A stretch of 64,000 bases of DNA from Streptomyces mobaraensis (lineage in GTDB: Bacteria > Actinomycetota > Actinomycetes > Streptomycetales > Streptomycetaceae). The notes under the pieces are model-generated. The model did not search any database, was not told where the DNA came from, and saw only the letters and a program-made list of their open reading frames with translations. The translations under genes and the position numbers were made by a program. Every line of letters starts with the position of its first letter. The first letter of the stretch is position 1. The DNA lies in the NCBI RefSeq assembly GCF_020099395.1, contig NZ_CP083590.1:310001-374000 (forward strand), written 5' to 3'. Below are positions 1 through 64,000 of this stretch, piece after piece.

Positions 1-324
1 GACGGCGCCACCTGGCACGACGCCTCCGACATCGACATCGACCACGTCGTCCCGCTCGCCGAGGCGTGGCGCTCCGGGGCCAACACGTGGACCAAGGCGG
101 ACCGGCAGAAGTTCGCCAACGACCTGACGCGCCCCCAGCTCATCGCCGTGACCGACCGCGTCAACCAGGCGAAGGGCGACAAGGACCCGGCGAAGTGGAT
201 GCCCTCGCGCGCCGACTACGCCTGTACGTACGTGCGCATGTGGGTCACCGTCAAGCACGACTACAAGCTCACGGTGGACAGCGCCGAGAAGAACAAGCTG
301 GCGGCGGTCCTCAAGGGCTGCTGA
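1..324 (+). CDS. Secreted HNH endonuclease family protein, C-terminal part (5' end cut by window)
   Basis: Frame 1 is open from the first base to a TGA at 322-324, giving the last 107 residues. It contains DIDHVVPLAEAW near residue 12, the His-centred beta-beta-alpha core of the HNH/DUF1524 nuclease family, followed by conserved asparagine and lysine positions. Two cysteines (in DYACTY and at the C-terminus) could form a disulphide, as in exported actinobacterial members. These proteins are usually about 200-230 residues with a signal peptide, so roughly half is missing. Family membership gives a DNA- or RNA-cleaving activity; the substrate cannot be told from this part. The product is followed by a convergent PucR-type regulator 31 bases away. 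Confidence 0.75.
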   Translation, partial: DGATWHDASDIDIDHVVPLAEAWRSGANTWTKADRQKFANDLTRPQLIAVTDRVNQAKGDKDPAKWMPSRADYACTYVRMWVTVKHDYKLTVDSAEKNKLAAVLKGC

Positions 325-355
325 CCCGGAACGCCCCTCCCCCGGGCCCGTCGTC

Positions 356-1519
356 CTACCCGGGCGGCGGGCCCGCCACCGTCCGCGCGATGTCGAGGGT
401 GAGCCGCTGCCAGGGGTCGCGCGGGTCGCGGCCGGTCAGTTCGCGGACCCGGCGCAGCCGGTAGCGCAGGGACTGCGGGTGCAGCCGCAGGCCGCGGGCG
501 GCGGCGGTGGCGGAGCCCGTGTCGAGGTACGCGGTCAGGGCCTCCAGCAGGTGCCGCTGGGCGGACCGGGCGAGCAGGCCGAGGACCAGGCGGCCGATGT
601 GCTCCGCGTCCGTGGCCGGGTGCCCGGCGAGCAGGGCGAGGACGTGCGCGTCGGCGTCGGTGAGGAGCCGCCCGGGGCGGTGGGCGTGCTCCGGCGCGGT
701 GGCGAGGGCGCCGGCGGCGAGGCGGTGGGCGACGGCGATCCGGTCCAGGCCCTCACCGGTGATCGCGCAGCCGCGCAGCCCGCGTTCCGCCAGCACCCCC
801 GGGGCCGCCGCGACGGCGTCCGCCGGGAGCAGCAGCACCGTGCGCGGCCCCTGCGCGGTGGCCAGCGGGGTGCCGGTGGCCGGGCCGGTGAGCACGGCGA
901 GCAGCTCCGCCGGGTCCGCCGGGCGGTCGCCCTCGCCCGGTCCGACGACCAGCAGGCAGTAGGGGTACGGCAGTTCGACGCCGAGGCGGGCCGCGCGGTC
1001 CGTCACGGCGCCGACGGACGCGTGCCGGCCGGCGATCAGGTCGTCCAGCAGCAGGCGCAGCGCCTGCGCCCGGTCGCCCGCCAGCCGTTCGCTGGTGGCG
1101 GTGTAGGAACCGGCCATCACCTCGCACAGGGTGTCGAGGGTGGTGAGGAGCTGCCGGGTGAGGGCGAACGCGTCGGCGGCGGCGGAGGGGGCGGCGCGGG
1201 CCGCGATCTCGTCCACCAGTACGGCGGCGGCGACCCGGTAGGCCCGCAGCACGGCCGGCAGCGGGCGGCCGTCGGCCGCCCGGGCGGCCGCGATGCCGCG
1301 GAAGCGGCGCAGGTCTGCGGGGCCGATGTCGCCGTCGACGGCCCACAGGTGCAGGAAGCGCTCCAGCGCCCAGCCCGCTATGGCCCGGACCTCCCCGCGG
1401 CGCCCGTCGTCCAGGTCCGCGTAGGCGGGGACCCGTTCGTGCACCGCGTCGACGACGGCCTCGACGACGCGCGGGTCGGTGACCAGCTCCCGGCGGATCC
1501 GCTCGCGTTCGTTCGTCAC
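356..1519 (-). CDS. PucR/CdaR-family helix-turn-helix transcriptional regulator
   Basis: 387 residues from a GTG start. The frame stays open to 1645, but that would overlap the divergent gene at 1635, and the conserved-looking sequence begins at VTNERERIRRELV. The C-terminus (about residues 325-380) is the PucR-type HTH_30 domain: an Ala-rich first helix, then RLHPQSLRYRLRRVRELTG, which ends like other members with a short LTLDIA helix. The N-terminal two thirds is the GGDEF-like/RsbRD-like sensory region of these proteins. It lies divergently 115 bases from a 2-hydroxyacid oxidase/dehydrogenase pair and is probably their regulator. The effector is unknown. The exact start is the least certain part. 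Confidence 0.8.
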   Translation of the reverse strand: MTNERERIRRELVTDPRVVEAVVDAVHERVPAYADLDDGRRGEVRAIAGWALERFLHLWAVDGDIGPADLRRFRGIAAARAADGRPLPAVLRAYRVAAAVLVDEIAARAAPSAAADAFALTRQLLTTLDTLCEVMAGSYTATSERLAGDRAQALRLLLDDLIAGRHASVGAVTDRAARLGVELPYPYCLLVVGPGEGDRPADPAELLAVLTGPATGTPLATAQGPRTVLLLPADAVAAAPGVLAERGLRGCAITGEGLDRIAVAHRLAAGALATAPEHAHRPGRLLTDADAHVLALLAGHPATDAEHIGRLVLGLLARSAQRHLLEALTAYLDTGSATAAARGLRLHPQSLRYRLRRVRELTGRDPRDPWQRLTLDIARTVAGPPPG

Positions 1520-1634
1520 CCCGTGATGGTCGCAGTACTCACCCCGTGCGCACCACCGTGGACGGGGCACGTCACCGCCGTGAGGATCGCTGCCGGAACG
1601 CAGCGGTTCCACGGACGGGAGGCGGGACGGACCC

Positions 1635-2810
1635 ATGAGCACCACGCCGCGCTGGGCGGACTACCAGTACGAGATCTACCTGAACGGCCTGTCGGGGGCG
1701 GTCCCCCGGCTGCCGGCCGACCCGAGCCGGCTGGAGGAGCTGGTCGAACGGCGGCTCGGCGCCGGCCCGGCGGGGTACATGATCGGCGCGGCGGGCACCG
1801 GGAGCACCGCCCGCGCCAACCGCGCCGCCCTCGACCGCTGGCGGATCGTGCCGCGGATGCTGCGGGACGTGGCCGAACGCGACCTGTCCGTCGAGCTGTT
1901 CGGCCGCCGGCTGCCGGCGCCGCTCGCGCTGGCGCCGGTCGGCATCCTGAAGATCGCGCACCCGGACGCCGAGCCGGCCGCGGCCCGCGCCGCCGCCGCG
2001 CTCGGCGTCCCGTACGTCCTGTCGTCGGCGTCGAGCACCCCGATGGAGCGGGTCGCGGAGGCGATGGGCGACGCCGAGCGGTGGTTCCAGCTGTACTGGC
2101 CGAAGGACCGCGAGGTGGCCCGGAGTTTCCTGACCCGGGCCCGGGAGGCGGGCTACACGGCCCTGTTCGTCACCCTGGACACCCCGCTGCTGTCCTGGCG
2201 CCCGCGCGACCTGGACCAGGCGTACCTGCCGTTCCTGCACGGCGTCGGCACGGCCAACTACTTCAGCGACCCGGCGTTCCGGGCCGGGCTGGCCAAGCCC
2301 GTGGAGGAGGACCGCGAGGCGGCGGTCCGGCACTTCCTCGGAATGTTCTCCGACGCCGGGAAGACCTGGCCCGACCTGGCGTTCCTCCGCGAGCACTGGG
2401 ACGGCCCGATCGTGCTCAAGGGCGTGCTGCACCCGGACGACGCGCGGGCCGCCGCCGACGCGGGCATGGACGGCGTCGTCGTCTCCAACCACGGCGGCCG
2501 GCAGGTGGCGGGCGCGGTGGCCGCCGCCGACGCGCTGCCCGGCGTGGTGGCGGCGGCCGGCGACCGGCTGACCGTCCTGTTCGACAGCGGGGTGCGCACG
2601 GGCGACGACGTGTTCAAGGCCCTCGCGCTGGGCGCGCGGGCGGTGCTGCTGGGCCGGCCGTACGTGTACGGGCTGGCCCTGGACGGGCAGGCGGGCGTGG
2701 ACCACGTCGTCCGGTCCGTGCTGGCCGAGTTGGACCTCACCCTGGCCCTGTCCGGGCACGCGGACCCCGCCTCGCCGGGCCCCGCCGACCTCGTCCGGGA
2801 GGCGCTGTGA
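1635..2810 (+). CDS. FMN-dependent alpha-hydroxyacid oxidase, lactate 2-monooxygenase-like
   Basis: 391 residues, a full-length TIM-barrel flavoenzyme that oxidises 2-hydroxy acids with FMN. Visible family motifs are FQLYW (151-155), LKGV with Lys262, VVVSNHGGRQ with catalytic His286 and Arg289, FDSGVRTG (316-323, FMN phosphate) and LLGRPYVYG (338-346). Its length and the N-terminal YQYEIYLNGL segment fit the lactate 2-monooxygenase branch, which has a longer N-terminus than plain glycolate oxidases; whether it is an oxidase or a monooxygenase cannot be decided from sequence. The stop overlaps the GTG of the next gene by 4 bases, so the two form a translationally coupled operon. The start is an ATG directly facing the divergent PucR-type regulator. 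Confidence 0.88.
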   Translation: MSTTPRWADYQYEIYLNGLSGAVPRLPADPSRLEELVERRLGAGPAGYMIGAAGTGSTARANRAALDRWRIVPRMLRDVAERDLSVELFGRRLPAPLALAPVGILKIAHPDAEPAAARAAAALGVPYVLSSASSTPMERVAEAMGDAERWFQLYWPKDREVARSFLTRAREAGYTALFVTLDTPLLSWRPRDLDQAYLPFLHGVGTANYFSDPAFRAGLAKPVEEDREAAVRHFLGMFSDAGKTWPDLAFLREHWDGPIVLKGVLHPDDARAAADAGMDGVVVSNHGGRQVAGAVAAADALPGVVAAAGDRLTVLFDSGVRTGDDVFKALALGARAVLLGRPYVYGLALDGQAGVDHVVRSVLAELDLTLALSGHADPASPGPADLVREAL

Positions 2811-3781
2811 GCGAGCCGAAGAACGTCCTGGCCGTGGTCTCCCCGCACGTCGGCGGGCGGGCGGCCGGCGCCGCGCTCGCCGGGCTGTTCCCGGGCCGGG
2901 CCCGGGTCACCGTCGTGGAGACGGCCGACGAGGACCCGGCCGCGCTGCGCGAGGCACACGTCGTCATCACCGGTCTCGGGCCGGTGACGGCCGCGCACTT
3001 CGCCGCCGCGCCCGCCCTGGAGCTCGTCCAGTGCGCCAGCCACGGCTACGACTACGTGGACCTGGACGCCGCCCGCGCGCACTCGGTCCCGGTCTGCACC
3101 ATCGGCTCCAGCACAGCGGAGCGGCAGAACGTGGCCGAGCAGACCTTCGCCCTGATGCTGGCCCTCGCCAAGCAACTCGTCCCGGCGCACACCGCGCTCA
3201 CCGAGGGCGACTGGGCGCTGCCACGCCTCCAGTCGTCGATCACCGAGCTGTCCGGCAAGACGCTGGGCATCGTGGGTCTGGGCACGATCGGCACCGAAGT
3301 CGCCCGCCGGGCGGCCGCGTTCGACATGCGGATCGTCTACAGCGGGCCGGAGGCGGCCCCGCCGGAGACCGAGGCCCGGCTCGGCGCCCGCCGCGTCGAG
3401 CTGGAGGAGCTGCTCCGCACGTCCGACTACGTGACGCTGCACGCGCCGCTCACCGCCGCCACCCGGCACCTGCTGGACGCCGGGCGGCTGGCCCTGCTCA
3501 AGCCCACCGCCTTCGTGGTGAACACGGCCCGCGGCGCCCTGATCGACCAGGAGGCGCTCGCCGACGCCCTGGAGGCGGGCGCGCTGGCCGGCGCCGGGCT
3601 GGACGTCTTCGACCCGGAGCCGCCCCCGGCGTCGCTGCGGCTGCTGCGCGCCCCCAACGTGGTCCTCTCCCCGCACGTCGCGGGCGTCACCCGGGAGACG
3701 CTGGTGCGCATCGCGCTCGCCGCCGTGCAGAACGTCCTGGAGTACTTCGAGGGCGCACCGCCGCGGGACGCGGTCTCCTGA
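2807..3781 (+). CDS. D-isomer-specific 2-hydroxyacid dehydrogenase
   Basis: 324 residues from a GTG that overlaps the preceding stop (GTGA). The NAD-binding Rossmann motif GLGTIG is at 157-162. The catalytic set of the family is present: Arg242 in NTARGALID, Glu271 in DVFDPEP and His290 in LSPHVAG. It interconverts a 2-keto acid and its D-2-hydroxy acid with NAD(P)H in the cytoplasm. Coupling to an FMN hydroxyacid oxidase acting on a similar carbon skeleton suggests a small pathway that oxidises a 2-hydroxy acid of both configurations or salvages its keto form. The physiological substrate (lactate, glycerate, a phenyl-lactate or another) is not readable from the sequence. Confidence 0.88.
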   Translation: MSEPKNVLAVVSPHVGGRAAGAALAGLFPGRARVTVVETADEDPAALREAHVVITGLGPVTAAHFAAAPALELVQCASHGYDYVDLDAARAHSVPVCTIGSSTAERQNVAEQTFALMLALAKQLVPAHTALTEGDWALPRLQSSITELSGKTLGIVGLGTIGTEVARRAAAFDMRIVYSGPEAAPPETEARLGARRVELEELLRTSDYVTLHAPLTAATRHLLDAGRLALLKPTAFVVNTARGALIDQEALADALEAGALAGAGLDVFDPEPPPASLRLLRAPNVVLSPHVAGVTRETLVRIALAAVQNVLEYFEGAPPRDAVS

Positions 3782-3810
3782 AGTCCCCTTCCCCGACCGG
3801 AGGTTCCGAT

Positions 3811-4629
3811 ATGCACCGAAGAACGGCCTTTCGCCACCGCTTAGTCCGCGGGCTGCTGTGCGGCGTCCTGGCGCTGCTGCCCGCGTTCGCGGGCGGCGTC
3901 GCGGCGGCGTCGCCCGCGAACGCCAGGACCGTGGCGCGGGCGTGTGGCGCGGACACCACGGCCCTCGGCCGGCCCGACCGGCCCGTGGCCGGGTCACTGG
4001 TGTCGGCCGTCCGCGCCGACGGCAGGACCGAGCAGTTCCAGCAGTTCTACGACACCTCGACGATGGGCGGACTGCCCTTCGTCTGGCACCGGTCGCAGGA
4101 CGAGCCGGGCGGCGCGTACGGCGACTGGGAGCGGGTGAGCGCGACGCCCGTCGGACCCAAGCTGTACGAGGTGGACGCGGTGGAGAACTCCGCCGGCGGG
4201 CTGGAGGTGTTCTTCTCCTCCTACGGCGGCTTCTGCCACACCGTGCTGCGCACGCCCGACGACCCATGGCCCCCGGCGGAGAGCTTCGAGCTGGCGCCGC
4301 CTCCGTACCACGGCGGTCTGACCCTCTTCAAGGACCGTGCCGGCCGGCTGCACGCCTTCGCCGCGAGCCGGTCCACCGGCGCGGCCATGGAGGTGCGCAG
4401 CCAGGACGCGACCGCCGACGACCGCTGGGGCGCGGTCCGCGCCACGGGCCCGGTGCCGGAGAGCAACGTGGGGCTGAGCGCGCCCTCGTCCGTCACCCAG
4501 CTCCCCGACGGCCGGCTGCGGCTGGTCGCCCGGGAGTGGAACCGCGACCGCTTCTGGACGGTCACCGAGCGAGACCCCCTCCTGGCTTGGGGGCCGTGGC
4601 GGCTGTGCGCGGACGCGAGCTGCTCCTGA
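3811..4629 (+). CDS. Secreted protein, probable beta-propeller/lectin-like
   Basis: 272 residues starting at an ATG preceded by CCGGAGG. Residues 1-35 form a Sec signal peptide: arginine-rich start, a leucine-rich core LLCGVLALLPAF and an Ala-x-Ala-type cleavage region. The mature part has repeated short segments with aromatic residues and Asp-Gly turns (for example RADGRTEQFQQFYD, SAGGLEVFFSSYGG, DRAGRLHAFAAS, LPDGRLRLVARE), spaced like blades of a propeller such as the PLL/fucose-lectin or sialidase folds. Cysteines at the start and end of the mature chain could close the ring. I cannot name the ligand. It lies 30 bases after the dehydrogenase gene and may share its transcript. Confidence 0.65.
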   Translation: MHRRTAFRHRLVRGLLCGVLALLPAFAGGVAAASPANARTVARACGADTTALGRPDRPVAGSLVSAVRADGRTEQFQQFYDTSTMGGLPFVWHRSQDEPGGAYGDWERVSATPVGPKLYEVDAVENSAGGLEVFFSSYGGFCHTVLRTPDDPWPPAESFELAPPPYHGGLTLFKDRAGRLHAFAASRSTGAAMEVRSQDATADDRWGAVRATGPVPESNVGLSAPSSVTQLPDGRLRLVAREWNRDRFWTVTERDPLLAWGPWRLCADASCS

Positions 4630-4777
4630 CGGCCGAAGTCCGGCCGAACTTCCCCGTGCGCCGACGTGGCCGAACGCCGGCGCACGGCGGGGAGACCCGG
4701 GCCGGAGCGGGCCGCGGCGGTGGCGGATACGGGCCGGGTGCGCGGCCCGCCCGGTAGGCGGCGCCCGCGGCCCGTCC

Positions 4778-4783
4778 TAGCCT
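4778..4783 (+). promoter_or_regulatory. Likely -10 box of a leaderless methyltransferase mRNA
   Basis: TAGCCT fits the Streptomyces TAnnnT pattern and ends exactly six bases before the ATG at 4790. Transcription would then start at the A of the start codon. There is no Shine-Dalgarno sequence, which agrees with leaderless translation. Confidence 0.5.
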
Positions 4784-4789
4784 CGCCGT

Positions 4790-5362
4790 ATGGCGATGAA
4801 CCGCTACCACCGCCTCTACTGCCGGTCCCGGCGCTGGGCCCGGACCGTCGAGGAGCAGGTGCTGCCCTGGGCGCTGGACGGTGTGCCGCTCGGTTCCGAC
4901 GCGCTGGAGATCGGCCCGGGGTACGGCGTCACGACGGACGGGCTGCTGTGCCGGGTGGACCGGCTGACGCTCGCCGAGGCCGACCCGGCCGCCGTCGAAC
5001 GGCTGCGCCGCCGCTACGGCGGGCGGGCCGGGGTCGTCCACGCGGACGGCGCCGAACTGCCACTGCCGGACGGGCGGTTCGACGCGGTCACGTGCTTCAC
5101 GATGCTCCACCACGTGCCCTCGCCCGAACGGCAGGACCGGCTGTTCGCCGAGGCGCGCCGGGTGCTGCGGCCGGGCGGGGTCTTCGCGGGCTGCGACTCC
5201 CTGGACGGGACCGTCTTCCGCCTCGTGCACCGGGGCGACACCTGTGTGCCGGTGCCGCCGGGCACGCTGGCGGCCCGGCTCAGGGCGGCGGGCTTCGAGG
5301 AGGCCCGGGTCAGCGCTGGAAAGGGCAGGTTCCGCTTCCGGGCCTTCGCGGGCGGCGCGTGA
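4790..5362 (+). CDS. Class I SAM-dependent methyltransferase
   Basis: 190 residues. Motif I, LEIGPGYGVTT at 39-49, is the SAM-binding glycine loop; the following acidic strand TLAEADP and the CFTMLHHVP/RRVLRPGGVFAG region are motifs IV to VI of the UbiE/Methyltransf_11 type. The protein lacks extra domains, so it is a soluble small-molecule methyltransferase of unknown substrate. The ATG has no ribosome-binding site but sits behind a TAGCCT box at leaderless distance. It is isolated on the plus strand between a secreted protein gene and a convergent lipoprotein gene. Confidence 0.82.
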   Translation: MAMNRYHRLYCRSRRWARTVEEQVLPWALDGVPLGSDALEIGPGYGVTTDGLLCRVDRLTLAEADPAAVERLRRRYGGRAGVVHADGAELPLPDGRFDAVTCFTMLHHVPSPERQDRLFAEARRVLRPGGVFAGCDSLDGTVFRLVHRGDTCVPVPPGTLAARLRAAGFEEARVSAGKGRFRFRAFAGGA

Positions 5363-5392
5363 GCCGGCGGCCCGGAGGGGCCTGCCGGGCGG

Positions 5393-5839
5393 CTACTTCA
5401 CCTTGTACTCGCAGGGCTTGTTGCTCTTGCCGTCCTGGTTGTCCGCGACCTTCTTCCCGTCGACGACGATGGTGCACGACCCGGCGCGCAGCATCCCGTT
5501 CTCGTCCTGCGACGAGCCGGGGACCACGCTCACCAGCCGGCCGACCGTGCGTTCCGCGCCCTCCGGCGTGATGGTGGCGGTCCTCTTCCAGGGCAGGGTC
5601 ACCTGCTGTGCGCCGTTGCCGTCGAGGTTGTAGTAGATCTGCGTCGTCCCCTTGCCCCGCACCTCCAGGGTCACCTGGTGGGACGTCCCCTTGTCGGTGT
5701 CCTCCTTGGGCCGGGCCTCCGACCCCTGCGAAGCGGACGCGGCCTTGTCGCCCTTGTCGTCACCCTTGTCCCCGCCACCGCAACCGGCCAGCAGTGCGGC
5801 GGTCGCGACCGTGATGACGGCCATGGCTGTCTTGCGCAT
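5393..5839 (-). CDS. MmpS-like lipoprotein
   Basis: 148 residues. The start is the ATG at 5839 with GGAAGAGGAGA in front. Residues 1-18 are a lipoprotein signal ending in the lipobox LLAGC, so Cys is lipidated after export. A charged Gly/Lys/Asp linker follows, then a beta-rich domain (VTLEVRGKGTTQIYYN, VTLPWKRTATI, CTIVVDGKKVADN) like the MmpS/transport-accessory family of actinobacteria, with two cysteines late in the chain. In mycobacteria MmpS proteins assist MmpL exporters, but no MmpL gene is nearby, so the role here is open. Upstream on the same strand, TATGAT at 5884-5889 is a fair -10 box. Confidence 0.72.
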   Translation of the reverse strand: MRKTAMAVITVATAALLAGCGGGDKGDDKGDKAASASQGSEARPKEDTDKGTSHQVTLEVRGKGTTQIYYNLDGNGAQQVTLPWKRTATITPEGAERTVGRLVSVVPGSSQDENGMLRAGSCTIVVDGKKVADNQDGKSNKPCEYKVK

Positions 5840-5988
5840 GTCTCCTCTTCCGACGGCGACGGCCCGGGCGGACGGCCCGGACCGGCCGTCGATCATATGC
5901 CGTGCGTGAAAGGCGGCTCTCGGGCGGGCATGACGGGCGCGGCGGGCGTCGCCTCTCGCGGAAGCCCGTCCGCTCTCCTGGATGCCCG

Positions 5989-6624
5989 TCAGTTCTCGCG
6001 GAAGCCGTCGCGCAGCAGGGAGAAGGCGTGGTCGGCGTCGGCGACGGCCTCGGGGTGGACCTCGTCGGCCGAGCGGCCCGTGACGATGCGTTCCCAGTTG
6101 GCCAGGGCGAGGGTCCGCCGGGTGGCGACCAGTTGTCCGGCCAGCAGCCGGGCGGTGATCTCCGGGCGTTCGGTGTCCAGCGTCTCGCGGAGGGCCTCGG
6201 CCAGGGACTCCTCCTCGCGTGCCAGGTACTCGCCCATGCGGGCCACCAGGGTCGGCGTGGAGCGGATGAGGCCGTGGAAGGCGAGGACCTCGGCGGCGTC
6301 GTTGAGGCCGGTGATGGGGTCGCGGGCGTCGAGCCGGGCGCGGAAGTCGCGGTGCAGGGCGTCCAGGACGGAGACCCCGGGGCCGCGTTCGCGGACCAGG
6401 TCGGCCGCCTCGGTCTGGTGGTCGGCGAACCGGTGGACGACCAGGTCCTCCTTGGTCGGGAAATACCGGAACAGCGTGGGCTTGGAGACCTCGGCCTCCG
6501 CCGCGACGTCCGCGACCGACACCCCGTCGAAGCCGTGCCGGAGGAACAGCCTGATCGCCGTGTCGGAGATGGCCGCCCGCGTCCGCTGCTTCTTGCGCTC
6601 CCGCAGACCCGTCGATCCGTCCAT
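5989..6624 (-). CDS. TetR/AcrR-family transcriptional repressor
   Basis: 211 residues. After a basic start, residues 12-60 are the TetR HTH: AAISDTAIRLFLRHGFDGVSVADVAAEAEVSKPTLFRYFPTKEDL-type sequence with the conserved phenylalanine-tyrosine-phenylalanine end of the recognition helix. The rest is the helical ligand-binding/dimer domain. It is divergent to the GNAT acetyltransferase gene with 98 bases between, and that gap holds a near-perfect palindrome and an 8-bp inverted repeat, so it probably controls itself and the acetyltransferase. Inducer unknown. Confidence 0.85.
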   Translation of the reverse strand: MDGSTGLRERKKQRTRAAISDTAIRLFLRHGFDGVSVADVAAEAEVSKPTLFRYFPTKEDLVVHRFADHQTEAADLVRERGPGVSVLDALHRDFRARLDARDPITGLNDAAEVLAFHGLIRSTPTLVARMGEYLAREEESLAEALRETLDTERPEITARLLAGQLVATRRTLALANWERIVTGRSADEVHPEAVADADHAFSLLRDGFREN

Positions 6625-6635
6625 GCGGTCACCCT

Positions 6636-6690
6636 AACACGCGCGTTACCAGGGAACTCAACTGACCGAGTCCACTATGTGACCTGGTAA
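6636..6690. promoter_or_regulatory. Candidate TetR operator region between divergent genes
   Basis: Two features lie here. AACACGCGCGTT (6636-6647) is a 12-bp palindrome with one mismatch, the shape of many TetR operators. TTACCAGG at 6646-6653 and CCTGGTAA at 6683-6690 are perfect inverted arms 29 bases apart. Both could be bound by the adjacent regulator and would cover the start regions of both genes. Confidence 0.5.
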
Positions 6691-6722
6691 TTCGTTTCCC
6701 GCGCCACCCGCCGCCGCCGACA

Positions 6723-7214
6723 ATGGCGGCCATGGAACTGCGCGGGGAGAGGGTCGTACTGCGGCCCGCCGGGAACGGGGACGCCGTGATCCTCGACAGG
6801 ATCGTCCGGGAGCCGGCCGTCGCGCGCTGGTGGTCGCCGCCGGACGACTACACGGACATGCTCGCCGTCACCCTCGGCACGCCCGGCGGCGAGGTCGTCG
6901 GAGCGGTCCGGTACGACGAGGAGACCGACCCGGAGTTCCGGAGCGCCGGCATGGACATCTTCCTGACGACGGCTCACCACGGCGAGGGGCTCGGCGCCGA
7001 CGCCCTCCGCACGCTCGCCCGGTGGCTGATCGGCGAACGCGGCCACCACCGGCTCACCCTCGACCCGCTGGCCGCCAACACGGCGGCCATCCGCTGCTAC
7101 ACCAAGCTCGGCTTCCGGCCGGTCGGGATCCTGCGCGCGTACCAGCGCGACCACCGTTCGGGGGTCTGGCAGGACGCCCTGCTCATGGACCTGCTCGCGG
7201 ACGAACTCACCTGA
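6723..7214 (+). CDS. GNAT N-acetyltransferase, aminoglycoside 6'-acetyltransferase-like
   Basis: 163 residues; a second ATG at 6732 is an equally good start. The chain shows the GNAT core: RGERVVLRPAGNGD, the acetyl-CoA loop region HHGEGLGADALRTLARWL (Gly-rich pyrophosphate site), and the final RLTLDPLAANTAAIRCYTKLGFRPVGILR motif. The DP..AN..AIRCY.K.GF signature resembles AAC(6')-I aminoglycoside acetyltransferases, but the same signature occurs in amino-terminal and polyamine acetyltransferases, so the drug assignment is only an inference. Divergent location to a TetR repressor supports an inducible detoxification role. Confidence 0.78.
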   Translation: MAAMELRGERVVLRPAGNGDAVILDRIVREPAVARWWSPPDDYTDMLAVTLGTPGGEVVGAVRYDEETDPEFRSAGMDIFLTTAHHGEGLGADALRTLARWLIGERGHHRLTLDPLAANTAAIRCYTKLGFRPVGILRAYQRDHRSGVWQDALLMDLLADELT

Positions 7215-7233
7215 CCCGCCTGACTCGTCCGAC

Positions 7234-8031
7234 TCACACGTCCTCCGTCCCGCCCTGGCAGCGCGGACACCAGTAGGTCGGCCGTTCCCGGCCGGGCTCC
7301 CCCTGGTCCGCGAGGCGGACCGGCCCGCCGCACCGGCGGCAGGGGCGGCCCGCGCGGCCGTAGACCCAGAGCCGGCGGTCGGGGTGGGGGTCGGCGGTGG
7401 TGATCCGGGCGGAGCGGTCCTTGTTGACGTCGAGGAGCTTCCGGGCCAGGGCCGGCAGCCGGGCCGGCGACGGCACCCGCCCCATGGGCAGCCACGGCGA
7501 GATCCGCAGCATGTAGCAGATCTCGGACTTGTAGACGTTGCCGACGCCGGCGAGGTTGCGCTGGTCGAGCAGCGCGTCGCCGACGGCCCGTCCGGGGTCG
7601 GCGAGGAGGCGGCGCAGCGCCTCCGCCGCGTCCCAGTCCGGGCCGAGGAGGTCCGGCCCGAGGTGGCCGACGACGGTGGACTCGTCGGCGGTGCGCAGGA
7701 GTTCGAGCACGGGGAGACGGTAACCGACCGCGACGTGGCGGTCGTTGGCGAGGACGGCGCGGATCTGGTGCCCGGGGCCGCCGCGCGGGCGCTCGCCGGC
7801 GGCGTGGACGCGCCAGGAGCCCTCCATCCCGAGGTGCGAGTGGAGGGTGAGGCCGCCGTCCAGCCGCAGGAGCAGGTGTTTGCCCCGCGACACCGCCTCG
7901 ACGACGTCCCGGCCGCCGAGATCGGTCGTCGCCAGGGCGGGGACGCGCAGGTCGCCGCGGGTCAAAGTGGTCCCCGCCAGAGCGCGGTGGAGGCGCCGCG
8001 CGGTCCGCCAGACGGTGTCGCCCTCGGGCAT
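7234..8031 (-). CDS. nei: Endonuclease VIII-like DNA glycosylase (Fpg/Nei family, Nei2 type)
   Basis: 265 residues. The N-terminus MPEGDTVWRTA gives, after Met removal, the catalytic Pro1-Glu2 of Fpg/Nei bifunctional glycosylases. SRGKHLLLRLDGG carries the conserved beta-hairpin lysine and HSHLGMEGSWRV the void-filling region. The H2TH region around LLDQRNLAGVGNVYKSEICY is intact, and the C-terminal zinc finger has four cysteines in CxxC...CxxC spacing (CRRCGG and CPRCQG). PEGDTV rather than PELPEV places it with actinobacterial Nei2 proteins. It removes oxidised pyrimidines and nicks the abasic site. A GGGAGG ribosome site precedes the ATG. Confidence 0.9.
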   Translation of the reverse strand: MPEGDTVWRTARRLHRALAGTTLTRGDLRVPALATTDLGGRDVVEAVSRGKHLLLRLDGGLTLHSHLGMEGSWRVHAAGERPRGGPGHQIRAVLANDRHVAVGYRLPVLELLRTADESTVVGHLGPDLLGPDWDAAEALRRLLADPGRAVGDALLDQRNLAGVGNVYKSEICYMLRISPWLPMGRVPSPARLPALARKLLDVNKDRSARITTADPHPDRRLWVYGRAGRPCRRCGGPVRLADQGEPGRERPTYWCPRCQGGTEDV

Positions 8032-8058
8032 GCGGCGCCTCCCACGGCGTACGGTCCC

Positions 8059-8331
8059 TCAGTCGCGGGACAGCGGTGTCTTGAGGGACACCCGGCCGCT
8101 CACCTCCTCCGGCACGGCGTCCTCCACCCAGGATGCGGCCCGGCCCGCCGTGGCGTCACCGGTGGCGGCCAGGTTGGAGAGCCGCTGGGTGACACCCGAG
8201 GCGGCGGGTGCGGGGGCGGGGGCGGCCGTCGGGCCTTCGGCGGCGTACGCGGCGGTGGTCGCGGTGGCGAGGCCGCCGGAGAGGAGGAGCAGCGACCCGG
8301 CGGCGATGCGCGACATGATGCGGTTGTTCAT
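8059..8331 (-). CDS. Small secreted hypothetical protein
   Basis: 90 residues starting at the ATG at 8331. Residues 1-30 look like a Sec signal peptide (MNNRIMSRIAAG, a Leu/Gly core, AYA-A cleavage). The mature part is an Ala/Pro stretch followed by an amphipathic segment with no cysteine. I do not recognise the family. It lies between the Nei gene and the sigma factor, all on the same strand. Confidence 0.6.
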   Translation of the reverse strand: MNNRIMSRIAAGSLLLLSGGLATATTAAYAAEGPTAAPAPAPAASGVTQRLSNLAATGDATAGRAASWVEDAVPEEVSGRVSLKTPLSRD

Positions 8332-8393
8332 GCCGTGCCAACGAGCCACCGGGGACAAACGACACGAACGCCGCCCGGCGCCCGTTCCGCCCC

Positions 8394-9239
8394 TCACTCC
8401 GCGTATCGGAGTTTGTCCGGATTGAGGACGGCGAAGACGGCGTGGATCCGGCCGTCGCGTACGTCGATCAGGACGACCTGGTCGCCGCCGCGCGCGCTGA
8501 GCCTCAGCGCGGGCTCGCCGTTGAGCTCGAGGAACCGCTGGGCGGTGATCTCGTACTTGGACGCCAGCCCCAGCACGAACGCCGTCGCCTTGTCCCGGCC
8601 GAGGATCGGCCGCAAGGCCGCGCTGACCTTGCCGCCGCCGTCGCTCCACACCGTCACCTCGGCGCTCAGCAGGTCCTTCAGCCCGGCCAGGTCGCCGCCG
8701 GCCGCCGCCTCCAGGAACCGGGTGAGCAGCCGCTCGTGCTCCTCGCGCGACGGCCGCGGCCGGGGCCGGGCGGCCGTGAGGTGGCCGAGGGCGCGGCGGT
8801 GGATCTGCCGGCAGGTCGCCGCGGAGGCGCCGACGACCTCGGCGATCTGCTCGTACGGCATCTCGAAGGCGTCCCGCAGCACGAACACCGCCCGCTCCGG
8901 CGGGGTGAGCCGTTCCATCATGTGGAGGGTGGCGTAGGAGAGGCTGTCGCGCAGTTCCGCCGTGTCCAGCGGGCCGGCCGCGTCCGTGGCGACGGGCTCC
9001 GGCAGCCACTCGCCCCGGTACGCCTCGCGGGTGACGCGGGCGGAGCGCAGCTGGTCCAGGGCGAGACGGGAGACGACCGTCGCGAGGAAGGCGCGCGGGT
9101 CGCGGACGGTCTCCCGGTCGGTGCGGGCCCAGCGGAGGTACGCCTCCTGGACCACGTCCTCGGCGTCCCACATGCTGCCCAGCATCCGGTAGGCGATCCC
9201 CAGCAGCAGGGGCCGCTGCCCCTCGAACACGTCGTCCAT
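8394..9239 (-). CDS. ECF sigma factor, SigJ/ECF41-like with C-terminal SnoaL domain
   Basis: 281 residues. Region 2 starts at once (MDDVFEGQRPLLLGIAYRMLGS, then AEDVVQEAYLRW, the -10 recognition helix). Region 4 spans about 105-165, with ERAVFVLRDAFEMPYEQIAEVVG and the HTH ASAATCRQIHRRALGHL. From about 180 to the end is an NTF2/SnoaL-like domain (LLTRFLEAAAGGDLAGLKDLLS ... VRDGRIHAVFAVLNPDKL) with the conserved DGRI and NPDKL elements that regulate ECF41-type factors in place of an anti-sigma factor. ECF41 genes often sit beside a carboxymuconolactone decarboxylase or an oxidoreductase; the neighbour here is an Acg-like nitroreductase remnant. Confidence 0.88.
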   Translation of the reverse strand: MDDVFEGQRPLLLGIAYRMLGSMWDAEDVVQEAYLRWARTDRETVRDPRAFLATVVSRLALDQLRSARVTREAYRGEWLPEPVATDAAGPLDTAELRDSLSYATLHMMERLTPPERAVFVLRDAFEMPYEQIAEVVGASAATCRQIHRRALGHLTAARPRPRPSREEHERLLTRFLEAAAGGDLAGLKDLLSAEVTVWSDGGGKVSAALRPILGRDKATAFVLGLASKYEITAQRFLELNGEPALRLSARGGDQVVLIDVRDGRIHAVFAVLNPDKLRYAE

Positions 9240-9455
9240 CGTCCCCGGTCTCCCCGTTCCTCCTGCTCCGGCCGTTCCCCCGCTCCGGCGCGCGGCCAGG
9301 ATACCGGCCGGTTCGTACGACCGTACGGGGGCCGGCAAAGGCGGGACGGAACAGGGGCCGGATTCCCGCCCGCCGGGGCCTCTCGGCCCCTGGCGGGCCG
9401 CCGCCGGGCCGCGCGGCGTGGGCGGCGGAACACCCCTTGATCTGCGGAGGGACTG

Positions 9456-9735
9456 ATGGCGATGGGCGCGGCGGGACTCGGCACCACCGACCTGGAGACG
9501 CTGCTGACGGCGGCCGCGGCGGCCCCGTCGATCCACAACTCGCAGCCGTGGGAGATCCGTCCGGTCCCGGGCTCGTTCCGGCTGGAGGTGCGCCCGGCCG
9601 CGGACCGGTGGCTGCCGGCCGCCGATCCGACGGGACGGGCGCGGCTGCCGTCCGTCGGCGCGGCCCTGTTCAACCTACGGGTGGCGGCGGGGCACTTGGG
9701 CCGGCGCACACGCCAGGGGAGCCCATCGAATAACC
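9456..9735 (+). pseudogene. Truncated Acg-like nitroreductase, N-terminal stump
   Basis: An ATG at 9456 with GGAGGGA in front opens a frame that clearly belongs to the Acg/nitroreductase family: TLLTAAAAAPSIHNSQPWEIRP, RLEVRPAADRWLPAADPTGRARL and GAALFNLRVAAGHLG match its first 75-80 residues. After about 9720 the similarity stops and the frame runs on without meaning into the helicase gene. The family is normally about 320-330 residues, so some 75% of the gene is gone. The join lies in a locally AT-rich stretch at 9729-9770. The decay is probably a deletion that brought the next gene close. Confidence 0.7.
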
Positions 9736-9807
9736 CGGACACATTCTTAACCGAGTTAACCTATCCTGGGCGCGTCACCTTCCACCGTGGAGAGGAAGCG
9801 CTCACCC

Positions 9808-11943
9808 ATGCCGCCCCACATCCAGGAATCCGGGGAACGCCGGCCGGCCGCCGGCGTTCCGGGCACCGCGCTCGCCGAGGAACGGGAGTACGCGGCGGTG
9901 TGCCGCGAGGCCGCGCGCCGCCAAGTGACCGACGCCGGGGGCCGGGTCACCGAGGGCGAGGACGTCTCGGGCGACGGCGCGAGCGCCGAGGCGCTCGGCC
10001 GCCACCTGCGGACCCGCGCCCGCCGGCTGGCTGAGGAACCCGACGGTCCGCCGTTCTTCGGACGGCTCGACTTCGAGGACGGCCCGGCCGCCGGCGACCA
10101 CCGGGGGCAGCGGTACCACGTCGGCCGGCGCCGCGTCTCGGTCCACCCGGCCGCGCCGCCCCTGGTGATCGACTGGCGGGCGCCGGTCGCCCGCGTCTAC
10201 TACCAGGCGAGCGCCCGCGACCCCCAAGGCGTCGCCGTGCGCCGCCGGTTCGGCTGGGCGCCCGGGAGCGACGGCGCCCCCGACGACCTGACCGCGCTGG
10301 AGGACGAGCACCTCGGCCCCGCGCGGGCCACCGGCCCGGCCGCCGCTTCGGCCGCCGTTTCAGCCGTCGCTTCGGCCGCCGCGAGCGGTCTGGTCACCGC
10401 CGAGATCGAACGGCCCCGGCTCGGGCCGATGCGCGACATCGCGGCGACCATCCAGCCGGAACAGGACGACCTGGTCCGCGCCGGCCTCGCCGACTCGGTC
10501 TGCGTCCAGGGCGCCCCCGGCAGCGGTAAGACGGCCGTCGGCCTGCACCGCGCCGCGTACCTGCTCTACACCTTCCCCGAACGGCTCCGCCGCGGCGGCC
10601 TCCTCGTCATCGGCCCCAACCGGACCTTCCTCCGCTACATCTCCGAGGTCCTGCCCGCACTCGGCGAGGTCGGCGTCACCCAGCTCACCGTCGCCGACCT
10701 CGTCGCCCGCCACCCCGTCCGGGCCGCCGACGACGAGCACACGGCCGTACTGAAACACGACGACCGGATGGCCACGGCCCTCGAACGGGCGCTGTACGCC
10801 CGGCTGTCCGCTCCCCGGGAACCGGTGGTCGTCACCGACGGCTCGTACCGTTGGCGGGTGCCCGAGGAGGCGCTCGCCGACGCCCTCGCCGACGTCCGCG
10901 GCCGGGGCCTGCCGTACGCGACCGGCCGCGAGCACCTGCGCGCCCGCGTCGTCGCGCTCGTCCGGCGGCAGGCCGAGCGCCGTGCCGGCCCGCGCGGCGC
11001 GGCCTGGGAGCGGAAGACCGGCCGCTGCCGCCCGGTGACCTCGTTCCTCGACACGGTGTGGCCGGTGACCCGCCCGGAGGAAGTGGTCGCCGCCCTCCTG
11101 GGCGACGCCGGAACGCTCGCGGCGGCGGCGGACGGGCTGTTCACCGCCGCCGAGCAGGCCGCCCTGCGCTGGGCCCGCCCCCCGCGCTCGTACCGCGACG
11201 CCCGCTGGTCGGCGGCGGACCTGCTCCTGCTGGACGAGGTCGCCGGGCTGATCGAACACCCCGAGGGCTACGGGCACGTGGTGGTGGACGAGGCCCAGGA
11301 CCTGTCGCCGATGCAGTGCCGGGCCGTCGCCCGGCGCAGCAGGTTCGGATCGCTGACCGTACTCGGCGACCTCGCCCAGGCCACCGAGCCCTGGGCGCCG
11401 CGCGACTGGGCGGCCCAGCTGGACCGGCTGGGCAAGCCGCACGCCGCGGTGGTGCCGCTGACGACCGGCTTCCGCGTCCCGGCCCCCGTCATGGAACTGG
11501 CCGGCCGGCTCGTCCCCGCACTCGGCGTGAACGTACCGCGGGCCCGCTCCCTGCGCGCGGACGGCGAACTGACGATCCGTCATGTCGCCGATCCGATGGC
11601 CGCCGTGGCACCGACGGTCCGGGCCGCACTGAGGCGGGACGGAGCGATCGCGGTGATCACCGCGGCCGCCGATCTGCCCCGGACGGAAGCGGCGTTGCGC
11701 GCCGCCGGCATCACGACGGCGACAGCGGAGGACGAGGAAACGGGCCCGGCGACCCGCGTCACCGTCCTGCCGGCGACCCTGGTCAAGGGCCTGGAATACG
11801 ACCACGTCATCGTGGTCGAGCCGACCGCCATCACCGAAGCGGAACCGCGCGGCCTGCACCGCCTGTACGTCGTACTGACGCGGGCCGTCTCCCGCCTGGA
11901 CATCCTCCACGGCCGGCCGCTGCCGGGGCCGCTGGCGGGGTGA
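9808..11943 (+). CDS. HelD/HelR-type RNA polymerase-associated ATPase (UvrD-like superfamily 1)
   Basis: 711 residues from the ATG at 9808, which has GAGAGGA upstream. The N-terminal part (FFGRLDFED, YHVGRRRVS, VIDWRAPVARVYYQASA, ALEDEHL) is diagnostic for HelD-like proteins, not for repair helicases. Walker A GAPGSGKTAVGLHRAA is near 235 and Walker B VVVDEAQDLSPMQ near 491; the C-terminal motifs TTGFRVP and LVKGLEYDHVIVVEP complete the SF1 engine. HelD proteins dislodge stalled RNA polymerase from DNA; the Streptomyces homologue HelR also removes rifamycin from it. I see no rifamycin-associated inverted repeat upstream, so resistance is only a possibility. Confidence 0.85.
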   Translation: MPPHIQESGERRPAAGVPGTALAEEREYAAVCREAARRQVTDAGGRVTEGEDVSGDGASAEALGRHLRTRARRLAEEPDGPPFFGRLDFEDGPAAGDHRGQRYHVGRRRVSVHPAAPPLVIDWRAPVARVYYQASARDPQGVAVRRRFGWAPGSDGAPDDLTALEDEHLGPARATGPAAASAAVSAVASAAASGLVTAEIERPRLGPMRDIAATIQPEQDDLVRAGLADSVCVQGAPGSGKTAVGLHRAAYLLYTFPERLRRGGLLVIGPNRTFLRYISEVLPALGEVGVTQLTVADLVARHPVRAADDEHTAVLKHDDRMATALERALYARLSAPREPVVVTDGSYRWRVPEEALADALADVRGRGLPYATGREHLRARVVALVRRQAERRAGPRGAAWERKTGRCRPVTSFLDTVWPVTRPEEVVAALLGDAGTLAAAADGLFTAAEQAALRWARPPRSYRDARWSAADLLLLDEVAGLIEHPEGYGHVVVDEAQDLSPMQCRAVARRSRFGSLTVLGDLAQATEPWAPRDWAAQLDRLGKPHAAVVPLTTGFRVPAPVMELAGRLVPALGVNVPRARSLRADGELTIRHVADPMAAVAPTVRAALRRDGAIAVITAAADLPRTEAALRAAGITTATAEDEETGPATRVTVLPATLVKGLEYDHVIVVEPTAITEAEPRGLHRLYVVLTRAVSRLDILHGRPLPGPLAG

Positions 11944-12265
11944 CGGCGGCGGTGACGGCGGACGTACGAGAACGGTGGCGGGCCGACGGGCCTGGGCGGT
12001 GGCGGCCCGCGCGGCGCCGGCCCTTGGCGGTGGCGGCGTCCGCCGAGGGCCCGCGCGCGGCCTCCGGCGACAGGGCGCGCGAGGCGCCGCGGGGGTACGG
12101 CCGCCGCCGGAGGCACGGCGCCGTGCGAGGCCACGACCGCCCTGGCGCCCCTGTCGAAGCCCCTCGCGCGCAGCGCGATTGGGGGGGTACGGGGGCCCGC
12201 CTTCGCGAGAAACGGTGAACGGGGGTGCCCCCTCTGGAAGGGGGCCGGGGCACACCTGACGACGG
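11944..12265. other. Intergenic stretch with a GC hairpin of a dispersed type
   Basis: No gene is supportable here. GTGCCCC (12225-12231) pairs with GGGGCAC (12247-12253), enclosing a second CCCC/GGGG pairing, and could end transcription of both flanking genes, which converge on it. The core GGTGCCCCCTCTGG recurs on the other strand near 63502-63525. Confidence 0.5.
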
Positions 12266-13063
12266 TCAGACCGTCGGCACCAGCGCCGCCCACCGGTCCA
12301 GGAGGGCTAGGTCGCCCTCCACGCCCGCCAGCCCCTTCGCGGCGATGCGGCGCCAGAGGAAGAGCGTCAAGTCCGAGGCGCTTCCGGACAGTTCGACGTC
12401 GCTGGGGCCGGGGCCCGGCGCGTAGCGGACGGTGTCGCCGTCGAAGTGGACGGTCCAGTGGCCCTCGCCGTCGGTGCGCCGGAAGCCGAACCGCTCGCCG
12501 GCGCCGGGCGCCGCCCGGCCGCGGGCCCGCCAGGCCGGGACGACCGTGCCGAGGAACCACCCGACACCGCCCGCCGCGAGCTCCGCGTCGAACGGCTCCG
12601 CCGCGCCGAGGGCGTTCTCCGCGTCCCAGCGGTGCACGGCCGCTTCGAAGGTCTGCGCCCACAGCCAGAAGCCGGTGGTGCGGTCCGCCGACCAGGTCCA
12701 CACGGAGTCGGCGGGGTCCCGTTCGGCGAAGCGGGACGCCAGCGCGGCGGCGCCGGCCGCGTACCAGTCGACGAGAGAGGCCGGCACCGGCCCGTGCGTC
12801 GGCGGGCGTTCGGGGTCGGGCCAGCCGGCGCGGTCGGCGGGCAGGTCGAGGAAGGTCGTGTCCAGGTGTTCGGGAGCGTCCTGGAGGCGGTCGCGGACGA
12901 TCCGGGCCACGAACCGGTGCACCCAGCCCAGGTGCCCGGTCAGGTCGGCGACCGTCCAGCCGGGGCAGGAGGGGACCAGGGGCGCGTCCCCGGCGCGGGC
13001 CGCACGCCGGACGGCGTCCTCGAACGCCCGTGTCTCGCGGCGGAAATGGGCTACGAGGTCCAT
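12266..13063 (-). CDS. Mycothiol-dependent maleylpyruvate isomerase-family protein
   Basis: 265 residues. It starts MDLVAHFRRETRAFEDAVRRA and has the MDMPI-N/DinB-like four-helix bundle: VPSCPGWTVADLTGHLGWVHRFVARIV carries the metal-binding histidine, and FEAAVHRWDAENALG holds the second His. The C-terminal domain is the sterol-carrier-like MDMPI-C fold. Members use mycothiol and a metal for isomerase or thiol-transfer reactions, but most of the many streptomycete paralogues have no known substrate. A paralogue is at 41793-42590. A TAGGGT box six bases before the ATG indicates a leaderless mRNA. Confidence 0.82.
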   Translation of the reverse strand: MDLVAHFRRETRAFEDAVRRAARAGDAPLVPSCPGWTVADLTGHLGWVHRFVARIVRDRLQDAPEHLDTTFLDLPADRAGWPDPERPPTHGPVPASLVDWYAAGAAALASRFAERDPADSVWTWSADRTTGFWLWAQTFEAAVHRWDAENALGAAEPFDAELAAGGVGWFLGTVVPAWRARGRAAPGAGERFGFRRTDGEGHWTVHFDGDTVRYAPGPGPSDVELSGSASDLTLFLWRRIAAKGLAGVEGDLALLDRWAALVPTV

Positions 13064-13069
13064 GCGCCG

Positions 13070-13075
13070 ACCCTA
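13070..13075 (-). promoter_or_regulatory. Likely -10 box of a leaderless mRNA
   Basis: On the minus strand this is TAGGGT, an exact match to the streptomycete TAGRRT -10 pattern, followed by six bases and the ATG at 13063. No ribosome-binding site is present. Confidence 0.55.
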
Positions 13076-13326
13076 CCGCCGCCGGCCGGCGGCCGCGGAC
13101 CGGCGGGGCCCCCGGACCGGATCCGATCCGCGATCCGGGACAGTGCCGGAAACGGCCACCGGTCGTGAAACCCCCGGCGCACAGCGCGCGCTCCACGCAC
13201 CGGGAACGCCGGGGGCCGCCCCGCGGGAGAGGACATCGCCGCTTCCCCGCCCTCCGGCTCTCCGTCCCCGGACCCGCCCTCCGCCTCCGCCCGGGCTCGA
13301 CGGTCCGCGGCGTCGAGGAGACCCCG

Positions 13327-15696
13327 TCACCTGGTGACCGGCCGGCCGGGCGCCGACGCCCGGCTCGGGTCCTCCTCGCCGGCCCGCAGGCAGGCGATGC
13401 CGTAGTCGCCCGTCTCCTCGTCCACCGTGACGCCGTGGGTCTCGCTCCGGAAGCCAGGGAAGGCCCGGTCGAAGGACTCCAGGGCGCGCAGGTAGCGCAG
13501 CAGCGGGCCGTCGGCGGCGCCGGTCGACTCGCCGGGCATCAGGACGGGGATGCCGGGCGGGGTGACGGTGACCATGGCGGCCGCGACGCGGCCGGCCGCG
13601 TCGGCGAGGCGTACGCGTTCCGTGCCGCCGCGGATCAGCCGCTGGTAGCAGTGCTGCGGCGGCGCGACGGGCTCGGGGAGTTCCTGGAAGGCCGTGTCCA
13701 GCAGGGTGACCAGGTCGGTGTCGCGCAGGTGCCGGTGCATGGAGTGGCACAGCTCGGCGAGGGTGGTGCCGGCGTAGCGGCGGGGGTGGCGGTCGACGAC
13801 GCCGGGCAGGACGCGGTCGAGGGGCGCGTCGGTGTCGTAGAGCGCTTTGAAGTCCATGAGGGCGTCGAGGAGCGTTCCCCATTTGCCTTTGGTGATGCCC
13901 ATGGAGAACAGGACGAGGGTGGTGTAGCTGTCGGTCTTCTCGACGACGATGCCCCGGGTGGCGAGGTAGGCGGTCAGGACGCGGGCGGGGATGCCGGTGT
14001 CGGACCAGTGGCCGGTGGCGTCGATGCCGGGGCAGGTCAGGGTGACCTTGACGGGGTCCAGCATGCAGTGGCCCTCGGTGAGGCCGGGGAAGCCGTGCCA
14101 GTCGGCGTCAGGGGCCAGCTCCCAGCAGGATGGTTCGGTGCGCAGCAGGTCGGGCGGGGCGTCGGCGAAGTCGTGGGGCGCTCCGGTGCGGGGGTCGGTG
14201 ACGGTGTCGGGCTGCCAGACGCCGAAGAACCAGTCGGGCCGGTCGCCCGCGGCCGTGATGCGCCGTCCGGTGCGGACGACGGCCTGCCGGAACCGGACGG
14301 CCTCGGTGATCCCTTCGTCGATCAGCCAGCGGCCCTGGGGGCCGTCCATCATCCCGGCGGCGACGTCGAGGGAGGCGAGGGCGGGGTAGAGGGGCGAGGT
14401 GGTGCCGTGCATCATGAACGCCTCGTTGAACAGCTCGTGGTCCACGGGCGCCCGGGGTGCGTCCCTGACGTGGACCATCGCGCTCTGCGAGAGCGCGGCG
14501 AGGAGTTTGTGCGTGGACTGGGTGGAGAAGACCGTGGGGCGGTCGGGGCCGGGGAATGTGTCGGGGCCGACGGACATGGCGTAGCGGCCGGCGTAGAGCG
14601 GGTGGAAGCGGGCGTAGGCGAACCAGGCTTCGTCGAAGTGCACCCGGGGGGTGCTGGGCGCGAGCTGCCGGGCGACCCGGACGGCGTCGTAACAGAGGCC
14701 GTCGTAGGTGGAGTTGGTGATGACGGCGTACTCGGCGCGGGGGTGCGCGGCGTCGGCGGCCAGCGGGTTGCGGGCGACGTGGCCGGCCACCGCGTCCGCC
14801 GCGGTCTCGGCCGGCGGCACCGGCCCGGCGAGCCCGTAGCCGTTGCGGGTGGGGACGAGGTAGACGGGCCGGGCGCCGGAGAGGACGAGTCCGTGGAGGA
14901 CGGACTTGTGGCAGTTGCGGTCGACGAGGGCGATCTCGTCCCGGGAGACGCAGAAGTGGCCGACCATGCGGTCGGCCGTGGAGTTGCCGTGGAGGACGAA
15001 GTAGGTGCGGTCGGCGCCGAAGATGCGGGCGGCGTTGCGCTCGGCGTCGCCGATGGGGCCCGTGTGCTCGAAGAGGGAGCCGAGCTCCTCGACGGAGATG
15101 GAGAGGTCGCTGCGGAGCAGCCGTTCCCCGTAGTGGTCGAAGAAGGCGCGTCCGACCGGGGATTTGAGGAAGGCGACGCCGCCGGCGTGCGCCGGGGTGT
15201 GCCAGGAGTACTCGTGCGCGTCGTCGAAGCGGCGCAGTGCCTTGAAGAAGGGCGGGAGCACGGCTTCCCGGTAGGCGCGGGCGGCGCCGGAGATCCGGCC
15301 GGCGATGAACCCGGGGGTGTCCTCCAGCGGCCAGACGTAGCCGACGACGCTCTCCGCGACCCACAGCGGCAGCCGGTCGAGGTCCTCGTCGGCCTCGTCC
15401 GTGAGGACGAGGAAGACGGGCAGGTCCTTGAACCGCCGGCCGGCGCCACGGAGGACGGACGCGCCGCCCGGCTCGTCCCCGGCGTGGCCGCCCGCGGGCA
15501 GGTCCCAGGCCACCACGGCGGCGACGAGGCCCGCCTCGGTGCGCAGCACGGCGCGGGCGTCGGCCGCGGTGCCGGCCCAGCGCACCTCCAGCCCGTCGGC
15601 TTCCAGGGCGGCGCGGATCCTGCGCAGTTGCCCGCCGCGCGCGCCCTGGTCCCGCGGGTCCTGGTCGAGCGCGAACAGCACGGTGCCGACGGCCAT
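13327..15696 (-). CDS. Orn/Lys/Arg decarboxylase (PLP, fold I)
   Basis: 789 residues from the ATG at 15696, chosen because AAGGGGG lies eight bases upstream. Residues 1-130 form the response-regulator-like wing domain (GTVLFALDQDPRDQG ... LPVFLVLTDEADED). The PLP domain contains FVLHGNSTADRMVG, DRNCHKSVLHGLVLSGA, VHFDEAWFAYARFHPLY and the Schiff-base lysine in STQSTHKLLAALSQ near residue 397. The C-terminal domain closes with TPPGIPVLMPGE. This is the inducible-type arginine/lysine/ornithine decarboxylase family that makes agmatine, cadaverine or putrescine and consumes protons. The exact amino acid cannot be fixed by eye. No antiporter gene is adjacent, unlike the enterobacterial acid-resistance pairs. 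Confidence 0.88.
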   Translation of the reverse strand: MAVGTVLFALDQDPRDQGARGGQLRRIRAALEADGLEVRWAGTAADARAVLRTEAGLVAAVVAWDLPAGGHAGDEPGGASVLRGAGRRFKDLPVFLVLTDEADEDLDRLPLWVAESVVGYVWPLEDTPGFIAGRISGAARAYREAVLPPFFKALRRFDDAHEYSWHTPAHAGGVAFLKSPVGRAFFDHYGERLLRSDLSISVEELGSLFEHTGPIGDAERNAARIFGADRTYFVLHGNSTADRMVGHFCVSRDEIALVDRNCHKSVLHGLVLSGARPVYLVPTRNGYGLAGPVPPAETAADAVAGHVARNPLAADAAHPRAEYAVITNSTYDGLCYDAVRVARQLAPSTPRVHFDEAWFAYARFHPLYAGRYAMSVGPDTFPGPDRPTVFSTQSTHKLLAALSQSAMVHVRDAPRAPVDHELFNEAFMMHGTTSPLYPALASLDVAAGMMDGPQGRWLIDEGITEAVRFRQAVVRTGRRITAAGDRPDWFFGVWQPDTVTDPRTGAPHDFADAPPDLLRTEPSCWELAPDADWHGFPGLTEGHCMLDPVKVTLTCPGIDATGHWSDTGIPARVLTAYLATRGIVVEKTDSYTTLVLFSMGITKGKWGTLLDALMDFKALYDTDAPLDRVLPGVVDRHPRRYAGTTLAELCHSMHRHLRDTDLVTLLDTAFQELPEPVAPPQHCYQRLIRGGTERVRLADAAGRVAAAMVTVTPPGIPVLMPGESTGAADGPLLRYLRALESFDRAFPGFRSETHGVTVDEETGDYGIACLRAGEEDPSRASAPGRPVTR

Positions 15697-15885
15697 CTCG
15701 TCCCCCTTGCGCGCGGTCCGCCCGGATCCCGATCGGATCATCGGGTCGTCCTCCGACCAGTCTGGCGCGCGGGGCGGCGCGCGACGGGCCGGGTGCGTTC
15801 AAACCACCCGTGGGTGGGGAGCCGTGGCGTTCCCGGGCGCGCGGGGGCGCGGCCGGGCGCCGGGCGCGGTCAAGAGGCTCGCGGC

Positions 15886-17280
15886 TCAGCCGCCCTCACC
15901 CGCCGGGAGGCGGTCCGAGGCCCGTACGGAGTGCAGGTGGACCAGCGCGTCGTAGGCCCGGGCCAGGGCGACCGGCTTCCGCGGCGCGGGGTAGGCGGTG
16001 CCGTAGTCGAGCGCGGGGCGCGGCGCGCGCAGCCAGTCGCGGGCGGGGGCGGGGACCGTGCGCAGGTCGAGCAGGTAGTCACGGTGGCGGACGCGGTCGA
16101 GGGTGTCCTCGTTGCCGCCGGGTGCCGCGGCCACGGTGAACCGCCGGACGTTGGCGTCCAGCATGGCGTCGTCGGCTCCGACGCCGTTGAACGTCCCGTG
16201 GTGGAAGGTGAGTCCGACGGAGACATAGCGCGTGCCGAGCAGGTCGCGGAGGAACGCGCCTTGCGTCTTGGGGTAGTTCACCGGGTCGCCGCTGCGGTAG
16301 CCGATGTGGCCGTTGTGGGCGGAGAGCAGGACTTTGCCGCCGGTGTTCTCCTGCCACCAGACGGTGTTGTCGGCCATCACCCGGTCGCGGTAGCGCATGC
16401 CCGCCGTGACGCCCCCCTGGCTGGAGAAGTCGAAGGCGTACTGGTCGGCGGTCTGCCGTATCGCGAGCGCGTTCCGTACGGCCCACCGGTGCGCCTCCCC
16501 CGCCGTCCGGCCGGGCGCGGGCCGCTGCTTCCGCAGGAGGTCGAGGGCGCGCGCGGCCCGGGCCGCGCGTTCCTTGCGCTCGGCGAGCGGCCGGGTGAGG
16601 TAGTCGCGCAGGTAGGGGCCGGAGGGTCCGGTGGGCCGCAGGTCCCGGTAGAGCGCGGTCAGTTCGGGCAGGACGGCCGGGTGGGCGCGCCGTACGTAGT
16701 CGAGGACGCGGTCGTAGAGGTCCGGGCCGGCGTAGGCGACGTCATTGCCCATGAAGCGGACGGGGTCGCCGGGGTGGGCGAGGTTCCAGGAGCGCATCCA
16801 CTGGATCAGCGAGAGGTATTCCCGGGTGTTCCAGAGGAGGTAGGAGTCCTGGAAGTCCTCGCGCATAATGCGGCGCGGGTCGCCTTTCCCGTGCAGCACA
16901 TAGTCGTTCAGCCGGAGTCCGGTGCTCCACGGCCCTTCCAGGGCGTAGGTGCGGAATCCCCGGTCGCGTACCAGGTGCCGGAAGACGCGCTGCTTGAGCG
17001 CGAAGAACTCGTGCGACCCGTGCGTCGCCTCCCCGATCCCCACCACGCGCGCGTCCCCCACCACGCGGTCCAGGGCGCGCAGATCGCCGTCCGGCCCGCC
17101 GGGTTCGGTGGTCCGCAGGGGGTGCGCGGCGCGCTCGATCGCTTGCACGACGGCGGCGTCGGCGCGGTCGGTGGCGGTGGCGGATGGGGCGGGTGGGGAG
17201 GCGAGGGCGGGGGTCGTGGCGGCGGCCGTGCCCAGGCAGAGGACGAGGCCCAGCAGAGCCGTGATCTGATGTCGTGTCAT
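15886..17280 (-). CDS. Erythromycin esterase family protein, secreted
   Basis: 464 residues. Start ATG at 17280 gives a signal peptide (TRHQITALLGLVLCLGTAAATTPALA). The mature chain has the Ere family core: VVGIGEATHGSHEFFALKQR with the catalytic His and Glu, YALEGPWSTGLRLNDYVL, WMRSWN, FMGNDVAY, and VLLSAHNGHIGY with the second active-site His. EreA/EreB-type enzymes hydrolyse the macrolactone ring, but the wider family includes many secreted streptomycete proteins of unknown substrate, including members inside biosynthetic clusters. Export suggests action outside the cell. A macrolide role is possible, not shown. Confidence 0.82.
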   Translation of the reverse strand: MTRHQITALLGLVLCLGTAAATTPALASPPAPSATATDRADAAVVQAIERAAHPLRTTEPGGPDGDLRALDRVVGDARVVGIGEATHGSHEFFALKQRVFRHLVRDRGFRTYALEGPWSTGLRLNDYVLHGKGDPRRIMREDFQDSYLLWNTREYLSLIQWMRSWNLAHPGDPVRFMGNDVAYAGPDLYDRVLDYVRRAHPAVLPELTALYRDLRPTGPSGPYLRDYLTRPLAERKERAARAARALDLLRKQRPAPGRTAGEAHRWAVRNALAIRQTADQYAFDFSSQGGVTAGMRYRDRVMADNTVWWQENTGGKVLLSAHNGHIGYRSGDPVNYPKTQGAFLRDLLGTRYVSVGLTFHHGTFNGVGADDAMLDANVRRFTVAAAPGGNEDTLDRVRHRDYLLDLRTVPAPARDWLRAPRPALDYGTAYPAPRKPVALARAYDALVHLHSVRASDRLPAGEGG

Positions 17281-17376
17281 GCCGTTCAGCATCGGCGGCG
17301 GGTCGTACCGGCGGCCATCCGGAACGCCTCCGGTGACGGGTGGGGTTGTCCCCCGGAGGAGCCGAACCGGCGGGCG

Positions 17377-17883
17377 TTAGGCGCAGTCGCCCAGGACCAC
17401 CGGCGATCCGGCGTTCGAGTACGTCTCGTAGAGGGTGATCGACTCCATCGGAATCGCCAGCACGTTGAGCCACATGAAGAGTTGCACTCCGACGGAGACC
17501 AGCAGCGCCGGCCACCGGCCCCCGAGCCGGGTGCCGTGCCGTCGGCGGAGCCGTGTCACCGTCAGGACGCCGACGATCACCGCTGCCACGCCGAGGGCCA
17601 CCCCACCCCAGGCGGCGAGGTACTCCGTCATCGGGAACGGCATGTGCCGGCACGCGCTCTGCTGCCGAAAGGACCAGTCGTCCTGAATGTCCTCCGAGTG
17701 CAGGGCACTTGCCACCCCGAGAACGGTCATGACCGGCACGGACAGTGCGGCGAGCAGCGTGCCGGGCGTGACCGGACGCTTCCCCGCGGACATACCCGGG
17801 TCCTCGCCCGCCTGCCCGGCGGCGGGCGGGCGAGCGCCGCTCCCGCCCTGGCGTACCTGGTGCGCTTCTCCGCCGGTGTTCAT
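17377..17883 (-). CDS. Hypothetical membrane protein
   Basis: 168 residues from the ATG at 17883; a second ATG at 17793 (MSAGKRPVTPG) is a possible shorter start. Three hydrophobic segments are visible: PGTLLAALSVPVMTVLGVAS, LAAWGGVALGVAAVIVGVLTV and LLVSVGVQLFMWLNVLAI. Between the first two is an outside loop with a cysteine (QQSACRHM), and the chain ends in another cysteine (LGDCA), so a disulphide across loops is possible. I do not recognise a family. Confidence 0.6.
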   Translation of the reverse strand: MNTGGEAHQVRQGGSGARPPAAGQAGEDPGMSAGKRPVTPGTLLAALSVPVMTVLGVASALHSEDIQDDWSFRQQSACRHMPFPMTEYLAAWGGVALGVAAVIVGVLTVTRLRRRHGTRLGGRWPALLVSVGVQLFMWLNVLAIPMESITLYETYSNAGSPVVLGDCA

Positions 17884-18007
17884 TCCCCGCCCCCAATTCC
17901 TTGATCACCCTAATCGGGGTCCGCGGGCGCCGGGGCGTCGGGGGCGGGCCCTGGCGGCGAGGCCCGCCCGACTCCGACGGGCGGGACCCGCCGTCCGCCC
18001 GCCCGTC

Positions 18008-20563
18008 TCACCCCCGTTCCGCCCCCGCCGCCAGGGGTGCCCGGCGGAGGAGGGCGCGGGTGGGGAGGGCGGTGGCGGTGACGGTGAGGAGGACGGCGCC
18101 GGCCGTCAGGGTGAGGACGGTGACGGGTGAGACGTAGGGGGCGGAGCCTGTGACGCCCCGGGCGATGGGGACCAGCGTGATCCAGACGATGACGGCGCCG
18201 AGGGTCAGGCCGCTGGCGGCCACCAGGAGGGCCTCCCAGCGCATCATGTCGCGCACCTGGCGGCGGGTGGTGCCGGTCAGGCGGAGCAGGGCGACCTCGC
18301 GGCGGCGGTCGAGGACGGTCATGACGAGGGTGTTGGCGGCGGCGACGGCCGCGAAACCGCCGAGCACGGCCGCCATCACGGTGTTCGCCCAGGCGTTGAG
18401 CTCCTGGTCGCGGTCGGCCGCGGCCGCGAAGCCGGCCGCGTCGGTGACGGTGGTGCCGGGCGGGGCCAGTGCGGCGAGCCGCCGGGCGACGGCCGCCCGG
18501 TCCGCGCCGCGGGCCTCCTTGACCAGGACGTGGCTGTCGAGGGCGGTGGCCGCGTGGGCGGCGACGGTGGCCCGGGGCAGCAGCACCTCGCCGAGGCCGA
18601 GCCCCCGCTCGTAGGTGGCGACGAGCCGGGGCCGGACCCGGGTGCCGTCGGCGAGCCAGAGCGGGACCCGGTCGCCGGGTGTGACGTGCAGGCTGTCGGC
18701 CAGGGTGGTGGCGACGGCGACGGTGTCGGACGAGGTGCCGAGCCCGGCCAGGGAGCCGGTCCGGACGCCGAGGTCGAGGACGGCGGGGAGCCGGGCCGGG
18801 TCGCCGGAGACGCCGAGGGCGGTCGCGGACGACAGCCCGTCCCCGGCCTTGTGGAGGGTTCCGGTGCGCAGGACGCCGACGGCGGTGTCCACGCCGGGGA
18901 CGCGGTCGGCGCGTTCCGCGGTGGCGGCGGGCAGCCCGGGGCCGGTGGTGGTGAGGACGCGGTCGGCCACGACGGCGTCGCGGACGTTCCGGTCGGCGAC
19001 GTGGCGGATGGTGCCCTGGAGGAAGAGGAGGGTTCCGCAGAAGGCGGTGACCATCACGATGGGGGTGATGGCGGAGGCGAGGCGGTGCGCCTGGGCCCGG
19101 GAGTTGTCGGCGGCCAGCGACCCGGCGGCGCCCGCGGCGCGGACGCGCAGGGGCAGTCCGAGCAGGGTCGCGCAGAGCCAAGCCACCAGCGGGCCGAGCA
19201 GGGCGATGGCCAGCAGGAAGCACAGGACGACGCCGAGGGCGGTGTTGGCGGCGGTCTCGCCGTTCTGGTCGGCGGCGAGGCCGGCGAGGACCGTGCCGCC
19301 GACGAGGGCGGCCAGGCCGAGCGGGGTGCGTATCCAGCCGGGCCGGACGGGTGGGGCGGACGCCTCGCCGAGGGCCTGGCTCGGGCGCAGCCGCGCGGAG
19401 CGGCGGGCGGCGGCGTACCCGGCGACGAGCGCGGACAGCAGGGTGGCGCCGACGGCGACGGTCAGCGGTATGAAGCCGACGTCCAGGCGCACGCCGTCGG
19501 GGACGGCCCCGCGCTCGTCCAGCTCGCCGAACCACCAGTGGGCGAGGGCGAGCCCGGGCAGGATGCCCAGGGTGCCGGCGACCGGCGCGATGATCACCGC
19601 CTCGGTGGCGATGGTGCGGCGGATCTGCCGCGGGGTGGCGCCGATGGCGCGCAGCAGGGCGAACTCGCGGGCCCGCTGGCCGGTGGCCAGGGCCACCGTG
19701 CCCATGACGACGAAGACGGCCGTGAAGGCGGCGATACCGCCGAAGGAGCCGCCGATGCCGGTGAACAGCTCCCGGGCGTCGGTCAGCCCGGGCTCCTCGG
19801 CCGCGCCGCGCGCGTCGCCCGTCAGCACCTCGGGTCCGTCGCCGACGGCCTGCCGGACCTGGCGGGCGAGGGCGGGCGCGGCGGTGCCCGGCCGGGGGCG
19901 TACGGCGATGGCGTCCACGGCGCCCGGGTGGCCGGAGAGCCGGTCGGCGGTGGCGTCCGCGAACCAGGCGGTCGCCCGGCCCGCGCCCTCCCGGGCCAGG
20001 CCGGCGACCCGGTACGCCGCCGTGCCGCCGGGACCGGTGAGCGTGACGCGGTCGCCGGTCGCCAGGCGGGCGGCGCGCGCCGAGGCCGCGTCCAGGACCA
20101 CCTCGCCGGAGCGCGGCGCCCGGCCGTCGGACAGCGGGCGGGCGCCCGGGGCGAGGGCGACGCCGGCGCTTCCGTAGGGCCGTCCGGTGAGGTCGGGGAG
20201 CGCCGCGCCCCCGGCCCGTACCGGGAACGCCTGCTCGGGCACGGCGGCGGCCACGCCGGGCCGGGCCGCGATACGTGCGGCGAGCGCCGCGGGCACCCGG
20301 CCGCGCCCGGGCAGCGCGGACTCGCTGGTCGACCGGTTCTCGCCGTGGCCGGTGGTGATGCGGACGTACGGGTCGGCGGTGACGACGACCGGGGTGTGGG
20401 CGTAGCGCTGGGGTACGACGTGGGCGGTGATGCCCGTCTGGAGGAGCACCCCGCAGGCGGTGATGATCGCCGAGGCGAACAGCAGCGCGACGAGGCTGCC
20501 CGCGAAGGAGGCGGGCCTGAAGCGGACGGAGGCCCGCGCGAGTCCGTTCGGCATGCGGCTCAC
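18008..20563 (-). CDS. ABC transporter permease, FtsX/MacB-like with two FtsX domains
   Basis: 851 residues, start overlapping the stop of the ATPase gene by 4 bases (ATGA). It has the two-repeat layout of large FtsX permeases: TM1 near residue 20, a large extracytoplasmic domain, three TMs with FALLRAIGATPRQIRRTI at about 300-320, two more TMs in the centre, a second exported domain, then three TMs with VALLRLTGTTRRQVRDM near 760. The paired LLRAIGAT-type loops contact the ATPase. Such transporters move lipids, peptides or drugs or act as mechanotransmitters; the substrate is unknown. The gene is read right after its ATPase. Confidence 0.88.
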   Translation of the reverse strand: MSRMPNGLARASVRFRPASFAGSLVALLFASAIITACGVLLQTGITAHVVPQRYAHTPVVVTADPYVRITTGHGENRSTSESALPGRGRVPAALAARIAARPGVAAAVPEQAFPVRAGGAALPDLTGRPYGSAGVALAPGARPLSDGRAPRSGEVVLDAASARAARLATGDRVTLTGPGGTAAYRVAGLAREGAGRATAWFADATADRLSGHPGAVDAIAVRPRPGTAAPALARQVRQAVGDGPEVLTGDARGAAEEPGLTDARELFTGIGGSFGGIAAFTAVFVVMGTVALATGQRAREFALLRAIGATPRQIRRTIATEAVIIAPVAGTLGILPGLALAHWWFGELDERGAVPDGVRLDVGFIPLTVAVGATLLSALVAGYAAARRSARLRPSQALGEASAPPVRPGWIRTPLGLAALVGGTVLAGLAADQNGETAANTALGVVLCFLLAIALLGPLVAWLCATLLGLPLRVRAAGAAGSLAADNSRAQAHRLASAITPIVMVTAFCGTLLFLQGTIRHVADRNVRDAVVADRVLTTTGPGLPAATAERADRVPGVDTAVGVLRTGTLHKAGDGLSSATALGVSGDPARLPAVLDLGVRTGSLAGLGTSSDTVAVATTLADSLHVTPGDRVPLWLADGTRVRPRLVATYERGLGLGEVLLPRATVAAHAATALDSHVLVKEARGADRAAVARRLAALAPPGTTVTDAAGFAAAADRDQELNAWANTVMAAVLGGFAAVAAANTLVMTVLDRRREVALLRLTGTTRRQVRDMMRWEALLVAASGLTLGAVIVWITLVPIARGVTGSAPYVSPVTVLTLTAGAVLLTVTATALPTRALLRRAPLAAGAERG

Positions 20564-21384
20564 ACCGTCGCCGTCGGGGTCGGAGCCGGTGCCGGGGCCG
20601 GGCGGCGGTCGGCCGCGGCGGTCAGGGCGACCATCCGGTCGGCGACCGCCTGCGGGTCCGGGCGGGTCAGCTCACCGGCGAGCAGGCCGTCGGCGAGGAA
20701 GAGCACCCGGTCGGCGTGGGCGGCGGCCACCGGGTCGTGGGTGACCATGACGACCGTCGCGCCGAGCGCGTCGACCGCCCGCCGGAGCAGGCCCAGGACC
20801 TCGTGGGCGGACCGAGTGTCGAGGGCGCCGGTCGGTTCGTCGGCGAACACCACCTCGGGCCGGGTGATCAGCGCCCGCGCGATGGCCACCCGCTGCTGCT
20901 GGCCGCCGGAGAGCTGGCCGGGACGGCGCCGGCCGTGCCGGTCCAGGCCCACCTCGGCCAGCAGCTGCTGGGCCCGGTGCCGGTCCTGGCGCTCCCCGGC
21001 GAGGCGCTGCGGCAGGAGGACGTTCTGCTGCACGGTGAGCGAGGGGAGCAGATTGAACGACTGGAAGACGAAGCCGACGCGGCTGCGCCGCAGCTTCGTC
21101 AGCCGGTCCTCGCTCAGCCCGGTGATCGCCTCGCCACCGAGCAGCACCTCGCCGGAGCTGGGCCGGTCCAGCCCGGCGGCACACTGCAGAAAGGTGCTCT
21201 TGCCCGAGCCGGAGGGGCCCATCACCGCGGTGAAGCTCCCGCCGGGCAGGGCGAGGTCCACCCCGCGCAGCGCCTCGACGGCCCCCTCACCCCGCCCGTA
21301 CCGGCGCCGCACGGCCCGTAGCTCGACCGCCGGGGCCGTGCCCTGGCGCTCCTCGGTGGGTGTGCGGTCGCGGCGCAACGCCAT
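20560..21384 (-). CDS. ABC transporter ATP-binding protein, LolD/MacB type
   Basis: 274 residues. Walker A GPSGSGKST is at 56-64, the Q-loop FVFQSFNLLPSLTV at 105-118, the signature LSGGQQQRVAIARAL at 158-172 and Walker B VVFADEPTGALDT at 178-190. The last 30 residues are a Pro/Ala/Thr tail. It energises the FtsX-type permease encoded immediately downstream with a 4-base overlap. Upstream lies a GC-repeat region rather than a regulator, so its control is not visible. Confidence 0.9.
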   Translation of the reverse strand: MALRRDRTPTEERQGTAPAVELRAVRRRYGRGEGAVEALRGVDLALPGGSFTAVMGPSGSGKSTFLQCAAGLDRPSSGEVLLGGEAITGLSEDRLTKLRRSRVGFVFQSFNLLPSLTVQQNVLLPQRLAGERQDRHRAQQLLAEVGLDRHGRRRPGQLSGGQQQRVAIARALITRPEVVFADEPTGALDTRSAHEVLGLLRRAVDALGATVVMVTHDPVAAAHADRVLFLADGLLAGELTRPDPQAVADRMVALTAAADRRPAPAPAPTPTATV

Positions 21385-21807
21385 GGTGTCCCTTTCTCCG
21401 CCGGTGCTGTCGACGCCGTCGACGCTACGGATCGGGGACGGGGGCGGGCCATGGAGGCAGCCGGGCTCGGGCGGTGGGGTTTTCCCCAGGTCGGACGGGG
21501 GCGCTGCCCGGTCCGCCGGGGTTGCGGGAGGCGGGGCGCGGGGCCGGAGGCGGAGGCGGAGGCGGCACGCCAGGGCTGGCGGAGGCGCGGGGGCCGGCGG
21601 AGGCCCGGCGGGGCCGGCGGAGGCCCGGCGGGGCCGGCGGAGGCCCGGCGGGGCCGGCGGAGGCCCGGCGGGGCTCCGCCCTCGCCCGCCCCGACGACGA
21701 CCACCGCGGGCCCGCGCGCGGGAGCCGGACGACCGGAGGTTCGGACGACCGGAGGTTCGGACGACCGGAGGCCGGACGACCGAGGGCCCGGGCGTCCGGC
21801 CGGCGCG
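21385..21807. repeat. Intergenic tandem repeats (20-bp and 16-bp units)
   Basis: Two arrays fill this gap. A 20-bp unit, AGGCCCGGCGGGGCCGGCGG, is repeated three times exactly from 21601 and a fourth time partly, to about 21674; related copies precede it from about 21585. A 16-bp unit, GACGACCGGAGGTTCG, begins at 21727 and is present twice exactly, then in two decayed copies to about 21782. No gene is supportable in the gap, which separates two genes on the minus strand. Confidence 0.8.
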
Positions 21808-22674
21808 TCACGGGGTGACGGCGACCGGAAGGACGGGCCCTTGGTGCGCCTTCGCGTCCTGGAGGGCGGTGAGCCGGCGGACGAAGAGGAAGGCGAGGAC
21901 GGCCGCCACGATGTCGACGGCATCGGCGGCGATCAGCACCCCGGTGGCGCGGCGGATCTCCTCGAAGCTGTCGGCCCGGGCGTACATCCGGCCGCCCGCG
22001 CGCCCCAGGACGAGGGTGGCGATCCACAGGCCCCACCACCAGTTCATGACCGTGCGCGGGGCGCGGACCGGCGAACCGTCGGGCTGATACGGCAGGCTCG
22101 CCGCCCAGACGTCGTTGGCGATCTTCTTCGGGAACCAGAGGTTGACCACCGGCACGAACCAGCCCCCGATGCTCCAGCCCCGGCTCATCCGGTGTCCGTC
22201 CGGCCGGAACGCCTCCGCGTTGGAGCGCACGCGGTGGAACCAGACGAGGAACACGACGGCACAGGCCAGCAGCGCGGCCGTCTGCGTGGCGCCGGAGACG
22301 AACTGGAGGAGGTCGGCCCGGTCGACCTCACGGTCGGACAGCGTGCCGACGCCCTCGCCGATCGCCTTGTCCGCCACCCCGTACATATTGGTGCCGGCGA
22401 AGAGCGCCAAGACGTCGGTCAGGACGCACAGCCCCAGCAGCGCGGCGACCGCCCGGCCGAGCCCGACCGGGGACGCGAGGCGCGGCACGGGGCCGGGCAG
22501 GGGCCCGGGGTATGGGGGCGGCGGCCCGGCGAGGAGCGGCCCGGCCCCCGGCGCGGCCTCAGGCCCGCCGCCGTACCCCGGCCCGCCGGCCGGCGGGGTA
22601 CCGGGGACCGCGCAGGCGGCGCAGCACCCTGTCGCCCCCACAGCCGGCGTTCTCTGACATATCGCACACAGCAC
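21808..22674 (-). CDS. DUF4328 membrane protein with N-terminal cysteine motif
   Basis: 288 residues. The first 25 residues carry a CxxC...CCxxC arrangement (MLCAICQRTPAVGATGCCAAC), probably a small zinc ribbon, followed by a Pro/Gly-rich linker. Four membrane segments follow in about 90-270, and the DUF4328 hallmark RGWSIGGWFVPVVNLWFPKKIANDVW lies between the second and third. Function of the domain is unknown; streptomycetes carry many paralogues. It stands alone between repeats and the DNA ligase gene. Confidence 0.8.
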   Translation of the reverse strand: MLCAICQRTPAVGATGCCAACAVPGTPPAGGPGYGGGPEAAPGAGPLLAGPPPPYPGPLPGPVPRLASPVGLGRAVAALLGLCVLTDVLALFAGTNMYGVADKAIGEGVGTLSDREVDRADLLQFVSGATQTAALLACAVVFLVWFHRVRSNAEAFRPDGHRMSRGWSIGGWFVPVVNLWFPKKIANDVWAASLPYQPDGSPVRAPRTVMNWWWGLWIATLVLGRAGGRMYARADSFEEIRRATGVLIAADAVDIVAAVLAFLFVRRLTALQDAKAHQGPVLPVAVTP

Positions 22675-22858
22675 CTACGACGACCTCGATCGTTTTCCGG
22701 CGCGCCGACAGGCGCGGACACAGGGAGTCACTGGTCATGCGAGGTTATCGGGCCCCTCGGACAGCGGGGCCCGGACCTGACGGAGACGGGCGCGCGGCCG
22801 CTGCCCCGCACGGGTGAATGACCTGCGAAAAGCCGCCATTGCCCTGATCATCGGAGGT

Positions 22859-23821
22859 ATGGCGCTGCCCGTCGCCCGGCTCCCCGAGATCCGGCCCATG
22901 CTGACCGTCCCCGGCCCGCTGCCGGCCGACGGCGAGGACGCGGGCTGGGGGTTCGAGGTGAAGTGGGACGGGGTGCGGTGCGTGGTCAGCACCGCGGGGG
23001 ACGGGACCGTACGGCTGATGAGCCGGGCCGGGAACGACGTGACGGCCACCTACCCGGAGCTGCTGGAGCTGGGCGCGCAGCTCCAGGGCCGGTCCGCGGT
23101 GCTCGACGGGGAGCTGGTGGCGCTGGACGAGCGGGGCCGGCCGGACTTCGGGCTGCTCCAGCGCCGGATGGGCATCGCCAACCCGCGCCGCGCGGCCCAC
23201 CTGGCGATGGAGTACCCCGTCCACCTCATGATCTTCGACGTCATGCACCTGAGCGGCCGCTCCTTGCTCGGCGCGACCTACGGGGAGCGCCGCGCCATCC
23301 TCTACGGCATGGGGCTGACCGGCCGCAGCTGGTCCGTCCCCACCCACCTGGAGGGGCATGCGCGGCGGGCCTGGGACGCCACGCTGCGCCACGGCTACGA
23401 GGGCGTCATCGCCAAGCGGCTGGCCTCCCTCTATCTGCCGGGCGTGCGGTCACCCGACTGGCGGAAGGTGAAGCACCTGCTCACGCTCGACGTGGTCATC
23501 GGCGGCTGGACGGAGGGCCGGGGAGTGATCGCCGGGCTGCCCGGGGCCGTACTGGCCGGTGTGGAGGAGCCGTCCGGCCTGCGGTACGTCGGTTCCGTCG
23601 GCTCGGGCCTCTCCGGGCAGGAGCGCCGCGACCTGGCCCGCTACCTGGAAGCGATGGCCCGGGACGGCTCGCCGTTCGCGGGGCCGGTGGACGCGACCGG
23701 CGTCCACTGGGTGGAGCCGCGGCTGGTCGCCGAGATCACCCTTACCGGCTGGACCCCGGCCGGGCACCTCCGCCACCCCATCTGGCACCGGCTGCGGCCG
23801 GATCTGACACGGCCCGGGTGA
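22859..23821 (+). CDS. ATP-dependent DNA ligase, LigC/LigD-ligase-like
   Basis: 320 residues from the ATG at 22859; GGAGG is only one base from it, and the frame is also open to a GTG at 22814, so the start is uncertain. Motif I, EVKWDGVR, has the adenylated lysine at position 35. Motif III VLDGELVAL, motif IV YEGVIAKRL and motif V DWRKVKH follow, and an OB-fold domain fills the last 110 residues (EPSGLRYVGSVGSGL...AEITLTGWTPAGHLRHP). There is no Ku, primase or nuclease domain, so this is a stand-alone ligase for backup end joining or repair. An intrinsic terminator follows ten bases after the stop. Confidence 0.88.
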   Translation: MALPVARLPEIRPMLTVPGPLPADGEDAGWGFEVKWDGVRCVVSTAGDGTVRLMSRAGNDVTATYPELLELGAQLQGRSAVLDGELVALDERGRPDFGLLQRRMGIANPRRAAHLAMEYPVHLMIFDVMHLSGRSLLGATYGERRAILYGMGLTGRSWSVPTHLEGHARRAWDATLRHGYEGVIAKRLASLYLPGVRSPDWRKVKHLLTLDVVIGGWTEGRGVIAGLPGAVLAGVEEPSGLRYVGSVGSGLSGQERRDLARYLEAMARDGSPFAGPVDATGVHWVEPRLVAEITLTGWTPAGHLRHPIWHRLRPDLTRPG

Positions 23822-23831
23822 GCGGGGACAT

Positions 23832-23890
23832 GCCGGAGGGCGGCGGCACCCGGATTTCCGGTGCCACCGCCCTCCGGCGTTTTGTTTTCG
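23832..23890 (+). terminator. Intrinsic terminator of the DNA ligase gene
   Basis: GCCGGAGGGCGG (from 23832) pairs with CCGCCCTCCGGC (to 23878); after one C-A mismatch GGCACC pairs with GGTGCC. The stem is followed by GTTTTGTTTTCG, a rare T-tract for this genome. It lies between convergent genes and can also end the SLT gene transcript. Confidence 0.85.
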
Positions 23891-23899
23891 CGTTCTCCG

Positions 23900-24634
23900 T
23901 CAGTAGGCGGAGTTCACGTTGTCCATCGAGCCGTACTTGTCGGCCGCGTAATTGCAGGACGCGACGATGTTGGCGACCGGGTCGTAGATGTCCCAGGACG
24001 TGCCCTCGACGTGGTACGCCTTGAAGGTGGGGTCGATGATCTGCAGCAGACCCTTCGACGGCACACCGTTGACCGCGTTGACGTCCCAGTCGTTGATCGC
24101 GTGCGGGTTACCGGTCGACTCCCGCATGATGTTCCGCTTCACACCCTCATAGGAGGCCGGGATGCCCTTGGCCTTCATGATGTCCAGAGCCTGGGAGATC
24201 CAGCCCTCCAGGTCGTTGCCGTACGCCTTCGGGGCGGGAGCGGCGGGGGCGGCCGGCTTCCGCATCGGCTTGCGGGCGGTGGAGCGGTTCGCGGCCTGCT
24301 TCTGCGCACGGTCCTTGTCCGCGGCGGCCTTGGCCTTGGCGTCCGCCTTCGCCTTGGCGTCGGCGTCGGCCTTGGCCTTGGCGGCGTGCTTGGCCGCGGC
24401 GGCCTCGGTCCGGGCCTGCTCGGCCGCCTTCTCGGCGGCGTCCGCCCGCTCGGCGTCCTGCGTCTGGGCGAAGGTCTCCGCGTTCCAGGCCACCGGCTTG
24501 ACCGGCGCCGGGGCGGCCACGGCGTGCGAGGCGGCACCGAACGCGACGGCGGCGGCACCGGCGGCGGTCAGCGCCGCGGCGGAGAACTTGTGGGCCTTGG
24601 TCAGACGGGTATAGCCGGAGTGAGTGGAACGCAT
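23900..24634 (-). CDS. Secreted transglycosylase SLT-domain protein (cell-wall lytic)
   Basis: 244 residues from the ATG at 24634. Residues 1-41 are a signal peptide (FSAAALTAAGAAAVAFGAASHAVA). Residues 56-118 are an Ala/Lys/Asp-rich, probably helical coil that may span the peptidoglycan. The catalytic lysozyme-like domain is at 138-244, with the active glutamate E172 in KRNIMRESTGNPHAIN and VPSKGLLQIIDPTFKAYH typical of actinobacterial SLT proteins. It cleaves the glycan chain during growth, division or germination. The leader between promoter and start contains two competing hairpins, suggesting control of transcript elongation. Confidence 0.87.
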   Translation of the reverse strand: MRSTHSGYTRLTKAHKFSAAALTAAGAAAVAFGAASHAVAAPAPVKPVAWNAETFAQTQDAERADAAEKAAEQARTEAAAAKHAAKAKADADAKAKADAKAKAAADKDRAQKQAANRSTARKPMRKPAAPAAPAPKAYGNDLEGWISQALDIMKAKGIPASYEGVKRNIMRESTGNPHAINDWDVNAVNGVPSKGLLQIIDPTFKAYHVEGTSWDIYDPVANIVASCNYAADKYGSMDNVNSAY

Positions 24635-24680
24635 GAGAAGGGTGAACCTTTCGGATCGGGGAACCGCGACGGGCCTGGAC

Positions 24681-24718
24681 CGGCGCAAAGAAAAGCGCCG
24701 TTCTCGGTCGGACGGCGC
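24681..24718 (-). promoter_or_regulatory. Attenuator-like leader with two mutually exclusive hairpins
   Basis: Read on the minus strand, GCGCCGT (24718-24712) can pair with ACGGCGC (24701-24695), giving a 7-bp stem followed at once by TTTTCTTT, the form of an intrinsic terminator. The middle strand CGGCGC can instead pair with GCGCCG at 24686-24681, enclosing the T-tract. The two stems cannot coexist. The element begins about ten bases after the predicted transcription start. Confidence 0.55.
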
Positions 24719-24733
24719 CGTGCGGTCCCACCA

Positions 24734-24762
24734 TTCTTAGCGGCGGCCGAAAACCCCGACAA
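24734..24762 (-). promoter_or_regulatory. Housekeeping-type promoter of the SLT gene
   Basis: On the minus strand TTGTCG (24762-24757) and TAAGAA (24739-24734) are separated by 17 bases. The predicted start is near 24727, giving a leader of about 92 bases. Confidence 0.6.
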
Positions 24763-24951
24763 GCACTGTGACCTACTCCCCCGCATCGTTCATCCAGCCC
24801 CGAAAGGCCGGGAAATCCCCGCGACTTCGGGAACGCACAGCACTAAAGAAATCCGTATGTGACCGGGGCCCTATGCGCGGCCTCACAGCGGCCGCTGCTC
24901 CCCGTTGACGTCCCGCCACGTCCCGCCACGACCCGCGACCGAGAACGCGTC

Positions 24952-24983
24952 GGGCCGCGCCCCCTTCGCGGGGAGCGCGGCCC
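24952..24983 (-). terminator. Hairpin downstream of the permease gene
   Basis: GGGCCGCGC at 24952-24960 pairs perfectly with GCGCGGCCC at 24975-24983, with three more C-G pairs inside after one mismatch. There is no T-tract. It lies 22 bases after the stop of the permease gene. The rest of 24763-24951 shows only short direct repeats of ACGTCCCGCC near 24909-24930. Confidence 0.6.
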
Positions 24984-25004
24984 GGTGCCGTCGGCGCGTC
25001 GCCG

Positions 25005-26492
25005 TTACGCCTTCGGCGTCGCCGCCTCGCGCAGCTCCGCCTCGCGCTGGGTGCGGGCGACCCGGCCGCGGACCAGGAACCAGCCGCCGACCAGGGCCGC
25101 CGCGATCAGCGGCAGGCAGAGGATGGTGTCACGGCTGGCGCCCTTGTCGGCCGCCATCAGGCCCAGGACACCGGCGAGGAAGACCAGCGTGACGATCTGC
25201 GTGTAGGGCGCCCAGGGCAGCCGGTAGGCGGGACGGGAGACCAGGCCCGCCTTGGCGCGCCGCCAGAAGAGCAGCGAGCAGAGCATGATCATGCCCCAGG
25301 TGCCGATGATGCCGATCGCGGCGAAGTTCAGCACGATCTCGAAGGCGTTGTCCGGGACGACGAAGTTGAGGCCGACGCCCAGGACACAGAAGAACGCGGT
25401 GAGCAGGATGCCGCCGTAGGGGACCTGGCCCTTGTTCATGCGGCCGGTGAACTTCGGGGCGGAGCCGGACATGGCCATCGAGCGCAGGATGCGGCCGGTG
25501 GAGTAGAGGCCGGAGTTCAGGCTGGAGAGCGCGGCGGTGAGGACCACCAGGTTCATCACGCCGGCCGCGTACGGCACACCGATCTTGGACAGCACGGTGA
25601 CGAACGGGCTCTCGCCGCCGGTGAAGGCGTTGTACGGCAGCAGGAGCGTGAGGAGCACGACCGAGCCGACGTAGAACAGGCCGACACGCCACATGATCGA
25701 GTTGATCGCCTTGGGCATGATCTTCTCGGGGTTCTTGGTCTCGCCCGCGGCGACGCCGCACAGCTCGACCGAGGCGTAGGCGAAGACGACGCCCTGGATG
25801 ATCAGCAGCATCGGCATCAGGCCGGACGGGAAGAGGCCGCCGTGGTCGAGCATGTTGGACAGGCCCGGGGCGTGCCCGCCGACATCGTGCTGGCTGGCCA
25901 GCAGGAAGATGCCGATCGCCATGAAGGTGATGAGGGCGCCGACCTTGATGATCGCGAACCAGAACTCCATCTCGCCGAAGTACTTCACGGAGATGAGGTT
26001 CACGGTGAGGACGACCGCGAGGGCGATCAGCGCGAGGACCCACTGCGGGATGTCGCTGAACAGGTGCCAGTAGTGGGTGTACGTGGCGACGGCCGTGATG
26101 TCGGCGATGCCGGTGGTGGCCCAGTTGAGGAAGTACAGCCAGCCGGCGGCGAAGGCGCCCTTCTCCCCCATGAACTCACGGGCGTACGAGACGAACGCGC
26201 CGGAGGACGGGCGGTAGAGGACGAGCTCGCCGAGGGCCCGGACGACGAAGAAGGCGAAGACGCCGCAGATCGCGTATGCGATGAAGAGGGAGGGTCCCGC
26301 GCTCGCGAGCCGGCCGCCGGCGCCCAGGAAGAGGCCGGTGCCGATGGCTCCGCCGATCGCGATCATGTTGACGTGGCGGGACTTGAGGTCCTTGCTGTAG
26401 CCCGCGTCACCGGCGTCCACGTGCGTGGACGTCGTGACCGGGGCGGACACACCGGTGGGCGTGTCGGCCGCAGTGAGAGTGCGGTCGCTCAT
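25005..26492 (-). CDS. ansP: Amino acid permease, L-asparagine permease-like (APC superfamily)
   Basis: 495 residues with twelve membrane helices. [25 protein letters not shown] at 37-61 is the consensus amphipathic region of the AAT family, with [27 protein letters not shown] close behind. The sequence pattern ([34 protein letters not shown]) is closest, from memory, to AnsP/asparagine permeases, with CycA-type D-serine/glycine carriers as the alternative. It is a proton symporter in the plasma membrane. It has an untranslated leader of nearly 300 bases if the promoter suggested at 26785-26814 is right. No asparaginase gene is adjacent. Confidence 0.8.
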
Positions 26493-26673
26493 GTATGTCT
26501 TCGCCTTCGTTCGTGGGGGCAGGACCGGAGGGCGTCCCGGCAGGGGACACCGCCCGGGCTCCGGCTGGCGACGCCGGTCCTGGTGATGCAGAAGGTGTGA
26601 GCGGGATGGGATGGATCGGGAGTCCGGGACATACGGAAGTGGGGGGTGGACTCCTCCCGCCGGACGTCGGACG

Positions 26674-26778
26674 TCAGCGCCCCGAGGGGTGCCGTCGCCC
26701 CGTGGGGCGATGTCGGAGGACGCCGTGCTGCCGGCGCGGGTACGCCGCGGCGATCTCCTGGGTGTCTGACGAGTCCAT
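26674..26778 (-). CDS. Possible leaderless 34-residue leader peptide upstream of the permease
   Basis: ATG at 26778 opens 34 codons ending in TGA at 26674. It begins exactly six bases after the weak -10 candidate CACCAT, the geometry seen at other leaderless starts in this window. The peptide ([17 protein letters not shown]...) has no run of asparagine that would suggest classical attenuation. Coding status is unproven. Confidence 0.25.
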
Positions 26779-26784
26779 GCGGGA

Positions 26785-26814
26785 ATGGTGTGAGGCGCGT
26801 GAAGGTGCCGTCAA
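26785..26814 (-). promoter_or_regulatory. Candidate promoter for the permease transcript
   Basis: On the minus strand TTGACG (26814-26809) is followed after 18 bases by CACCAT (26790-26785). The -35 box is good, the -10 box weak. It stands back to back with the promoter of the deiminase gene. Confidence 0.4.
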
Positions 26815-26828
26815 GAGTTTGCGGAGAA

Positions 26829-26857
26829 TTGACATTTTTGAAAACTCACGCTAAGTA
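26829..26857 (+). promoter_or_regulatory. Strong consensus promoter reading towards the deiminase gene
   Basis: TTGACA (26829-26834), an exact -35 consensus, 17 bases and TAAGTA (26852-26857). The stretch is unusually AT-rich for this genome. The predicted start near 26864 leaves a leader of about 209 bases before the ATG at 27073. Confidence 0.65.
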
Positions 26858-26914
26858 ACCCACGAACGGCAAGATTGCAGGTCACGAGCAGGGCACGGAG
26901 GGCGTTCGACTACC

Positions 26915-27076
26915 ATGCGCAACGTTTCCGGCGGTAAGGCGCATCCGCCGCCGTTTTCCCGGCCTCCCCCGGGAAGAGGACGGATTCCTGCCGGGACCGG
27001 TCCGAAGGATGCAGCGGCCGATCGCCCCGCCGGACGACGCCGGGCCGGTCCCCCGCCGGAAGAGTGTCGTCCATGA
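26915..27076 (+). CDS. Possible upstream ORF overlapping the deiminase start
   Basis: ATG at 26915, with GGAGGG twelve bases before it, opens 53 codons whose TGA overlaps the ATG of the deiminase gene (ATGA). The overlap is the usual coupling arrangement here, but the Pro/Arg/Gly-rich composition is what non-coding GC-rich DNA also gives. The leader also holds a TTCCCGG/CCGGGAA hairpin near 26959-26980. Confidence 0.25.
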   Translation: MRNVSGGKAHPPPFSRPPPGRGRIPAGTGPKDAAADRPAGRRRAGPPPEECRP

Positions 27077-28848
27077 CACACCGACCCGTCACGAGGGTGT
27101 CCCTCGTCTCCCCGCTGGCCTGCGCGGCGGTGCTCGCCGCTCTCGTCCCCGCCGCCGGCGCGCAGGCCGCGCCCGTCCCCGCCGCGCCCCGGCTGCTGGC
27201 ACCCCAGGGCACCGGGCTGCTGCCGAACCTCGACGACGACGCCCGCCGCTGCACCCTGCGCCCCGGCGACCTGGACCGGCTGGACGTGGCCGTGGACGAG
27301 CGCCTCGCCGCCTGCAACGACGCCGCCGACGAGGTCGTGAACGGCGCGGCCGACCTGGACGACCTCACCCCGCTGCGGGTGCCGCCGGCCGCCGCCGGCC
27401 CGCGGGCGACCGCCCGGGTGTCCGTCCCGGCCGCGCAGGCCCGCTACGCCCGGATCTTCGTCGAGCGCGGCGGACGGTACGTCTCGCTGGGCGCCGGCGG
27501 CCCGCTCCGGGCCGACGAGCTGCGGCACGGCGTCCGGCTGGCCGTCGAGGGCCGCGACGTCGTCCGGGACCGGGCCCGCTGGGACGGCCGCGTCGACGTC
27601 ACCCTGACCGTCACCGACCGGGGCGCCACCCGCGCCGCGTCCGTACGGCTGCGCGTGGCACCCGTCCTCCTCCAGCACGACCTCCAGCCGGCCCGGCACG
27701 TCTTCGCCGCCGCCCCCGGGCCCGGCACCGGGCAGCCCGCCGAGGTGCCGGTCTCCGGCCGGCGCCCGGGCGGCTGGGACGCCTTCGCCGGCTCGCTGCG
27801 CGAGGCGGCCCGGGACTCCGGCCTGCCCGCCCGCGCCCTGCGCTTCCAGCCGGGGACGGCCGAGTGGTGGCGGGACGTGTGGCGGCAGGACATCGCCGAG
27901 CCCGGCTACGTCACCAAACGGACCCCCGAGGGCCGCCGCACCATGCGAATCCTGCTGCGCTCCCCCAACCACTGGACGTCCGCCGACGGCCGCGCCGACA
28001 GCCTGCGCCGGGCCGGCCGGCTGCTCTTCCGCGATCTGCGCGGGCCCGGTGTGGGGATCGTCCAGCAGTACACGACCCGGCGCGACGCGGGCGTGGACGA
28101 GCTGCTGAACTTCACCGGCAACCTGGAGTCCCTGCCGCCGTACCCCGGCCATCCGCAGGGCCGGATCCTCTACGGCAGCACCCCCGAGCGCCACCCCGAC
28201 CCGTCGTTCGTGACCATGCTGCGGTCCCAGGGGAAGCAGGAACCGCTGACCCTCGACACGTCCTGGCTGCTGGTCGGCCACGTCGACGAGACCGTCCACG
28301 TCGTCCGGGCCGACAACGCGCGCGGCTGGACGCTCGCCTACTCCGACCCCCGGCTGGCACTGGACCTGCTGCGCCGCGCGCACCGCGCCGGGGAGGGCGG
28401 GCAGCGGCTGTTCGCGGACACGGACGCCCGGGACAAGCCGACCGTCGACCAGATGCTCGACTACGAGCGGCGGACCGGCGACAACGCGGACGCCGCGCGG
28501 CACATCGACGGGCAGCTGGCGGTGCTGACGCGCGCCACCGGGCTGCGGAAGGACGAACTCGTGCCGCTGCCCGTGCTGTACGCCAAGGAGGACGCGGGCG
28601 GCGGGGTACGCCGCCACCTCGCCCTCTCCCCCGCGCTCGCCAACGGACTCTCCCTCACCGCACGGGACTTCGCCCCGCCGGCGCCGCACGGTCCCCGGGT
28701 CGGCGGCCGGGACCTGTTCCGGGACGAGGCCGAACGGCGGCTCCGCGCCCAGGGGGTACGGGTGCACTGGGTGGAGGACTTCTCCTGGGCCCACCTCGGC
28801 GGCGGCGAGATCCACTGCGCCACCAACGCGCTGCGGCAGGTTCTCTGA
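27073..28848 (+). CDS. Secreted protein-arginine deiminase (PAD family)
   Basis: 591 residues. GGAAGA lies ten bases before the ATG. Residues 1-33 are a signal peptide (SPLACAAVLAALVPAAGAQA), so the enzyme is exported. The C-terminal two thirds is the PAD fold: PVLLQHDLQPARHVFAA, then WRQDIAEPGYV with Asp273, ESLPPYP...GRILYGS, LLVGHVDETVHVV with His403 and Asp405, and GGEIHCATNALR with nucleophile Cys582. These correspond to the Asp, His, Asp and Cys of vertebrate PADs that convert peptidyl-arginine to citrulline and ammonia. The N-terminal third is a beta-rich region as in other PADs. No protease or substrate gene is adjacent. Calcium dependence cannot be judged. Confidence 0.87.
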   Translation: MTHRPVTRVSLVSPLACAAVLAALVPAAGAQAAPVPAAPRLLAPQGTGLLPNLDDDARRCTLRPGDLDRLDVAVDERLAACNDAADEVVNGAADLDDLTPLRVPPAAAGPRATARVSVPAAQARYARIFVERGGRYVSLGAGGPLRADELRHGVRLAVEGRDVVRDRARWDGRVDVTLTVTDRGATRAASVRLRVAPVLLQHDLQPARHVFAAAPGPGTGQPAEVPVSGRRPGGWDAFAGSLREAARDSGLPARALRFQPGTAEWWRDVWRQDIAEPGYVTKRTPEGRRTMRILLRSPNHWTSADGRADSLRRAGRLLFRDLRGPGVGIVQQYTTRRDAGVDELLNFTGNLESLPPYPGHPQGRILYGSTPERHPDPSFVTMLRSQGKQEPLTLDTSWLLVGHVDETVHVVRADNARGWTLAYSDPRLALDLLRRAHRAGEGGQRLFADTDARDKPTVDQMLDYERRTGDNADAARHIDGQLAVLTRATGLRKDELVPLPVLYAKEDAGGGVRRHLALSPALANGLSLTARDFAPPAPHGPRVGGRDLFRDEAERRLRAQGVRVHWVEDFSWAHLGGGEIHCATNALRQVL

Positions 28849-28987
28849 CGGACCATCAGGTTATGCCGCGCGGCCGTTCGGGTGACGTACACATTGTGGG
28901 CTCCCCGGGGCGCACGGCAGAGTAGCGCCGGGCCATGACCGATGTGCCCCGAGAACACCGTGTTCGCGAAGCGGTCAGGAGAGCGCC

Positions 28988-29464
28988 ATGCAGAAGATCA
29001 CGTCGTTCCTGTGGTTCGACGACCAGGCGGAGGAGGCGGCCGCGCACTACACGTCCGTCTTCGACGACTCCCGGATCGTGCACGTCCAGCGCTACGGCGA
29101 GGCGGGGCCCGGGGAGCCCGGTTCGGTGATGACGGTGACCTTCGAGCTCGCCGGACAGCAGTTCATCGCCCTGAACGGCGGCCCCCGCTTCACCTTCAAC
29201 GAGGCCGTGTCCCTCTACGTCGACTGCACCTCGCAGGAGGAGGTCGACGAGCTGTGGGCCAGGCTCGCCGAGGGCGGCGAGGAGGGGCCGTGCGGCTGGC
29301 TGAAGGACCGCTACGGCCTCTCCTGGCAGATCATTCCGCGTCGGCTGACCGATCTGCTGAGCGATGCGGACGCCGAGCGGGCGGGGCGGGTGATGCGGGC
29401 GATGCTGGAGATGACGAAGATCGACGTGGCGAAGCTGGAGGAGGCGGCGGCCGCGGAGGGGTGA
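28988..29464 (+). CDS. VOC-superfamily protein, PhnB/3-demethylubiquinone methyltransferase-like fold
   Basis: 158 residues. QKITSFLWFDDQAEEAAAHYTSVF at the start, FELAGQQFIALNGGPRFTFNEAVSLYVDC in the middle and GWLKDRYGLSWQIIPRRL near the end are the signature of the PhnB-like (DUF1338-unrelated) branch of the glyoxalase/VOC fold. These are small dimers; most have no known reaction, and the metal ligands of true glyoxalases are not all present. A GAGAG motif precedes the ATG by five bases. Confidence 0.8.
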   Translation: MQKITSFLWFDDQAEEAAAHYTSVFDDSRIVHVQRYGEAGPGEPGSVMTVTFELAGQQFIALNGGPRFTFNEAVSLYVDCTSQEEVDELWARLAEGGEEGPCGWLKDRYGLSWQIIPRRLTDLLSDADAERAGRVMRAMLEMTKIDVAKLEEAAAAEG

Positions 29465-29823
29465 CCCGCCGGGCCGCCCGCCCTCCCCGGCCGCACGGCG
29501 ACGCCGGCTGTGGGGGCGGCCGCTCGCGCCGGGGAGCGGTCCTGGCGGGGGCCGTTTTGGAGGGGGCCGTCCTGGCGGGGAACGGTCCTCGCGGGGAGCG
29601 GCCCTTGCGGGGAGCGGCCCTTGCGGGGAGCGGCCCTTGCGGGGAGCGGCCCTTGCGGAAGGGCATTCTCACCGGAAGGGCGCTTGCCGCCGGCCGTACT
29701 CGCCAGGAGCCGCCCCGCGGGACGCGGCCTTGGCCGCGATCCACACCGCCCCCTCCCCCGGCCCTACCGGGCCTCGGGCTCGGCAGGGCGCGGGGCTGTC
29801 GTCGCCTCAGGGCCGGTGGCCCG
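29465..29823. repeat. Intergenic minisatellite of 16-bp units
   Basis: A 16-bp unit with the core GCGGGGAGCGGCCCTT is exactly periodic at 29591, 29607, 29623 and 29639, and about four decayed copies of 15-16 bp precede it from 29537. The unit is not itself palindromic. The remainder of the gap, 29661-29823, shows no gene. Confidence 0.8.
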
Positions 29824-30978
29824 TCAGAGTCGCAGGTGGGCCGGGTCTGCCGCCTCGGCCATCACCCGGGCCCCCTCGTCGTTGAGTTGCAGATGGTCGC
29901 CGGAGTCGTAGGCCGGGAGGATCCGTTCGGGGTGGGACGGGTCCGCGACGGCCGCCGCCACGTCCGTCACGGCGTCGAAGACGTCGGTCGTCCGGATCCA
30001 GTCGTTGACCTGGCGGCGTACGGCCTGGCCCTCCTCCGAGTCGTAGCCCTCGTAGACCGTGCCGGCGTAGGGGCCGATCGTATGGGCGATGACCCGCAGG
30101 CCGGCCTCGTGCGACCTGCGGGCCAGTTCCGTGTAACCGGCGATGAGGTCGTCGGCGGTGGGCAGCGGCAGCGGTGCGGCCGGGTCGAGGTTGCCGGGGG
30201 TGCCGAGGTCGTTGAGGCCGAAGTTGAGGATGACGTGGGTGACGCCGGGGACGTCGAGGACGTCGCGCCGCAGCCGGGCGAGGCCGTGCTCGCCGATCTC
30301 GTCCGTCAGCAGCCGGTTCCCCGAGATGCCCTGGTTGACCACCCAGCCGTGGGACAGCCGGCGGTTGAGGTGGTCGGGGAAGCGCGCGTCGGCGCCCGGG
30401 GTGGTGCCGGCGCCCTCCAGCCAGGAGTCGCCGAAGGCCACGGCTATCGCGGTGCCCGCGGGGGCGAGGACGTCGACGCCGGAGACGAAGTACCGGGACG
30501 GCTCCAGGGACTCCGCGCCTTCCAGGGCGGCGGCCGCGGTCACGTCGCCCGGTGCCGCGAAACCCGTCTCGGAGGCGACCACGGAGAAGGTGGCGAGCCC
30601 GGTGTCGTCGGGGAAGTACAGGCTGAGCGCGAACCGGTCGCCCGCGGCCACCGCGCCGGCCACCGGGTCGCTGACGGCCTCCTCGCCGGCCGCGAGGGTG
30701 AACGTCTCCCGGCCGCCGAAGGTGAGGGGCACGGACGTTCCCGGATCGGCGCCGGAGCCGCCCGTGTGTCTCGCCCAGCGCGCGGCGCCGACGGTCAGCG
30801 GCTCCTTTCCGAACCTGTTGCTGAGGCGGACGCGGACGGCCTCGCCGCCGCCGTTCAGCCGGATGACCTGACGGACCGTCTGGTCGGCGAAGGCGCGGGA
30901 CGGGAAGAGGACGTAGCTCTCGTACGGGCTGACCACGGCGGAACGGAAACCGGCCACCCACTGCGTATGCGTTGTCAT
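29824..30978 (-). CDS. SGNH/GDSL-family hydrolase
   Basis: 384 residues from the ATG at 30978; the frame continues further upstream but the similarity starts at MTTHTQWVAGFRSAVVSPYE. The N-terminal 180 residues form a beta-sandwich (QVIRLNGGGEAVRVRLSNRFGKEPLTVGAARWA). The SGNH domain follows: block I VAFGDSWLEGAG with the serine, block II VNQGISGNRLL, block III LNFGLNDLG and block V YDSGDHLQLN with the Asp-His pair. This architecture is common in actinobacterial and plant-polysaccharide-associated esterases. There is no signal peptide in the chosen start, so it would be cytoplasmic. Confidence 0.85.
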   Translation of the reverse strand: MTTHTQWVAGFRSAVVSPYESYVLFPSRAFADQTVRQVIRLNGGGEAVRVRLSNRFGKEPLTVGAARWARHTGGSGADPGTSVPLTFGGRETFTLAAGEEAVSDPVAGAVAAGDRFALSLYFPDDTGLATFSVVASETGFAAPGDVTAAAALEGAESLEPSRYFVSGVDVLAPAGTAIAVAFGDSWLEGAGTTPGADARFPDHLNRRLSHGWVVNQGISGNRLLTDEIGEHGLARLRRDVLDVPGVTHVILNFGLNDLGTPGNLDPAAPLPLPTADDLIAGYTELARRSHEAGLRVIAHTIGPYAGTVYEGYDSEEGQAVRRQVNDWIRTTDVFDAVTDVAAAVADPSHPERILPAYDSGDHLQLNDEGARVMAEAADPAHLRL

Positions 30979-31040
30979 GACCGGTTTGAACAGCCGCCTC
31001 GGTGATCTTGTTCCCGGCATGCCGCCCTCGTCCGCGCGGG

Positions 31041-31457
31041 TCAGTCCGCGGCTCCGTCGAAACGGGCGCGCGCCGCCAGGACGTCGTCCATGTTGCTCTC
31101 GGCCCACGCCTTGATGGCCCGCATCAGCGGCACCAGGGTCTCGCCGAGCGGCGTCAGGGCGTAGTCGACCCGGACCGGCACCGCCGGGGTGACCGTCCGG
31201 GTGAGCAGGCCGTCCCGTTCGAGGTTCCGCAGGGTCTGCGTCAGCATCTTCTGACTGACGCTCACCAGGCGGCGGGCGAGGTCGGAGTAGCGCTGCGGGC
31301 CTTCGGCGAGCGCGTTGACGACCAGGCTGACCCACTTGTCCCCGATGCGGTCCAGCAGCTGCCGGGCGGGGCACTCGGCCAGGTAGGCGTCGTACGCGGC
31401 CCGCGCCTCGACGGCCGCGTTCGTGGTCGTGGCCGTGCTCGTGGTCGTGGTCCCCAT
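31041..31457 (-). CDS. HxlR-family transcriptional regulator
   Basis: 138 residues. The first 19 are a Thr-rich tail encoded by an ACCACG hexanucleotide repeat and vary between strains in such proteins. The winged-helix HxlR domain follows: [64 protein letters not shown] sequence with the conserved N-terminal cysteine (Cys29) used as a redox or aldehyde sensor in several members. It faces a quinone oxidoreductase gene, with an inverted repeat between, the usual pairing for HxlR/QorR regulators. Confidence 0.87.
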
Positions 31458-31506
31458 GGCTCTCCTTCGGGTGCGGTGGCCACTGTGAAGTGCCTTCTTC
31501 CTCAGA

Positions 31507-31519
31507 GAGAGTAACTCTC
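31507..31519. promoter_or_regulatory. Candidate HxlR operator
   Basis: GAGAG-TAA-CTCTC is a perfect 5-bp inverted repeat in the gap between the HxlR gene and the divergent oxidoreductase gene, within a longer purine/pyrimidine symmetry. It lies 50 bases from one start and 56 from the other. Confidence 0.5.
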
Positions 31520-31574
31520 CCTAGGGTCGTGACCGTTCAGCCGAACGCGAGAACGGAACGGAAGGTGTTCGAGG

Positions 31575-32510
31575 ATGCGGGCGATCGTCGTACGGACGGC
31601 GGGTGGACCGGAGGCCCTGGAACTCGTCGAGGTGCCGATGCCCCGGCCGGGTGCCGGGCAGGTGCGGGTGCGGGTCGAGGCCGCCGCGGTCAACCCGGTG
31701 GACGCGCTGACCCGCGCCGGGACCCTGGCGGCGGCGGGGCTGGTGGCACCGCGAGAGGTCACCGGCATCGGATGGGACGTCGCCGGGCGCGTGAACGAAG
31801 TCGGCCCGGGCGTCACGGAGTTCGCCCCGGGCGACCGGGTCATCGGCCTGCGGGACCGGCTCGACCTCTCGCTCGGCACCTACGCCGACCAGGTCGTCCT
31901 GGACGCGGCCGCCGTCGCACCGGCCCCCGCCCGCCTCCCGGCCGCCGAGGCGGCCACCCTGCCGCTGAACGGCCTGACGGCCGACCAGGCCCTGGACGCC
32001 CTCGGCCTGGCCGCGGGGGCCACCCTGCTGGTCACCGGGGCGGCCGGCGCGGTGGGCGGCTACGCCGTGGAACTGGCGGCCGGGCGCGGGCTGCGCGTGG
32101 TGGCCTCCGCCGGGGAGGAGGACGAGGCGTTCGTCCGCTCGGTGGGCGCCGAGTGGTTCGTCCCGCGCTCGGCCGACCCGGCGGAGGCGGTCCGCGCCCT
32201 CGTCCCCGGCGGCGCGGACGCCGTCCTCGACGCCGCCGTACTCGGCGTGGCCGCCCTGGGGGCGGTCCGCAACCGCGGCGCCTTCGTGTCCGTCGTCGGC
32301 GGCGCGGCGCCGACCCCGCTGCGCGGCATCGCCGTCACCGAGCTCTGGGTCGCGGCCGACGCCGCCGGCCTCGCCCGGCTGTCCGCCCTCGCCGACACCG
32401 GCCGGCTCACCCCCCGCGTCGCCGGCGTCCTCCCGCTCGCCGAGGCGGCGCGGGCCCATCACCGGCTGGCCGAGGGCGGGCTGCGCGGGCGACTGGTCCT
32501 GACGCCCTGA
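31575..32510 (+). CDS. NADP-dependent quinone oxidoreductase (MDR superfamily)
   Basis: 311 residues with the zinc-independent medium-chain reductase layout. RAIVVRTAGGPEALELVEVPMPRPGAGQVRVRVEAAAVNPVD is the GroES-like catalytic domain; TLLVTGAAGAVGGYAVELA near 155-175 is the nucleotide motif AAGAVGG typical of quinone reductases; the C-terminal LAEAARAHHRLAEGGLRGRLVLTP is the usual end. Zinc-binding cysteines are absent. It reduces quinones or electrophilic alkenes in the cytoplasm and is probably induced through the divergent HxlR protein. Confidence 0.88.
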   Translation: MRAIVVRTAGGPEALELVEVPMPRPGAGQVRVRVEAAAVNPVDALTRAGTLAAAGLVAPREVTGIGWDVAGRVNEVGPGVTEFAPGDRVIGLRDRLDLSLGTYADQVVLDAAAVAPAPARLPAAEAATLPLNGLTADQALDALGLAAGATLLVTGAAGAVGGYAVELAAGRGLRVVASAGEEDEAFVRSVGAEWFVPRSADPAEAVRALVPGGADAVLDAAVLGVAALGAVRNRGAFVSVVGGAAPTPLRGIAVTELWVAADAAGLARLSALADTGRLTPRVAGVLPLAEAARAHHRLAEGGLRGRLVLTP

Positions 32511-32568
32511 CGGGTGGTCTCCTGCCGCTGCCGCCGCGGTACCCGGCGGCGTGAGGGCGCCACTCGCC

Positions 32569-32610
32569 GGCTCCCGGCTCCCGGCTCCCGGCTCCCGGCT
32601 CCCGGCTCCC
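32569..32610. repeat. 7-bp microsatellite
   Basis: GGCTCCC is repeated six times without error, upstream of the sensor kinase gene. A 7-bp period would shift any reading frame on copy-number change, but here it lies outside coding sequence. Confidence 0.85.
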
Positions 32611-32727
32611 GGCTCATGCTCCGGCTCCGACGGCGCGGCCGGCCCCCGACCCGTCCACCCCCACAGCCTCCCGAAGCGCGCCTGTCCATACGACTTCCGG
32701 CAGTTCCGGCGCGCTCCGCCGGCCGCG

Positions 32728-32733
32728 TACGGT
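32728..32733 (+). promoter_or_regulatory. Likely -10 box of the two-component operon
   Basis: TACGGT fits TAnnnT and ends seven bases before the GTG at 32741, the distance expected for a leaderless mRNA. This supports the GTG at 32741 over the one at 32732. Confidence 0.4.
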
Positions 32734-32740
32734 GCGTCGG

Positions 32741-34165
32741 GTGTACGGAACGACGACGATCGACAAGCCCCCGCTGCTCCGCGACCCGGGAACGGTGCTC
32801 GCTCCGGCCGCCGTGCTGGCGGCCGGGATGGGGGCCGACTCCCTGTGGTGGGCGCTGCCGGGGGCGGTGTGCGCCTTTCTGGCGGGGCACCGTTCGGGGC
32901 GGACGTGGCCGATGGCCGCCGCGCTCGGCGGGCTGGTGGCGGCGGGGGCCGTGGCGGTGCTGGCGGTACCGGCCCTGTTTCCGCTGGGGAGCGTGTTCAT
33001 CACGCTGGTCGTGGGGGCGGCGCTGCTGCCGTGGTTCGCGGGGCGGGTGTGGCGCCAGTACCAGGAGCTGGCCCGGGCGGGCTGGTCGCGGGCCGAGCAA
33101 CTGGCGCGCGAGCGGCGGCTGGTCGCCGAGCAGGCCCGGTTGCGGGAACGGGCCCGGATCGCGCAGGACATGCACGACGCGCTGGGGCACGACCTGAGTC
33201 TCGTCGCCCTGTCGGCGGGGGCGCTGAAGCTGGCGCCCGGGCTGGCGGAGGCGCACCGGGCGGCGGCCGAGGACGTCCGGGCCCGGGCGGCGGCCGCGGT
33301 GGAGCGGCTGGGCGAGGTCATCGGCATCCTGCGGGAGGACGCGGACCGGGCCCCGACCGGGCCCGCGGACTACGGCGTCGAGCGGCTGGTGGCGAACGCC
33401 GCCGCCTCGGGGCTCGCGGTGACCTCGCGGGTCGAGGGGGGCGGGGACGGCGCGGACGGGGTGCCGGGCCCGGTCGAGCGGGCGGCCCACCGGGTCGTCC
33501 AGGAGGCGCTGACGAACGTGGTGAAGCACGCGCCGGGCGCGACGGCGGAGGTGCGGGTGGTGCACGGGACCGGTGAGACGGTGGTGTCGGTGCGGAACAC
33601 CGCGCCGCCGGCGGCCGCGGAGGGGCTCACCACCGGGGGCCGGGGGCTCATCGGGCTGGACGAGCGGGTCCGGCTGACGGGTGGTGAGCTCCGCCACGGC
33701 CCGGACGGTGCCGGCGGTTTCACGGTGACGGCCCGGCTGCCGCACGCGGCGCCGCCGCAGCCGGCCGCGGAGCTTCCGGCGGCGGTCCCGCTGCCCCCGG
33801 AGCACCGGCGGGCCCGTCGCCGGGCGGGCCGCACCCTGGCCGCCGCGGTCACCGTGCCGGTGCTGGCCCTGGCCGTGCTGAGCGGTGGTCTGACGGTGTG
33901 GGGCTCGCTGACGGTCACGGACTCGGTGCTCGACCCCGGCGCCTACGCGGCGTTGCGCGTGGGACAGAATCGTTCCGATGTGGCGGCGCTGCTGCCGAAG
34001 CGTCAGCTGCCCTACCGGCCACGGGCGGCCGAGCCCAAGGGACCGGGGGTCGAGTGCGAGTACTACGCGGTGACGGCCGACCGTTTCGTGGACGCCTCGG
34101 GCGACGCGTACCAACTCTGCTTCCGGGACGGCCGGCTGGCGTCCTTCGCGGTGCTCCGGGGGTGA
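32741..34165 (+). CDS. Sensor histidine kinase (NarL-partner type) with C-terminal extracytoplasmic domain
   Basis: 474 residues. Residues 15-105 contain four hydrophobic segments. The HisKA_3 dimer domain has His145 in DMHDALGHDLSLVALSAGALK. The ATPase domain has the N-box HRVVQEALTNVVKHAPGA near 250 and GGRGLIGLDERVRLTGGEL. Unlike ordinary kinases of this class the chain does not stop there: a Pro/Arg linker leads to another membrane helix (LAAAVTVPVLALAVLSGGLTV, about 366-388) and an 85-residue outside domain with two cysteines, a YAALRVGQNRSDVAALLPKRQLP stretch and final FRDGRLASFAVL strand, resembling SmpA/BamE-like lipoprotein folds. It feeds the response regulator gene seven bases downstream. 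Confidence 0.83.
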   Translation: MYGTTTIDKPPLLRDPGTVLAPAAVLAAGMGADSLWWALPGAVCAFLAGHRSGRTWPMAAALGGLVAAGAVAVLAVPALFPLGSVFITLVVGAALLPWFAGRVWRQYQELARAGWSRAEQLARERRLVAEQARLRERARIAQDMHDALGHDLSLVALSAGALKLAPGLAEAHRAAAEDVRARAAAAVERLGEVIGILREDADRAPTGPADYGVERLVANAAASGLAVTSRVEGGGDGADGVPGPVERAAHRVVQEALTNVVKHAPGATAEVRVVHGTGETVVSVRNTAPPAAAEGLTTGGRGLIGLDERVRLTGGELRHGPDGAGGFTVTARLPHAAPPQPAAELPAAVPLPPEHRRARRRAGRTLAAAVTVPVLALAVLSGGLTVWGSLTVTDSVLDPGAYAALRVGQNRSDVAALLPKRQLPYRPRAAEPKGPGVECEYYAVTADRFVDASGDAYQLCFRDGRLASFAVLRG

Positions 34166-34172
34166 GCGCGGG

Positions 34173-34895
34173 ATGAACGAGACGGACGAGACGATCCGTG
34201 TACTGATCGCCGATGACGAGCCGATGATCCGATACGGGGTCCGGGCCGTCCTCTCCACCGACCCCGGGCTCGACGTCGTCGCGGAGGCGGCGGACGGGCG
34301 CGAGGCGGTGGAGCTGGTCCGCCGGCACCGCCCCGACGTGGCCGTCCTCGACATCCGGATGCCGGGCACGGGCGGCATCGAGGCGGCGGCCCTGATCCGC
34401 GAGGCCGTACCGGGCACCGGGGTCGTGATGCTGACGACGTTCGGCGAGGACGACTACATCCTGCGGGCGCTGTCCGGCGGCGCCACCGGCTTCCTCGTCA
34501 AGTCCGGCGCACCCGAGGAGCTGATCGCGGGGGTGCGCGCCGTGGCCGAGGGCGCCGCCTACCTGTCACCGAAGGTGGCCGCCCGGGTGGTCGCCCACCT
34601 CGCCGGCGGCGGTGCCGGGGCCGCCGCCGGCCGGCGCGCCGCCGCCCGGGAACGGGTGGCCGCCCTGACCGCCCGGGAACGGGACGTGCTGGCCCACCTG
34701 GGCGCCGGGCTGTCCAACGGGCAGATCGCCCGGCGGCTGCGCGTGGTGGAAGGCACCGTCAAGGCGCATGTCAGCTCCATCCTGGCCCGGCTGGGGGTGG
34801 ACAACCGGGCGGCCGCGGCCGTCGTCGCCCATGAGGCGGGGATGAGCGTTCCGGACGGTGCGGTCCGGGGCGGGATGGGGGAATTCCGTTCCTGA
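34173..34895 (+). CDS. NarL/LuxR-family response regulator
   Basis: 240 residues. The receiver domain has acidic residues 14-16 (ADDEP), the phospho-acceptor Asp60 in VAVLDIRMPG, Thr in MLTTFGEDDYI and Lys in FLVKSGAPEELI. A 35-residue Ala/Gly/Arg linker leads to the GerE-type HTH (ALTARERDVLAHLGAGLSNGQIARRLRVVEGTVKAHVSSILARLGVDNRA region, about 165-220). It is the partner of the kinase just upstream. Its last 330 bases are overlapped on the opposite strand by the open frame of the PAP2 phosphatase gene. The target genes are not evident. Confidence 0.9.
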   Translation: MNETDETIRVLIADDEPMIRYGVRAVLSTDPGLDVVAEAADGREAVELVRRHRPDVAVLDIRMPGTGGIEAAALIREAVPGTGVVMLTTFGEDDYILRALSGGATGFLVKSGAPEELIAGVRAVAEGAAYLSPKVAARVVAHLAGGGAGAAAGRRAAARERVAALTARERDVLAHLGAGLSNGQIARRLRVVEGTVKAHVSSILARLGVDNRAAAAVVAHEAGMSVPDGAVRGGMGEFRS

Positions 34896-35894
34896 GCCGG
34901 TGGGGTGCGGGGCCGAGCCGGGAAGGTGCGGTGCCGAACCGGGGACATGCGGTCCCGGACCGGGGACATGCGATCCCGAACCGGGGAGATGCGGTCCCGT
35001 GCCGGTGAGACCCGCCCCCGAGCCGGGGAAGTCCGGCTCTGCGCCGGAGCGTCGGTACTCCCGGCCGGACTGCCGCGGCCCGGGGCCGGAGGAGCCGGGG
35101 GCCGCGCCGGGCAGATCCGGGGCCGTGTCCGACAAGGCCGGTGCCGTGGCGGGCAGTTCACGCCCCGGGCCGGGCTGCCACCACCGCGTCCCCGGCAGCC
35201 CCGGCCGGGAGAGCAGCCGGACGGCAAGCGGCCGCAGCGCGAGGTGGGCCGCGGCGGCGACCGCCGCGCCCAGCACCGCTCCCGCGAGGACGTCGTGCGG
35301 GTAGTGCGCGCCGACGGCCACCCGCAGCACAGCGGCGAGGACGCCCACCGGCAGCGCCACGGCGGCCAGCCGCGGCCGGGCCGCGGCGACGCCCACGGCC
35401 AGTGCCGCGGCGAGGGTGGAGTGATTGCTGGGGAAGGACCAGTCGCCGGGCGGCGGGCAGGTGTCGACGGTGCCGACGCCGCGCAGGGCCCGGCACGGGC
35501 GCTCCTCGTCGACGGCCTCCTTCAGCAGCTCGCTGACCGCGTAGGCGGCGACCGTGGCGGCGCCGGCGAGCAGGACGGCGGCGAGCGCCGGGACGTCGCG
35601 GCGGCGCAGCGCGGCCCAGCCGGTCCACAGCAGCAGCAGTCCCAGGACGACCAGGGTTCCCTCGGTGGCGAGGGAGAGCAGTGTGCCCAGGGTCCCGGGC
35701 GCGTCCCCCGCCGCGCCGGCGACGGACCGGTAGAGGGAGGCGGAGGGGCCGCCGGTGACCTCGGTCCGGCCGTTCGGTCCGGGTCCGCCGGGTGCGGCCC
35801 AGGTCAGTACCCCGGCCGCGGCGGCCAGGACGGCGAGGGCGCCGAGCGGCCGGGCGGTGCCGCCGGGGCGGTGGTGTCGTGTGGTGCGTTCCAT
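34566..35894 (-). CDS. PAP2-family phosphatase with C-terminal repeat tail, overlapping the regulator gene antisense
   Basis: 442 residues from the ATG at 35894. Six membrane helices lie in residues 15-225. The lipid-phosphatase motifs are complete: KEAVDEERPC, PSNHST and the final RVAVGAHYPHDVLAG with catalytic histidine. After about 230 the chain becomes a Pro/Gly/Ser/His tail with 7-residue repeats (GTGPHLP, GSGSHVP, GPGPHVP, GSAPHLP), encoded by 21-bp tandem units at about 34910-35030. The first in-frame stop is 34566, so the last 110 residues are read from the strand opposite the response regulator gene. The enzyme would dephosphorylate undecaprenyl-PP or phosphatidic-acid-type lipids. 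Confidence 0.75.
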   Translation of the reverse strand: MERTTRHHRPGGTARPLGALAVLAAAAGVLTWAAPGGPGPNGRTEVTGGPSASLYRSVAGAAGDAPGTLGTLLSLATEGTLVVLGLLLLWTGWAALRRRDVPALAAVLLAGAATVAAYAVSELLKEAVDEERPCRALRGVGTVDTCPPPGDWSFPSNHSTLAAALAVGVAAARPRLAAVALPVGVLAAVLRVAVGAHYPHDVLAGAVLGAAVAAAAHLALRPLAVRLLSRPGLPGTRWWQPGPGRELPATAPALSDTAPDLPGAAPGSSGPGPRQSGREYRRSGAEPDFPGSGAGLTGTGPHLPGSGSHVPGPGPHVPGSAPHLPGSAPHPTGSGTEFPHPAPDRTVRNAHPRLMGDDGRGRPVVHPQPGQDGADMRLDGAFHHAQPPGDLPVGQPGAQVGQHVPFPGGQGGHPFPGGGAPAGGGPGTAAGEVGDHPGGHLR

Positions 35895-36014
35895 ACCGCC
35901 GGACGTTAGGGAGCGCGGGCGGCGGGCACCCGGCCCGAAGGTCGGGGTCGGCCCCTGACCTTCGTCAGGGGTGGACCCGGAACCGTCCCGGAAGAGCGGC
36001 CCGCGTCCCCCTGT

Positions 36015-36029
36015 TGCACATGATGTGCA
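36015..36029. promoter_or_regulatory. Perfect 15-bp palindrome upstream of alaS
   Basis: TGCACAT-G-ATGTGCA: seven-base arms around a single G, in the gap between the divergent PAP2 and alanyl-tRNA synthetase genes, 66 bases before the chosen synthetase start. It overlaps a TTGCAC box. The shape is that of a dimeric repressor site. Confidence 0.55.
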
Positions 36030-36095
36030 CCTACGATGAACGAACAGCAAGATCACCGCCACCGCACCGCCGAGGCCGGCACGACGAAGGGACCC

Positions 36096-38765
<2,670 letters not shown>

Positions 38766-39032
38766 GCGGGGGCGCCGCAGGGCGCGCCCGGGCCGGACAG
38801 GTGGACGAGTGAGCGGGTAGGCGGGTGAACGGGTGGACGCGTGAGCGGCGGGCTGCGCCGGCCGTTCGCCCGGGCGCCGAGGCGCATGCGCCGGCGCGGC
38901 CTCATGGACCGGCCGTCGAAGGACCGGCCTTTGAAGGGCCGGCCGGCCACGGGCCGTCGGCCGTGAGCCGGCCCTCCGCGCCACCGGGGACCCCGGGCCG
39001 GGCCCGGGCCACCCGGCACCGATACTGGGGAC
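38766..39032. other. Intergenic spacer with short direct repeats
   Basis: The first part contains GTG-rich repeats (GGTGGACGAGTGAGCGGGTAGGCGGGTGAACGGGTGGACG, shown here only as overlapping 8-9 bp units of the type GAGCGGGT/GAACGGGT) and the second part GGCCG-rich symmetry around 38910-38960. GATACT at 39021-39026 is a possible -10 box for the following gene, six bases before its ATG. No gene is supportable. Confidence 0.4.
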
Positions 39033-39539
39033 ATGTCTCCGCTGCCCCCGCCGTCCCGGTTCCAGGACCCGCTGTTCACCAAGCACGGGTTCTCCGACCT
39101 GGTCCTCGTGCACTGTCCCCGGTGTGCGAAGGTCGCCCGCATCATCGCGGCCCCGGAGCTCCCCGACGACGCGGAGCCCCGCGCGTCGCAGCCCCACGGG
39201 CTGCCGGAGCGGCGGCTGGTTTGCCGTGCCTGCGGTCTGACGCGCCGGCACGAAGGCCCGACCGTCTACCGCTGGTGCGAGACCACGGACCCGTACTTCC
39301 GGCTGCCCCTGTGGCTGCGGACGGAGACCCGGCACGGCCCGCTGTGGGCGTACAACCTCGAACAGCTCGATCTGCTCCGGCGGTTCGTGGGCGCGACGCT
39401 GCGCGAGCGGCCCCCGTGGTACGAGCACCACCGGAAGATGACGTACATCGGCCGGCTGCCCGCCTGGATCAAGCGGGGGAAGAACCGCGACGAGATCCTG
39501 CGGGCGATCGACCGGATGCGGGCCTCGCTCGTGGAGTGA
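39033..39539 (+). CDS. Hypothetical protein with a four-cysteine zinc ribbon
   Basis: 168 residues. CPRCAKVA (Cys29/Cys32) and CRACGL (around Cys69/Cys72) form a split zinc ribbon, followed by a conserved-looking PYFRLPLWLRTETRHGPLWAYNLEQLDLLRRFVGATLRERPPW block and a C-terminal IKRGKNRDEILRAIDRMRASL helix. Streptomycetes have homologues of similar length, all without known role. The ATG lies six bases after GATACT, so a leaderless mRNA is possible. The first cysteine pair after a signal-free N-terminus indicates a cytoplasmic protein. Confidence 0.7.
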   Translation: MSPLPPPSRFQDPLFTKHGFSDLVLVHCPRCAKVARIIAAPELPDDAEPRASQPHGLPERRLVCRACGLTRRHEGPTVYRWCETTDPYFRLPLWLRTETRHGPLWAYNLEQLDLLRRFVGATLRERPPWYEHHRKMTYIGRLPAWIKRGKNRDEILRAIDRMRASLVE

Positions 39540-39555
39540 CGGCCCCGACCGCCCG

Positions 39556-40128
39556 TCAGCGGGCCGCGGCTTCCAGGCGGTAGTCGACGGCGGTGGAGAA
39601 GGAGCCCGAGGAGCCCTCGAAGCGGAGGGTGTGGGTGCCCGCGGAGAGGGGCCCTGCCTGGATCCACAGGCCGCAGGACAGGGAGCCGGAGCCCGTCCCC
39701 TTCACCGGGGTGCCCGTGAGGCGCTCCGGTTCCAGGGCCTTGCCGTCCAGGGTGGCGGTGCCCTTCGCGGTGGCCAGGAAGGCGTCGCAACCGCTCTTGG
39801 AAGCGATCTGGTTCACGAGCGGGAACGCGATCGGGACGCCCGTCGGCACGTGGCAGGAGCGCTTGGCCGGGCCGCCATGGGTGCCGGCCAGGAACCAGAC
39901 GTCGGTCGCCTGGTTTCTGCCGCAGAGCCGACCGTCCCGGTCGTCGATCGGATTCGCGCCCTGCGGGTCCGCCTCCGTCCAGTTCCACCAGCGGTTCTGC
40001 AGGTCGGCGGCGGACAGCTTGGCCGGCGTGCCGTCGCTCTCCCCGTCCCCGGAGGACGAGGAGCAGGCGGCGGTGAACAGCAGCGCGCCGGCACCGAGGA
40101 GGAGGGCGGTGGAACGTATCAATCGCAT
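39556..40128 (-). CDS. Putative secreted lipoprotein
   Basis: 190 residues from the ATG at 40128. The N-terminus MRLIRSTALLLGAGALLFTAACSS is a lipoprotein signal with lipobox TAAC. The mature part contains LSAADLQNRWWNWTEADPQGANPIDDRDGRLCGRNQATDVWFLAGTHGG-type sequence: an aromatic cluster, then a cysteine, and later SCHVPTGVPIAFPLVNQI and LSCGLWIQAGPLSAGTHTLRF. The second half looks like a small beta-sandwich. Similar proteins of unknown function are common in actinobacteria. It ends 16 bases from the stop of the convergent zinc-ribbon gene. Confidence 0.7.
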   Translation of the reverse strand: MRLIRSTALLLGAGALLFTAACSSSSGDGESDGTPAKLSAADLQNRWWNWTEADPQGANPIDDRDGRLCGRNQATDVWFLAGTHGGPAKRSCHVPTGVPIAFPLVNQIASKSGCDAFLATAKGTATLDGKALEPERLTGTPVKGTGSGSLSCGLWIQAGPLSAGTHTLRFEGSSGSFSTAVDYRLEAAAR

Positions 40129-40572
40129 GTGCGAATAGTACGAGGGCCCAGGACGACGAGAGGGCACCCGCCCCCGGCCGCCTCGCGGAGACGACCGATG
40201 CCCGGGCCGTTCGGCGGTCTCACTCGCGCTGTTCGGACAGGCCCTTGATCCACGTGGGTAGCTTGCGCGCCGGGCGGGGCCCAGCCGCACCTAAACGGGG
40301 GAGCTCCAATCGATCGCGCACCCGTCCCAGCCCTCGGGGAAGGCATCCGGCTGCGTCTGCGCGAAGGCGGGGAACCGCTCGCCGCCCTCGTCTCCCAGAC
40401 GGCCCCTGACCGGTAGGCCGGCTCGTAGAACGGCGTCGGACGCTGCCGCGCCGCCGCCGAGGAGGAGGACGGGAGGGCCCCGGAATCCGGTGGATGCCGG
40501 GGGCCACCACCCCCCGTAAACCGGAGGCTGCCCCCATTCCTGGCGGACGGCGGCCGCCCGTACCGTCAACCC
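40129..40572. other. Intergenic region with a possible decayed gene on the minus strand
   Basis: On the minus strand 40291-40530 has strongly coding-like third positions and reads PPVYGGWWPPASTGF ... GERFPAFAQTQPDAF and DGCAIDWSSPV before a TAG, but no start codon with a ribosome site precedes it. I do not recognise the family. The rest holds no gene. TACCGT at 40561-40566, six bases before the next ATG, is a likely leaderless -10 box. Confidence 0.35.
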
Positions 40573-41493
40573 ATGGCACTTCAGAGCGAGTTGCATGAGT
40601 TGCATGAGTCGCACGGGTCGAGCGACGGTGGCGGCGGGCGGGACCGGTCCGGGCCGTGTACCTACGTACTCGTCCACGGCACGCACAGCGCGGGAGCGTA
40701 CTGGCTGCCCGTCGCGCAGGAGCTGAGCCTGCGCGGCCACCGCGTCGTCGCCGTCGATCTCCCCCTGCACGGCTCGCAGGCCTTTGTGCCGGAGTCGTAC
40801 CAGCGGCAGGATCTCGCCGCGATGGCCACCGAGCCGTCGCCGGTCGCGGCGCTGGGCCTGGACGACTACGAGCGGCATGTCACGCGCGTCGTGCGCCGGG
40901 CGGCCGCGCACGGACCCGTCGTCTTGGCCGGCCACAGCCTGGGGGGTGCCACGGTCAGCCGCGTGAGCGACGCCGTGCCCGAACTGCTGCACCACATCTG
41001 CTACGTGGCGGCCTTCTGCCCCAGCCCCGCCCTGCCGACCCCCGACGCCTGCACGGCGGCCCCGGAGAACGCGGACGCGCTCATCCCGCTCGGCCAGATC
41101 ATCGGCGACCCCGAACGGCTCGGCGTCCTGCGCCTCAACCCCCGTTCGGGAGACCCGGGTTACCTCAAGGCGCTGCGGGAGATGATGTGCGCGGGCTATC
41201 CGGACAACGTGTTCCGCCAGCGCCTTGGCAGCATGCAGACGGACGAGTCGACCACGGCCTACGCGGGCCGGGCCGTGGGCCGGACGGAGACCTGGGGGCG
41301 CCTGCCGCGCACCTATCTCCGCTTCGGCAAGGACCGGACGATCGCCACGAGGCTCCAGGACCGGATGATCGCGGAGGCGGATGCCCGCACGCCCCGCAAC
41401 CGCTTCCACGTCCACGACTTCCCGGCCGCGCCCCACATCGGCCCGCTCGACCCCGCGCCGGTGGCGGACGCACTGGCGGCGCTCGCCCCGTAG
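40573..41493 (+). CDS. Alpha/beta hydrolase
   Basis: 306 residues. After a short His/Glu-rich start (a 9-bp repeat encoding ELHELHESH) comes the fold: CTYVLVHGTHSAGAYWLPV with the oxyanion HG, VVAVDLPLHGSQ, and the nucleophile elbow LAGHSLGG. The acid is probably Asp in RFGKDRTIA, and the general base His in FPAAPHIGPLD. The layout fits esterase/C-C hydrolase-type proteins of the PF12697 group that act on small esters or methyl-salicylate-like substrates. Substrate unknown. The TACCGT box ahead of the ATG and the lack of a ribosome site indicate a leaderless mRNA. Confidence 0.82.
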   Translation: MALQSELHELHESHGSSDGGGGRDRSGPCTYVLVHGTHSAGAYWLPVAQELSLRGHRVVAVDLPLHGSQAFVPESYQRQDLAAMATEPSPVAALGLDDYERHVTRVVRRAAAHGPVVLAGHSLGGATVSRVSDAVPELLHHICYVAAFCPSPALPTPDACTAAPENADALIPLGQIIGDPERLGVLRLNPRSGDPGYLKALREMMCAGYPDNVFRQRLGSMQTDESTTAYAGRAVGRTETWGRLPRTYLRFGKDRTIATRLQDRMIAEADARTPRNRFHVHDFPAAPHIGPLDPAPVADALAALAP

Positions 41494-41562
41494 ACGACGC
41501 CGGGGCGGGGGCCGCTCGGCCGCCGCGGCGCACCCGGGCCGCGTCGGCGAACCGGGCATGGA

Positions 41563-41796
41563 TCAGCGCGGCGCGCCGTACGGGCCGTCCCCGATGACGT
41601 CGACGAACCGGGGGGCCGGGCCGAGCCCGTGGCGGCCGAGGGCCACTCCGGAGCCTGTGTGGCCCGCGTGGTCGTGGATCGGGGGGGGGACGGCGACGGG
41701 GTCCCGGTACGGCGGCGGGAGCGGGGGGACGCGGGCGACGGTGCCGACGGCGGCCCGCCCACCACCAGTTGGCGGCACCGGGGGCCCGACGCTCAT
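41563..41796 (-). CDS. Possible small protein coupled to the isomerase-family gene
   Basis: ATG at 41796 overlaps the stop of the upstream gene (ATGA) and GGAGGA precedes it directly. The 77-residue product (MSVGPPVPPTGGGRAAVG..., ending DVIGDGPYGAPR) is Pro/Gly-rich with one conserved-looking PPPIHDHAGHTGSGVALGRHG segment. I do not recognise it and it may be spurious. Confidence 0.35.
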   Translation of the reverse strand: MSVGPPVPPTGGGRAAVGTVARVPPLPPPYRDPVAVPPPIHDHAGHTGSGVALGRHGLGPAPRFVDVIGDGPYGAPR

Positions 41797-42590
41797 TCCT
41801 CCAACCAGAAGCCGGCGCGGGTGCGCCACAGGTCGAACAGGGCCGCGTCGCCGAGGACTTCGACGGTCCCCTCCGGAACGGGCCGCCGGTAGACGGCCAG
41901 CAGGAGGTCGCCCGGCGTGCCGCGCACGGTGACCGCGGCGGGCTCGGCGGCGCGGCGCCGGACGGGGGCGTCGCCGGTGAGGTCGATCAGCCACTCCCCC
42001 AGCGGGTCCGCCGCCGTGCCGGTGGCCTCGAAGCGGAGGGTGCGGGCGGGCCCGAGCAGGTCGGGGGCGCCGGGCCGGGGCCCGTACGCCTCCGGGAGCG
42101 CCGCGAAGGCCGTCCACTCATCCAGCGCGTCGAGGGCGACCGCGTCGTCGAGGGTGTAGCGGACGCCGGCCGCCAGGGCCGCGTCCGCCCGGTGCACGGC
42201 CGTCTCGTGGGCCATCCGGCGGGCCCAGAAGCCCGTGGTCACGACGGGGCCCGGGGACCACACGGCCGTGTCGGGGCCCGCCTCGCCCAGCGCCTCGGCC
42301 AGCCGCTCGGCGGCCCGGGCGAGCTCCGCGGCCAGCGTGACCGGGTCGTCACCGGGGCGGGGCTCGACGTCGTCGACGATGTCGTGGGGCACGGGCTCCG
42401 TGGCCCGGCTCGCGACGATGGTCCCGGCCCAGGTCAGGGCGCCGGTGACATGCCGGAGGAGGTGGGCGACGGTCCAGCCGGGGCAGGACGCGACGGGCGC
42501 CGTCAGCGGGACACCGTCGACGTGGGAGAGCAACCGCCCGGCCTGCCCGGTGATTTCGGCGCGGTGGCGGTCGAAGGTCAGGACGCTCAT
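41793..42590 (-). CDS. Mycothiol-dependent maleylpyruvate isomerase-family protein (second copy)
   Basis: 265 residues. SVLTFDRHRAEITGQAGRLLSHVDG starts the DinB-like bundle, APVASCPGWTVAHLLRHVTGALTWAG carries the metal histidine, and FWARRMAHETAVHRADAALAAG the HxxxH-type pair. The MDMPI-C domain ends the chain. It has the same length and arrangement as the protein at 12266-13063 and is a paralogue, but with a different substrate pocket sequence. TATCGT, six bases before the ATG at 42590, marks a leaderless mRNA. Confidence 0.82.
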   Translation of the reverse strand: MSVLTFDRHRAEITGQAGRLLSHVDGVPLTAPVASCPGWTVAHLLRHVTGALTWAGTIVASRATEPVPHDIVDDVEPRPGDDPVTLAAELARAAERLAEALGEAGPDTAVWSPGPVVTTGFWARRMAHETAVHRADAALAAGVRYTLDDAVALDALDEWTAFAALPEAYGPRPGAPDLLGPARTLRFEATGTAADPLGEWLIDLTGDAPVRRRAAEPAAVTVRGTPGDLLLAVYRRPVPEGTVEVLGDAALFDLWRTRAGFWLEE

Positions 42591-42596
42591 GGGTGC

Positions 42597-42602
42597 ACGA
42601 TA
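42597..42602 (-). promoter_or_regulatory. Likely -10 box of a leaderless mRNA
   Basis: On the minus strand TATCGT is followed by six bases and the ATG at 42590. There is no ribosome-binding site. Confidence 0.5.
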
Positions 42603-42714
42603 GTGAGGCGGGACGGCGCGAGGACATCCGTTTTCCCCGGCCGCCGAGCGGTGCCCGGCACCGTACGCCCCCGCACGGCGGGCGCCCGGGCGCCGGGGAG
42701 TGTAAGCAGGAGAC

Positions 42715-43857
42715 ATGCGCCGCTCGCACGGACCGTCCGGTGCCGGGCCGGCCCGGCACCGCCGTCATACGCTGCTGGCCGTGCCGCTGGCGCTCATCGC
42801 CGTCATCGTGGTGGTCGACCTGCTGTCCGGCCCGGACGTCCACCTCGGCCCGCTGCTGGTGGTCGCCCCGGCGATCACGGCGGCGTTCGCCGGGCCGCTG
42901 GTCACGGGCGCGGTCGGAGCCCTGGCCGTCGCCGCGCAAGTGGTGATCGGGATCTTCCACGGCGGGCTGACGACCTTCAACCACGAGGCGCAGATCATCG
43001 GCCTGTTGCTGATCTCCGCCGTCGTGGTGGTCTTCCGCTACGCGCACGAGCGGCACGAGCGGGAGCTGGCACAGGTCCGGCTGGTGGCCGACGTCGCCCA
43101 GTCCGTGCTGCTCCGGCCGCTCCCGGCGCGCAGCGGGCCGCTGCGGATGGCCGCGGTGTACGGGGCCGCCGCCGCGGAGGCGAAGATCGGCGGGGACCTC
43201 TACGCCGCCGTCCGCAGCCGGGAGGGAACGCGGGTGCTGATCGGGGACGTGCGGGGCAAGGGGCTGGACGCGGTCGGGGACGCCGCCCTGCTGCTCGGCG
43301 CCTTCCGGGCCGCCGCGCACCGCGACCCGCCACTGCCCCGGCTGGTCGCCCACCTGCAGAACACCGTCTACTGGGACACCGTGGAGCCTGCGGACGGCGG
43401 ATCCGCGTCCTCATCGACGTCCGCGTCCACGTCCTCATCCACGTCCGAGACCTTCGTGACCGCGGCGGTCCTGGAGTTCCCCGACGCCGAGCCCGTCGTC
43501 CGGGTCATCAACTGCGGCCATCCGCCGCCCCTGCTGCTGCGCGGCGGCCGGGCCGTCCCGCTGACCGTCCGGGACCCGGCCCTGCCGCTGGGCCTGGGCG
43601 GGGACGTGTCGGAGGACGACTACGCGGCCGAGTCCTTCGGGTACGGTCCGGGCGACGTCCTTCTGCTCTACACCGACGGCGCGGTGGAAGCCCGGGACGC
43701 CGAGGGCCGCTTCTACCCGCTCGCCGAGCGGGTGGCGGGCTGGCGGGAGGACGATCCACGGCGGCTGGTGGACCGCGTCTACAAGGATCTGCTGGCGCAC
43801 GCGGGCGGTGCGCTGGACGACGACGTCGCCCTGATCGCCGTCGCACGCGCGGGTTGA
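42715..43857 (+). CDS. Membrane-bound SpoIIE/RsbU-type PP2C phosphatase
   Basis: 380 residues. Three or four membrane segments lie in 18-105 (HTLLAVPLALIAVIVVVDLL, LGPLLVVAPAITAAFAGPLV, GALAVAAQVVIGIFHGGL, IIGLLLISAVVVVF). The phosphatase domain starts near 115 with QSVLLRPLPARSGPLRMAAVYGAA and has the metal-binding Asp pairs in KIGGDLYAAV, LIGDVRGKGLDAV and LLYTDGAVEARD, ending DDDVALIAVAR. A Ser/Thr loop (SASSSTSASTSSSTSE) encoded by TCCTCATCCACG-type repeats interrupts the domain. Such enzymes dephosphorylate anti-anti-sigma factors and so release sigma factors; the partner is not in this neighbourhood. Confidence 0.87.
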   Translation: MRRSHGPSGAGPARHRRHTLLAVPLALIAVIVVVDLLSGPDVHLGPLLVVAPAITAAFAGPLVTGAVGALAVAAQVVIGIFHGGLTTFNHEAQIIGLLLISAVVVVFRYAHERHERELAQVRLVADVAQSVLLRPLPARSGPLRMAAVYGAAAAEAKIGGDLYAAVRSREGTRVLIGDVRGKGLDAVGDAALLLGAFRAAAHRDPPLPRLVAHLQNTVYWDTVEPADGGSASSSTSASTSSSTSETFVTAAVLEFPDAEPVVRVINCGHPPPLLLRGGRAVPLTVRDPALPLGLGGDVSEDDYAAESFGYGPGDVLLLYTDGAVEARDAEGRFYPLAERVAGWREDDPRRLVDRVYKDLLAHAGGALDDDVALIAVARAG

Positions 43858-44480
43858 GCGGGCGCCGGCGGGGCGGCGGCCGGGCGGCGGTCACGGTCCG
43901 GGAGTGGCCCGGGGGCGGCCGGGCGGCGGCCGTACCGGGCGATCGGGCGGCGGCCGGCCGGCAAGGCAGCGGCCGCATGATCGGGCAGCGGACGAACGGC
44001 GACCGCCGCCACACCATCGGCCCGGCCCGGGGGCGGGGCCCCCGCGGCGGCGCCCTCGCGAGGCCGCGCGCTCCGCTCGTCCTTTAGGGGTCGGCGCCGG
44101 GGAGCCGGGAGCCTGGCGGGGGGACGGCTGCCACTCGGAGGGACAGCCACAGCCTGGAGGGGCAGCCACAGCCCGGAAGGAGCGACCGGAGCCTGAAAGG
44201 CGCGGCCGAAGGCCCGGGGGCGGCCTGGCACAGGGGAAGGCAGCCCGCCCAGGCCGGCCCCAGCCCAGGAGGGCACCCCGGCCCGGAAGGTAGCCCGGCC
44301 CACAATGCGCTCCCCCGCCCCGGAGGAGGCAGCCGCGTCCGGGGCGGGGGCCCCCGCCGTCACCCGTTCGCCACATCCGTTCGCCCCCGGCGGCCGGAGC
44401 CCGCACCCTGGAGCGGTGCGGGGTGGCGTCGTGCCGCCCGGCTCTTCGGGGGCACTACCGTTCGGCACCGGGGAGTCGTC
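43858..44480. other. 623-bp GC-rich low-complexity intergenic region
   Basis: No gene is supportable. The first third repeats GGGCGGCGGCCG-type units (43865-43975); 44096-44305 carries irregular repeats built on GGAGGGGCAGCCACAGCC. TACCGT at 44457-44462 is a plausible -10 box for the dehydrogenase gene, and GGGGAG lies seven bases before its ATG. Confidence 0.5.
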
Positions 44481-45821
44481 ATGCGCATAGCCGTCGTGGG
44501 CCAGGGGTACGTCGGGGTGACCGGGGCGGTGGCCCTCGCCCAGGCCGGGCATCTCGTCACCGGCATCGAGCAGGACCGGGACCGGCTGGAGGCCCTGACG
44601 CTGGGCCGGGCGCCGGTCGTCGAACCGGGGCTCCAGGACCAGCTGTCCCTCGCCCTCGCCTCCGGCCGGCTCTCCTTCGCCGGCGCGCTCGCGCCGGCCC
44701 ACGCCGAGCGGCCCTTCGACGCCGTGCTGATCACGGTGGGCACACCGCCCGCGCCGGACGGGACGGCGGACCTCCGGCAGGTGACCGCCGCCGTCGCCGA
44801 GGCGGCCGCGCTGTCCCCGGCGGCCTGTGTGGTGCTGAAGTCGACGGTGCCGCCGGGCACGAGCGACCGGCTGCTCGCGGCCCGGCCGGACCTCCGCGAC
44901 CGGTTCGCCAGCAATCCCGAGTTCCTCAACCAGGGCAGCGCCATGGAGGACTGGACGGCCCCCTCCCGGCTCGTCGTCGGCATCTGGTCGCGCCGCGTGC
45001 TCCCGCTGCTCCGCAGCCTCTACGACGGGGTGATCTGCCCCTGGGTGGTGACCACCCCGGCCAGCGCGGAGATGGCCAAGTACGCGAGCAACACCTTCCT
45101 CGCCGCGAAGATCAGCTTCGCCAACGAGATCGCCCGGCTGTGCTCCGCGCCGGGCTTCGACGTGGACGACGTGATGCAGGCGGTCGGCTACGACCCGCGC
45201 GTCGGGCACGCGTTCCTCCAGCCGGGGCTGGGCTTCGGCGACTCCTGCCTGCCCAAGGACACGCTGGCGCTGGCCCGTTGGGCCGCCGGGCTGGGTGTGC
45301 GCACCCCGCTGCTGGACGCGGTCATCGAGGTGAACGCCACCCAGCCCGGCGTCGTCCGCGAGATCCTCCGGCGGGAGCTGGGCCAGGACCTCCGCCGGTC
45401 GGTGATCGCCGTGCTCGGCGCCCGTTACGAGCCGTGGAGCGACGACATGCGGGCGGCACCCAGCCTGTCGCTGGTCCCCGCGCTGATCCGGGAGACCGCG
45501 CGGGTGCGGGTCTGGGACCCGGCGCTCGGCCAGGACGGGCTGGCGGCCCTCTTCCCCGGCGCCGAACCCGTCGCGGACCTGCGGACGGCGGTCCGCGACG
45601 CGCACGCCGCCGTCATCCTGACCGAGTGGCCGGAGGTCGTCGAGGCCGACTGGACGGACCTCGGGGCACGGCTGGCCCGCCCGCGGGTCGTCGTGGACGG
45701 CAAGAACTGCCTGCGGCCCTGGCAGCTGGCCCGGCTGCCGCTGCGCTACCGGGGCATCGGCAACCGGCCGGCGGCCGGCGTCCCGGACCCGGCGGGGTCC
45801 GCCGGGATCACGGGGGTCTGA
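44481..45821 (+). CDS. UDP-glucose/GDP-mannose dehydrogenase family protein
   Basis: 446 residues, the full three-domain length. N-terminal NAD motif RIAVVGQGYVGVTGAVALAQAGH, the central ASNPEFLNQGSAMEDW and AEMAKYASNTFLAAKISFANEIA helices, and the catalytic Cys near 256. The usual catalytic loop GFGGSCFPKD reads GFGDSCLPKD here, with Asp replacing the fourth residue. The C-terminal domain keeps LGARYEPWSDDMRAAPSL and WPEVVEADW. Enzymes of this family oxidise a nucleotide sugar to its uronic acid with two NAD, for exopolysaccharide or glycosylation. No glycosyltransferase genes are adjacent. Confidence 0.87.
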   Translation: MRIAVVGQGYVGVTGAVALAQAGHLVTGIEQDRDRLEALTLGRAPVVEPGLQDQLSLALASGRLSFAGALAPAHAERPFDAVLITVGTPPAPDGTADLRQVTAAVAEAAALSPAACVVLKSTVPPGTSDRLLAARPDLRDRFASNPEFLNQGSAMEDWTAPSRLVVGIWSRRVLPLLRSLYDGVICPWVVTTPASAEMAKYASNTFLAAKISFANEIARLCSAPGFDVDDVMQAVGYDPRVGHAFLQPGLGFGDSCLPKDTLALARWAAGLGVRTPLLDAVIEVNATQPGVVREILRRELGQDLRRSVIAVLGARYEPWSDDMRAAPSLSLVPALIRETARVRVWDPALGQDGLAALFPGAEPVADLRTAVRDAHAAVILTEWPEVVEADWTDLGARLARPRVVVDGKNCLRPWQLARLPLRYRGIGNRPAAGVPDPAGSAGITGV

Positions 45822-45943
45822 GCCGGGTCCGAGCCGGGTCCGAGCGAAAGCTGAACGGGGCCTGGCCAAAGGGCTGAGCGAGGTCTAAGCGGGGGCTGAG
45901 CGGGGAGGGGTGGCCGAGTTCCGCGCCGCGTCCCCGCCGCCCG

Positions 45944-46399
45944 TCAGGCGCCGTCCACCCGCGCGTCACCCGGCTGCGGGTCGCTGCCGAACACCCAGGG
46001 CGCCAGGACGACCAGCCAGCCGTCCGGATCCTCGAACAGCACGGCGCCGTGCCGGGCCCAGTACGGGTTGGCGGGGGCCACCGGCCGGCGGCCGCGCTCC
46101 TCCAGCCGGCGCACGGCCGCGTCCCGGGCCTCGGGCCCGCGCAGGTACAGCACCAACTGGTTCTCCGGGTGCGGCGCGGGGACGCGGGGCGGTGTGCCGT
46201 GCTGGGTGATCTCCATGTGCACGGGGGTGCCGGGCAGTCCGAGGACGACGCCGTCGTAGCCGTCGTGGTCGCGCCACCGGGCGAGGACCGGGAGGCCGAG
46301 GTCGTCCGCGTAGAAGGTCAGTACGTCGTCGTAGTGGGCCGTGGGCCGGGCGAACCGCACGGCGCCCACGGCCAGATGCTCGGGCCAGGTGTGTGTCAT
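45944..46399 (-). CDS. VOC-family (glyoxalase/bleomycin-resistance fold) protein
   Basis: 151 residues from the ATG at 46399. HLAVGAVRFARPTAHYDDVLTFYADDLGLPVLARWRDHDGYDGVVLGLPG is the first beta-alpha-beta-beta-beta module; LVLYLRGPEARDAAVRRLEERGRRPVAPANPYWARHGAVLFEDPDGWLVVLAPW is the second. His near the start and Glu in LFEDPDGW are possible metal ligands. The substrate is unknown. It is divergent to the gas vesicle operon, 196 bases away. Confidence 0.8.
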   Translation of the reverse strand: MTHTWPEHLAVGAVRFARPTAHYDDVLTFYADDLGLPVLARWRDHDGYDGVVLGLPGTPVHMEITQHGTPPRVPAPHPENQLVLYLRGPEARDAAVRRLEERGRRPVAPANPYWARHGAVLFEDPDGWLVVLAPWVFGSDPQPGDARVDGA

Positions 46400-46529
46400 G
46401 GCCACACTGTTGCACAGGGGCCACTCCCGCCTCTTCCGTCCCAGGACCACCCGTCCCTACGGCGCACGGCCGAGGGCGGGCGGCCTACGACCGGCTTCCC
46501 GGCGGGGCAACGAGCCACCCGCCCAGGGG

Positions 46530-46554
46530 GTTTGGCCATGGCTTCACGCGGTAC
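46530..46554 (+). promoter_or_regulatory. SigB-type promoter candidate of the gas vesicle operon
   Basis: GTTT (46530-46533), 15 bases, CGGTAC (46549-46554). The published S. coelicolor SigB pattern is GNNT, 14-16 bases, GGGTAY, so one base differs. The expected start near 46561 is 35 bases before the gvpO ATG. A SigB/SigF-type sigma factor gene lies 11 kb downstream. Confidence 0.55.
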
Positions 46555-46595
46555 GCGCACTGACGAGGTCCTTGCAGACGACCCAGAGGCCCCAG

Positions 46596-46976
46596 ATGAC
46601 AGCCAAGTCCGAATCCGACGGCAAAGGCGTCGAAGACGCCAAAGAAAACAAAGACGTCAAAGACGCCAAAGACGTCAACCAAGACGACAAGCAAGACCAC
46701 AAAAAAGACGGCGAATCCGTCACCATCCCGGTGCCCCGCATCCTGCGGGCGGCCCGCGACCAGCTCGCCGAACTGGCCGGGCTGCGGCCCGAAGGAGTGT
46801 CCGGTTTCGAACGGACCCCCGACGGCTGGACGGTGGAGATCGAGGTGGAGGAGATCCCCCGCGTCCCCGAGACGATGAGCGTGATGGGGCTCTACCTGGT
46901 GACCCTCGACCCCGAGGGCAACCTCACCGGCTACCGCCGCGCGCGTCGCTACGAGCGCGGCAGGACCGACTCCTGA
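46596..46976 (+). CDS. gvpO: Gas vesicle protein GvpO
   Basis: 126 residues from the ATG at 46596. Residues 1-41 are a Lys/Asp/Glu tract (KGVEDAKENKDVKDAKDVNQ), encoded with many AAA and GAC codons and locally much poorer in GC than its surroundings. Residues 42-126 are the GvpO domain: VPRILRAARDQLAELAGLRPEGVSGFERTPDGWTVEIEVEEIPRVP, then MSVMGLYLVTLDPEGNLTGYRRARRYERG. It is the first gene of the Streptomyces-type gvp operon and is needed for vesicle formation in other organisms, probably as a regulator or chaperone. Confidence 0.88.
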   Translation: MTAKSESDGKGVEDAKENKDVKDAKDVNQDDKQDHKKDGESVTIPVPRILRAARDQLAELAGLRPEGVSGFERTPDGWTVEIEVEEIPRVPETMSVMGLYLVTLDPEGNLTGYRRARRYERGRTDS

Positions 46977-47154
46977 CGGACACCGTCCGCGAGGGAAACC
47001 GTCCACAACGGGCAGCGTCCGCGCGGGGAATCGGCCCACGGCGGACACCGTCCGCGACGGACACCGCCGTACCGACTCCCGACGGACGCCGTCCGCCGGC
47101 GCGCGGGACCGCCCGCTGCCGCCGGCCCGTCGGCCACGAGAGGAAGTTCCCGAC
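46977..47154. repeat. gvpO-gvpA spacer with direct repeats
   Basis: CGGACACCGTCCGCGA occurs at 46978-46993 and again at 47043-47058, with shorter CGGAC/GTCCG copies between and after. The repeats contain the palindromic pair GGAC/GTCC. The gvpA ribosome site GAGAGGAAG follows. No second promoter is clear. Confidence 0.55.
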
Positions 47155-47571
47155 ATGAGTGTTGTCCCGGCGCAGCAGTCCGGGGGTGCCGGTGGCACCA
47201 GCGGTCTGTACGACGTCCTGGAGCTCGTACTCGACCGCGGCCTGGTCATCGACGCGTTCGTCCGCGTCTCCCTGGTCGGCATCGAGATCCTGAAGATCGA
47301 CGTACGTGTCGTCGTCGCCAGCGTGGACACGTACCTGCGGTTCGCCGAGGCCTGTAACCGCCTCGACCTGGAGGCCGGCCCGCACCGGAGCGCCGGGCTG
47401 CCGGACCTGGTGGGCGAGGTCACCGAGAGCGGCGCCCGCGGCAAGAGCAAGGGCGCGCTGTCCGGCGCCGCCCAGTCCATCACCGACGCCTTCCAGCAGG
47501 CCCGCGGGGGCGGCGAGTCGAGCGGGACCCGCCGGAGCTCCTCGCGGAGCAAGAAGGAGGAGAGCGAGTGA
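47155..47571 (+). CDS. gvpA: Gas vesicle structural protein GvpA
   Basis: 138 residues. Residues 17-75 are the conserved vesicle shell domain: SGLYDVLELVLDRGLVIDAFVRVSLVGIEILKIDVRVVVASVDTYLRFAEACNRL. The amphipathic helix and two beta strands form the ribs of the hollow shell that excludes water. The C-terminus extends some 60 residues beyond classical cyanobacterial GvpA and is Ser/Lys/Arg-rich, ending RSKKEESE. The gene ends in a 4-base overlap with gvpF. Confidence 0.92.
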   Translation: MSVVPAQQSGGAGGTSGLYDVLELVLDRGLVIDAFVRVSLVGIEILKIDVRVVVASVDTYLRFAEACNRLDLEAGPHRSAGLPDLVGEVTESGARGKSKGALSGAAQSITDAFQQARGGGESSGTRRSSSRSKKEESE

Positions 47572-48287
47572 GCACCTACGTCTACGGCATCACCGCCGGC
47601 GAGCGCGCGCAGCTGCCCGAAGGGCTCACCGGCATCGGCGAACCACCGCGCCCGGTACGCCTGGTGACGGAGGCCGGGCTGGCCGCGGTCGTCAGTGACT
47701 GCCCCGAGGAGCTGCGGCCCAAGCGGCGCGACCTGCTGGCCCACCAGCAGGTGCTGTCCGAGGCCGGCCGCAAGTCCTCGGTCCTGCCCATGCGGTTCGG
47801 CAGCGTCTGCGAGAGCGACGACGACGTGCTCCGGGTGCTGACGGAGCACGCCGAGCACTACCGGTCGAAGCTGGAGCAGCTGACCGGCCGCGTCGAGTAC
47901 AACATCAAGGCCGTGCACCACGAGGACGTGGTGCTCCACCTCGTCCTCGCCGAGAACGCCGAGCTGCGGGCCCTCGCCGAAGCCAACCGGAAGGCCGGCG
48001 GCGGCACGTACGAGGACCGGCTGCGGTTCGGGGAGAAGGTGGCGGAGGCGGTCCGCTCCCGGGAGGCGTGGGACGCCGACCTGGTGCGCGACACGCTGGA
48101 GCCGCTGGCGGAGGGGTGCCGGCCGGGGCCGGAGAGCGGCGGCTGGTTCCTCAACCTGTCCCTCCTGGTGCCGGAGTCGGCCGCCGAGCGGCTGCTGACC
48201 ACCGCCGACCGGCTGCGCCGGGCCCACCCACAGCTGGACCTGAAGGTGAACGGTCCGCTGCCGCCGTACAGCTTCGTCGACTCGTGA
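47568..48287 (+). CDS. gvpF: Gas vesicle protein GvpF (GvpF/L family)
   Basis: 239 residues from a GTG overlapping the gvpA stop. The chain starts STYVYGITAGERAQLPEG and has SVLPMRFGSVCESDDDVLRVL and VEYNIKAVHHEDVVLHLVL in the first half, and the C-terminal FLNLSLLVPESAAERLLTTADRL...VNGPLPPYSFVDS typical of the GvpF/L family. The protein binds GvpA and is thought to nucleate or chaperone shell growth. It is the first of two family members in the operon, the other being GvpL. Confidence 0.92.
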   Translation: MSTYVYGITAGERAQLPEGLTGIGEPPRPVRLVTEAGLAAVVSDCPEELRPKRRDLLAHQQVLSEAGRKSSVLPMRFGSVCESDDDVLRVLTEHAEHYRSKLEQLTGRVEYNIKAVHHEDVVLHLVLAENAELRALAEANRKAGGGTYEDRLRFGEKVAEAVRSREAWDADLVRDTLEPLAEGCRPGPESGGWFLNLSLLVPESAAERLLTTADRLRRAHPQLDLKVNGPLPPYSFVDS

Positions 48288-48493
48288 TGTTCGTCGGCTG
48301 GGTCCTCCGCCGCGTCCTCGCCGAGGCCGAGCGGCTGTACTACGACCCGGCCGTCATCCAGGGAGAACTCCGATCGCTGGAACAGGAGCTGGAGGCCGGA
48401 CGGCTGGACGAGGCGGAGTTCGACCGGCTGGAGGACGCCCTGCTGGACCGCCTTGAGGAGGCCCGGCGGCGCTCACCGGCGGCGCCGGGCTGA
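48287..48493 (+). CDS. gvpG: Gas vesicle protein GvpG
   Basis: 68 residues starting with the ATG at 48287, which shares one base with the gvpF stop; a GTG at 48284 is an alternative. WVLRRVLAEAERLYYDPAVIQGELRSLEQELEAGRLDEAEFDRLEDALLDRLEEARRR-type sequence is a single charged helix, as in other GvpG proteins, which work with GvpF/L as assembly chaperones. Confidence 0.88.
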   Translation: MFVGWVLRRVLAEAERLYYDPAVIQGELRSLEQELEAGRLDEAEFDRLEDALLDRLEEARRRSPAAPG

Positions 48494-48601
48494 CCCTCCG
48501 GCGCGGACCTCACGGACGACTCGCCGCGCCGGCGGCAAAGGGCCGACGACGCAGGGCCCGCGAACCAGGGCCGACGACGACGCAGAGGAGCCCCGAGACC
48601 C

Positions 48602-48988
48602 ATGAGTTTCCCGAGCCGACTGCCCGACGCCCGCTCCCCCGCGGAGGGTTCGGGGGCCAACCTCGCCGACATCCTGGAGCGGGTGCTCGACAAGGGCGTG
48701 GTGATCGCGGGCGACATCCGCATCAACCTGCTCGACATCGAACTGCTGACGATCAAACTCCGTCTGGTGGTCGCCTCGGTCGACCGGGCGAAGGAGATGG
48801 GCATCGACTGGTGGGAGAGCGATCCCTCGCTGTCCTCGGGCGCGCGCTCCCGTGAACTGCGCGAGGAGAACGAGCGGTTGCGGGAGCGCCTCGCCGCGCT
48901 GGAGGAGGAGCGGCCGGCTCTGCCCGCCCAGGAGGCGGAAGCCGTCCGGGACCGGCGGGCGGACGGAAGGGGAGGTGAGGAGCGGTGA
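48602..48988 (+). CDS. gvpJ: Gas vesicle protein GvpJ (GvpA-like)
   Basis: 128 residues with AGGAG nine bases before the ATG. Residues 20-65 are the GvpA-like shell domain: LADILERVLDKGVVIAGDIRINLLDIELLTIKLRLVVASVDRAKEMGIDW. The rest is a coiled helix rich in Glu and Arg (ELREENERLRERLAALEEER), a typical GvpJ tail. GvpJ-type proteins are minor shell components, probably at the tips or nucleation sites. Position before gvpL matches the streptomycete order. Confidence 0.9.
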   Translation: MSFPSRLPDARSPAEGSGANLADILERVLDKGVVIAGDIRINLLDIELLTIKLRLVVASVDRAKEMGIDWWESDPSLSSGARSRELREENERLRERLAALEEERPALPAQEAEAVRDRRADGRGGEER

Positions 48989-49938
48989 CCGAAGGAAAGC
49001 GGGTGCTGGAGGGGGAGTTGGTGACCGAGGGGCAGCCCGTACTGGACGGTGAGCTGGTGACCGAAGGCCAGCCGGCGTCCAAAGAGGATCTGGTAGCCGA
49101 AGGAAAGTCGGCGCCCGAAGAAGACGCGGTGACCGAAGGGCAGCCGGTCGCCGAGGGCGAGTTGCTGTACGCCTACGCGGTCGCCCGGGACACCGGCCCG
49201 GCCCGGGACGTGCCGGAGACGGTGACGGGCGTGGCCGGCGAGCCGGTGCGCGAGGTGTGCCACGAAGGGTTCGCGGCCCTGGTGGGCCGGGTGCCCGCGG
49301 CCGAGTTCGAGGAGGGTGCGCTGCGCGAGCGGCTGGAGGACCTGGCGTGGCTGGAGCGGGTGGCCCGCGGCCACCAGCGGGTGGTCGACGCGGCGGTCTC
49401 CCTCTTCCCCTGCGCGCTGCCGCTGCGGCTGGCGACCGTCTACCACGACGAGAACGGGCTCCGGCGGATGCTGACGGCGGGCCGGGAGGCGTTCGGCACC
49501 GCGCTCGACCGGCTGGAGGGCCGTGTCGAGTGGGGCGTCACGGTCTACGCCACCTCGGCGCCGGCGGAAGCACCGCCGAAACCGTCGGGCCCCCCGTCCG
49601 GGCGCGATTACCTGCGGCGGCGCGGCGCCGAACGCCGGGCCGCCGAGGCGGGCGCGCGGCAGGAGGCCCGGCAGGCGGAGACGGTGCACGAGACGCTCGC
49701 CGCCCTGGCGGAGGCGGTCCGGCTGTACCCGCCGCAGAACTCCCCGCTCGCCGCGCACCCGGGCCGCAACCTCCTCAACGCCGCCTACCTGGTGCCGCGG
49801 GACCGCGCGGAGGAGTTCACGAGGACGGTCTCCGAGATGACGGACCGGACCCCCGACGGGTTCCGGATCCGGCTGACGGGACCGTGGGCCCCCTACTCCT
49901 TCGTCACCCACGACCCCTGCGTCCCGGAGGCACCGTGA
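48985..49938 (+). CDS. gvpL: Gas vesicle protein GvpL with fivefold N-terminal repeat
   Basis: 317 residues from a GTG overlapping the gvpJ stop. Residues 1-60 are five 12-residue repeats of the form xTEGxPVxxGEL: VTEGKRVLEGEL, VTEGQPVLDGEL, VTEGQPASKEDL, VAEGKSAPEEDA, VTEGQPVAEGEL. The GvpF/L domain follows from about 61 (LLYAYAVARDTGPARDVPE, LFPCALPLRLATVYHDENGLRRML, GRVEWGVTVYAT) and ends with the family's DGFRIRLTGPWAPYSFV. Between the two halves is a Pro/Arg/Glu linker. The repeat region is not part of the family's core. Confidence 0.9.
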   Translation: MTEGKRVLEGELVTEGQPVLDGELVTEGQPASKEDLVAEGKSAPEEDAVTEGQPVAEGELLYAYAVARDTGPARDVPETVTGVAGEPVREVCHEGFAALVGRVPAAEFEEGALRERLEDLAWLERVARGHQRVVDAAVSLFPCALPLRLATVYHDENGLRRMLTAGREAFGTALDRLEGRVEWGVTVYATSAPAEAPPKPSGPPSGRDYLRRRGAERRAAEAGARQEARQAETVHETLAALAEAVRLYPPQNSPLAAHPGRNLLNAAYLVPRDRAEEFTRTVSEMTDRTPDGFRIRLTGPWAPYSFVTHDPCVPEAP

Positions 49939-50165
49939 ACGGTGACGGGCTCCCGGCGGAGCGGCTGTCCCTGGTGGACCTCCTCGACCGGCTGCTCGCC
50001 GGCGGGGTGGTGCTCACCGGCGACCTCACCCTGCGGATCGCGGACGTCGACCTCGTCCGGATCAACCTGCGGGCCCTGATCAGCTCCGTGGACGCCCGCG
50101 TGCCCTCGCCCTGGGACGACTGGCGGGACCCGGTCCAGAGCCTCGAACGAGCGACGGAGGGATGA
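49935..50165 (+). CDS. gvpS: Gas vesicle protein GvpS (GvpA-like)
   Basis: 76 residues from a GTG overlapping the gvpL stop; GGAGG lies five bases before. LSLVDLLDRLLAGGVVLTGDLTLRIADVDLVRINLRALISSVD is a third GvpA-type shell domain in the operon, close to GvpJ but without the coiled tail. Such small GvpA homologues are accessory shell proteins. Confidence 0.87.
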   Translation: MNGDGLPAERLSLVDLLDRLLAGGVVLTGDLTLRIADVDLVRINLRALISSVDARVPSPWDDWRDPVQSLERATEG

Positions 50166-50172
50166 CGGAGAC

Positions 50173-50460
50173 ATGAGCGCAGCCGCGAACCGCCGCGTGG
50201 AGCTGGACCACGACACCGTCGAACGCGACCTGATGAAACTCATCCTGACCATCCTCGAACTCCTCCGGGAGCTGATGGAGCGTCAGGCGCTGCGCCGCGT
50301 CGACCAGGGCGACCTCACCGAGGAGCAGGAGGAGCGGATCGGCATGACCTTGATGCTGCTCGCCGACCGCATGGACGGCCTCTGCCGGCAGTACGGCCTG
50401 GACCCCGAAGAACTCGATCTGGATCTGGGGCCCCTGGGGTCACTGCTGGGACGTCAGTGA
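50173..50460 (+). CDS. gvpK: Gas vesicle protein GvpK
   Basis: 95 residues. VELDHDTVERDLMKLILTILELLRELMERQALRRVDQGDLTEEQEERIGMTLMLLADRM-type sequence is the GvpK signature, ending YGLDPEELDLDLGPLG. The ATG follows GGAGAC within a few bases. It closes the O-A-F-G-J-L-S-K operon; gvpN is absent, as in other Streptomyces operons of this type. Confidence 0.92.
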   Translation: MSAAANRRVELDHDTVERDLMKLILTILELLRELMERQALRRVDQGDLTEEQEERIGMTLMLLADRMDGLCRQYGLDPEELDLDLGPLGSLLGRQ

Positions 50461-50558
50461 CGGGCGGTTCCCCGAGGACCTCGACTGCCCCTGCGGATCC
50501 GCTCGTTCGGGTGATGGACAGCCGTGCGTCCAGGCATGACCATGACGGAGAAGTCCGG

Positions 50559-50990
50559 ATGAACCCCGCATCCACGCGATTCCGGACAGGGAGGGGAAAA
50601 CCCGTGTTCCGTCGCCGCGTCATCCCGCGCCTCCTGTGCACCGCCGCCCTGGTCCTGGGGGCGGCCGGCTTCTCCCGGACGGCTCCCGCCACGGAGAGCC
50701 GCGCCGCCGCCGGGTCCCTGGAACCGGCCTGCCCACCGCCCGGCGGCGGCACCTGCTACTTCGAGTGGTTCGACAGCGCCGGCCGGCGGAGCATCGAGCT
50801 CAGCCCGGAGGTCGGCGCCTGCTACAACATGACCTCGGCCGGCGCGGTCCGGGGCACCAACATGACCAACCGCACGGTCCACCTCTGGCCGAGCAGCGAC
50901 TGCGTCGGCAGCGCGACCGCGCTCGTCGCCTCCGGTCGCTCCTGGAACGACCCGTCCCACACGTACTTCTCGTTCCGGCCGATCCGCTGA
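50559..50990 (+). CDS. Secreted small cysteine-rich protein, peptidase-inhibitor-like
   Basis: 143 residues from the ATG at 50559 with GGAGAAG eight bases before. A basic N-terminus (RFRTGRGKPVFRRRVIPRLLC) leads into a signal core. The mature part has four cysteines around CPPPGGGTCYFEWFDSAG and GACYNMTSAGAVRG...SSDCVGSATALVASGRSW, ending HTYFSFRPI. The pattern resembles small secreted streptomycete proteins of the peptidase inhibitor I36 type, though I cannot confirm the family. It is downstream of gvpK but probably separate. Confidence 0.6.
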   Translation: MNPASTRFRTGRGKPVFRRRVIPRLLCTAALVLGAAGFSRTAPATESRAAAGSLEPACPPPGGGTCYFEWFDSAGRRSIELSPEVGACYNMTSAGAVRGTNMTNRTVHLWPSSDCVGSATALVASGRSWNDPSHTYFSFRPIR

Positions 50991-51081
50991 GCCGCCCGAT
51001 CCGCTGAGCCGGCAGGCCCCTAGCCGGCAGGCCCACCGAACCGGCAGGCGCTCCCCCGATACGGCGACCGGCCCGCCGAGG

Positions 51082-51279
51082 TCACACGAAGAACGCGCGG
51101 AGCAGGGCGCCCACCCCGCGTGCCACCGCCCGCAGCGCCCCCACCTCCACCGCCGTCTCGGCGATGTCCGCCACGGCGTCGGCCGCCTCGAACCGCCCGG
51201 TCCGGCACCTCCGGCACGTGCGCCGACGTCTCCGGCCGAGCCGTCCGCAGCGCTCACACTCGCGCTCCCGCTTCCTCAT
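51082..51279 (-). CDS. Small basic cysteine-motif protein
   Basis: 65 residues from the ATG at 51279. The N-terminus is a CxxC...CxxC ribbon within arginine runs (ERECERCGRLGRRRRRTCRRC), followed by an amphipathic helix FEAADAVADIAETAVEVGALRAVARGVGALLRAFF. I do not recognise the family. It may bind zinc or nucleic acid. Confidence 0.5.
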   Translation of the reverse strand: MRKRERECERCGRLGRRRRRTCRRCRTGRFEAADAVADIAETAVEVGALRAVARGVGALLRAFFV

Positions 51280-51456
51280 CAAACGATGATCCCATGGTCG
51301 TACCGGCAGGTGGGACGGTGGCAGCCGCGGGCGCTGCCGCAACCCGTTCGACGGACCCGGCGGTGTTTTCCGCACCCGGCGCGCACCCGGCCCGTAGCGT
51401 CCGCCGTGAGCGCCCGGGCCTCTCCGGTCCAGGCTCCGGAGGAAAGGGAGCGCTCC

Positions 51457-53268
51457 ATGCCCGAACTGCCCGCAGCCGCCCGACCGTCCGCGGTCCCCCG
51501 CCGTCGCGCCCTGCTCCTCGGGGCGGCGGCGGGCGCCGCGCCCGGCCTGGCACCGGGCACCGCGCGGTCCGCGTCCCGGCGGGCGGCCCGGTCGGTGGAC
51601 GGCCGCCGCGTCGCCGTGATCGGCGCCGGCGTCGGCGGTCTCACCGTCGCCCACGAGCTCGCGGAGCGCGGCTTCGCGGTGGCGGTGTACGAGCGGCGCG
51701 CGGTCCCCGGCGGCAAGGCGCGCTCCCTGTACGTCCCGCACACCGGCACCGGGGGCCGCCGGGACCTGCCCGGCGAGCACGGCCACCGCGGGGTGTTCGG
51801 CTTCTACCACAACCTCCCCGACACCCTCCGCCGCATCCCGCTGCCCGGCGGGCAGAGCGTCCACTCCCGCCTCACCCCCGTACGGTGGGTCGAGCTCGCC
51901 CGGGTCACAGGGCGTCCGGACCTCCCCGTCCCCGTCGACCGGTGGGTCCCGTCGTCGCTCTCCGACGTGAACCTGCTGATCTCCTCGCTCGCCGGCCTGC
52001 TCCAGGAGGGCGTGCGCCTGCCGCCGTGGGAGGCGCTGTTCTTCGCCAAGCAGGCGGTGATGCTCCTGACGAGCTGTACGGAACGCCGGTTCGGGCAGTG
52101 GGAGTACGTGCGCTGGTGGGACTTCATCCGGGCGGACGGGATGTCGGAGGACTACCAGAAGTTCCTCGGCGGCGGCGTCCAGTTGCTCCAGGCCCTTCGC
52201 GCGCCCGTGGCCAGCACCCGGACCTGCGGCCAGGGCATGGAGTCCATCCTCTACGACCTGGCGGGCCGCGGCAGTGACACCGGCGGCCCGTTCGACCGGG
52301 TCTTCGACGCGCCGACCAGCGAGGCGTGGCTCGACCCCTGGGCGGCCCACCTGCGTGCGCTCGGTGTACGGTTCGCCTTCGGCCGCAGCGTGGAGCGGCT
52401 CGACCTGCGCGGCGGCCGGATCGCCTCCGCGACGGCCCGGACCGTGTACGGCACGACGGAACGGATCGACGCGGACTGGTTCGTGGTCGCCCTCCCCGCC
52501 GACCGGGCCGTCCGCCTCTGGAATCCCGCCCTCCGGTCGGCCGACCCCCGGCTGGCGGCCATGGACGGGCTGCGGCACACCTGGTGCAGCGGCATCCAGT
52601 ACTACCTCCGTGAACAGGCCCCCGGCATCCGGGGCCACGTCGTGCACGTCGACTCCCCCTGGAAGCTGGCGTCCATCGCCCAGTCCCGGGTCTGGTCGGC
52701 GCCCTTCGCCCGGACCTGGGGCGACGGGCGGGTGCGGGAGTCGCTGTCCGTGGTGATCTCCGAGTGGGAGACGCCGGGCATCCTCTACGGCAAGCCCGCC
52801 CGGCGCTGCACCCGGGCCGAGGTCGCCCGCGAGGTGTGGGCGCAGATGAAGGCGCACCTCGCCGACCACGCCCCGCTGGACGACGCCCTGCTGGAGACCT
52901 GGTACCTGGACGAGGCGATCACCGAGGACGGGAGCGGCGGCCTGCGCGACGACGACCCGTTCCTGATGAACACCGCCGGTTCCTGGGACCTGCGCCCGGA
53001 GGCCACCACCGCCGTGCCGAACCTGTTCCTGGCGGCCGACCACGTCCGGACGTACAGCAACATCGACTTCGCCTCGATGGAGACGGCGAACGAGGCCGGG
53101 CGCCGGGCCGCCGGGGCGATCCTGGCCGCGGCGGGCGGTACGGGCGGGGGCGGCGGGGCGGAGGTCCGGACGTTCCGGGGCTACGAGGCGCCGGAGTTCG
53201 CCGCCGCGCGGGCGCTGGACCGGCAGCGGTGGCGGCAGGGGCTGCGGCACGTCCTGGACATCGGCTGA
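51457..53268 (+). CDS. FAD-dependent oxidoreductase of the phytoene-desaturase/amine-oxidase type, Tat signal
   Basis: 603 residues from the ATG at 51457 (GGAGGAAAGGGAG upstream). The N-terminus PRRRALLLGAAAGAAPGLAPG is a twin-arginine-like signal. The Rossmann motif VAVIGAGVGGLTVAHELAERGFAVAVYERRAVPGGKARS starts near residue 50, and the C-terminal FLAADHVRTYSNIDFASMETANEAGRRAA is the FAD-closing motif of carotenoid desaturase/hydroxysqualene dehydroxylase-like proteins. FWLDPWAAHLRALGVRFAFGRSVERLDL lies between. It probably oxidises or isomerises a hydrophobic substrate. No isoprenoid gene is adjacent. Confidence 0.78.
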   Translation: MPELPAAARPSAVPRRRALLLGAAAGAAPGLAPGTARSASRRAARSVDGRRVAVIGAGVGGLTVAHELAERGFAVAVYERRAVPGGKARSLYVPHTGTGGRRDLPGEHGHRGVFGFYHNLPDTLRRIPLPGGQSVHSRLTPVRWVELARVTGRPDLPVPVDRWVPSSLSDVNLLISSLAGLLQEGVRLPPWEALFFAKQAVMLLTSCTERRFGQWEYVRWWDFIRADGMSEDYQKFLGGGVQLLQALRAPVASTRTCGQGMESILYDLAGRGSDTGGPFDRVFDAPTSEAWLDPWAAHLRALGVRFAFGRSVERLDLRGGRIASATARTVYGTTERIDADWFVVALPADRAVRLWNPALRSADPRLAAMDGLRHTWCSGIQYYLREQAPGIRGHVVHVDSPWKLASIAQSRVWSAPFARTWGDGRVRESLSVVISEWETPGILYGKPARRCTRAEVAREVWAQMKAHLADHAPLDDALLETWYLDEAITEDGSGGLRDDDPFLMNTAGSWDLRPEATTAVPNLFLAADHVRTYSNIDFASMETANEAGRRAAGAILAAAGGTGGGGGAEVRTFRGYEAPEFAAARALDRQRWRQGLRHVLDIG

Positions 53269-53457
53269 CCACAAGGCACGGGGGAGGACGAGGGGACGAC
53301 AGGGGCGCCCGGGGGCGCAGGGATGGCGCGGACACCCTGTTCCCCTCCCGTACCCCCCGGCGTCACAGTGTCGCCATCACCCCTTCCACCCGCCTCGCTG
53401 TCCTTGGAGCGCTTCGTCCCCCTTCCCCCACACACACCCTCAGAGGTCACCTTGCCC

Positions 53458-55515
53458 ATGGGAGAGATCGACCGCCGGCGGTTCCTGCAACTGACCGGCG
53501 GCACCGCCGCGTTCACCGCGCTGTCCGGCAGCATCGCCCGCGCCGCGGCCATTCCGGCCCGGCGGAGCACCGGCAGCATCCGGGACGTCGAGCACATCGT
53601 CGTCCTGATGCAGGAGAACCGTTCCTTCGATCACTACTTCGGGTCCCTGCGGGGCGTCCGCGGCTTCGGAGACCCGCGGCCCGTCACCCTGCCCAGCGGA
53701 AAGTCCGTCTGGCACCAGTCGGACGGCAAGCGCGACATCCTGCCGTTCCGCCCCGAGGCCGACCACCTGGGCATGCAGTTCCTCCAGGACCTCAACCACG
53801 ACTGGGCGGGCGGACAGCGGGCGTTCAACAAGGGCCGCTACGACCAGTGGGTGCCGGCCAAGACGGCGACCACCATGGCGTACCTCACCCGCGAGGACAT
53901 ACCGTTCCACTACGCCCTCGCCGACGCGTTCACCCTCTGCGACGCGTACCACTGCTCGTTCATCGGGTCCACCGACCCCAACCGCTACTACCTGTGGAGC
54001 GGGTACACCGGCAACGACGGCAAGGGCGGCGGCCCGGTCCTCGGGAACGACGAGGCGGGGTACGGCTGGACCACCTACCCCGAGCGGCTGGAGAAGGCCG
54101 GGGTCTCGTGGAAGGTCTACCAGGACGTCGGCGACGGCCTGGACGCCACGGGCAAGTGGGGCTGGACCGGCGACGCCTACCGCGGCAACTACGGGGACAA
54201 CTCGCTCCTCTACTTCAACACCTACCGCAATGCCAAGCCGGGCGACCCGCTGTACGAGAAGGCCCGCACCGGAACCGACGTCCGCAAGGGCGACGGCCTC
54301 TTCGACGTCCTCAAGGCGGACGTGAAGGCCGGCAGGCTGCCGCAGGTTTCCTGGATCGCCGCGCCGGAGGCGTACAGCGAGCACCCGAACTGGCCCGCCA
54401 ACTACGGCGCCTGGTACATCGCGCAGGTGCTGGACGCGCTCACCGCCGACCCGGAGGTGTGGAGCCGCACCGCGCTGTTCATCACCTACGACGAGAACGA
54501 CGGCTTCTTCGACCACGTCGTCCCGCCGTTCCCGCCGGCCTCCGCGGCCCAGGGACTGTCCACCGTCGACCCGGGGCCCGACCTCTACAAGGGGAGCATC
54601 GGCAAGACAGCGGGCCCGTACGGGCTGGGGCAGCGTGTTCCGATGCTGGTGGTCTCGCCGTGGAGCACCGGCGGCTTCGTGTGCTCCGAGGTCTTCGACC
54701 ACACCTCGGTCATCCGGTTCATGGAGAGCCGCTTCGGGGTGCGGGAGCCCAACATCTCGCCGTGGCGGCGGGCGGTCTGCGGCGATCTCACCTCGGCGTT
54801 CGACTTCAGCCGGGCGAGCACCGACACCGCCGCGCTGCCGTCCACGGACGGCTACCGGCCCCCGGACCGGCTGCGCCACCCCGACTACGTGCCGAAGCCG
54901 CCCTCGACCGGTGCCCTCCCCCGCCAGGAGCCGGGCTCCCGTCCCACCCGGCCGCTGCCCTACGCGCCGTTCACCGACGGGACGGCGGCACCGGCGACCG
55001 GCAGGTTCACCCTGGCGTTCGGCGGTGGCGAGGCGGCGGGCGCGCAGTTCCTCGTCACCTCGCCCAACCGCACGGACGGCCCGTGGACGTACACCGCGGA
55101 GGCCGGGAAGACGATCGCCGACACCTGGAACACGGCCTACTCCAAGGGCGTCTACGACCTCACGGTGCACGGCCCGAACGGCTTCCTCCGGAGCTTCAGG
55201 GGCCCCGGCGGCACCGCGGGCCCTGAGGTCACCGCCCGCCACAACGCGGCCACCGGCGACCTCGACCTCACGCTGACCCAGCAGGGCACGGCCGACTGCC
55301 ACCTCACCCTCACCGACGCCTACGGCGGCCCGGCCGAGACCGTGACCGTGCGGCCGGGCGCCACCGTGCGGCACACGGTGCGGACGCGCGCGGGCAAGCG
55401 GTGGTACGACGTGTCGGTCGTGTCGCACGAGGACGGTGTGTTCCTGAGACGCTTCGCCGGGCACGTCGAGACGGGCGCCTCCGGAGTGAGCGACCCGGCC
55501 CTCGCCACCCGCTGA
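53458..55515 (+). CDS. Phosphocholine-type phospholipase C, Tat-exported
   Basis: 685 residues. AGAGG precedes the ATG at 53458. The Tat signal is classic: DRRRFLQLTGGTAAFTALSGSIARA. The catalytic domain has the family block IVVLMQENRSFDHYFGSLRGVRGF, DAYHCSFIGSTDPNRYYLWSG and YDENDGFFDHVVPP of the non-hemolytic/hemolytic PLC family (phosphoesterase PF04185), which folds with PLC/acid phosphatases and hydrolyses phospholipid head groups. Residues from about 510 form two C-terminal DUF756 repeats (FTLAFGGGEAAGAQFLVTSP, LDLTLTQQGTADCHLTLTDAYGG). It would recover phosphate or attack membranes outside the cell. Confidence 0.9.
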   Translation: MGEIDRRRFLQLTGGTAAFTALSGSIARAAAIPARRSTGSIRDVEHIVVLMQENRSFDHYFGSLRGVRGFGDPRPVTLPSGKSVWHQSDGKRDILPFRPEADHLGMQFLQDLNHDWAGGQRAFNKGRYDQWVPAKTATTMAYLTREDIPFHYALADAFTLCDAYHCSFIGSTDPNRYYLWSGYTGNDGKGGGPVLGNDEAGYGWTTYPERLEKAGVSWKVYQDVGDGLDATGKWGWTGDAYRGNYGDNSLLYFNTYRNAKPGDPLYEKARTGTDVRKGDGLFDVLKADVKAGRLPQVSWIAAPEAYSEHPNWPANYGAWYIAQVLDALTADPEVWSRTALFITYDENDGFFDHVVPPFPPASAAQGLSTVDPGPDLYKGSIGKTAGPYGLGQRVPMLVVSPWSTGGFVCSEVFDHTSVIRFMESRFGVREPNISPWRRAVCGDLTSAFDFSRASTDTAALPSTDGYRPPDRLRHPDYVPKPPSTGALPRQEPGSRPTRPLPYAPFTDGTAAPATGRFTLAFGGGEAAGAQFLVTSPNRTDGPWTYTAEAGKTIADTWNTAYSKGVYDLTVHGPNGFLRSFRGPGGTAGPEVTARHNAATGDLDLTLTQQGTADCHLTLTDAYGGPAETVTVRPGATVRHTVRTRAGKRWYDVSVVSHEDGVFLRRFAGHVETGASGVSDPALATR

Positions 55516-55561
55516 TCCCCGTCCGGGCTCCCGGGCGTCCGGCCGCTCCCCCGCTCGCGGG

Positions 55562-55828
55562 TCAGGGCGGCCAGACGCCCGTGCGCCACAGGTGCACGAT
55601 GGCCCGGGCGATCGCGCGCGACTCCGGGTCCACCAGCGCGTCGGGGTCGCCGCCGGCCGCGTCGAGGTCGTCGAGGAACCGCCCGACGGCCTCGCGGCCG
55701 ACCCGCTCCAGCGTGGCATCGTGGTACAGCCGGACGAGTCCGGTCGCCCGCAGCTCGTCCTCGTCCCGCCCGGTCAGCCGGGCCGAGAGGGCGACGAAAC
55801 CCGGATGGTCCGCATGGGCGTCATTCAT
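55562..55828 (-). CDS. Small hypothetical protein
   Basis: 88 residues. The sequence (FVALSARLTGRDEDELRATGLVRLYHDATLERVGREAVGRFLDDLD...AIARAIVHLWRTGVWPP) is helical and matches small actinobacterial proteins of the sorbitol dehydrogenase/FdhD-accessory-like appearance I cannot place with certainty; twin-arginine enzyme partners of similar size exist. It converges on the phospholipase gene. Confidence 0.55.
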   Translation of the reverse strand: MNDAHADHPGFVALSARLTGRDEDELRATGLVRLYHDATLERVGREAVGRFLDDLDAAGGDPDALVDPESRAIARAIVHLWRTGVWPP

Positions 55829-56095
55829 CCGCTTCCGTCCCCCTCGTCATGGTTCCCGTACGTTCCTTCCGGTGGCGCCGGGGCGCCCATTCTGCGGGGC
55901 GCGTACCGGCGCGGAAAAGGGCGCACACAAAGGGGTGTTCCCGGCATTGCCGCCGGGACGTGTGGTTCTCGGGCGGCGAATGTGTCCCTCCACATCGCCG
56001 AAAAGGCACGCCTGCCCGCCGGATTCCCGGGCATCCGCGAGGTGTCCGTCTTTCCTCCCTACACACGGCGCGTACGTACCGCGCGAGGAGGCACC

Positions 56096-56545
56096 ATGTC
56101 GCAGATCGAGGAATCCGTCGAGGTCGCCGTTCCGGTCACCACCGCGTACAACCAGTGGACGCAGTTCGAGGAGTTCCCGCAATTCATGGAGGGCGTGGAA
56201 CGGATCGAGCAGCGTTCGCCGACGCTGACGCACTGGGTGACCAAGACGGACGGCGTCCGGCGGGAGTTCGACGCGGTGATCACCGAGCAGATCCCGGACG
56301 AAAGGGTCGCGTGGACCACGGTCGACGGTGACGTCCGGCAGGCGGGCGTCGTCACGTTCCACCGGCTGGACGCCGCCCGCACCAAGGTGATGCTCCAGTT
56401 CGACCACACGCCGGAGGGCGTGGTGGACACCGTGGGCGACAAGCTGGGGTTCGTCCGCCGGCAGGCCAAGGGTGATCTCGAGCGGTTCAAGACGTTCATC
56501 GAGTCGCGCGGCCTGGAGACGGGCCGGTGGCGCGGCCGGGTCTGA
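56096..56545 (+). CDS. SRPBCC/polyketide-cyclase-fold protein
   Basis: 149 residues with CGAGGAGG seven bases before the ATG. The START/Bet v1-like fold is clear: SQIEESVEVAVPVTTAYNQWTQFEEFPQFMEGVERIEQ at the start, RVAWTTVDGDVRQAGVVTFHRLDAARTKVMLQFDHTPEG in the middle and the final helix GFVRRQAKGDLERFKTFIESRG. Such stand-alone proteins in actinobacterial stress regions bind lipids or dormancy-related ligands. It heads the stress island that continues with CsbD and the sigma factor. Confidence 0.85.
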   Translation: MSQIEESVEVAVPVTTAYNQWTQFEEFPQFMEGVERIEQRSPTLTHWVTKTDGVRREFDAVITEQIPDERVAWTTVDGDVRQAGVVTFHRLDAARTKVMLQFDHTPEGVVDTVGDKLGFVRRQAKGDLERFKTFIESRGLETGRWRGRV

Positions 56546-56562
56546 ACCCGGAGGTCCGTGAT

Positions 56563-56590
56563 CCGTGGCCCGGAGCGTTCCGGGCCACGG
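56563..56590 (+). terminator. Perfect hairpin after the SRPBCC gene
   Basis: CCGTGGCCCGGA (56563-56574) pairs with TCCGGGCCACGG (56579-56590) around GCGT, 18 bases after the stop. No T-tract follows. Confidence 0.65.
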
Positions 56591-56619
56591 AACGGCGAGG
56601 CTCCGGGCCACGGAACGGC

Positions 56620-56653
56620 GAGGGGGCCGCGGTCCGAGGACCGCGGCCCCCTC
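56620..56653. terminator. 16-bp hairpin between convergent genes
   Basis: GAGGGGGCCGCGGTCC (56620-56635) pairs with GGACCGCGGCCCCCTC (56638-56653) with two bases between. It lies 21 bases after the stop of the csbD-like gene and can end transcription from either side. Confidence 0.75.
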
Positions 56654-56674
56654 GGGGGTCCCACCGGAAGAACA

Positions 56675-56848
56675 TCAGTCGCGGAACGCGTCCTTCGCCT
56701 TCTCCTTGGCGCCCCGCAGGTCGCCCTTGGCCTGATCGGCCCGGCCCTCGGCCTCCTTGGTCTCGTTGCCGACGGCCCGGCCGGCCTTCTCCTTGATCTT
56801 GCCCTTGGTCTGCTCCGCCTTGGCCTTGGCCTTTTCCTGAGCGCTCAT
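56675..56848 (-). CDS. CsbD-family stress protein
   Basis: 57 residues: MSAQEKAKAKAEQTKGKIKEK, AGRAVGNETKEAEGRADQAKGDLRGAKEKAKDAFRD. The repeating Lys/Glu/Ala four-helix-type CsbD pattern with GDLRG is complete. In Bacillus csbD belongs to the SigB general stress regulon; here it lies 575 bases from a SigB/SigF-type sigma factor gene. AGGAGAT precedes the ATG. The molecular role is unknown. Confidence 0.9.
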   Translation of the reverse strand: MSAQEKAKAKAEQTKGKIKEKAGRAVGNETKEAEGRADQAKGDLRGAKEKAKDAFRD

Positions 56849-57063
56849 CTCGATATCTCCTCGGTGTCGACGGTGAACCGTATCGATTTCATCCCGGCGG
56901 CTGCCCGGGCCGGCCCCCCGTAAACCCATCGGTCACCGGCGCACCGAAGCCGGGCGCGCGCCGGGCGAGTTCGGTCTCGAATCCGCATCGGCCCGGCATG
57001 AAGAAAGGAAGCGCGGATAAAAGCGAAAGCATCGGGAAGACGACACGTCGGAGGTTGATTTCC

Positions 57064-57234
57064 ATGGTTCCCCTTCTTCTCGTCCTGCTCCTCGCTCTGA
57101 TCCTTTTCGGTGCCGGATTCGCCGTGAAGATTCTGTGGTGGGTCGCGGTGGCGGTACTCGTCATCTGGCTGCTCGGCTTCCTCGTGCGCTCCGTCGACTC
57201 CGGTGGCGGCCGCAGCCGCTGGTACCGATGGTGA
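57064..57234 (+). CDS. Small hydrophobic membrane protein
   Basis: 56 residues from the ATG at 57064, chosen for GGAGGT eight bases upstream. VPLLLVLLLALILFGAGFAVKILWWVAVAVLVIWLLGFLVR contains two membrane segments; the tail is SGGGRSRWYRW. Similar 55-60 residue proteins sit next to stress genes in other Streptomyces. Function unknown. Confidence 0.75.
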   Translation: MVPLLLVLLLALILFGAGFAVKILWWVAVAVLVIWLLGFLVRSVDSGGGRSRWYRW

Positions 57235-57273
57235 CCCGCTGATCACACAGCCATCACGGCCCCGTCTCCTCCG

Positions 57274-57303
57274 GGCCCGGCGGGACCTGATCCCCGCCGG
57301 GCC
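57274..57303. terminator. 11-bp GC hairpin between the small membrane protein and sigma factor genes
   Basis: GGCCCGGCGGG (57274-57284) pairs perfectly with CCCGCCGGGCC (57293-57303). A second 8-bp stem, CGGCCGGA/TCCGGCCG, follows at about 57314-57350. Confidence 0.6.
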
Positions 57304-57392
57304 TCGGTGCTGTCCGGCCGGATTCCTTGGGAAGTCCGGCCGAAAATCGCCCTGCCTGCACGCATGTCCCGGCAAACCCGGGGCAGGAGCCG

Positions 57393-57409
57393 AACTGTCA
57401 AGCACAGTT
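57393..57409. promoter_or_regulatory. Inverted repeat at the sigma factor ribosome site
   Basis: AACTGT-CAAGC-ACAGTT is a perfect 6-bp inverted repeat ending one base before the AAGGAGG ribosome site of the sigma factor gene. It could be an operator or an RNA hairpin that limits ribosome access. Confidence 0.45.
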
Positions 57410-57423
57410 GAAGGAGGGCGCAC

Positions 57424-58308
57424 GTGACCAGCACGAGCGTGACGCAGACGGCCGACGCCGAGCGGATCAGCACTGCGGCGGGTGGGCCTCTCGGTGTGGA
57501 TCTGCCACAGGTGGAGGACGCGGGAGGCATCGACCCGCGCGACGCCCGGGCCCTGAACAAGCTCTTCCTGGACCGGCTGTCGGTCCTGGAGGAGGGTACG
57601 CACGAGTACCAGTACGTCCGGAACACCCTCATCGAGATGAACCTCTCCCTGGTGCGTTACGTCGCCGGCCGCTTCCGCGGCCGCGCCGACCAGATGGAGG
57701 ACATCGTCCAGGTGGGCACGATCGGCCTGATCAAGGCGATCGACCGGTTCGATCTGACCCGGGAGGTCGAGTTCACCACCCTCGCCATCCCCTACATCAC
57801 CGGCGAGATCAAACGCTTCTTCCGTGACACCAGTTGGGCCGTCCACGTCCCCCGCCGGCTCCAGGAGCTCCGGGTGGAGCTCGTCAAGGCGACGGAGGAG
57901 CTCTCCGGCCGGCTCGGCCGCTCCCCGACGGTCAAGGAGCTGGCCGAGGTGCTGGACCTGTCCGAGGACGAGGTCATCGAGGCCCAGGTCGCCAGCAACG
58001 GCTACTCCGCCCACTCCATCGACACCCCCGCCGAGCCCGGGCCGCGCGGCCACGACTCCTCGCGCTCGTGGTCGGAGCGGATCGGCACGGTGGACGAGAA
58101 CCTGGAGAAGGTCGAGTCGCTGCACGTCCTCAAGCCGCTGCTGGAGGAACTGGACGAGCGGGAACGGCTGATGCTGGAGCTGCGCTTCGGGCAGGAGATG
58201 ACCCAGTCGCAGATCGGCGCCGAGCTCGGCATCTCCCAGATGCACGTCTCCCGGCTGCTCAGCCGCACCCTCGCCAGGCTGCGCAAGAAGATGCTCGCCC
58301 AGCAGTGA
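57424..58308 (+). CDS. SigB/SigF/SigG-type alternative sigma factor
   Basis: 294 residues from a GTG behind AAGGAGG. Region 2 (LIEMNLSLVRYVAGRFRGRADQMEDIVQVGTIGLIKAIDRFDL), region 3 (VPRRLQELRVELVKATEELSGRLGRSPTVKELAEVLDLSEDEV) and region 4 with HTH SQIGAELGISQMHVSRLLSRTLARLRKKM are all present, and region 1 is absent, as in stress-type group 3 sigma factors (S. coelicolor SigB, F, G, H, I, K, L, M, N). Such factors are held by RsbW-type anti-sigma kinases; none is adjacent. The gvp operon promoter has the matching -10/-35 form. Confidence 0.9.
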   Translation: MTSTSVTQTADAERISTAAGGPLGVDLPQVEDAGGIDPRDARALNKLFLDRLSVLEEGTHEYQYVRNTLIEMNLSLVRYVAGRFRGRADQMEDIVQVGTIGLIKAIDRFDLTREVEFTTLAIPYITGEIKRFFRDTSWAVHVPRRLQELRVELVKATEELSGRLGRSPTVKELAEVLDLSEDEVIEAQVASNGYSAHSIDTPAEPGPRGHDSSRSWSERIGTVDENLEKVESLHVLKPLLEELDERERLMLELRFGQEMTQSQIGAELGISQMHVSRLLSRTLARLRKKMLAQQ

Positions 58309-58346
58309 CCCCGCCCGTCGGCGGCCGGTCCCACCGCGAACGACGT

Positions 58347-58379
58347 CGCCCCTCACGGCCCTCCGGCCGGCGAGGGGCG
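58347..58379 (+). terminator. Hairpin after the sigma factor gene
   Basis: CGCCCCTC (58347-58354) pairs with GAGGGGCG (58372-58379), with GGCC/GGCC pairing inside, 38 bases after the sigma factor stop. Confidence 0.6.
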
Positions 58380-58493
58380 CCGCCGTGCGCGCGAGAGCAC
58401 AACCGCGGGGCTTCTTCCAGGGTTATTTCCGGACTTCCGGGCGAGGCGTGGGGAGAGGGACGATCCCGGAACACCCGGAACGGAGGTACCGAC

Positions 58494-58748
58494 GTGGACT
58501 GGCGACAGTACGCCGCCTGTACGGAAGAGGACCCCGACCTGTTCTTTCCCATCGGCACGGGAGCTCCGGCGCTGGCGCAGACCGAAGGGGCCAAATCGGT
58601 CTGCGCGCGCTGCCCGGTGAGGGAAGAATGTCTGCGATGGGCTGTGGAGACCCGTCAGGAGTACGGAGTGTGGGGTGGTACGAGCGAGGGGGACAGGCGT
58701 GAGCTCCGGCGGGGGACGGGAAGGCGCCGTGCGGGTACCTCTTCCTAG
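58494..58748 (+). CDS. WhiB-like iron-sulphur regulator
   Basis: 84 residues from a GTG with CGGAGG before it. The four cluster cysteines are C9 (QYAACTEED), C37 and C40 (CARC) and C46 (EECLRW), and GVWGGTSEGDRRELRR at 58-73 is the WhiB signature followed by a basic tail. Wbl proteins carry an oxygen- or NO-sensitive [4Fe-4S] cluster and bind sigma factor region 4. Nearness to a SigB-type gene is suggestive, but Wbl proteins usually pair with the principal sigma factor. It is short, like WblE/WhiB1-type members. Confidence 0.92.
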   Translation: MDWRQYAACTEEDPDLFFPIGTGAPALAQTEGAKSVCARCPVREECLRWAVETRQEYGVWGGTSEGDRRELRRGTGRRRAGTSS

Positions 58749-58869
58749 TACGGTGGCGGAGCTCCCTGTGGGACGGGGCGTTCCGGGCCCATCGTGCGCC
58801 CTCGCGGGGACGGTGAGCGGACGCGCGACGGACGTACGGTCCCGACCCGCCAGTGATCGAGGTGACGCT

Positions 58870-59820
58870 GTGAACAACACGACGGCCGTGGCCGGGCCGT
58901 TCGTCCACCCGGCGTTGTTCTACCGGGACGGGGGAGAATACGTCGCCGCGCTCACGGCGTTCGTCCGCGAAGGACTGGCCGACGGCGATCCGGTGGCGGT
59001 CGCCGTGCCCCGCGCCCGGCTGGAGCTGCTGCGGGACGCGCTGGGCGCGGACGGGTCCGGCGTCCGGTTCGTCGACATGGAGGAGGCGGGCCGCAATCCG
59101 GGACGGATCATCCCGCGGGTGCTGCGGGCCTTCGCCGACGCCCACCCCGACCGGCACGTCCGCATCATCGGCGAGCCGATCTGGGCGAGCCGGACCGCCG
59201 CGGAGTACCCGGCGTGCGTCCAGCACGAGGCCCTGATCAACCACGCGTTCGCGGGCCGCAGGGTGACCATCGTCTGCCCGTACGACACGGCGCGGCTGGA
59301 TCCGCGGGCGGTGGCCGACGCCTACGCGACCCACCCGGTGATCATCGACGGTGACCGCAACGGCCCCAGCGGCTCGTACGCGCCGGACCACATCATCGCC
59401 GCCTACAACCAGCCGCTGCCGCCGCCGCGTGCCGGGTCCGTCCTCTCCTTCGACTTCGACGACGAGCTGCTGCCGGACGCACGGCACGCCGTGGTGGAGC
59501 GGGCCGCGGCGCTGGGGCTGGCGCCCGAGCGCCGGGATGACCTGGCGCTGGCCGTCGCCGAGCTGACCACCAACAGCGTGGTGCACGGCGGCGGGACGGG
59601 GACGGTGCGGATCTGGGCCGAGGGCGGTCACGTGGTGTGGGAGGTGCAGGACCGCGGGCACGTCAGCGATCCGCTGGCCGGCCGCCGCCCGCCCGCGCCC
59701 GACCGCCCCGGCGGCCGGGGCCTGCTGCTCGTCCACACCCTGAGCGACCTCGTCCGCACCCACACGGGCCCGGGCGGCACCACGACGCGCTGCCTGCTCT
59801 CCCGCGTCCCGTCGCCCTGA
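58870..59820 (+). CDS. MEDS-domain anti-sigma/sensor kinase-like protein
   Basis: 316 residues from a GTG. Residues 10-165 form a MEDS (methanogen/methylotroph, DcmR-like) sensing domain (PFVHPALFYRDGGEYVAALTAFVREGLADGDPVAVAVP ... YDTARLDPRAVADAYATHPVII). The C-terminal part is an RsbW-like HATPase: DDLALAVAELTTNSVVHGGGTGTVRIW (N-box), VVWEVQDRGHVSDPL and RGLLLVHTLSDLVRTHTGPGGTTTRC. No HisKA domain is present, which fits an anti-sigma or anti-anti-sigma kinase rather than a histidine kinase. Close to a SigB-type factor and a WhiB protein, it may tune the stress response. Confidence 0.85.
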   Translation: MNNTTAVAGPFVHPALFYRDGGEYVAALTAFVREGLADGDPVAVAVPRARLELLRDALGADGSGVRFVDMEEAGRNPGRIIPRVLRAFADAHPDRHVRIIGEPIWASRTAAEYPACVQHEALINHAFAGRRVTIVCPYDTARLDPRAVADAYATHPVIIDGDRNGPSGSYAPDHIIAAYNQPLPPPRAGSVLSFDFDDELLPDARHAVVERAAALGLAPERRDDLALAVAELTTNSVVHGGGTGTVRIWAEGGHVVWEVQDRGHVSDPLAGRRPPAPDRPGGRGLLLVHTLSDLVRTHTGPGGTTTRCLLSRVPSP

Positions 59821-59936
59821 ACCACCCGTCGTGCGGGTGAAACCGGCGCAGTTCGATTGCGCCGGCCCGCCCGGAACGGCGAGCGTGGGCGAGCGCCGGC
59901 GAGGCGCCGGGCCGACGGAAGGAAGGAACGGGACGG

Positions 59937-60341
59937 ATGAAGCGCGTCATGGCGAGAACGCGGTGGGCCGTACGCACGGCCGTGGCCGCGGTGGGCACCC
60001 TGGCACTCTGCGCCGCGGTGGCACCGCCGGCCTCGGCGGACGGCGGCGACTGCGTCGGGCAGACCTGCCTGCAGGTCGACCGGAACGGCCTCTATGTGGC
60101 GCGGGCGACGGTCACCCCGCCCCCCGGCGCGAAGTTCTTCGGCCACTACCGGCTGTACGGCGGCGGCGTCGACAACAAGAGCGCGTCGCAGCACTGGCAC
60201 GAGGGGCTGCGCTACACGGTGGCCTGGGGCCGGGGCGTGCCGGACCACACCAAGATCTGCGCCGAGGGCTGGGAGCAGGTCGGCGGCCAGCTGAAGCCGC
60301 TCGGCAAGAAGTGCGTGGAGATCCGGAAGTCCGGTGGCTGA
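59937..60341 (+). CDS. Small secreted cysteine-containing protein
   Basis: 134 residues. A signal peptide (MARTRWAVRTAVAAVGTLALCAAVAPPASA) is followed by DGGDCVGQTCLQVDRNGLYVARATVTPPPGAKFFGHYRLYGGG and ICAEGWEQVGGQLKPLGKKCVEIRK. Four cysteines in the mature part can make two disulphides. I do not recognise the family. It converges on the VOC gene. Confidence 0.65.
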   Translation: MKRVMARTRWAVRTAVAAVGTLALCAAVAPPASADGGDCVGQTCLQVDRNGLYVARATVTPPPGAKFFGHYRLYGGGVDNKSASQHWHEGLRYTVAWGRGVPDHTKICAEGWEQVGGQLKPLGKKCVEIRKSGG

Positions 60342-60359
60342 CGGCGGCCCCGGCAGCCC

Positions 60360-60761
60360 TCATCCGTCGTAGGACTGCAACTCGACGAGGTTGCCCTCGG
60401 GGTCGCGGACGTGGGCCGTCCGCAGGGTCGGCCCCCACTCCGGCCGCTGGGCGGGGGCCGCGACCGCCGTGGCGCCGTGCCGCAGGCAGAGGGCGTAGCC
60501 GGCGTCGACGTCCGGGACGCGGCTGACGAGCATCGTCCGGTCGGCGGGGCCCGCTTCCGCCGCCGGCCCGGTGACGTCGGCCATGGCCCGGCGGTCGAGC
60601 AGCATCAGGACGCCCTCGCCGGCCAGGTCCCAGTGGGCGTAAGGCCCCTCCTCCGTGCCTTGGACCAGGCGGGCGCCGGTGAGTTCGGGCAGGACGGCGG
60701 CGTAGAAGCGGAAGGTCTCGGCGAACCGGCCGACGAGCAGCCGGGGGTGCAGTGCGTCCAT
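60360..60761 (-). CDS. VOC-family protein, possibly regulated by the divergent MarR
   Basis: 133 residues from the ATG at 60761, chosen because AGAGGAG lies nine bases before it; a GTG at 60770 has no spacing. DALHPRLLVGRFAETFRFYAAVLPELTGARLVQ and HVRDPEGNLVELQSYDG are the two ends of a single-domain glyoxalase-like fold with the His/Glu ligand pattern partly present. Metal-dependent resistance proteins and dioxygenases share the fold; its reaction is unknown. It faces a MarR regulator with 61 bases between, the common arrangement for regulator and target. Confidence 0.8.
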   Translation of the reverse strand: MDALHPRLLVGRFAETFRFYAAVLPELTGARLVQGTEEGPYAHWDLAGEGVLMLLDRRAMADVTGPAAEAGPADRTMLVSRVPDVDAGYALCLRHGATAVAAPAQRPEWGPTLRTAHVRDPEGNLVELQSYDG

Positions 60762-60800
60762 GTCACTCACTCCTCTAATAGTGGGTATGCCCCAATGATG

Positions 60801-60816
60801 GGTTGCAACCTACAAT
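60801..60816. promoter_or_regulatory. MarR operator overlapping a leaderless promoter
   Basis: GGTTGCAACC (60801-60810) is a perfect palindrome, followed at once by TACAAT (60811-60816), a strong -10 box six bases before the GTG at 60823. Binding of the repressor here would block its own promoter and probably the divergent one. Confidence 0.6.
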
Positions 60817-60822
60817 AGAGAC

Positions 60823-61284
60823 GTGACCGAGACACCCCCCACCCTCACCGCCCTGACGCCGTATCTGCTCTCCCGGATCGGCAAGAACGCGCGCGGCCGG
60901 GTCGCGGCGCGGCTGGCCGGCCGCGATCTGCGGATGTGGCACATGGCCGTGCTGGCCGCCCTCGCCGACTTCGGCCCGCACGCCCAACGGGAGCTCGCCG
61001 AGCGCCTGACGATCGACCCCAGCGACATGACGAAGATCGTGGACGACCTGGCCGCCCTCGGCCACGTCGAACGCACCCGCGACCCTCGCGACCGCCGCCG
61101 CCTCTCCGTCACCCTGTGCCCCGCCGGCGCCACGGAACTCGCCCGGCTCACCGATGACGTACGCGCCGCCCAGGACGAGCTCCTCGCCCCGCTGACCGTC
61201 CGGGAGCGGGAGCGGCTGCACACACTGCTCGACAAGGTCTTCCGGCACGGTGAAGATGCCGTGGACGAGCCGAGGCGGCCGTAG
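60823..61284 (+). CDS. MarR-family transcriptional regulator
   Basis: 153 residues from the GTG at 60823; the TACAAT box six bases upstream fixes this start as leaderless. The winged helix is at 28-95: AARLAGRDLRMWHMAVLAALADFGPHAQRELAERLTIDPSDMTKIVDDLAALGHVERTRDPRDRRRLSVTL, with the wing Arg-Asp-Arg pattern. It probably represses the divergent VOC gene. Inducer unknown; the usual ligands are phenols and drugs. Confidence 0.9.
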   Translation: MTETPPTLTALTPYLLSRIGKNARGRVAARLAGRDLRMWHMAVLAALADFGPHAQRELAERLTIDPSDMTKIVDDLAALGHVERTRDPRDRRRLSVTLCPAGATELARLTDDVRAAQDELLAPLTVRERERLHTLLDKVFRHGEDAVDEPRRP

Positions 61285-61293
61285 CCGCGTGCC

Positions 61294-62019
61294 TCACGCC
61301 CGCCTGGTGGCGACGGCCGCCAGGTAGAGGGGCGGCAGGAACCGTGTGCGCAGGGCGACGGGCGCACCGCAGACACCGGCCAAGTGCCGCAGCGCCGCGG
61401 GGCTGTACGCCTTGCGCAGGCTGACGACGGCGTCGTGCGCCTGGGCGGGGCCGCCACAGAGAAAGGCCGCGGGGACGGCCGCGAGGCAGGCGGGGTGGCG
61501 CCACAGGTCGATGACCAGGAGCCGCCGGGCGACGCGGGTACCCTCGCGCAGCACGTCCGCCGCGCCCCGGGGCGGCAGATGGTGCAGGGACTGGGTGAAG
61601 ACGGCGAGGTCGTAGGAGCCGTCGGGGGCGTCGATCGCGGTGGCGTCGAGCCGTGCGACGGTGGCCCGCGCGTGGCGGCCGAGCGGTCCCGCCCGCAGCG
61701 CCTCGACGAGGTCCGGGGCGACGTCGCTGACGGTGGCCCGGGCGGCCGGGTGCCGGTCGAGGACCCAGCGGGTGAGTCCGCCGTCCCCGGCGCCGAGTTC
61801 GAGGAAGCGCGGCTGGGGTACGTCCCGGAGCCCGTCCAGGACGAGGGTGCCGAACGTCCGGTGGGCGAGGGCGAGCCGTTCCAGCCGGGCCAGTCCGCGC
61901 AGCACCCGGCGGCGCCGGCCCGCCGTGTCGGCGCGGTCGAGGTACTCGGGGCGGTCGGTCTCGTACAGCCGGTCCCACCACGCGGCGCCGGGGCCGCCCC
62001 GGGGCATGTCGTCGGTCAC
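61294..62019 (-). CDS. SAM-dependent methyltransferase
   Basis: 241 residues from a GTG (an ATG four codons later, at 62007, is an alternative). Motif I is FLELGAGDGGLTRWVLDRHP, with VSDVAPDLVEALR and LAVFTQSLHHLPPRGAADVLREGTRVARRLLVIDLWRHPACL as later motifs. The second half includes AQAHDAVVSLRKAYSPAALRHLAGVCGAPVALRTRF, which resembles small carbon/oxygen methyltransferases. The substrate is unknown. It is antisense-adjacent to the MarR gene stop, ten bases away. Confidence 0.82.
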   Translation of the reverse strand: MTDDMPRGGPGAAWWDRLYETDRPEYLDRADTAGRRRRVLRGLARLERLALAHRTFGTLVLDGLRDVPQPRFLELGAGDGGLTRWVLDRHPAARATVSDVAPDLVEALRAGPLGRHARATVARLDATAIDAPDGSYDLAVFTQSLHHLPPRGAADVLREGTRVARRLLVIDLWRHPACLAAVPAAFLCGGPAQAHDAVVSLRKAYSPAALRHLAGVCGAPVALRTRFLPPLYLAAVATRRA

Positions 62020-62146
62020 AGTCGGCCAACGACCCGTTCGCGGCCCGGTCACGTCCGGGCCGGGGCGCCGGACCGCGCGGGCGCGGTGCGCAACCGTCCG
62101 CGCTCCCCCGGCGTCTTGTGCGAGGCTCCGGCGGTGATGACGCCGG

Positions 62147-62854
62147 GTGTCAGGGCTCGTGAGCGAAGGGACCGTGGGAGCAGTGGACGACATACGCAGG
62201 CCGGCCGCGACCGCCGTGCGGGAGGCGTCGGCCGGAGGGCCGGAACCGGCGCCGCGCCCGACGGGTCTGCTGGATCTGCGGGGGCGGGAACGGGCCCCCG
62301 CGCTGCTGGTGTACCCCGCCGACGCCGTGCTGGTCGTGTCGGGACTGCCCGGCAGCGGCAAGAGCACCCTGATCCGCCGCTGGTCGGGGGCCGCGTCGGT
62401 CGTCGACCCGAGGGACGCGCACGAGGACTGCGCGGCGGTGATGCCGACCTGGCTGCCGTACGCGGTGTACCGGCCGTGGGCGCGCCTGGTGTACGCCCGC
62501 CGGCTGTGGAACGCGGTCCGGGCGGGCGGGCCGCTGCTGGTGCACGACTGCGGCAGCCGGTCGTGGCTGCGGCGGCTGCTCGCCCGGGAGGCGGGGCGCC
62601 GGGGCCGCGAACTGCACCTGGTCCTCCTGGACATGGCGGCGGCCGACGCCCTCGCCGGCCAGGAGGCACGCGGGCGCTGGGCCCGGCCCCGCGTCTTCGA
62701 CCGACACCGGCGCGGGCTGCGACGGCTGTCGGACGCGCTCACCGCACCCGGCGCCGGGGAGCCGGGCGGGAGCCCGGTGCCCGAGGCGGCCTCGGTGGTC
62801 CTGCTGGACCGGACGACGCGCGAGCACGTGACGGCCGTCGCGTTCCGGCGGTAG
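62147..62854 (+). CDS. P-loop NTPase, kinase-like
   Basis: 235 residues if the GTG at 62147 is used; GTGs at 62159 and 62183 are alternatives. The Walker A motif VVSGLPGSGKSTLIRRW is near residue 66, followed by VVDPRDAHEDCAAVMPTWLPYAVYRPWARLVYARRLW. There is no transporter or helicase domain, and the acidic cluster after the P-loop resembles small-molecule or polynucleotide kinases of the Zeta-toxin/AAA_33 group. The phosphorylated substrate is unknown. Confidence 0.75.
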   Translation: MSGLVSEGTVGAVDDIRRPAATAVREASAGGPEPAPRPTGLLDLRGRERAPALLVYPADAVLVVSGLPGSGKSTLIRRWSGAASVVDPRDAHEDCAAVMPTWLPYAVYRPWARLVYARRLWNAVRAGGPLLVHDCGSRSWLRRLLAREAGRRGRELHLVLLDMAAADALAGQEARGRWARPRVFDRHRRGLRRLSDALTAPGAGEPGGSPVPEAASVVLLDRTTREHVTAVAFRR

Positions 62855-62929
62855 CGCGGCCGTTGTCAGACCCCTCTGTCACGATCGTTCGTGTGAGTAT
62901 CCGTGAGGGCGGGTGCGGGGAGGACAGCC

Positions 62930-63484
62930 ATGGGTTTCTTCGACGGCCGGGCGATGCCGGCCGAACACGAGCCGGACCGTCCGGAGTTCGTCGACCTGGG
63001 ACCGGCGGGCCCGCGGTACGCGGACGACGGGCCGCCGGCCGACCGGTACCTGCCGACGGTGCTTCCCCGGGTGGCGCGGGTGGCCGAGGGGCCGCGGGTA
63101 CGGGTGATGTTCACGGGCTGGGAGGTGTGGCCCGAGCAGGTGACGCTGTGTCTGCAGATCTTCTGGCGGCGCAGGCGGACGGACGAGGTGTACGGCGACG
63201 CCTGGTTCGCCCGGCCCGGCGCGGGAGCGCTCCGGGTGGGGCTGCGGCCTGCGGCCGGCGGTCCCGGCCTCACCCTGCGGGAGCACGGCACGGACCCCGG
63301 CGGGGCGTTCCACCGACCGGCACGGTTCCTGCTGTCGGCGGTGCCGGAGGGCGGGCCCTTGGTGCTGGTGCTGGAGTGGGCGGACGAGGGGATAGCGGAG
63401 ACGGCGGTGGCGCTGGACACGAGTGGCCTCGGGGAGGCGGCGCGGCGGGTGGTGGAGATATGGCCGGAGGGGCCTGGGGTTTGA
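62930..63484 (+). CDS. Conserved hypothetical protein
   Basis: 184 residues from the ATG at 62930 (GGGGAGGA before it). After an acidic N-terminus (FVDLGPAGPRYADDGPPADRYLPTVLP) the chain has an alternating beta pattern: RVRVMFTGWEVWPEQVTLCLQIFWRRRRTDEVYGDAWFA, GALRVGLRPAAGGPGL and PLVLVLEWADEGIAETAVALDT. It looks like a single small beta-sandwich domain. I do not recognise it; similar proteins are found in streptomycetes only by impression. Confidence 0.65.
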   Translation: MGFFDGRAMPAEHEPDRPEFVDLGPAGPRYADDGPPADRYLPTVLPRVARVAEGPRVRVMFTGWEVWPEQVTLCLQIFWRRRRTDEVYGDAWFARPGAGALRVGLRPAAGGPGLTLREHGTDPGGAFHRPARFLLSAVPEGGPLVLVLEWADEGIAETAVALDTSGLGEAARRVVEIWPEGPGV

Positions 63485-63524
63485 GGGGGGGGAGGCCCCT
63501 GTCCCTCCCCCAGAGGGGGCACCC

Positions 63525-64000
63525 TCACCGCCCCGGCCCCGCCAGCACCCGCCGCGCACGGGCAATGAGCGCCCGCCCCGCCGGACTCGTCGGACCATCC
63601 GTACGCCAGGCGAAAGCCAGCCGCCCCCGCAACGCCGGCGGGTCGATGGCCACAGAAACCAGCTCCGGCGCGCGGGAGGCGGCGAATTCGGCGGGCAGGA
63701 TCGCCGCCCCCAGCCCATGCGCGGCGAGTTCGGCGAGCGTGCCCGGATCACCCGCCTCCAGAGCGATCCGCGGCCGGAACCCGGCCGCGACGCACGCTTC
63801 GTCGAGCCGGGCCCGGAGCCCGGTGCCGCGCGGCAGGCTGATCAGGGGCCGGTCGCGCAGGGTGTCGAGGGAGACGACCGGGTGGACGGCGAGTTCATGG
63901 CCGGGGGCCACCGCGGCGACGATCGCCTGGTCCTCCAGGACGTGCAGGGAGATGCCGGCCGGGCCGTCCCGCCCCACGCTGATGATCGCCGCGTCGAAGC
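63525..64000 (-). CDS. LysR-type transcriptional regulator, C-terminal effector domain (5' part cut)
   Basis: The frame enters the window at its right end and stops at 63525, giving the last 157 residues. FDAAIISVGRDGPAGISLHVLEDQAIVAAVAPGHELA, then LRDRPLISLPRGTGLRARLDEAC and LAELAAHGLGAAILPAEFAAS with the family's final strand, are the effector-binding fold of LysR proteins. The DNA-binding HTH and the regulated gene lie outside the window. Confidence 0.85.
   Translation of the reverse strand, partial: FDAAIISVGRDGPAGISLHVLEDQAIVAAVAPGHELAVHPVVSLDTLRDRPLISLPRGTGLRARLDEACVAAGFRPRIALEAGDPGTLAELAAHGLGAAILPAEFAASRAPELVSVAIDPPALRGRLAFAWRTDGPTSPAGRALIARARRVLAGPGR

Follow-up and report, generated by a model that had tools for sequence, protein, structure and literature searches.

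Citrulassins are, according to passages in three papers (PMC12971885, PMC9266682, PMC8498205), lasso peptides in which a protein-arginine deiminase (PAD), encoded outside the biosynthetic cluster, deiminates Arg9. In the same passages, the responsible pad gene is reported to have been identified through genome comparison, with complementation as confirmation, des-citrulassins with arginine are associated with strains without pad, and S. katrae NRRL B-16271, which natively produces des-citrulassin D, is described to make citrulassin D once pad is added. A passage of PMC12971885 states that Arg9 is the first residue beyond the lasso ring, and passages of two lasso-peptide reviews (PMC8498205, PMC9266682) describe the point at which deimination occurs as unknown. 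A passage of PMC8498205 pairs S. torulosus NRRL B-3889 with S. avermitilis, one having citrulline and the other not, without stating explicitly which is which. The citrulassin PAD of S. noursei (albulus) NRRL B-3066 is cited as WP_064069847.1; the PAD of this strain used here was found by search. A citrulassin-like cluster is also mentioned in a passage of the genome note on Streptomyces sp. I05A-00742 (PMC7317104). A literature search, not aimed at type A (defined below) being unpublished, returned no paper on two-domain Streptomyces PADs with citrullinated proteins.

The window, that is, the whole stretch of 64,000 nucleotides from Streptomyces mobaraensis analyzed here, encodes a PAD, the only one found in the genome. 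The preliminary description of this DNA regarded the gene as a candidate for undescribed biology; according to passages of PMC12971885, PMC9266682 and PMC8498205, PADs of Streptomyces acting on citrulassin, with pad apart from the lasso cluster, are already published, so that the window PAD, with a citrulassin as its most likely target, adds to a pathway already described in bacteria and does not reveal a new one. The gene and its parts are the following.

25005-26492, divergent, upstream of pad: amino acid permease gene
26829..26856, + strand: TTGAC(A)-N17/18-TAAGT block, promoter candidate, conserved in two relatives (three upstream regions aligned)
27058..27064, + strand: GGAAGAG resembling a ribosome-binding site by its sequence, 8 nt before the ATG
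27073..28848, + strand: pad, secreted protein-arginine deiminase of 591 aa, type A subfamily
27073..27168, + strand: Sec-type signal sequence, residues 1 to about 32 (cleavage AQA/AP assigned by eye; heuristic site at 27)
27172..27702, + strand: PAD_M-like middle domain, about residues 34-210 (from the PAD4 profile alignment, conservation and the model; approximate borders)
27640..28842, + strand: PAD catalytic domain, residues 190-590 (PF03068 stretch)
27889..27891, + strand: codon of Asp273 (PAD4 Asp350), invariant
28279..28287, + strand: codons of His403 and Asp405 (PAD4 His471 and Asp473), invariant
28816..28818, + strand: codon of the nucleophile Cys582 (PAD4 Cys645), invariant

As first proposed, the gene encodes a peptidyl-arginine deiminase with a complete catalytic set and a signal sequence; the protein has two domains. 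The family assignment is borne out by the PF03068 profile (218.9 bits against a curated cut-off of 25) and by a structure model that has the PAD fold and aligns to human PAD4 with 26% identity over the structural alignment. No NCBIfam family matched this PAD at E<=1. The catalytic residues D273, H403, D405 and C582 correspond to PAD4 D350, H471, D473 and C645, and they are invariant in an alignment that comprises the window PAD, its 239 listed relatives and the PAD of S. noursei. The enzyme thus resembles human PAD4 in its middle and catalytic domains and its catalytic residues and differs from it, apart from the low identity, in being secreted and in having no N-terminal domain: the alignment of the model starts at PAD4 residue 110, the approximately 33 preceding residues are signal sequence, and the PAD_N domain of the three-domain animal and cyanobacterial PADI is absent.

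The PADs of the genus were divided, by match pattern and identity, into type A (at least 70% identical), type B and a leftover group C; two further groups of relatives are denoted A2 and K (other actinobacterial). Secretion, likewise proposed earlier, is supported by the signal sequence of the window PAD (residues 1-32, MTHRPVTRVSLVSPLACAAVLAALVPAAGAQA) and by a survey using a home-made rule (not SignalP), which called signal sequences in the window PAD and in 206/239 PAD relatives versus 60/1195 internal control segments (type A 28/31, A2 15/16, K 66/72, type B 97/120). Twin-arginine-like motifs were detected within the first 35 residues of 34/239 PADs, so that most of them more probably use the Sec route. 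The strong promoter attributed to the gene was not confirmed, since a consensus scan called no sigma-70 promoter for pad, the block at 26829..26856 included; no terminator was found for pad by scanning.

The neighbors of pad encode an amino acid permease, an SLT-domain protein, a 3-demethylubiquinone-9 methyltransferase-like protein, a GDSL lipase and others, and the adjoining genes are common to the sister genome G051 only, in agreement with the earlier remark that no partner gene lies nearby. G213 and G351 have their own common neighborhood around the type A PAD; in G388, G366, G060 and G058 the type A PAD is located elsewhere. When 16 kb of the window were compared with the surroundings of 7 further PADs of type A and 7 of type B (15-16 kb each; one type A stretch, at a contig end, being 8.6 kb), no gene family besides pad was present in more than 3 of the 15; an inhibitor or partner gene adjoining pad was rejected on this basis.

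The same earlier description saw no substrate gene nearby, and a likely source of the substrate lies about 5.2 Mb away (C1:5.57 Mb versus C1:0.337 Mb for pad), where the genome holds a complete citrulassin cluster:

G000:C1, about 5.57 Mb, minus strand: citrulassin cluster L003/L070, with precursor, cyclase, RRE, B2 protease and ABC exporter

The precursor reads MKKTYEAPTLVKRGTFRAKTG-LLRTNGNDRLILSKN. A search with the lasso-cyclase family NF033561 led to this locus, all matches in the genome being under the cut-off. The 626-aa cyclase scores 260 bits, below the cut-off of 300, and the family also matches below the cut-off in 11/14 control genomes; the name of the cyclase therefore rests on the precursor and on the 70-72% identity to three cyclases encoded beside other citrulassin precursors. 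The PqqD-type RRE (NF033530, 116.3 bits versus 70), the B2 protease (NF033537, 122.6 bits versus 33) and the ABC exporter (PF00664, PF00005) were identified by their own families. The citrulassin sequence of the sister G051 is LLRTSGNDRLILSKN, and that of Streptomyces sp. I05A-00742, whose PAD is 86% identical to the window PAD, is FLRTSGNDRLILSKN. Arg9 directly follows Asp8 in 32/32 precursors among the matches listed and in 80/80 named loci (the best 80 of 105).

PAD and citrulassin co-occur across the genus. Among 392 genomes, each scored for up to three PAD candidates, so that additional copies may have escaped detection, and with citrulassins called from one 36-aa query, a PAD match was detected in 65 and a citrulassin precursor in 46. 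By one-sided Fisher tests, which ignore relatedness, citrulassin is enriched in genomes with type A (5/8 versus 41/384 others, p 0.0008; 4/7, p 0.0045, with the own genome left out), with type B (13/52, p 0.003) and with any PAD (17/65, p 0.0003), the last category alone including the short or broken PAD pieces of G128, G290 and G319; group C genomes contain none (0/5). Types A and B occur together in G058, G213 and G351, of which only G213 has a citrulassin precursor, and 4/5 genomes with type A and without type B have citrulassin. Conversely, 29/46 citrulassin genomes are without PAD. At the class level (296 genomes, overlapping the genus set), PAD was found in 8 and a citrulassin precursor in 3; the own genome and G366 have both. 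G452 and G466, which are the two PAD genomes of this set that lie outside the genus, yielded no citrulassin precursor, and their PADs, absent from the tree, are 41-42% identical. An additional search for relatives in 150 genomes gave 17 matches, all of them already in the genus set.

Starting from the cyclase, 78 named citrulassin-cyclase loci were taken from the best 80 of 105, and the 76 corresponding genomes were searched for PAD. A match was found in 25/76, including short or broken pieces only in G727, G730 and G736; type A is represented by G667, G672, G701 and G707 (G672 is the same as G366, and G707 the same as G213). For both literature controls the search agrees with publication: a PAD was found in S. 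noursei B-3066, which makes citrulassin A, and none in S. katrae NRRL B-16271, which makes des-citrulassin D. A PAD is also present in S. torulosus NRRL B-3889. Two genomes show additional PAD copies. The citrulassin genome G705 (Streptomyces sp. AC550_RSS872; L193, L198) encodes three full-length PADs, one of type B and two of another clade, along with pieces of another, and G009 combines an apparently decayed copy with in-frame TGA codons (G009:C1:83401-85036) with a second, uninterrupted type B-like copy elsewhere in the genome.

In a PAD tree of 53 rows, types A (support 100/100) and B (100/95) are separated by a 100/100 branch, and the S. noursei B-3066 PAD falls in type B, not in the clade of the window PAD. 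Type A is nested with PADs from other genera, Kribbella and Amycolatopsis among them, none of which is represented in the best 80 of the 105 citrulassin-cyclase loci. The type A PADs from citrulassin-positive genomes are distributed over four branches; the negative ones are those of G058 (deepest), G060 and G351, the latter being sister to the positive G213. The motif filter applied to the tree (HC[AGS]TN) left out L018-L020, L089 and L090. These sequences are not short and keep GHIDE or GHVDE, with the nucleophile motif HCVTN or HCVSN in place of HCATN/HCGTN; L018-L020, counted as type C, come from genomes without citrulassin, and L089 and L090 from outside the genus.

In the PAD4 profile alignment, the middle domain of the window PAD has a cluster of calcium ligands (N52, D54, D56, D83, D86, D94, D97), and Q272, E276 and E352 correspond to PAD4 ligands of the site near the active center. 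Each of these ten positions is kept in at least 28/31 type A, at least 15/16 A2, at least 67/72 K and 120/120 type B sequences, and two site-2 ligands are replaced in the window PAD (E351 by I274, D369 by R296). With most ligand residues conserved, the window PAD is predicted to convert peptidyl arginine to citrulline in a calcium-dependent manner. The earlier remark that no calcium protein is encoded nearby holds as such and is moot, because the enzyme itself retains most PAD calcium ligands. The names and numbers of the PAD4 calcium sites follow PMC8826395 where it states them.

From these observations, it appears rather probable that the window PAD, exported through Sec, folds outside the cell and deiminates Arg9 of the citrulassin-family peptide of its own genome, LLRTNGNDRLILSKN. 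The cyclase, the RRE and the B2 protease would produce the lasso peptide in the cytosol, and the ABC exporter would carry it outside. The PAD would take the Sec route and then fold and bind calcium, presumably becoming activated, outside, where calcium is plentiful; because both steps would happen there, the enzyme would meet only the mature exported peptide, on which Arg9, as the first residue outside the ring, should be accessible for conversion to citrulline. Both PAD clades bear secretion signals, which suggests the exported, threaded peptide as the substrate, and the type A subfamily may act on citrulassin. A broader reading, which we put forward tentatively and with less confidence, is that deimination of citrulassin is extracellular and follows export, that the separately descended type A was recruited in several Streptomyces lineages, and that the calcium step between the cytosol and the exterior could be a switch silencing the enzyme until the folded lasso peptide is met. 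Several observations weigh against the citrulassin link: the type A genomes in which the query used found no citrulassin precursor (3/8), two of them with an arginine in a candidate lasso core; the citrulassin genomes without PAD (29/46); the placement of the citrulassin A producer's PAD in another clade; the nesting of type A with PADs of other genera; the negative result for G452 and G466; and the sister relation of positive G213 and negative G351.

The strongest competing explanation, unlikely in our estimate and still deserving attention, is a secreted PAD of broad specificity, acting on extracellular proteins and peptides in general (own, competitor or host), with citrulassin as one of many substrates at most. 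Such an enzyme would fit the secretion of the protein, the lack of a conserved neighbor gene, the existence of type A genomes without citrulassin and the fact that the majority of PAD genomes (48/65) have no detected citrulassin; it accords poorly with the significant co-occurrence of PAD and citrulassin precursors and with the passages of PMC12971885, PMC9266682 and PMC8498205, in which citrulassin is the sole substrate given for PADs of Streptomyces in vivo.

Another lasso peptide of the same genome could also be the substrate, as the genome contains three lasso B2 genes. The two other systems are:

G000:C1:2200862-2205562: L004 lasso system, precursor ending ...GWFMSKKSETLTWRIGGS (ends ...ETLTWRIGGS)
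G000:C1:1690511-1695229: L002 lasso system, precursor ending ...GYLGLKGVEPITHSFSKFW

The L004 core contains arginine, but of 10 type A PAD genomes searched, just two, the own genome and the sister G051, have its precursor, so that it cannot explain the PAD family and, being absent from 8/10, was rejected as a general PAD substrate; arginine is absent from the third core, that of L002 (ending ...GVEPITHSFSKFW), and this explanation is improbable. A pattern-based and incomplete comparison of candidate lasso precursors from the three type A genomes without citrulassin revealed no common core. Two of these, G351 (L229) and G058 (L231), encode other lasso-like precursors with arginine in the candidate core, which are possible alternative PAD substrates. 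Least probable is an arginine-handling enzyme whose substrate is free arginine or agmatine, a function that the divergent amino acid permease gene upstream (25005-26492) would suit.

Besides human PAD4, two described systems come closest to the window PAD. With the actinobacterial two-domain PADI (Cummings et al. 2021, PMC8826395), the window PAD shares the two-domain layout without PAD_N and largely keeps the PAD4-type sites 1, 3 and 5, site 2 being lost. Site 6 is expected to be kept in actinobacteria in a passage of PMC8826395, whereas the site-6-like DxNxDG loop is missing from the type A subfamily and the window PAD: it is present in 119/120 type B, 16/16 A2, 55/72 K and 1/31 type A relatives. 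The calcium-switch position, PAD4 Asp388, is Gly in six actinobacterial and six fungal sequences according to a passage of PMC8826395, and the corresponding residue 326 of the window PAD is Gly as well. Asp occupies this column in 14/31 type A, 14/16 A2, 61/72 K and 54/120 type B sequences; because it is found in many of the PADs aligned, the switch may not have been lost across actinobacteria.

The S. noursei B-3066 PAD is likewise of the PF03068 type, with the same catalytic set and, by eye, a signal sequence, and its genome also combines a citrulassin precursor (core LLGLAGNDRLVLSKN) with a pad outside the lasso cluster. It differs from the window PAD in its clade, in identity (42%), in the N-terminal DVNRDG loop, absent from the window PAD, and in a type B insertion at columns 505-520, where it has 57 residues, the window PAD 16 and type A 16-18 (the commonest type B lengths are 56, 57, 61 and 62, in 82/120). 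A second clade co-occurring with citrulassins would widen the choice of enzymes usable for citrullinating stable peptides. Given the separate clade, the 42% identity and the absence of the type B insertion, the window enzyme is, judging by its sequence, not simply the known citrulassin PAD but a divergent relative that co-occurs with citrulassins.
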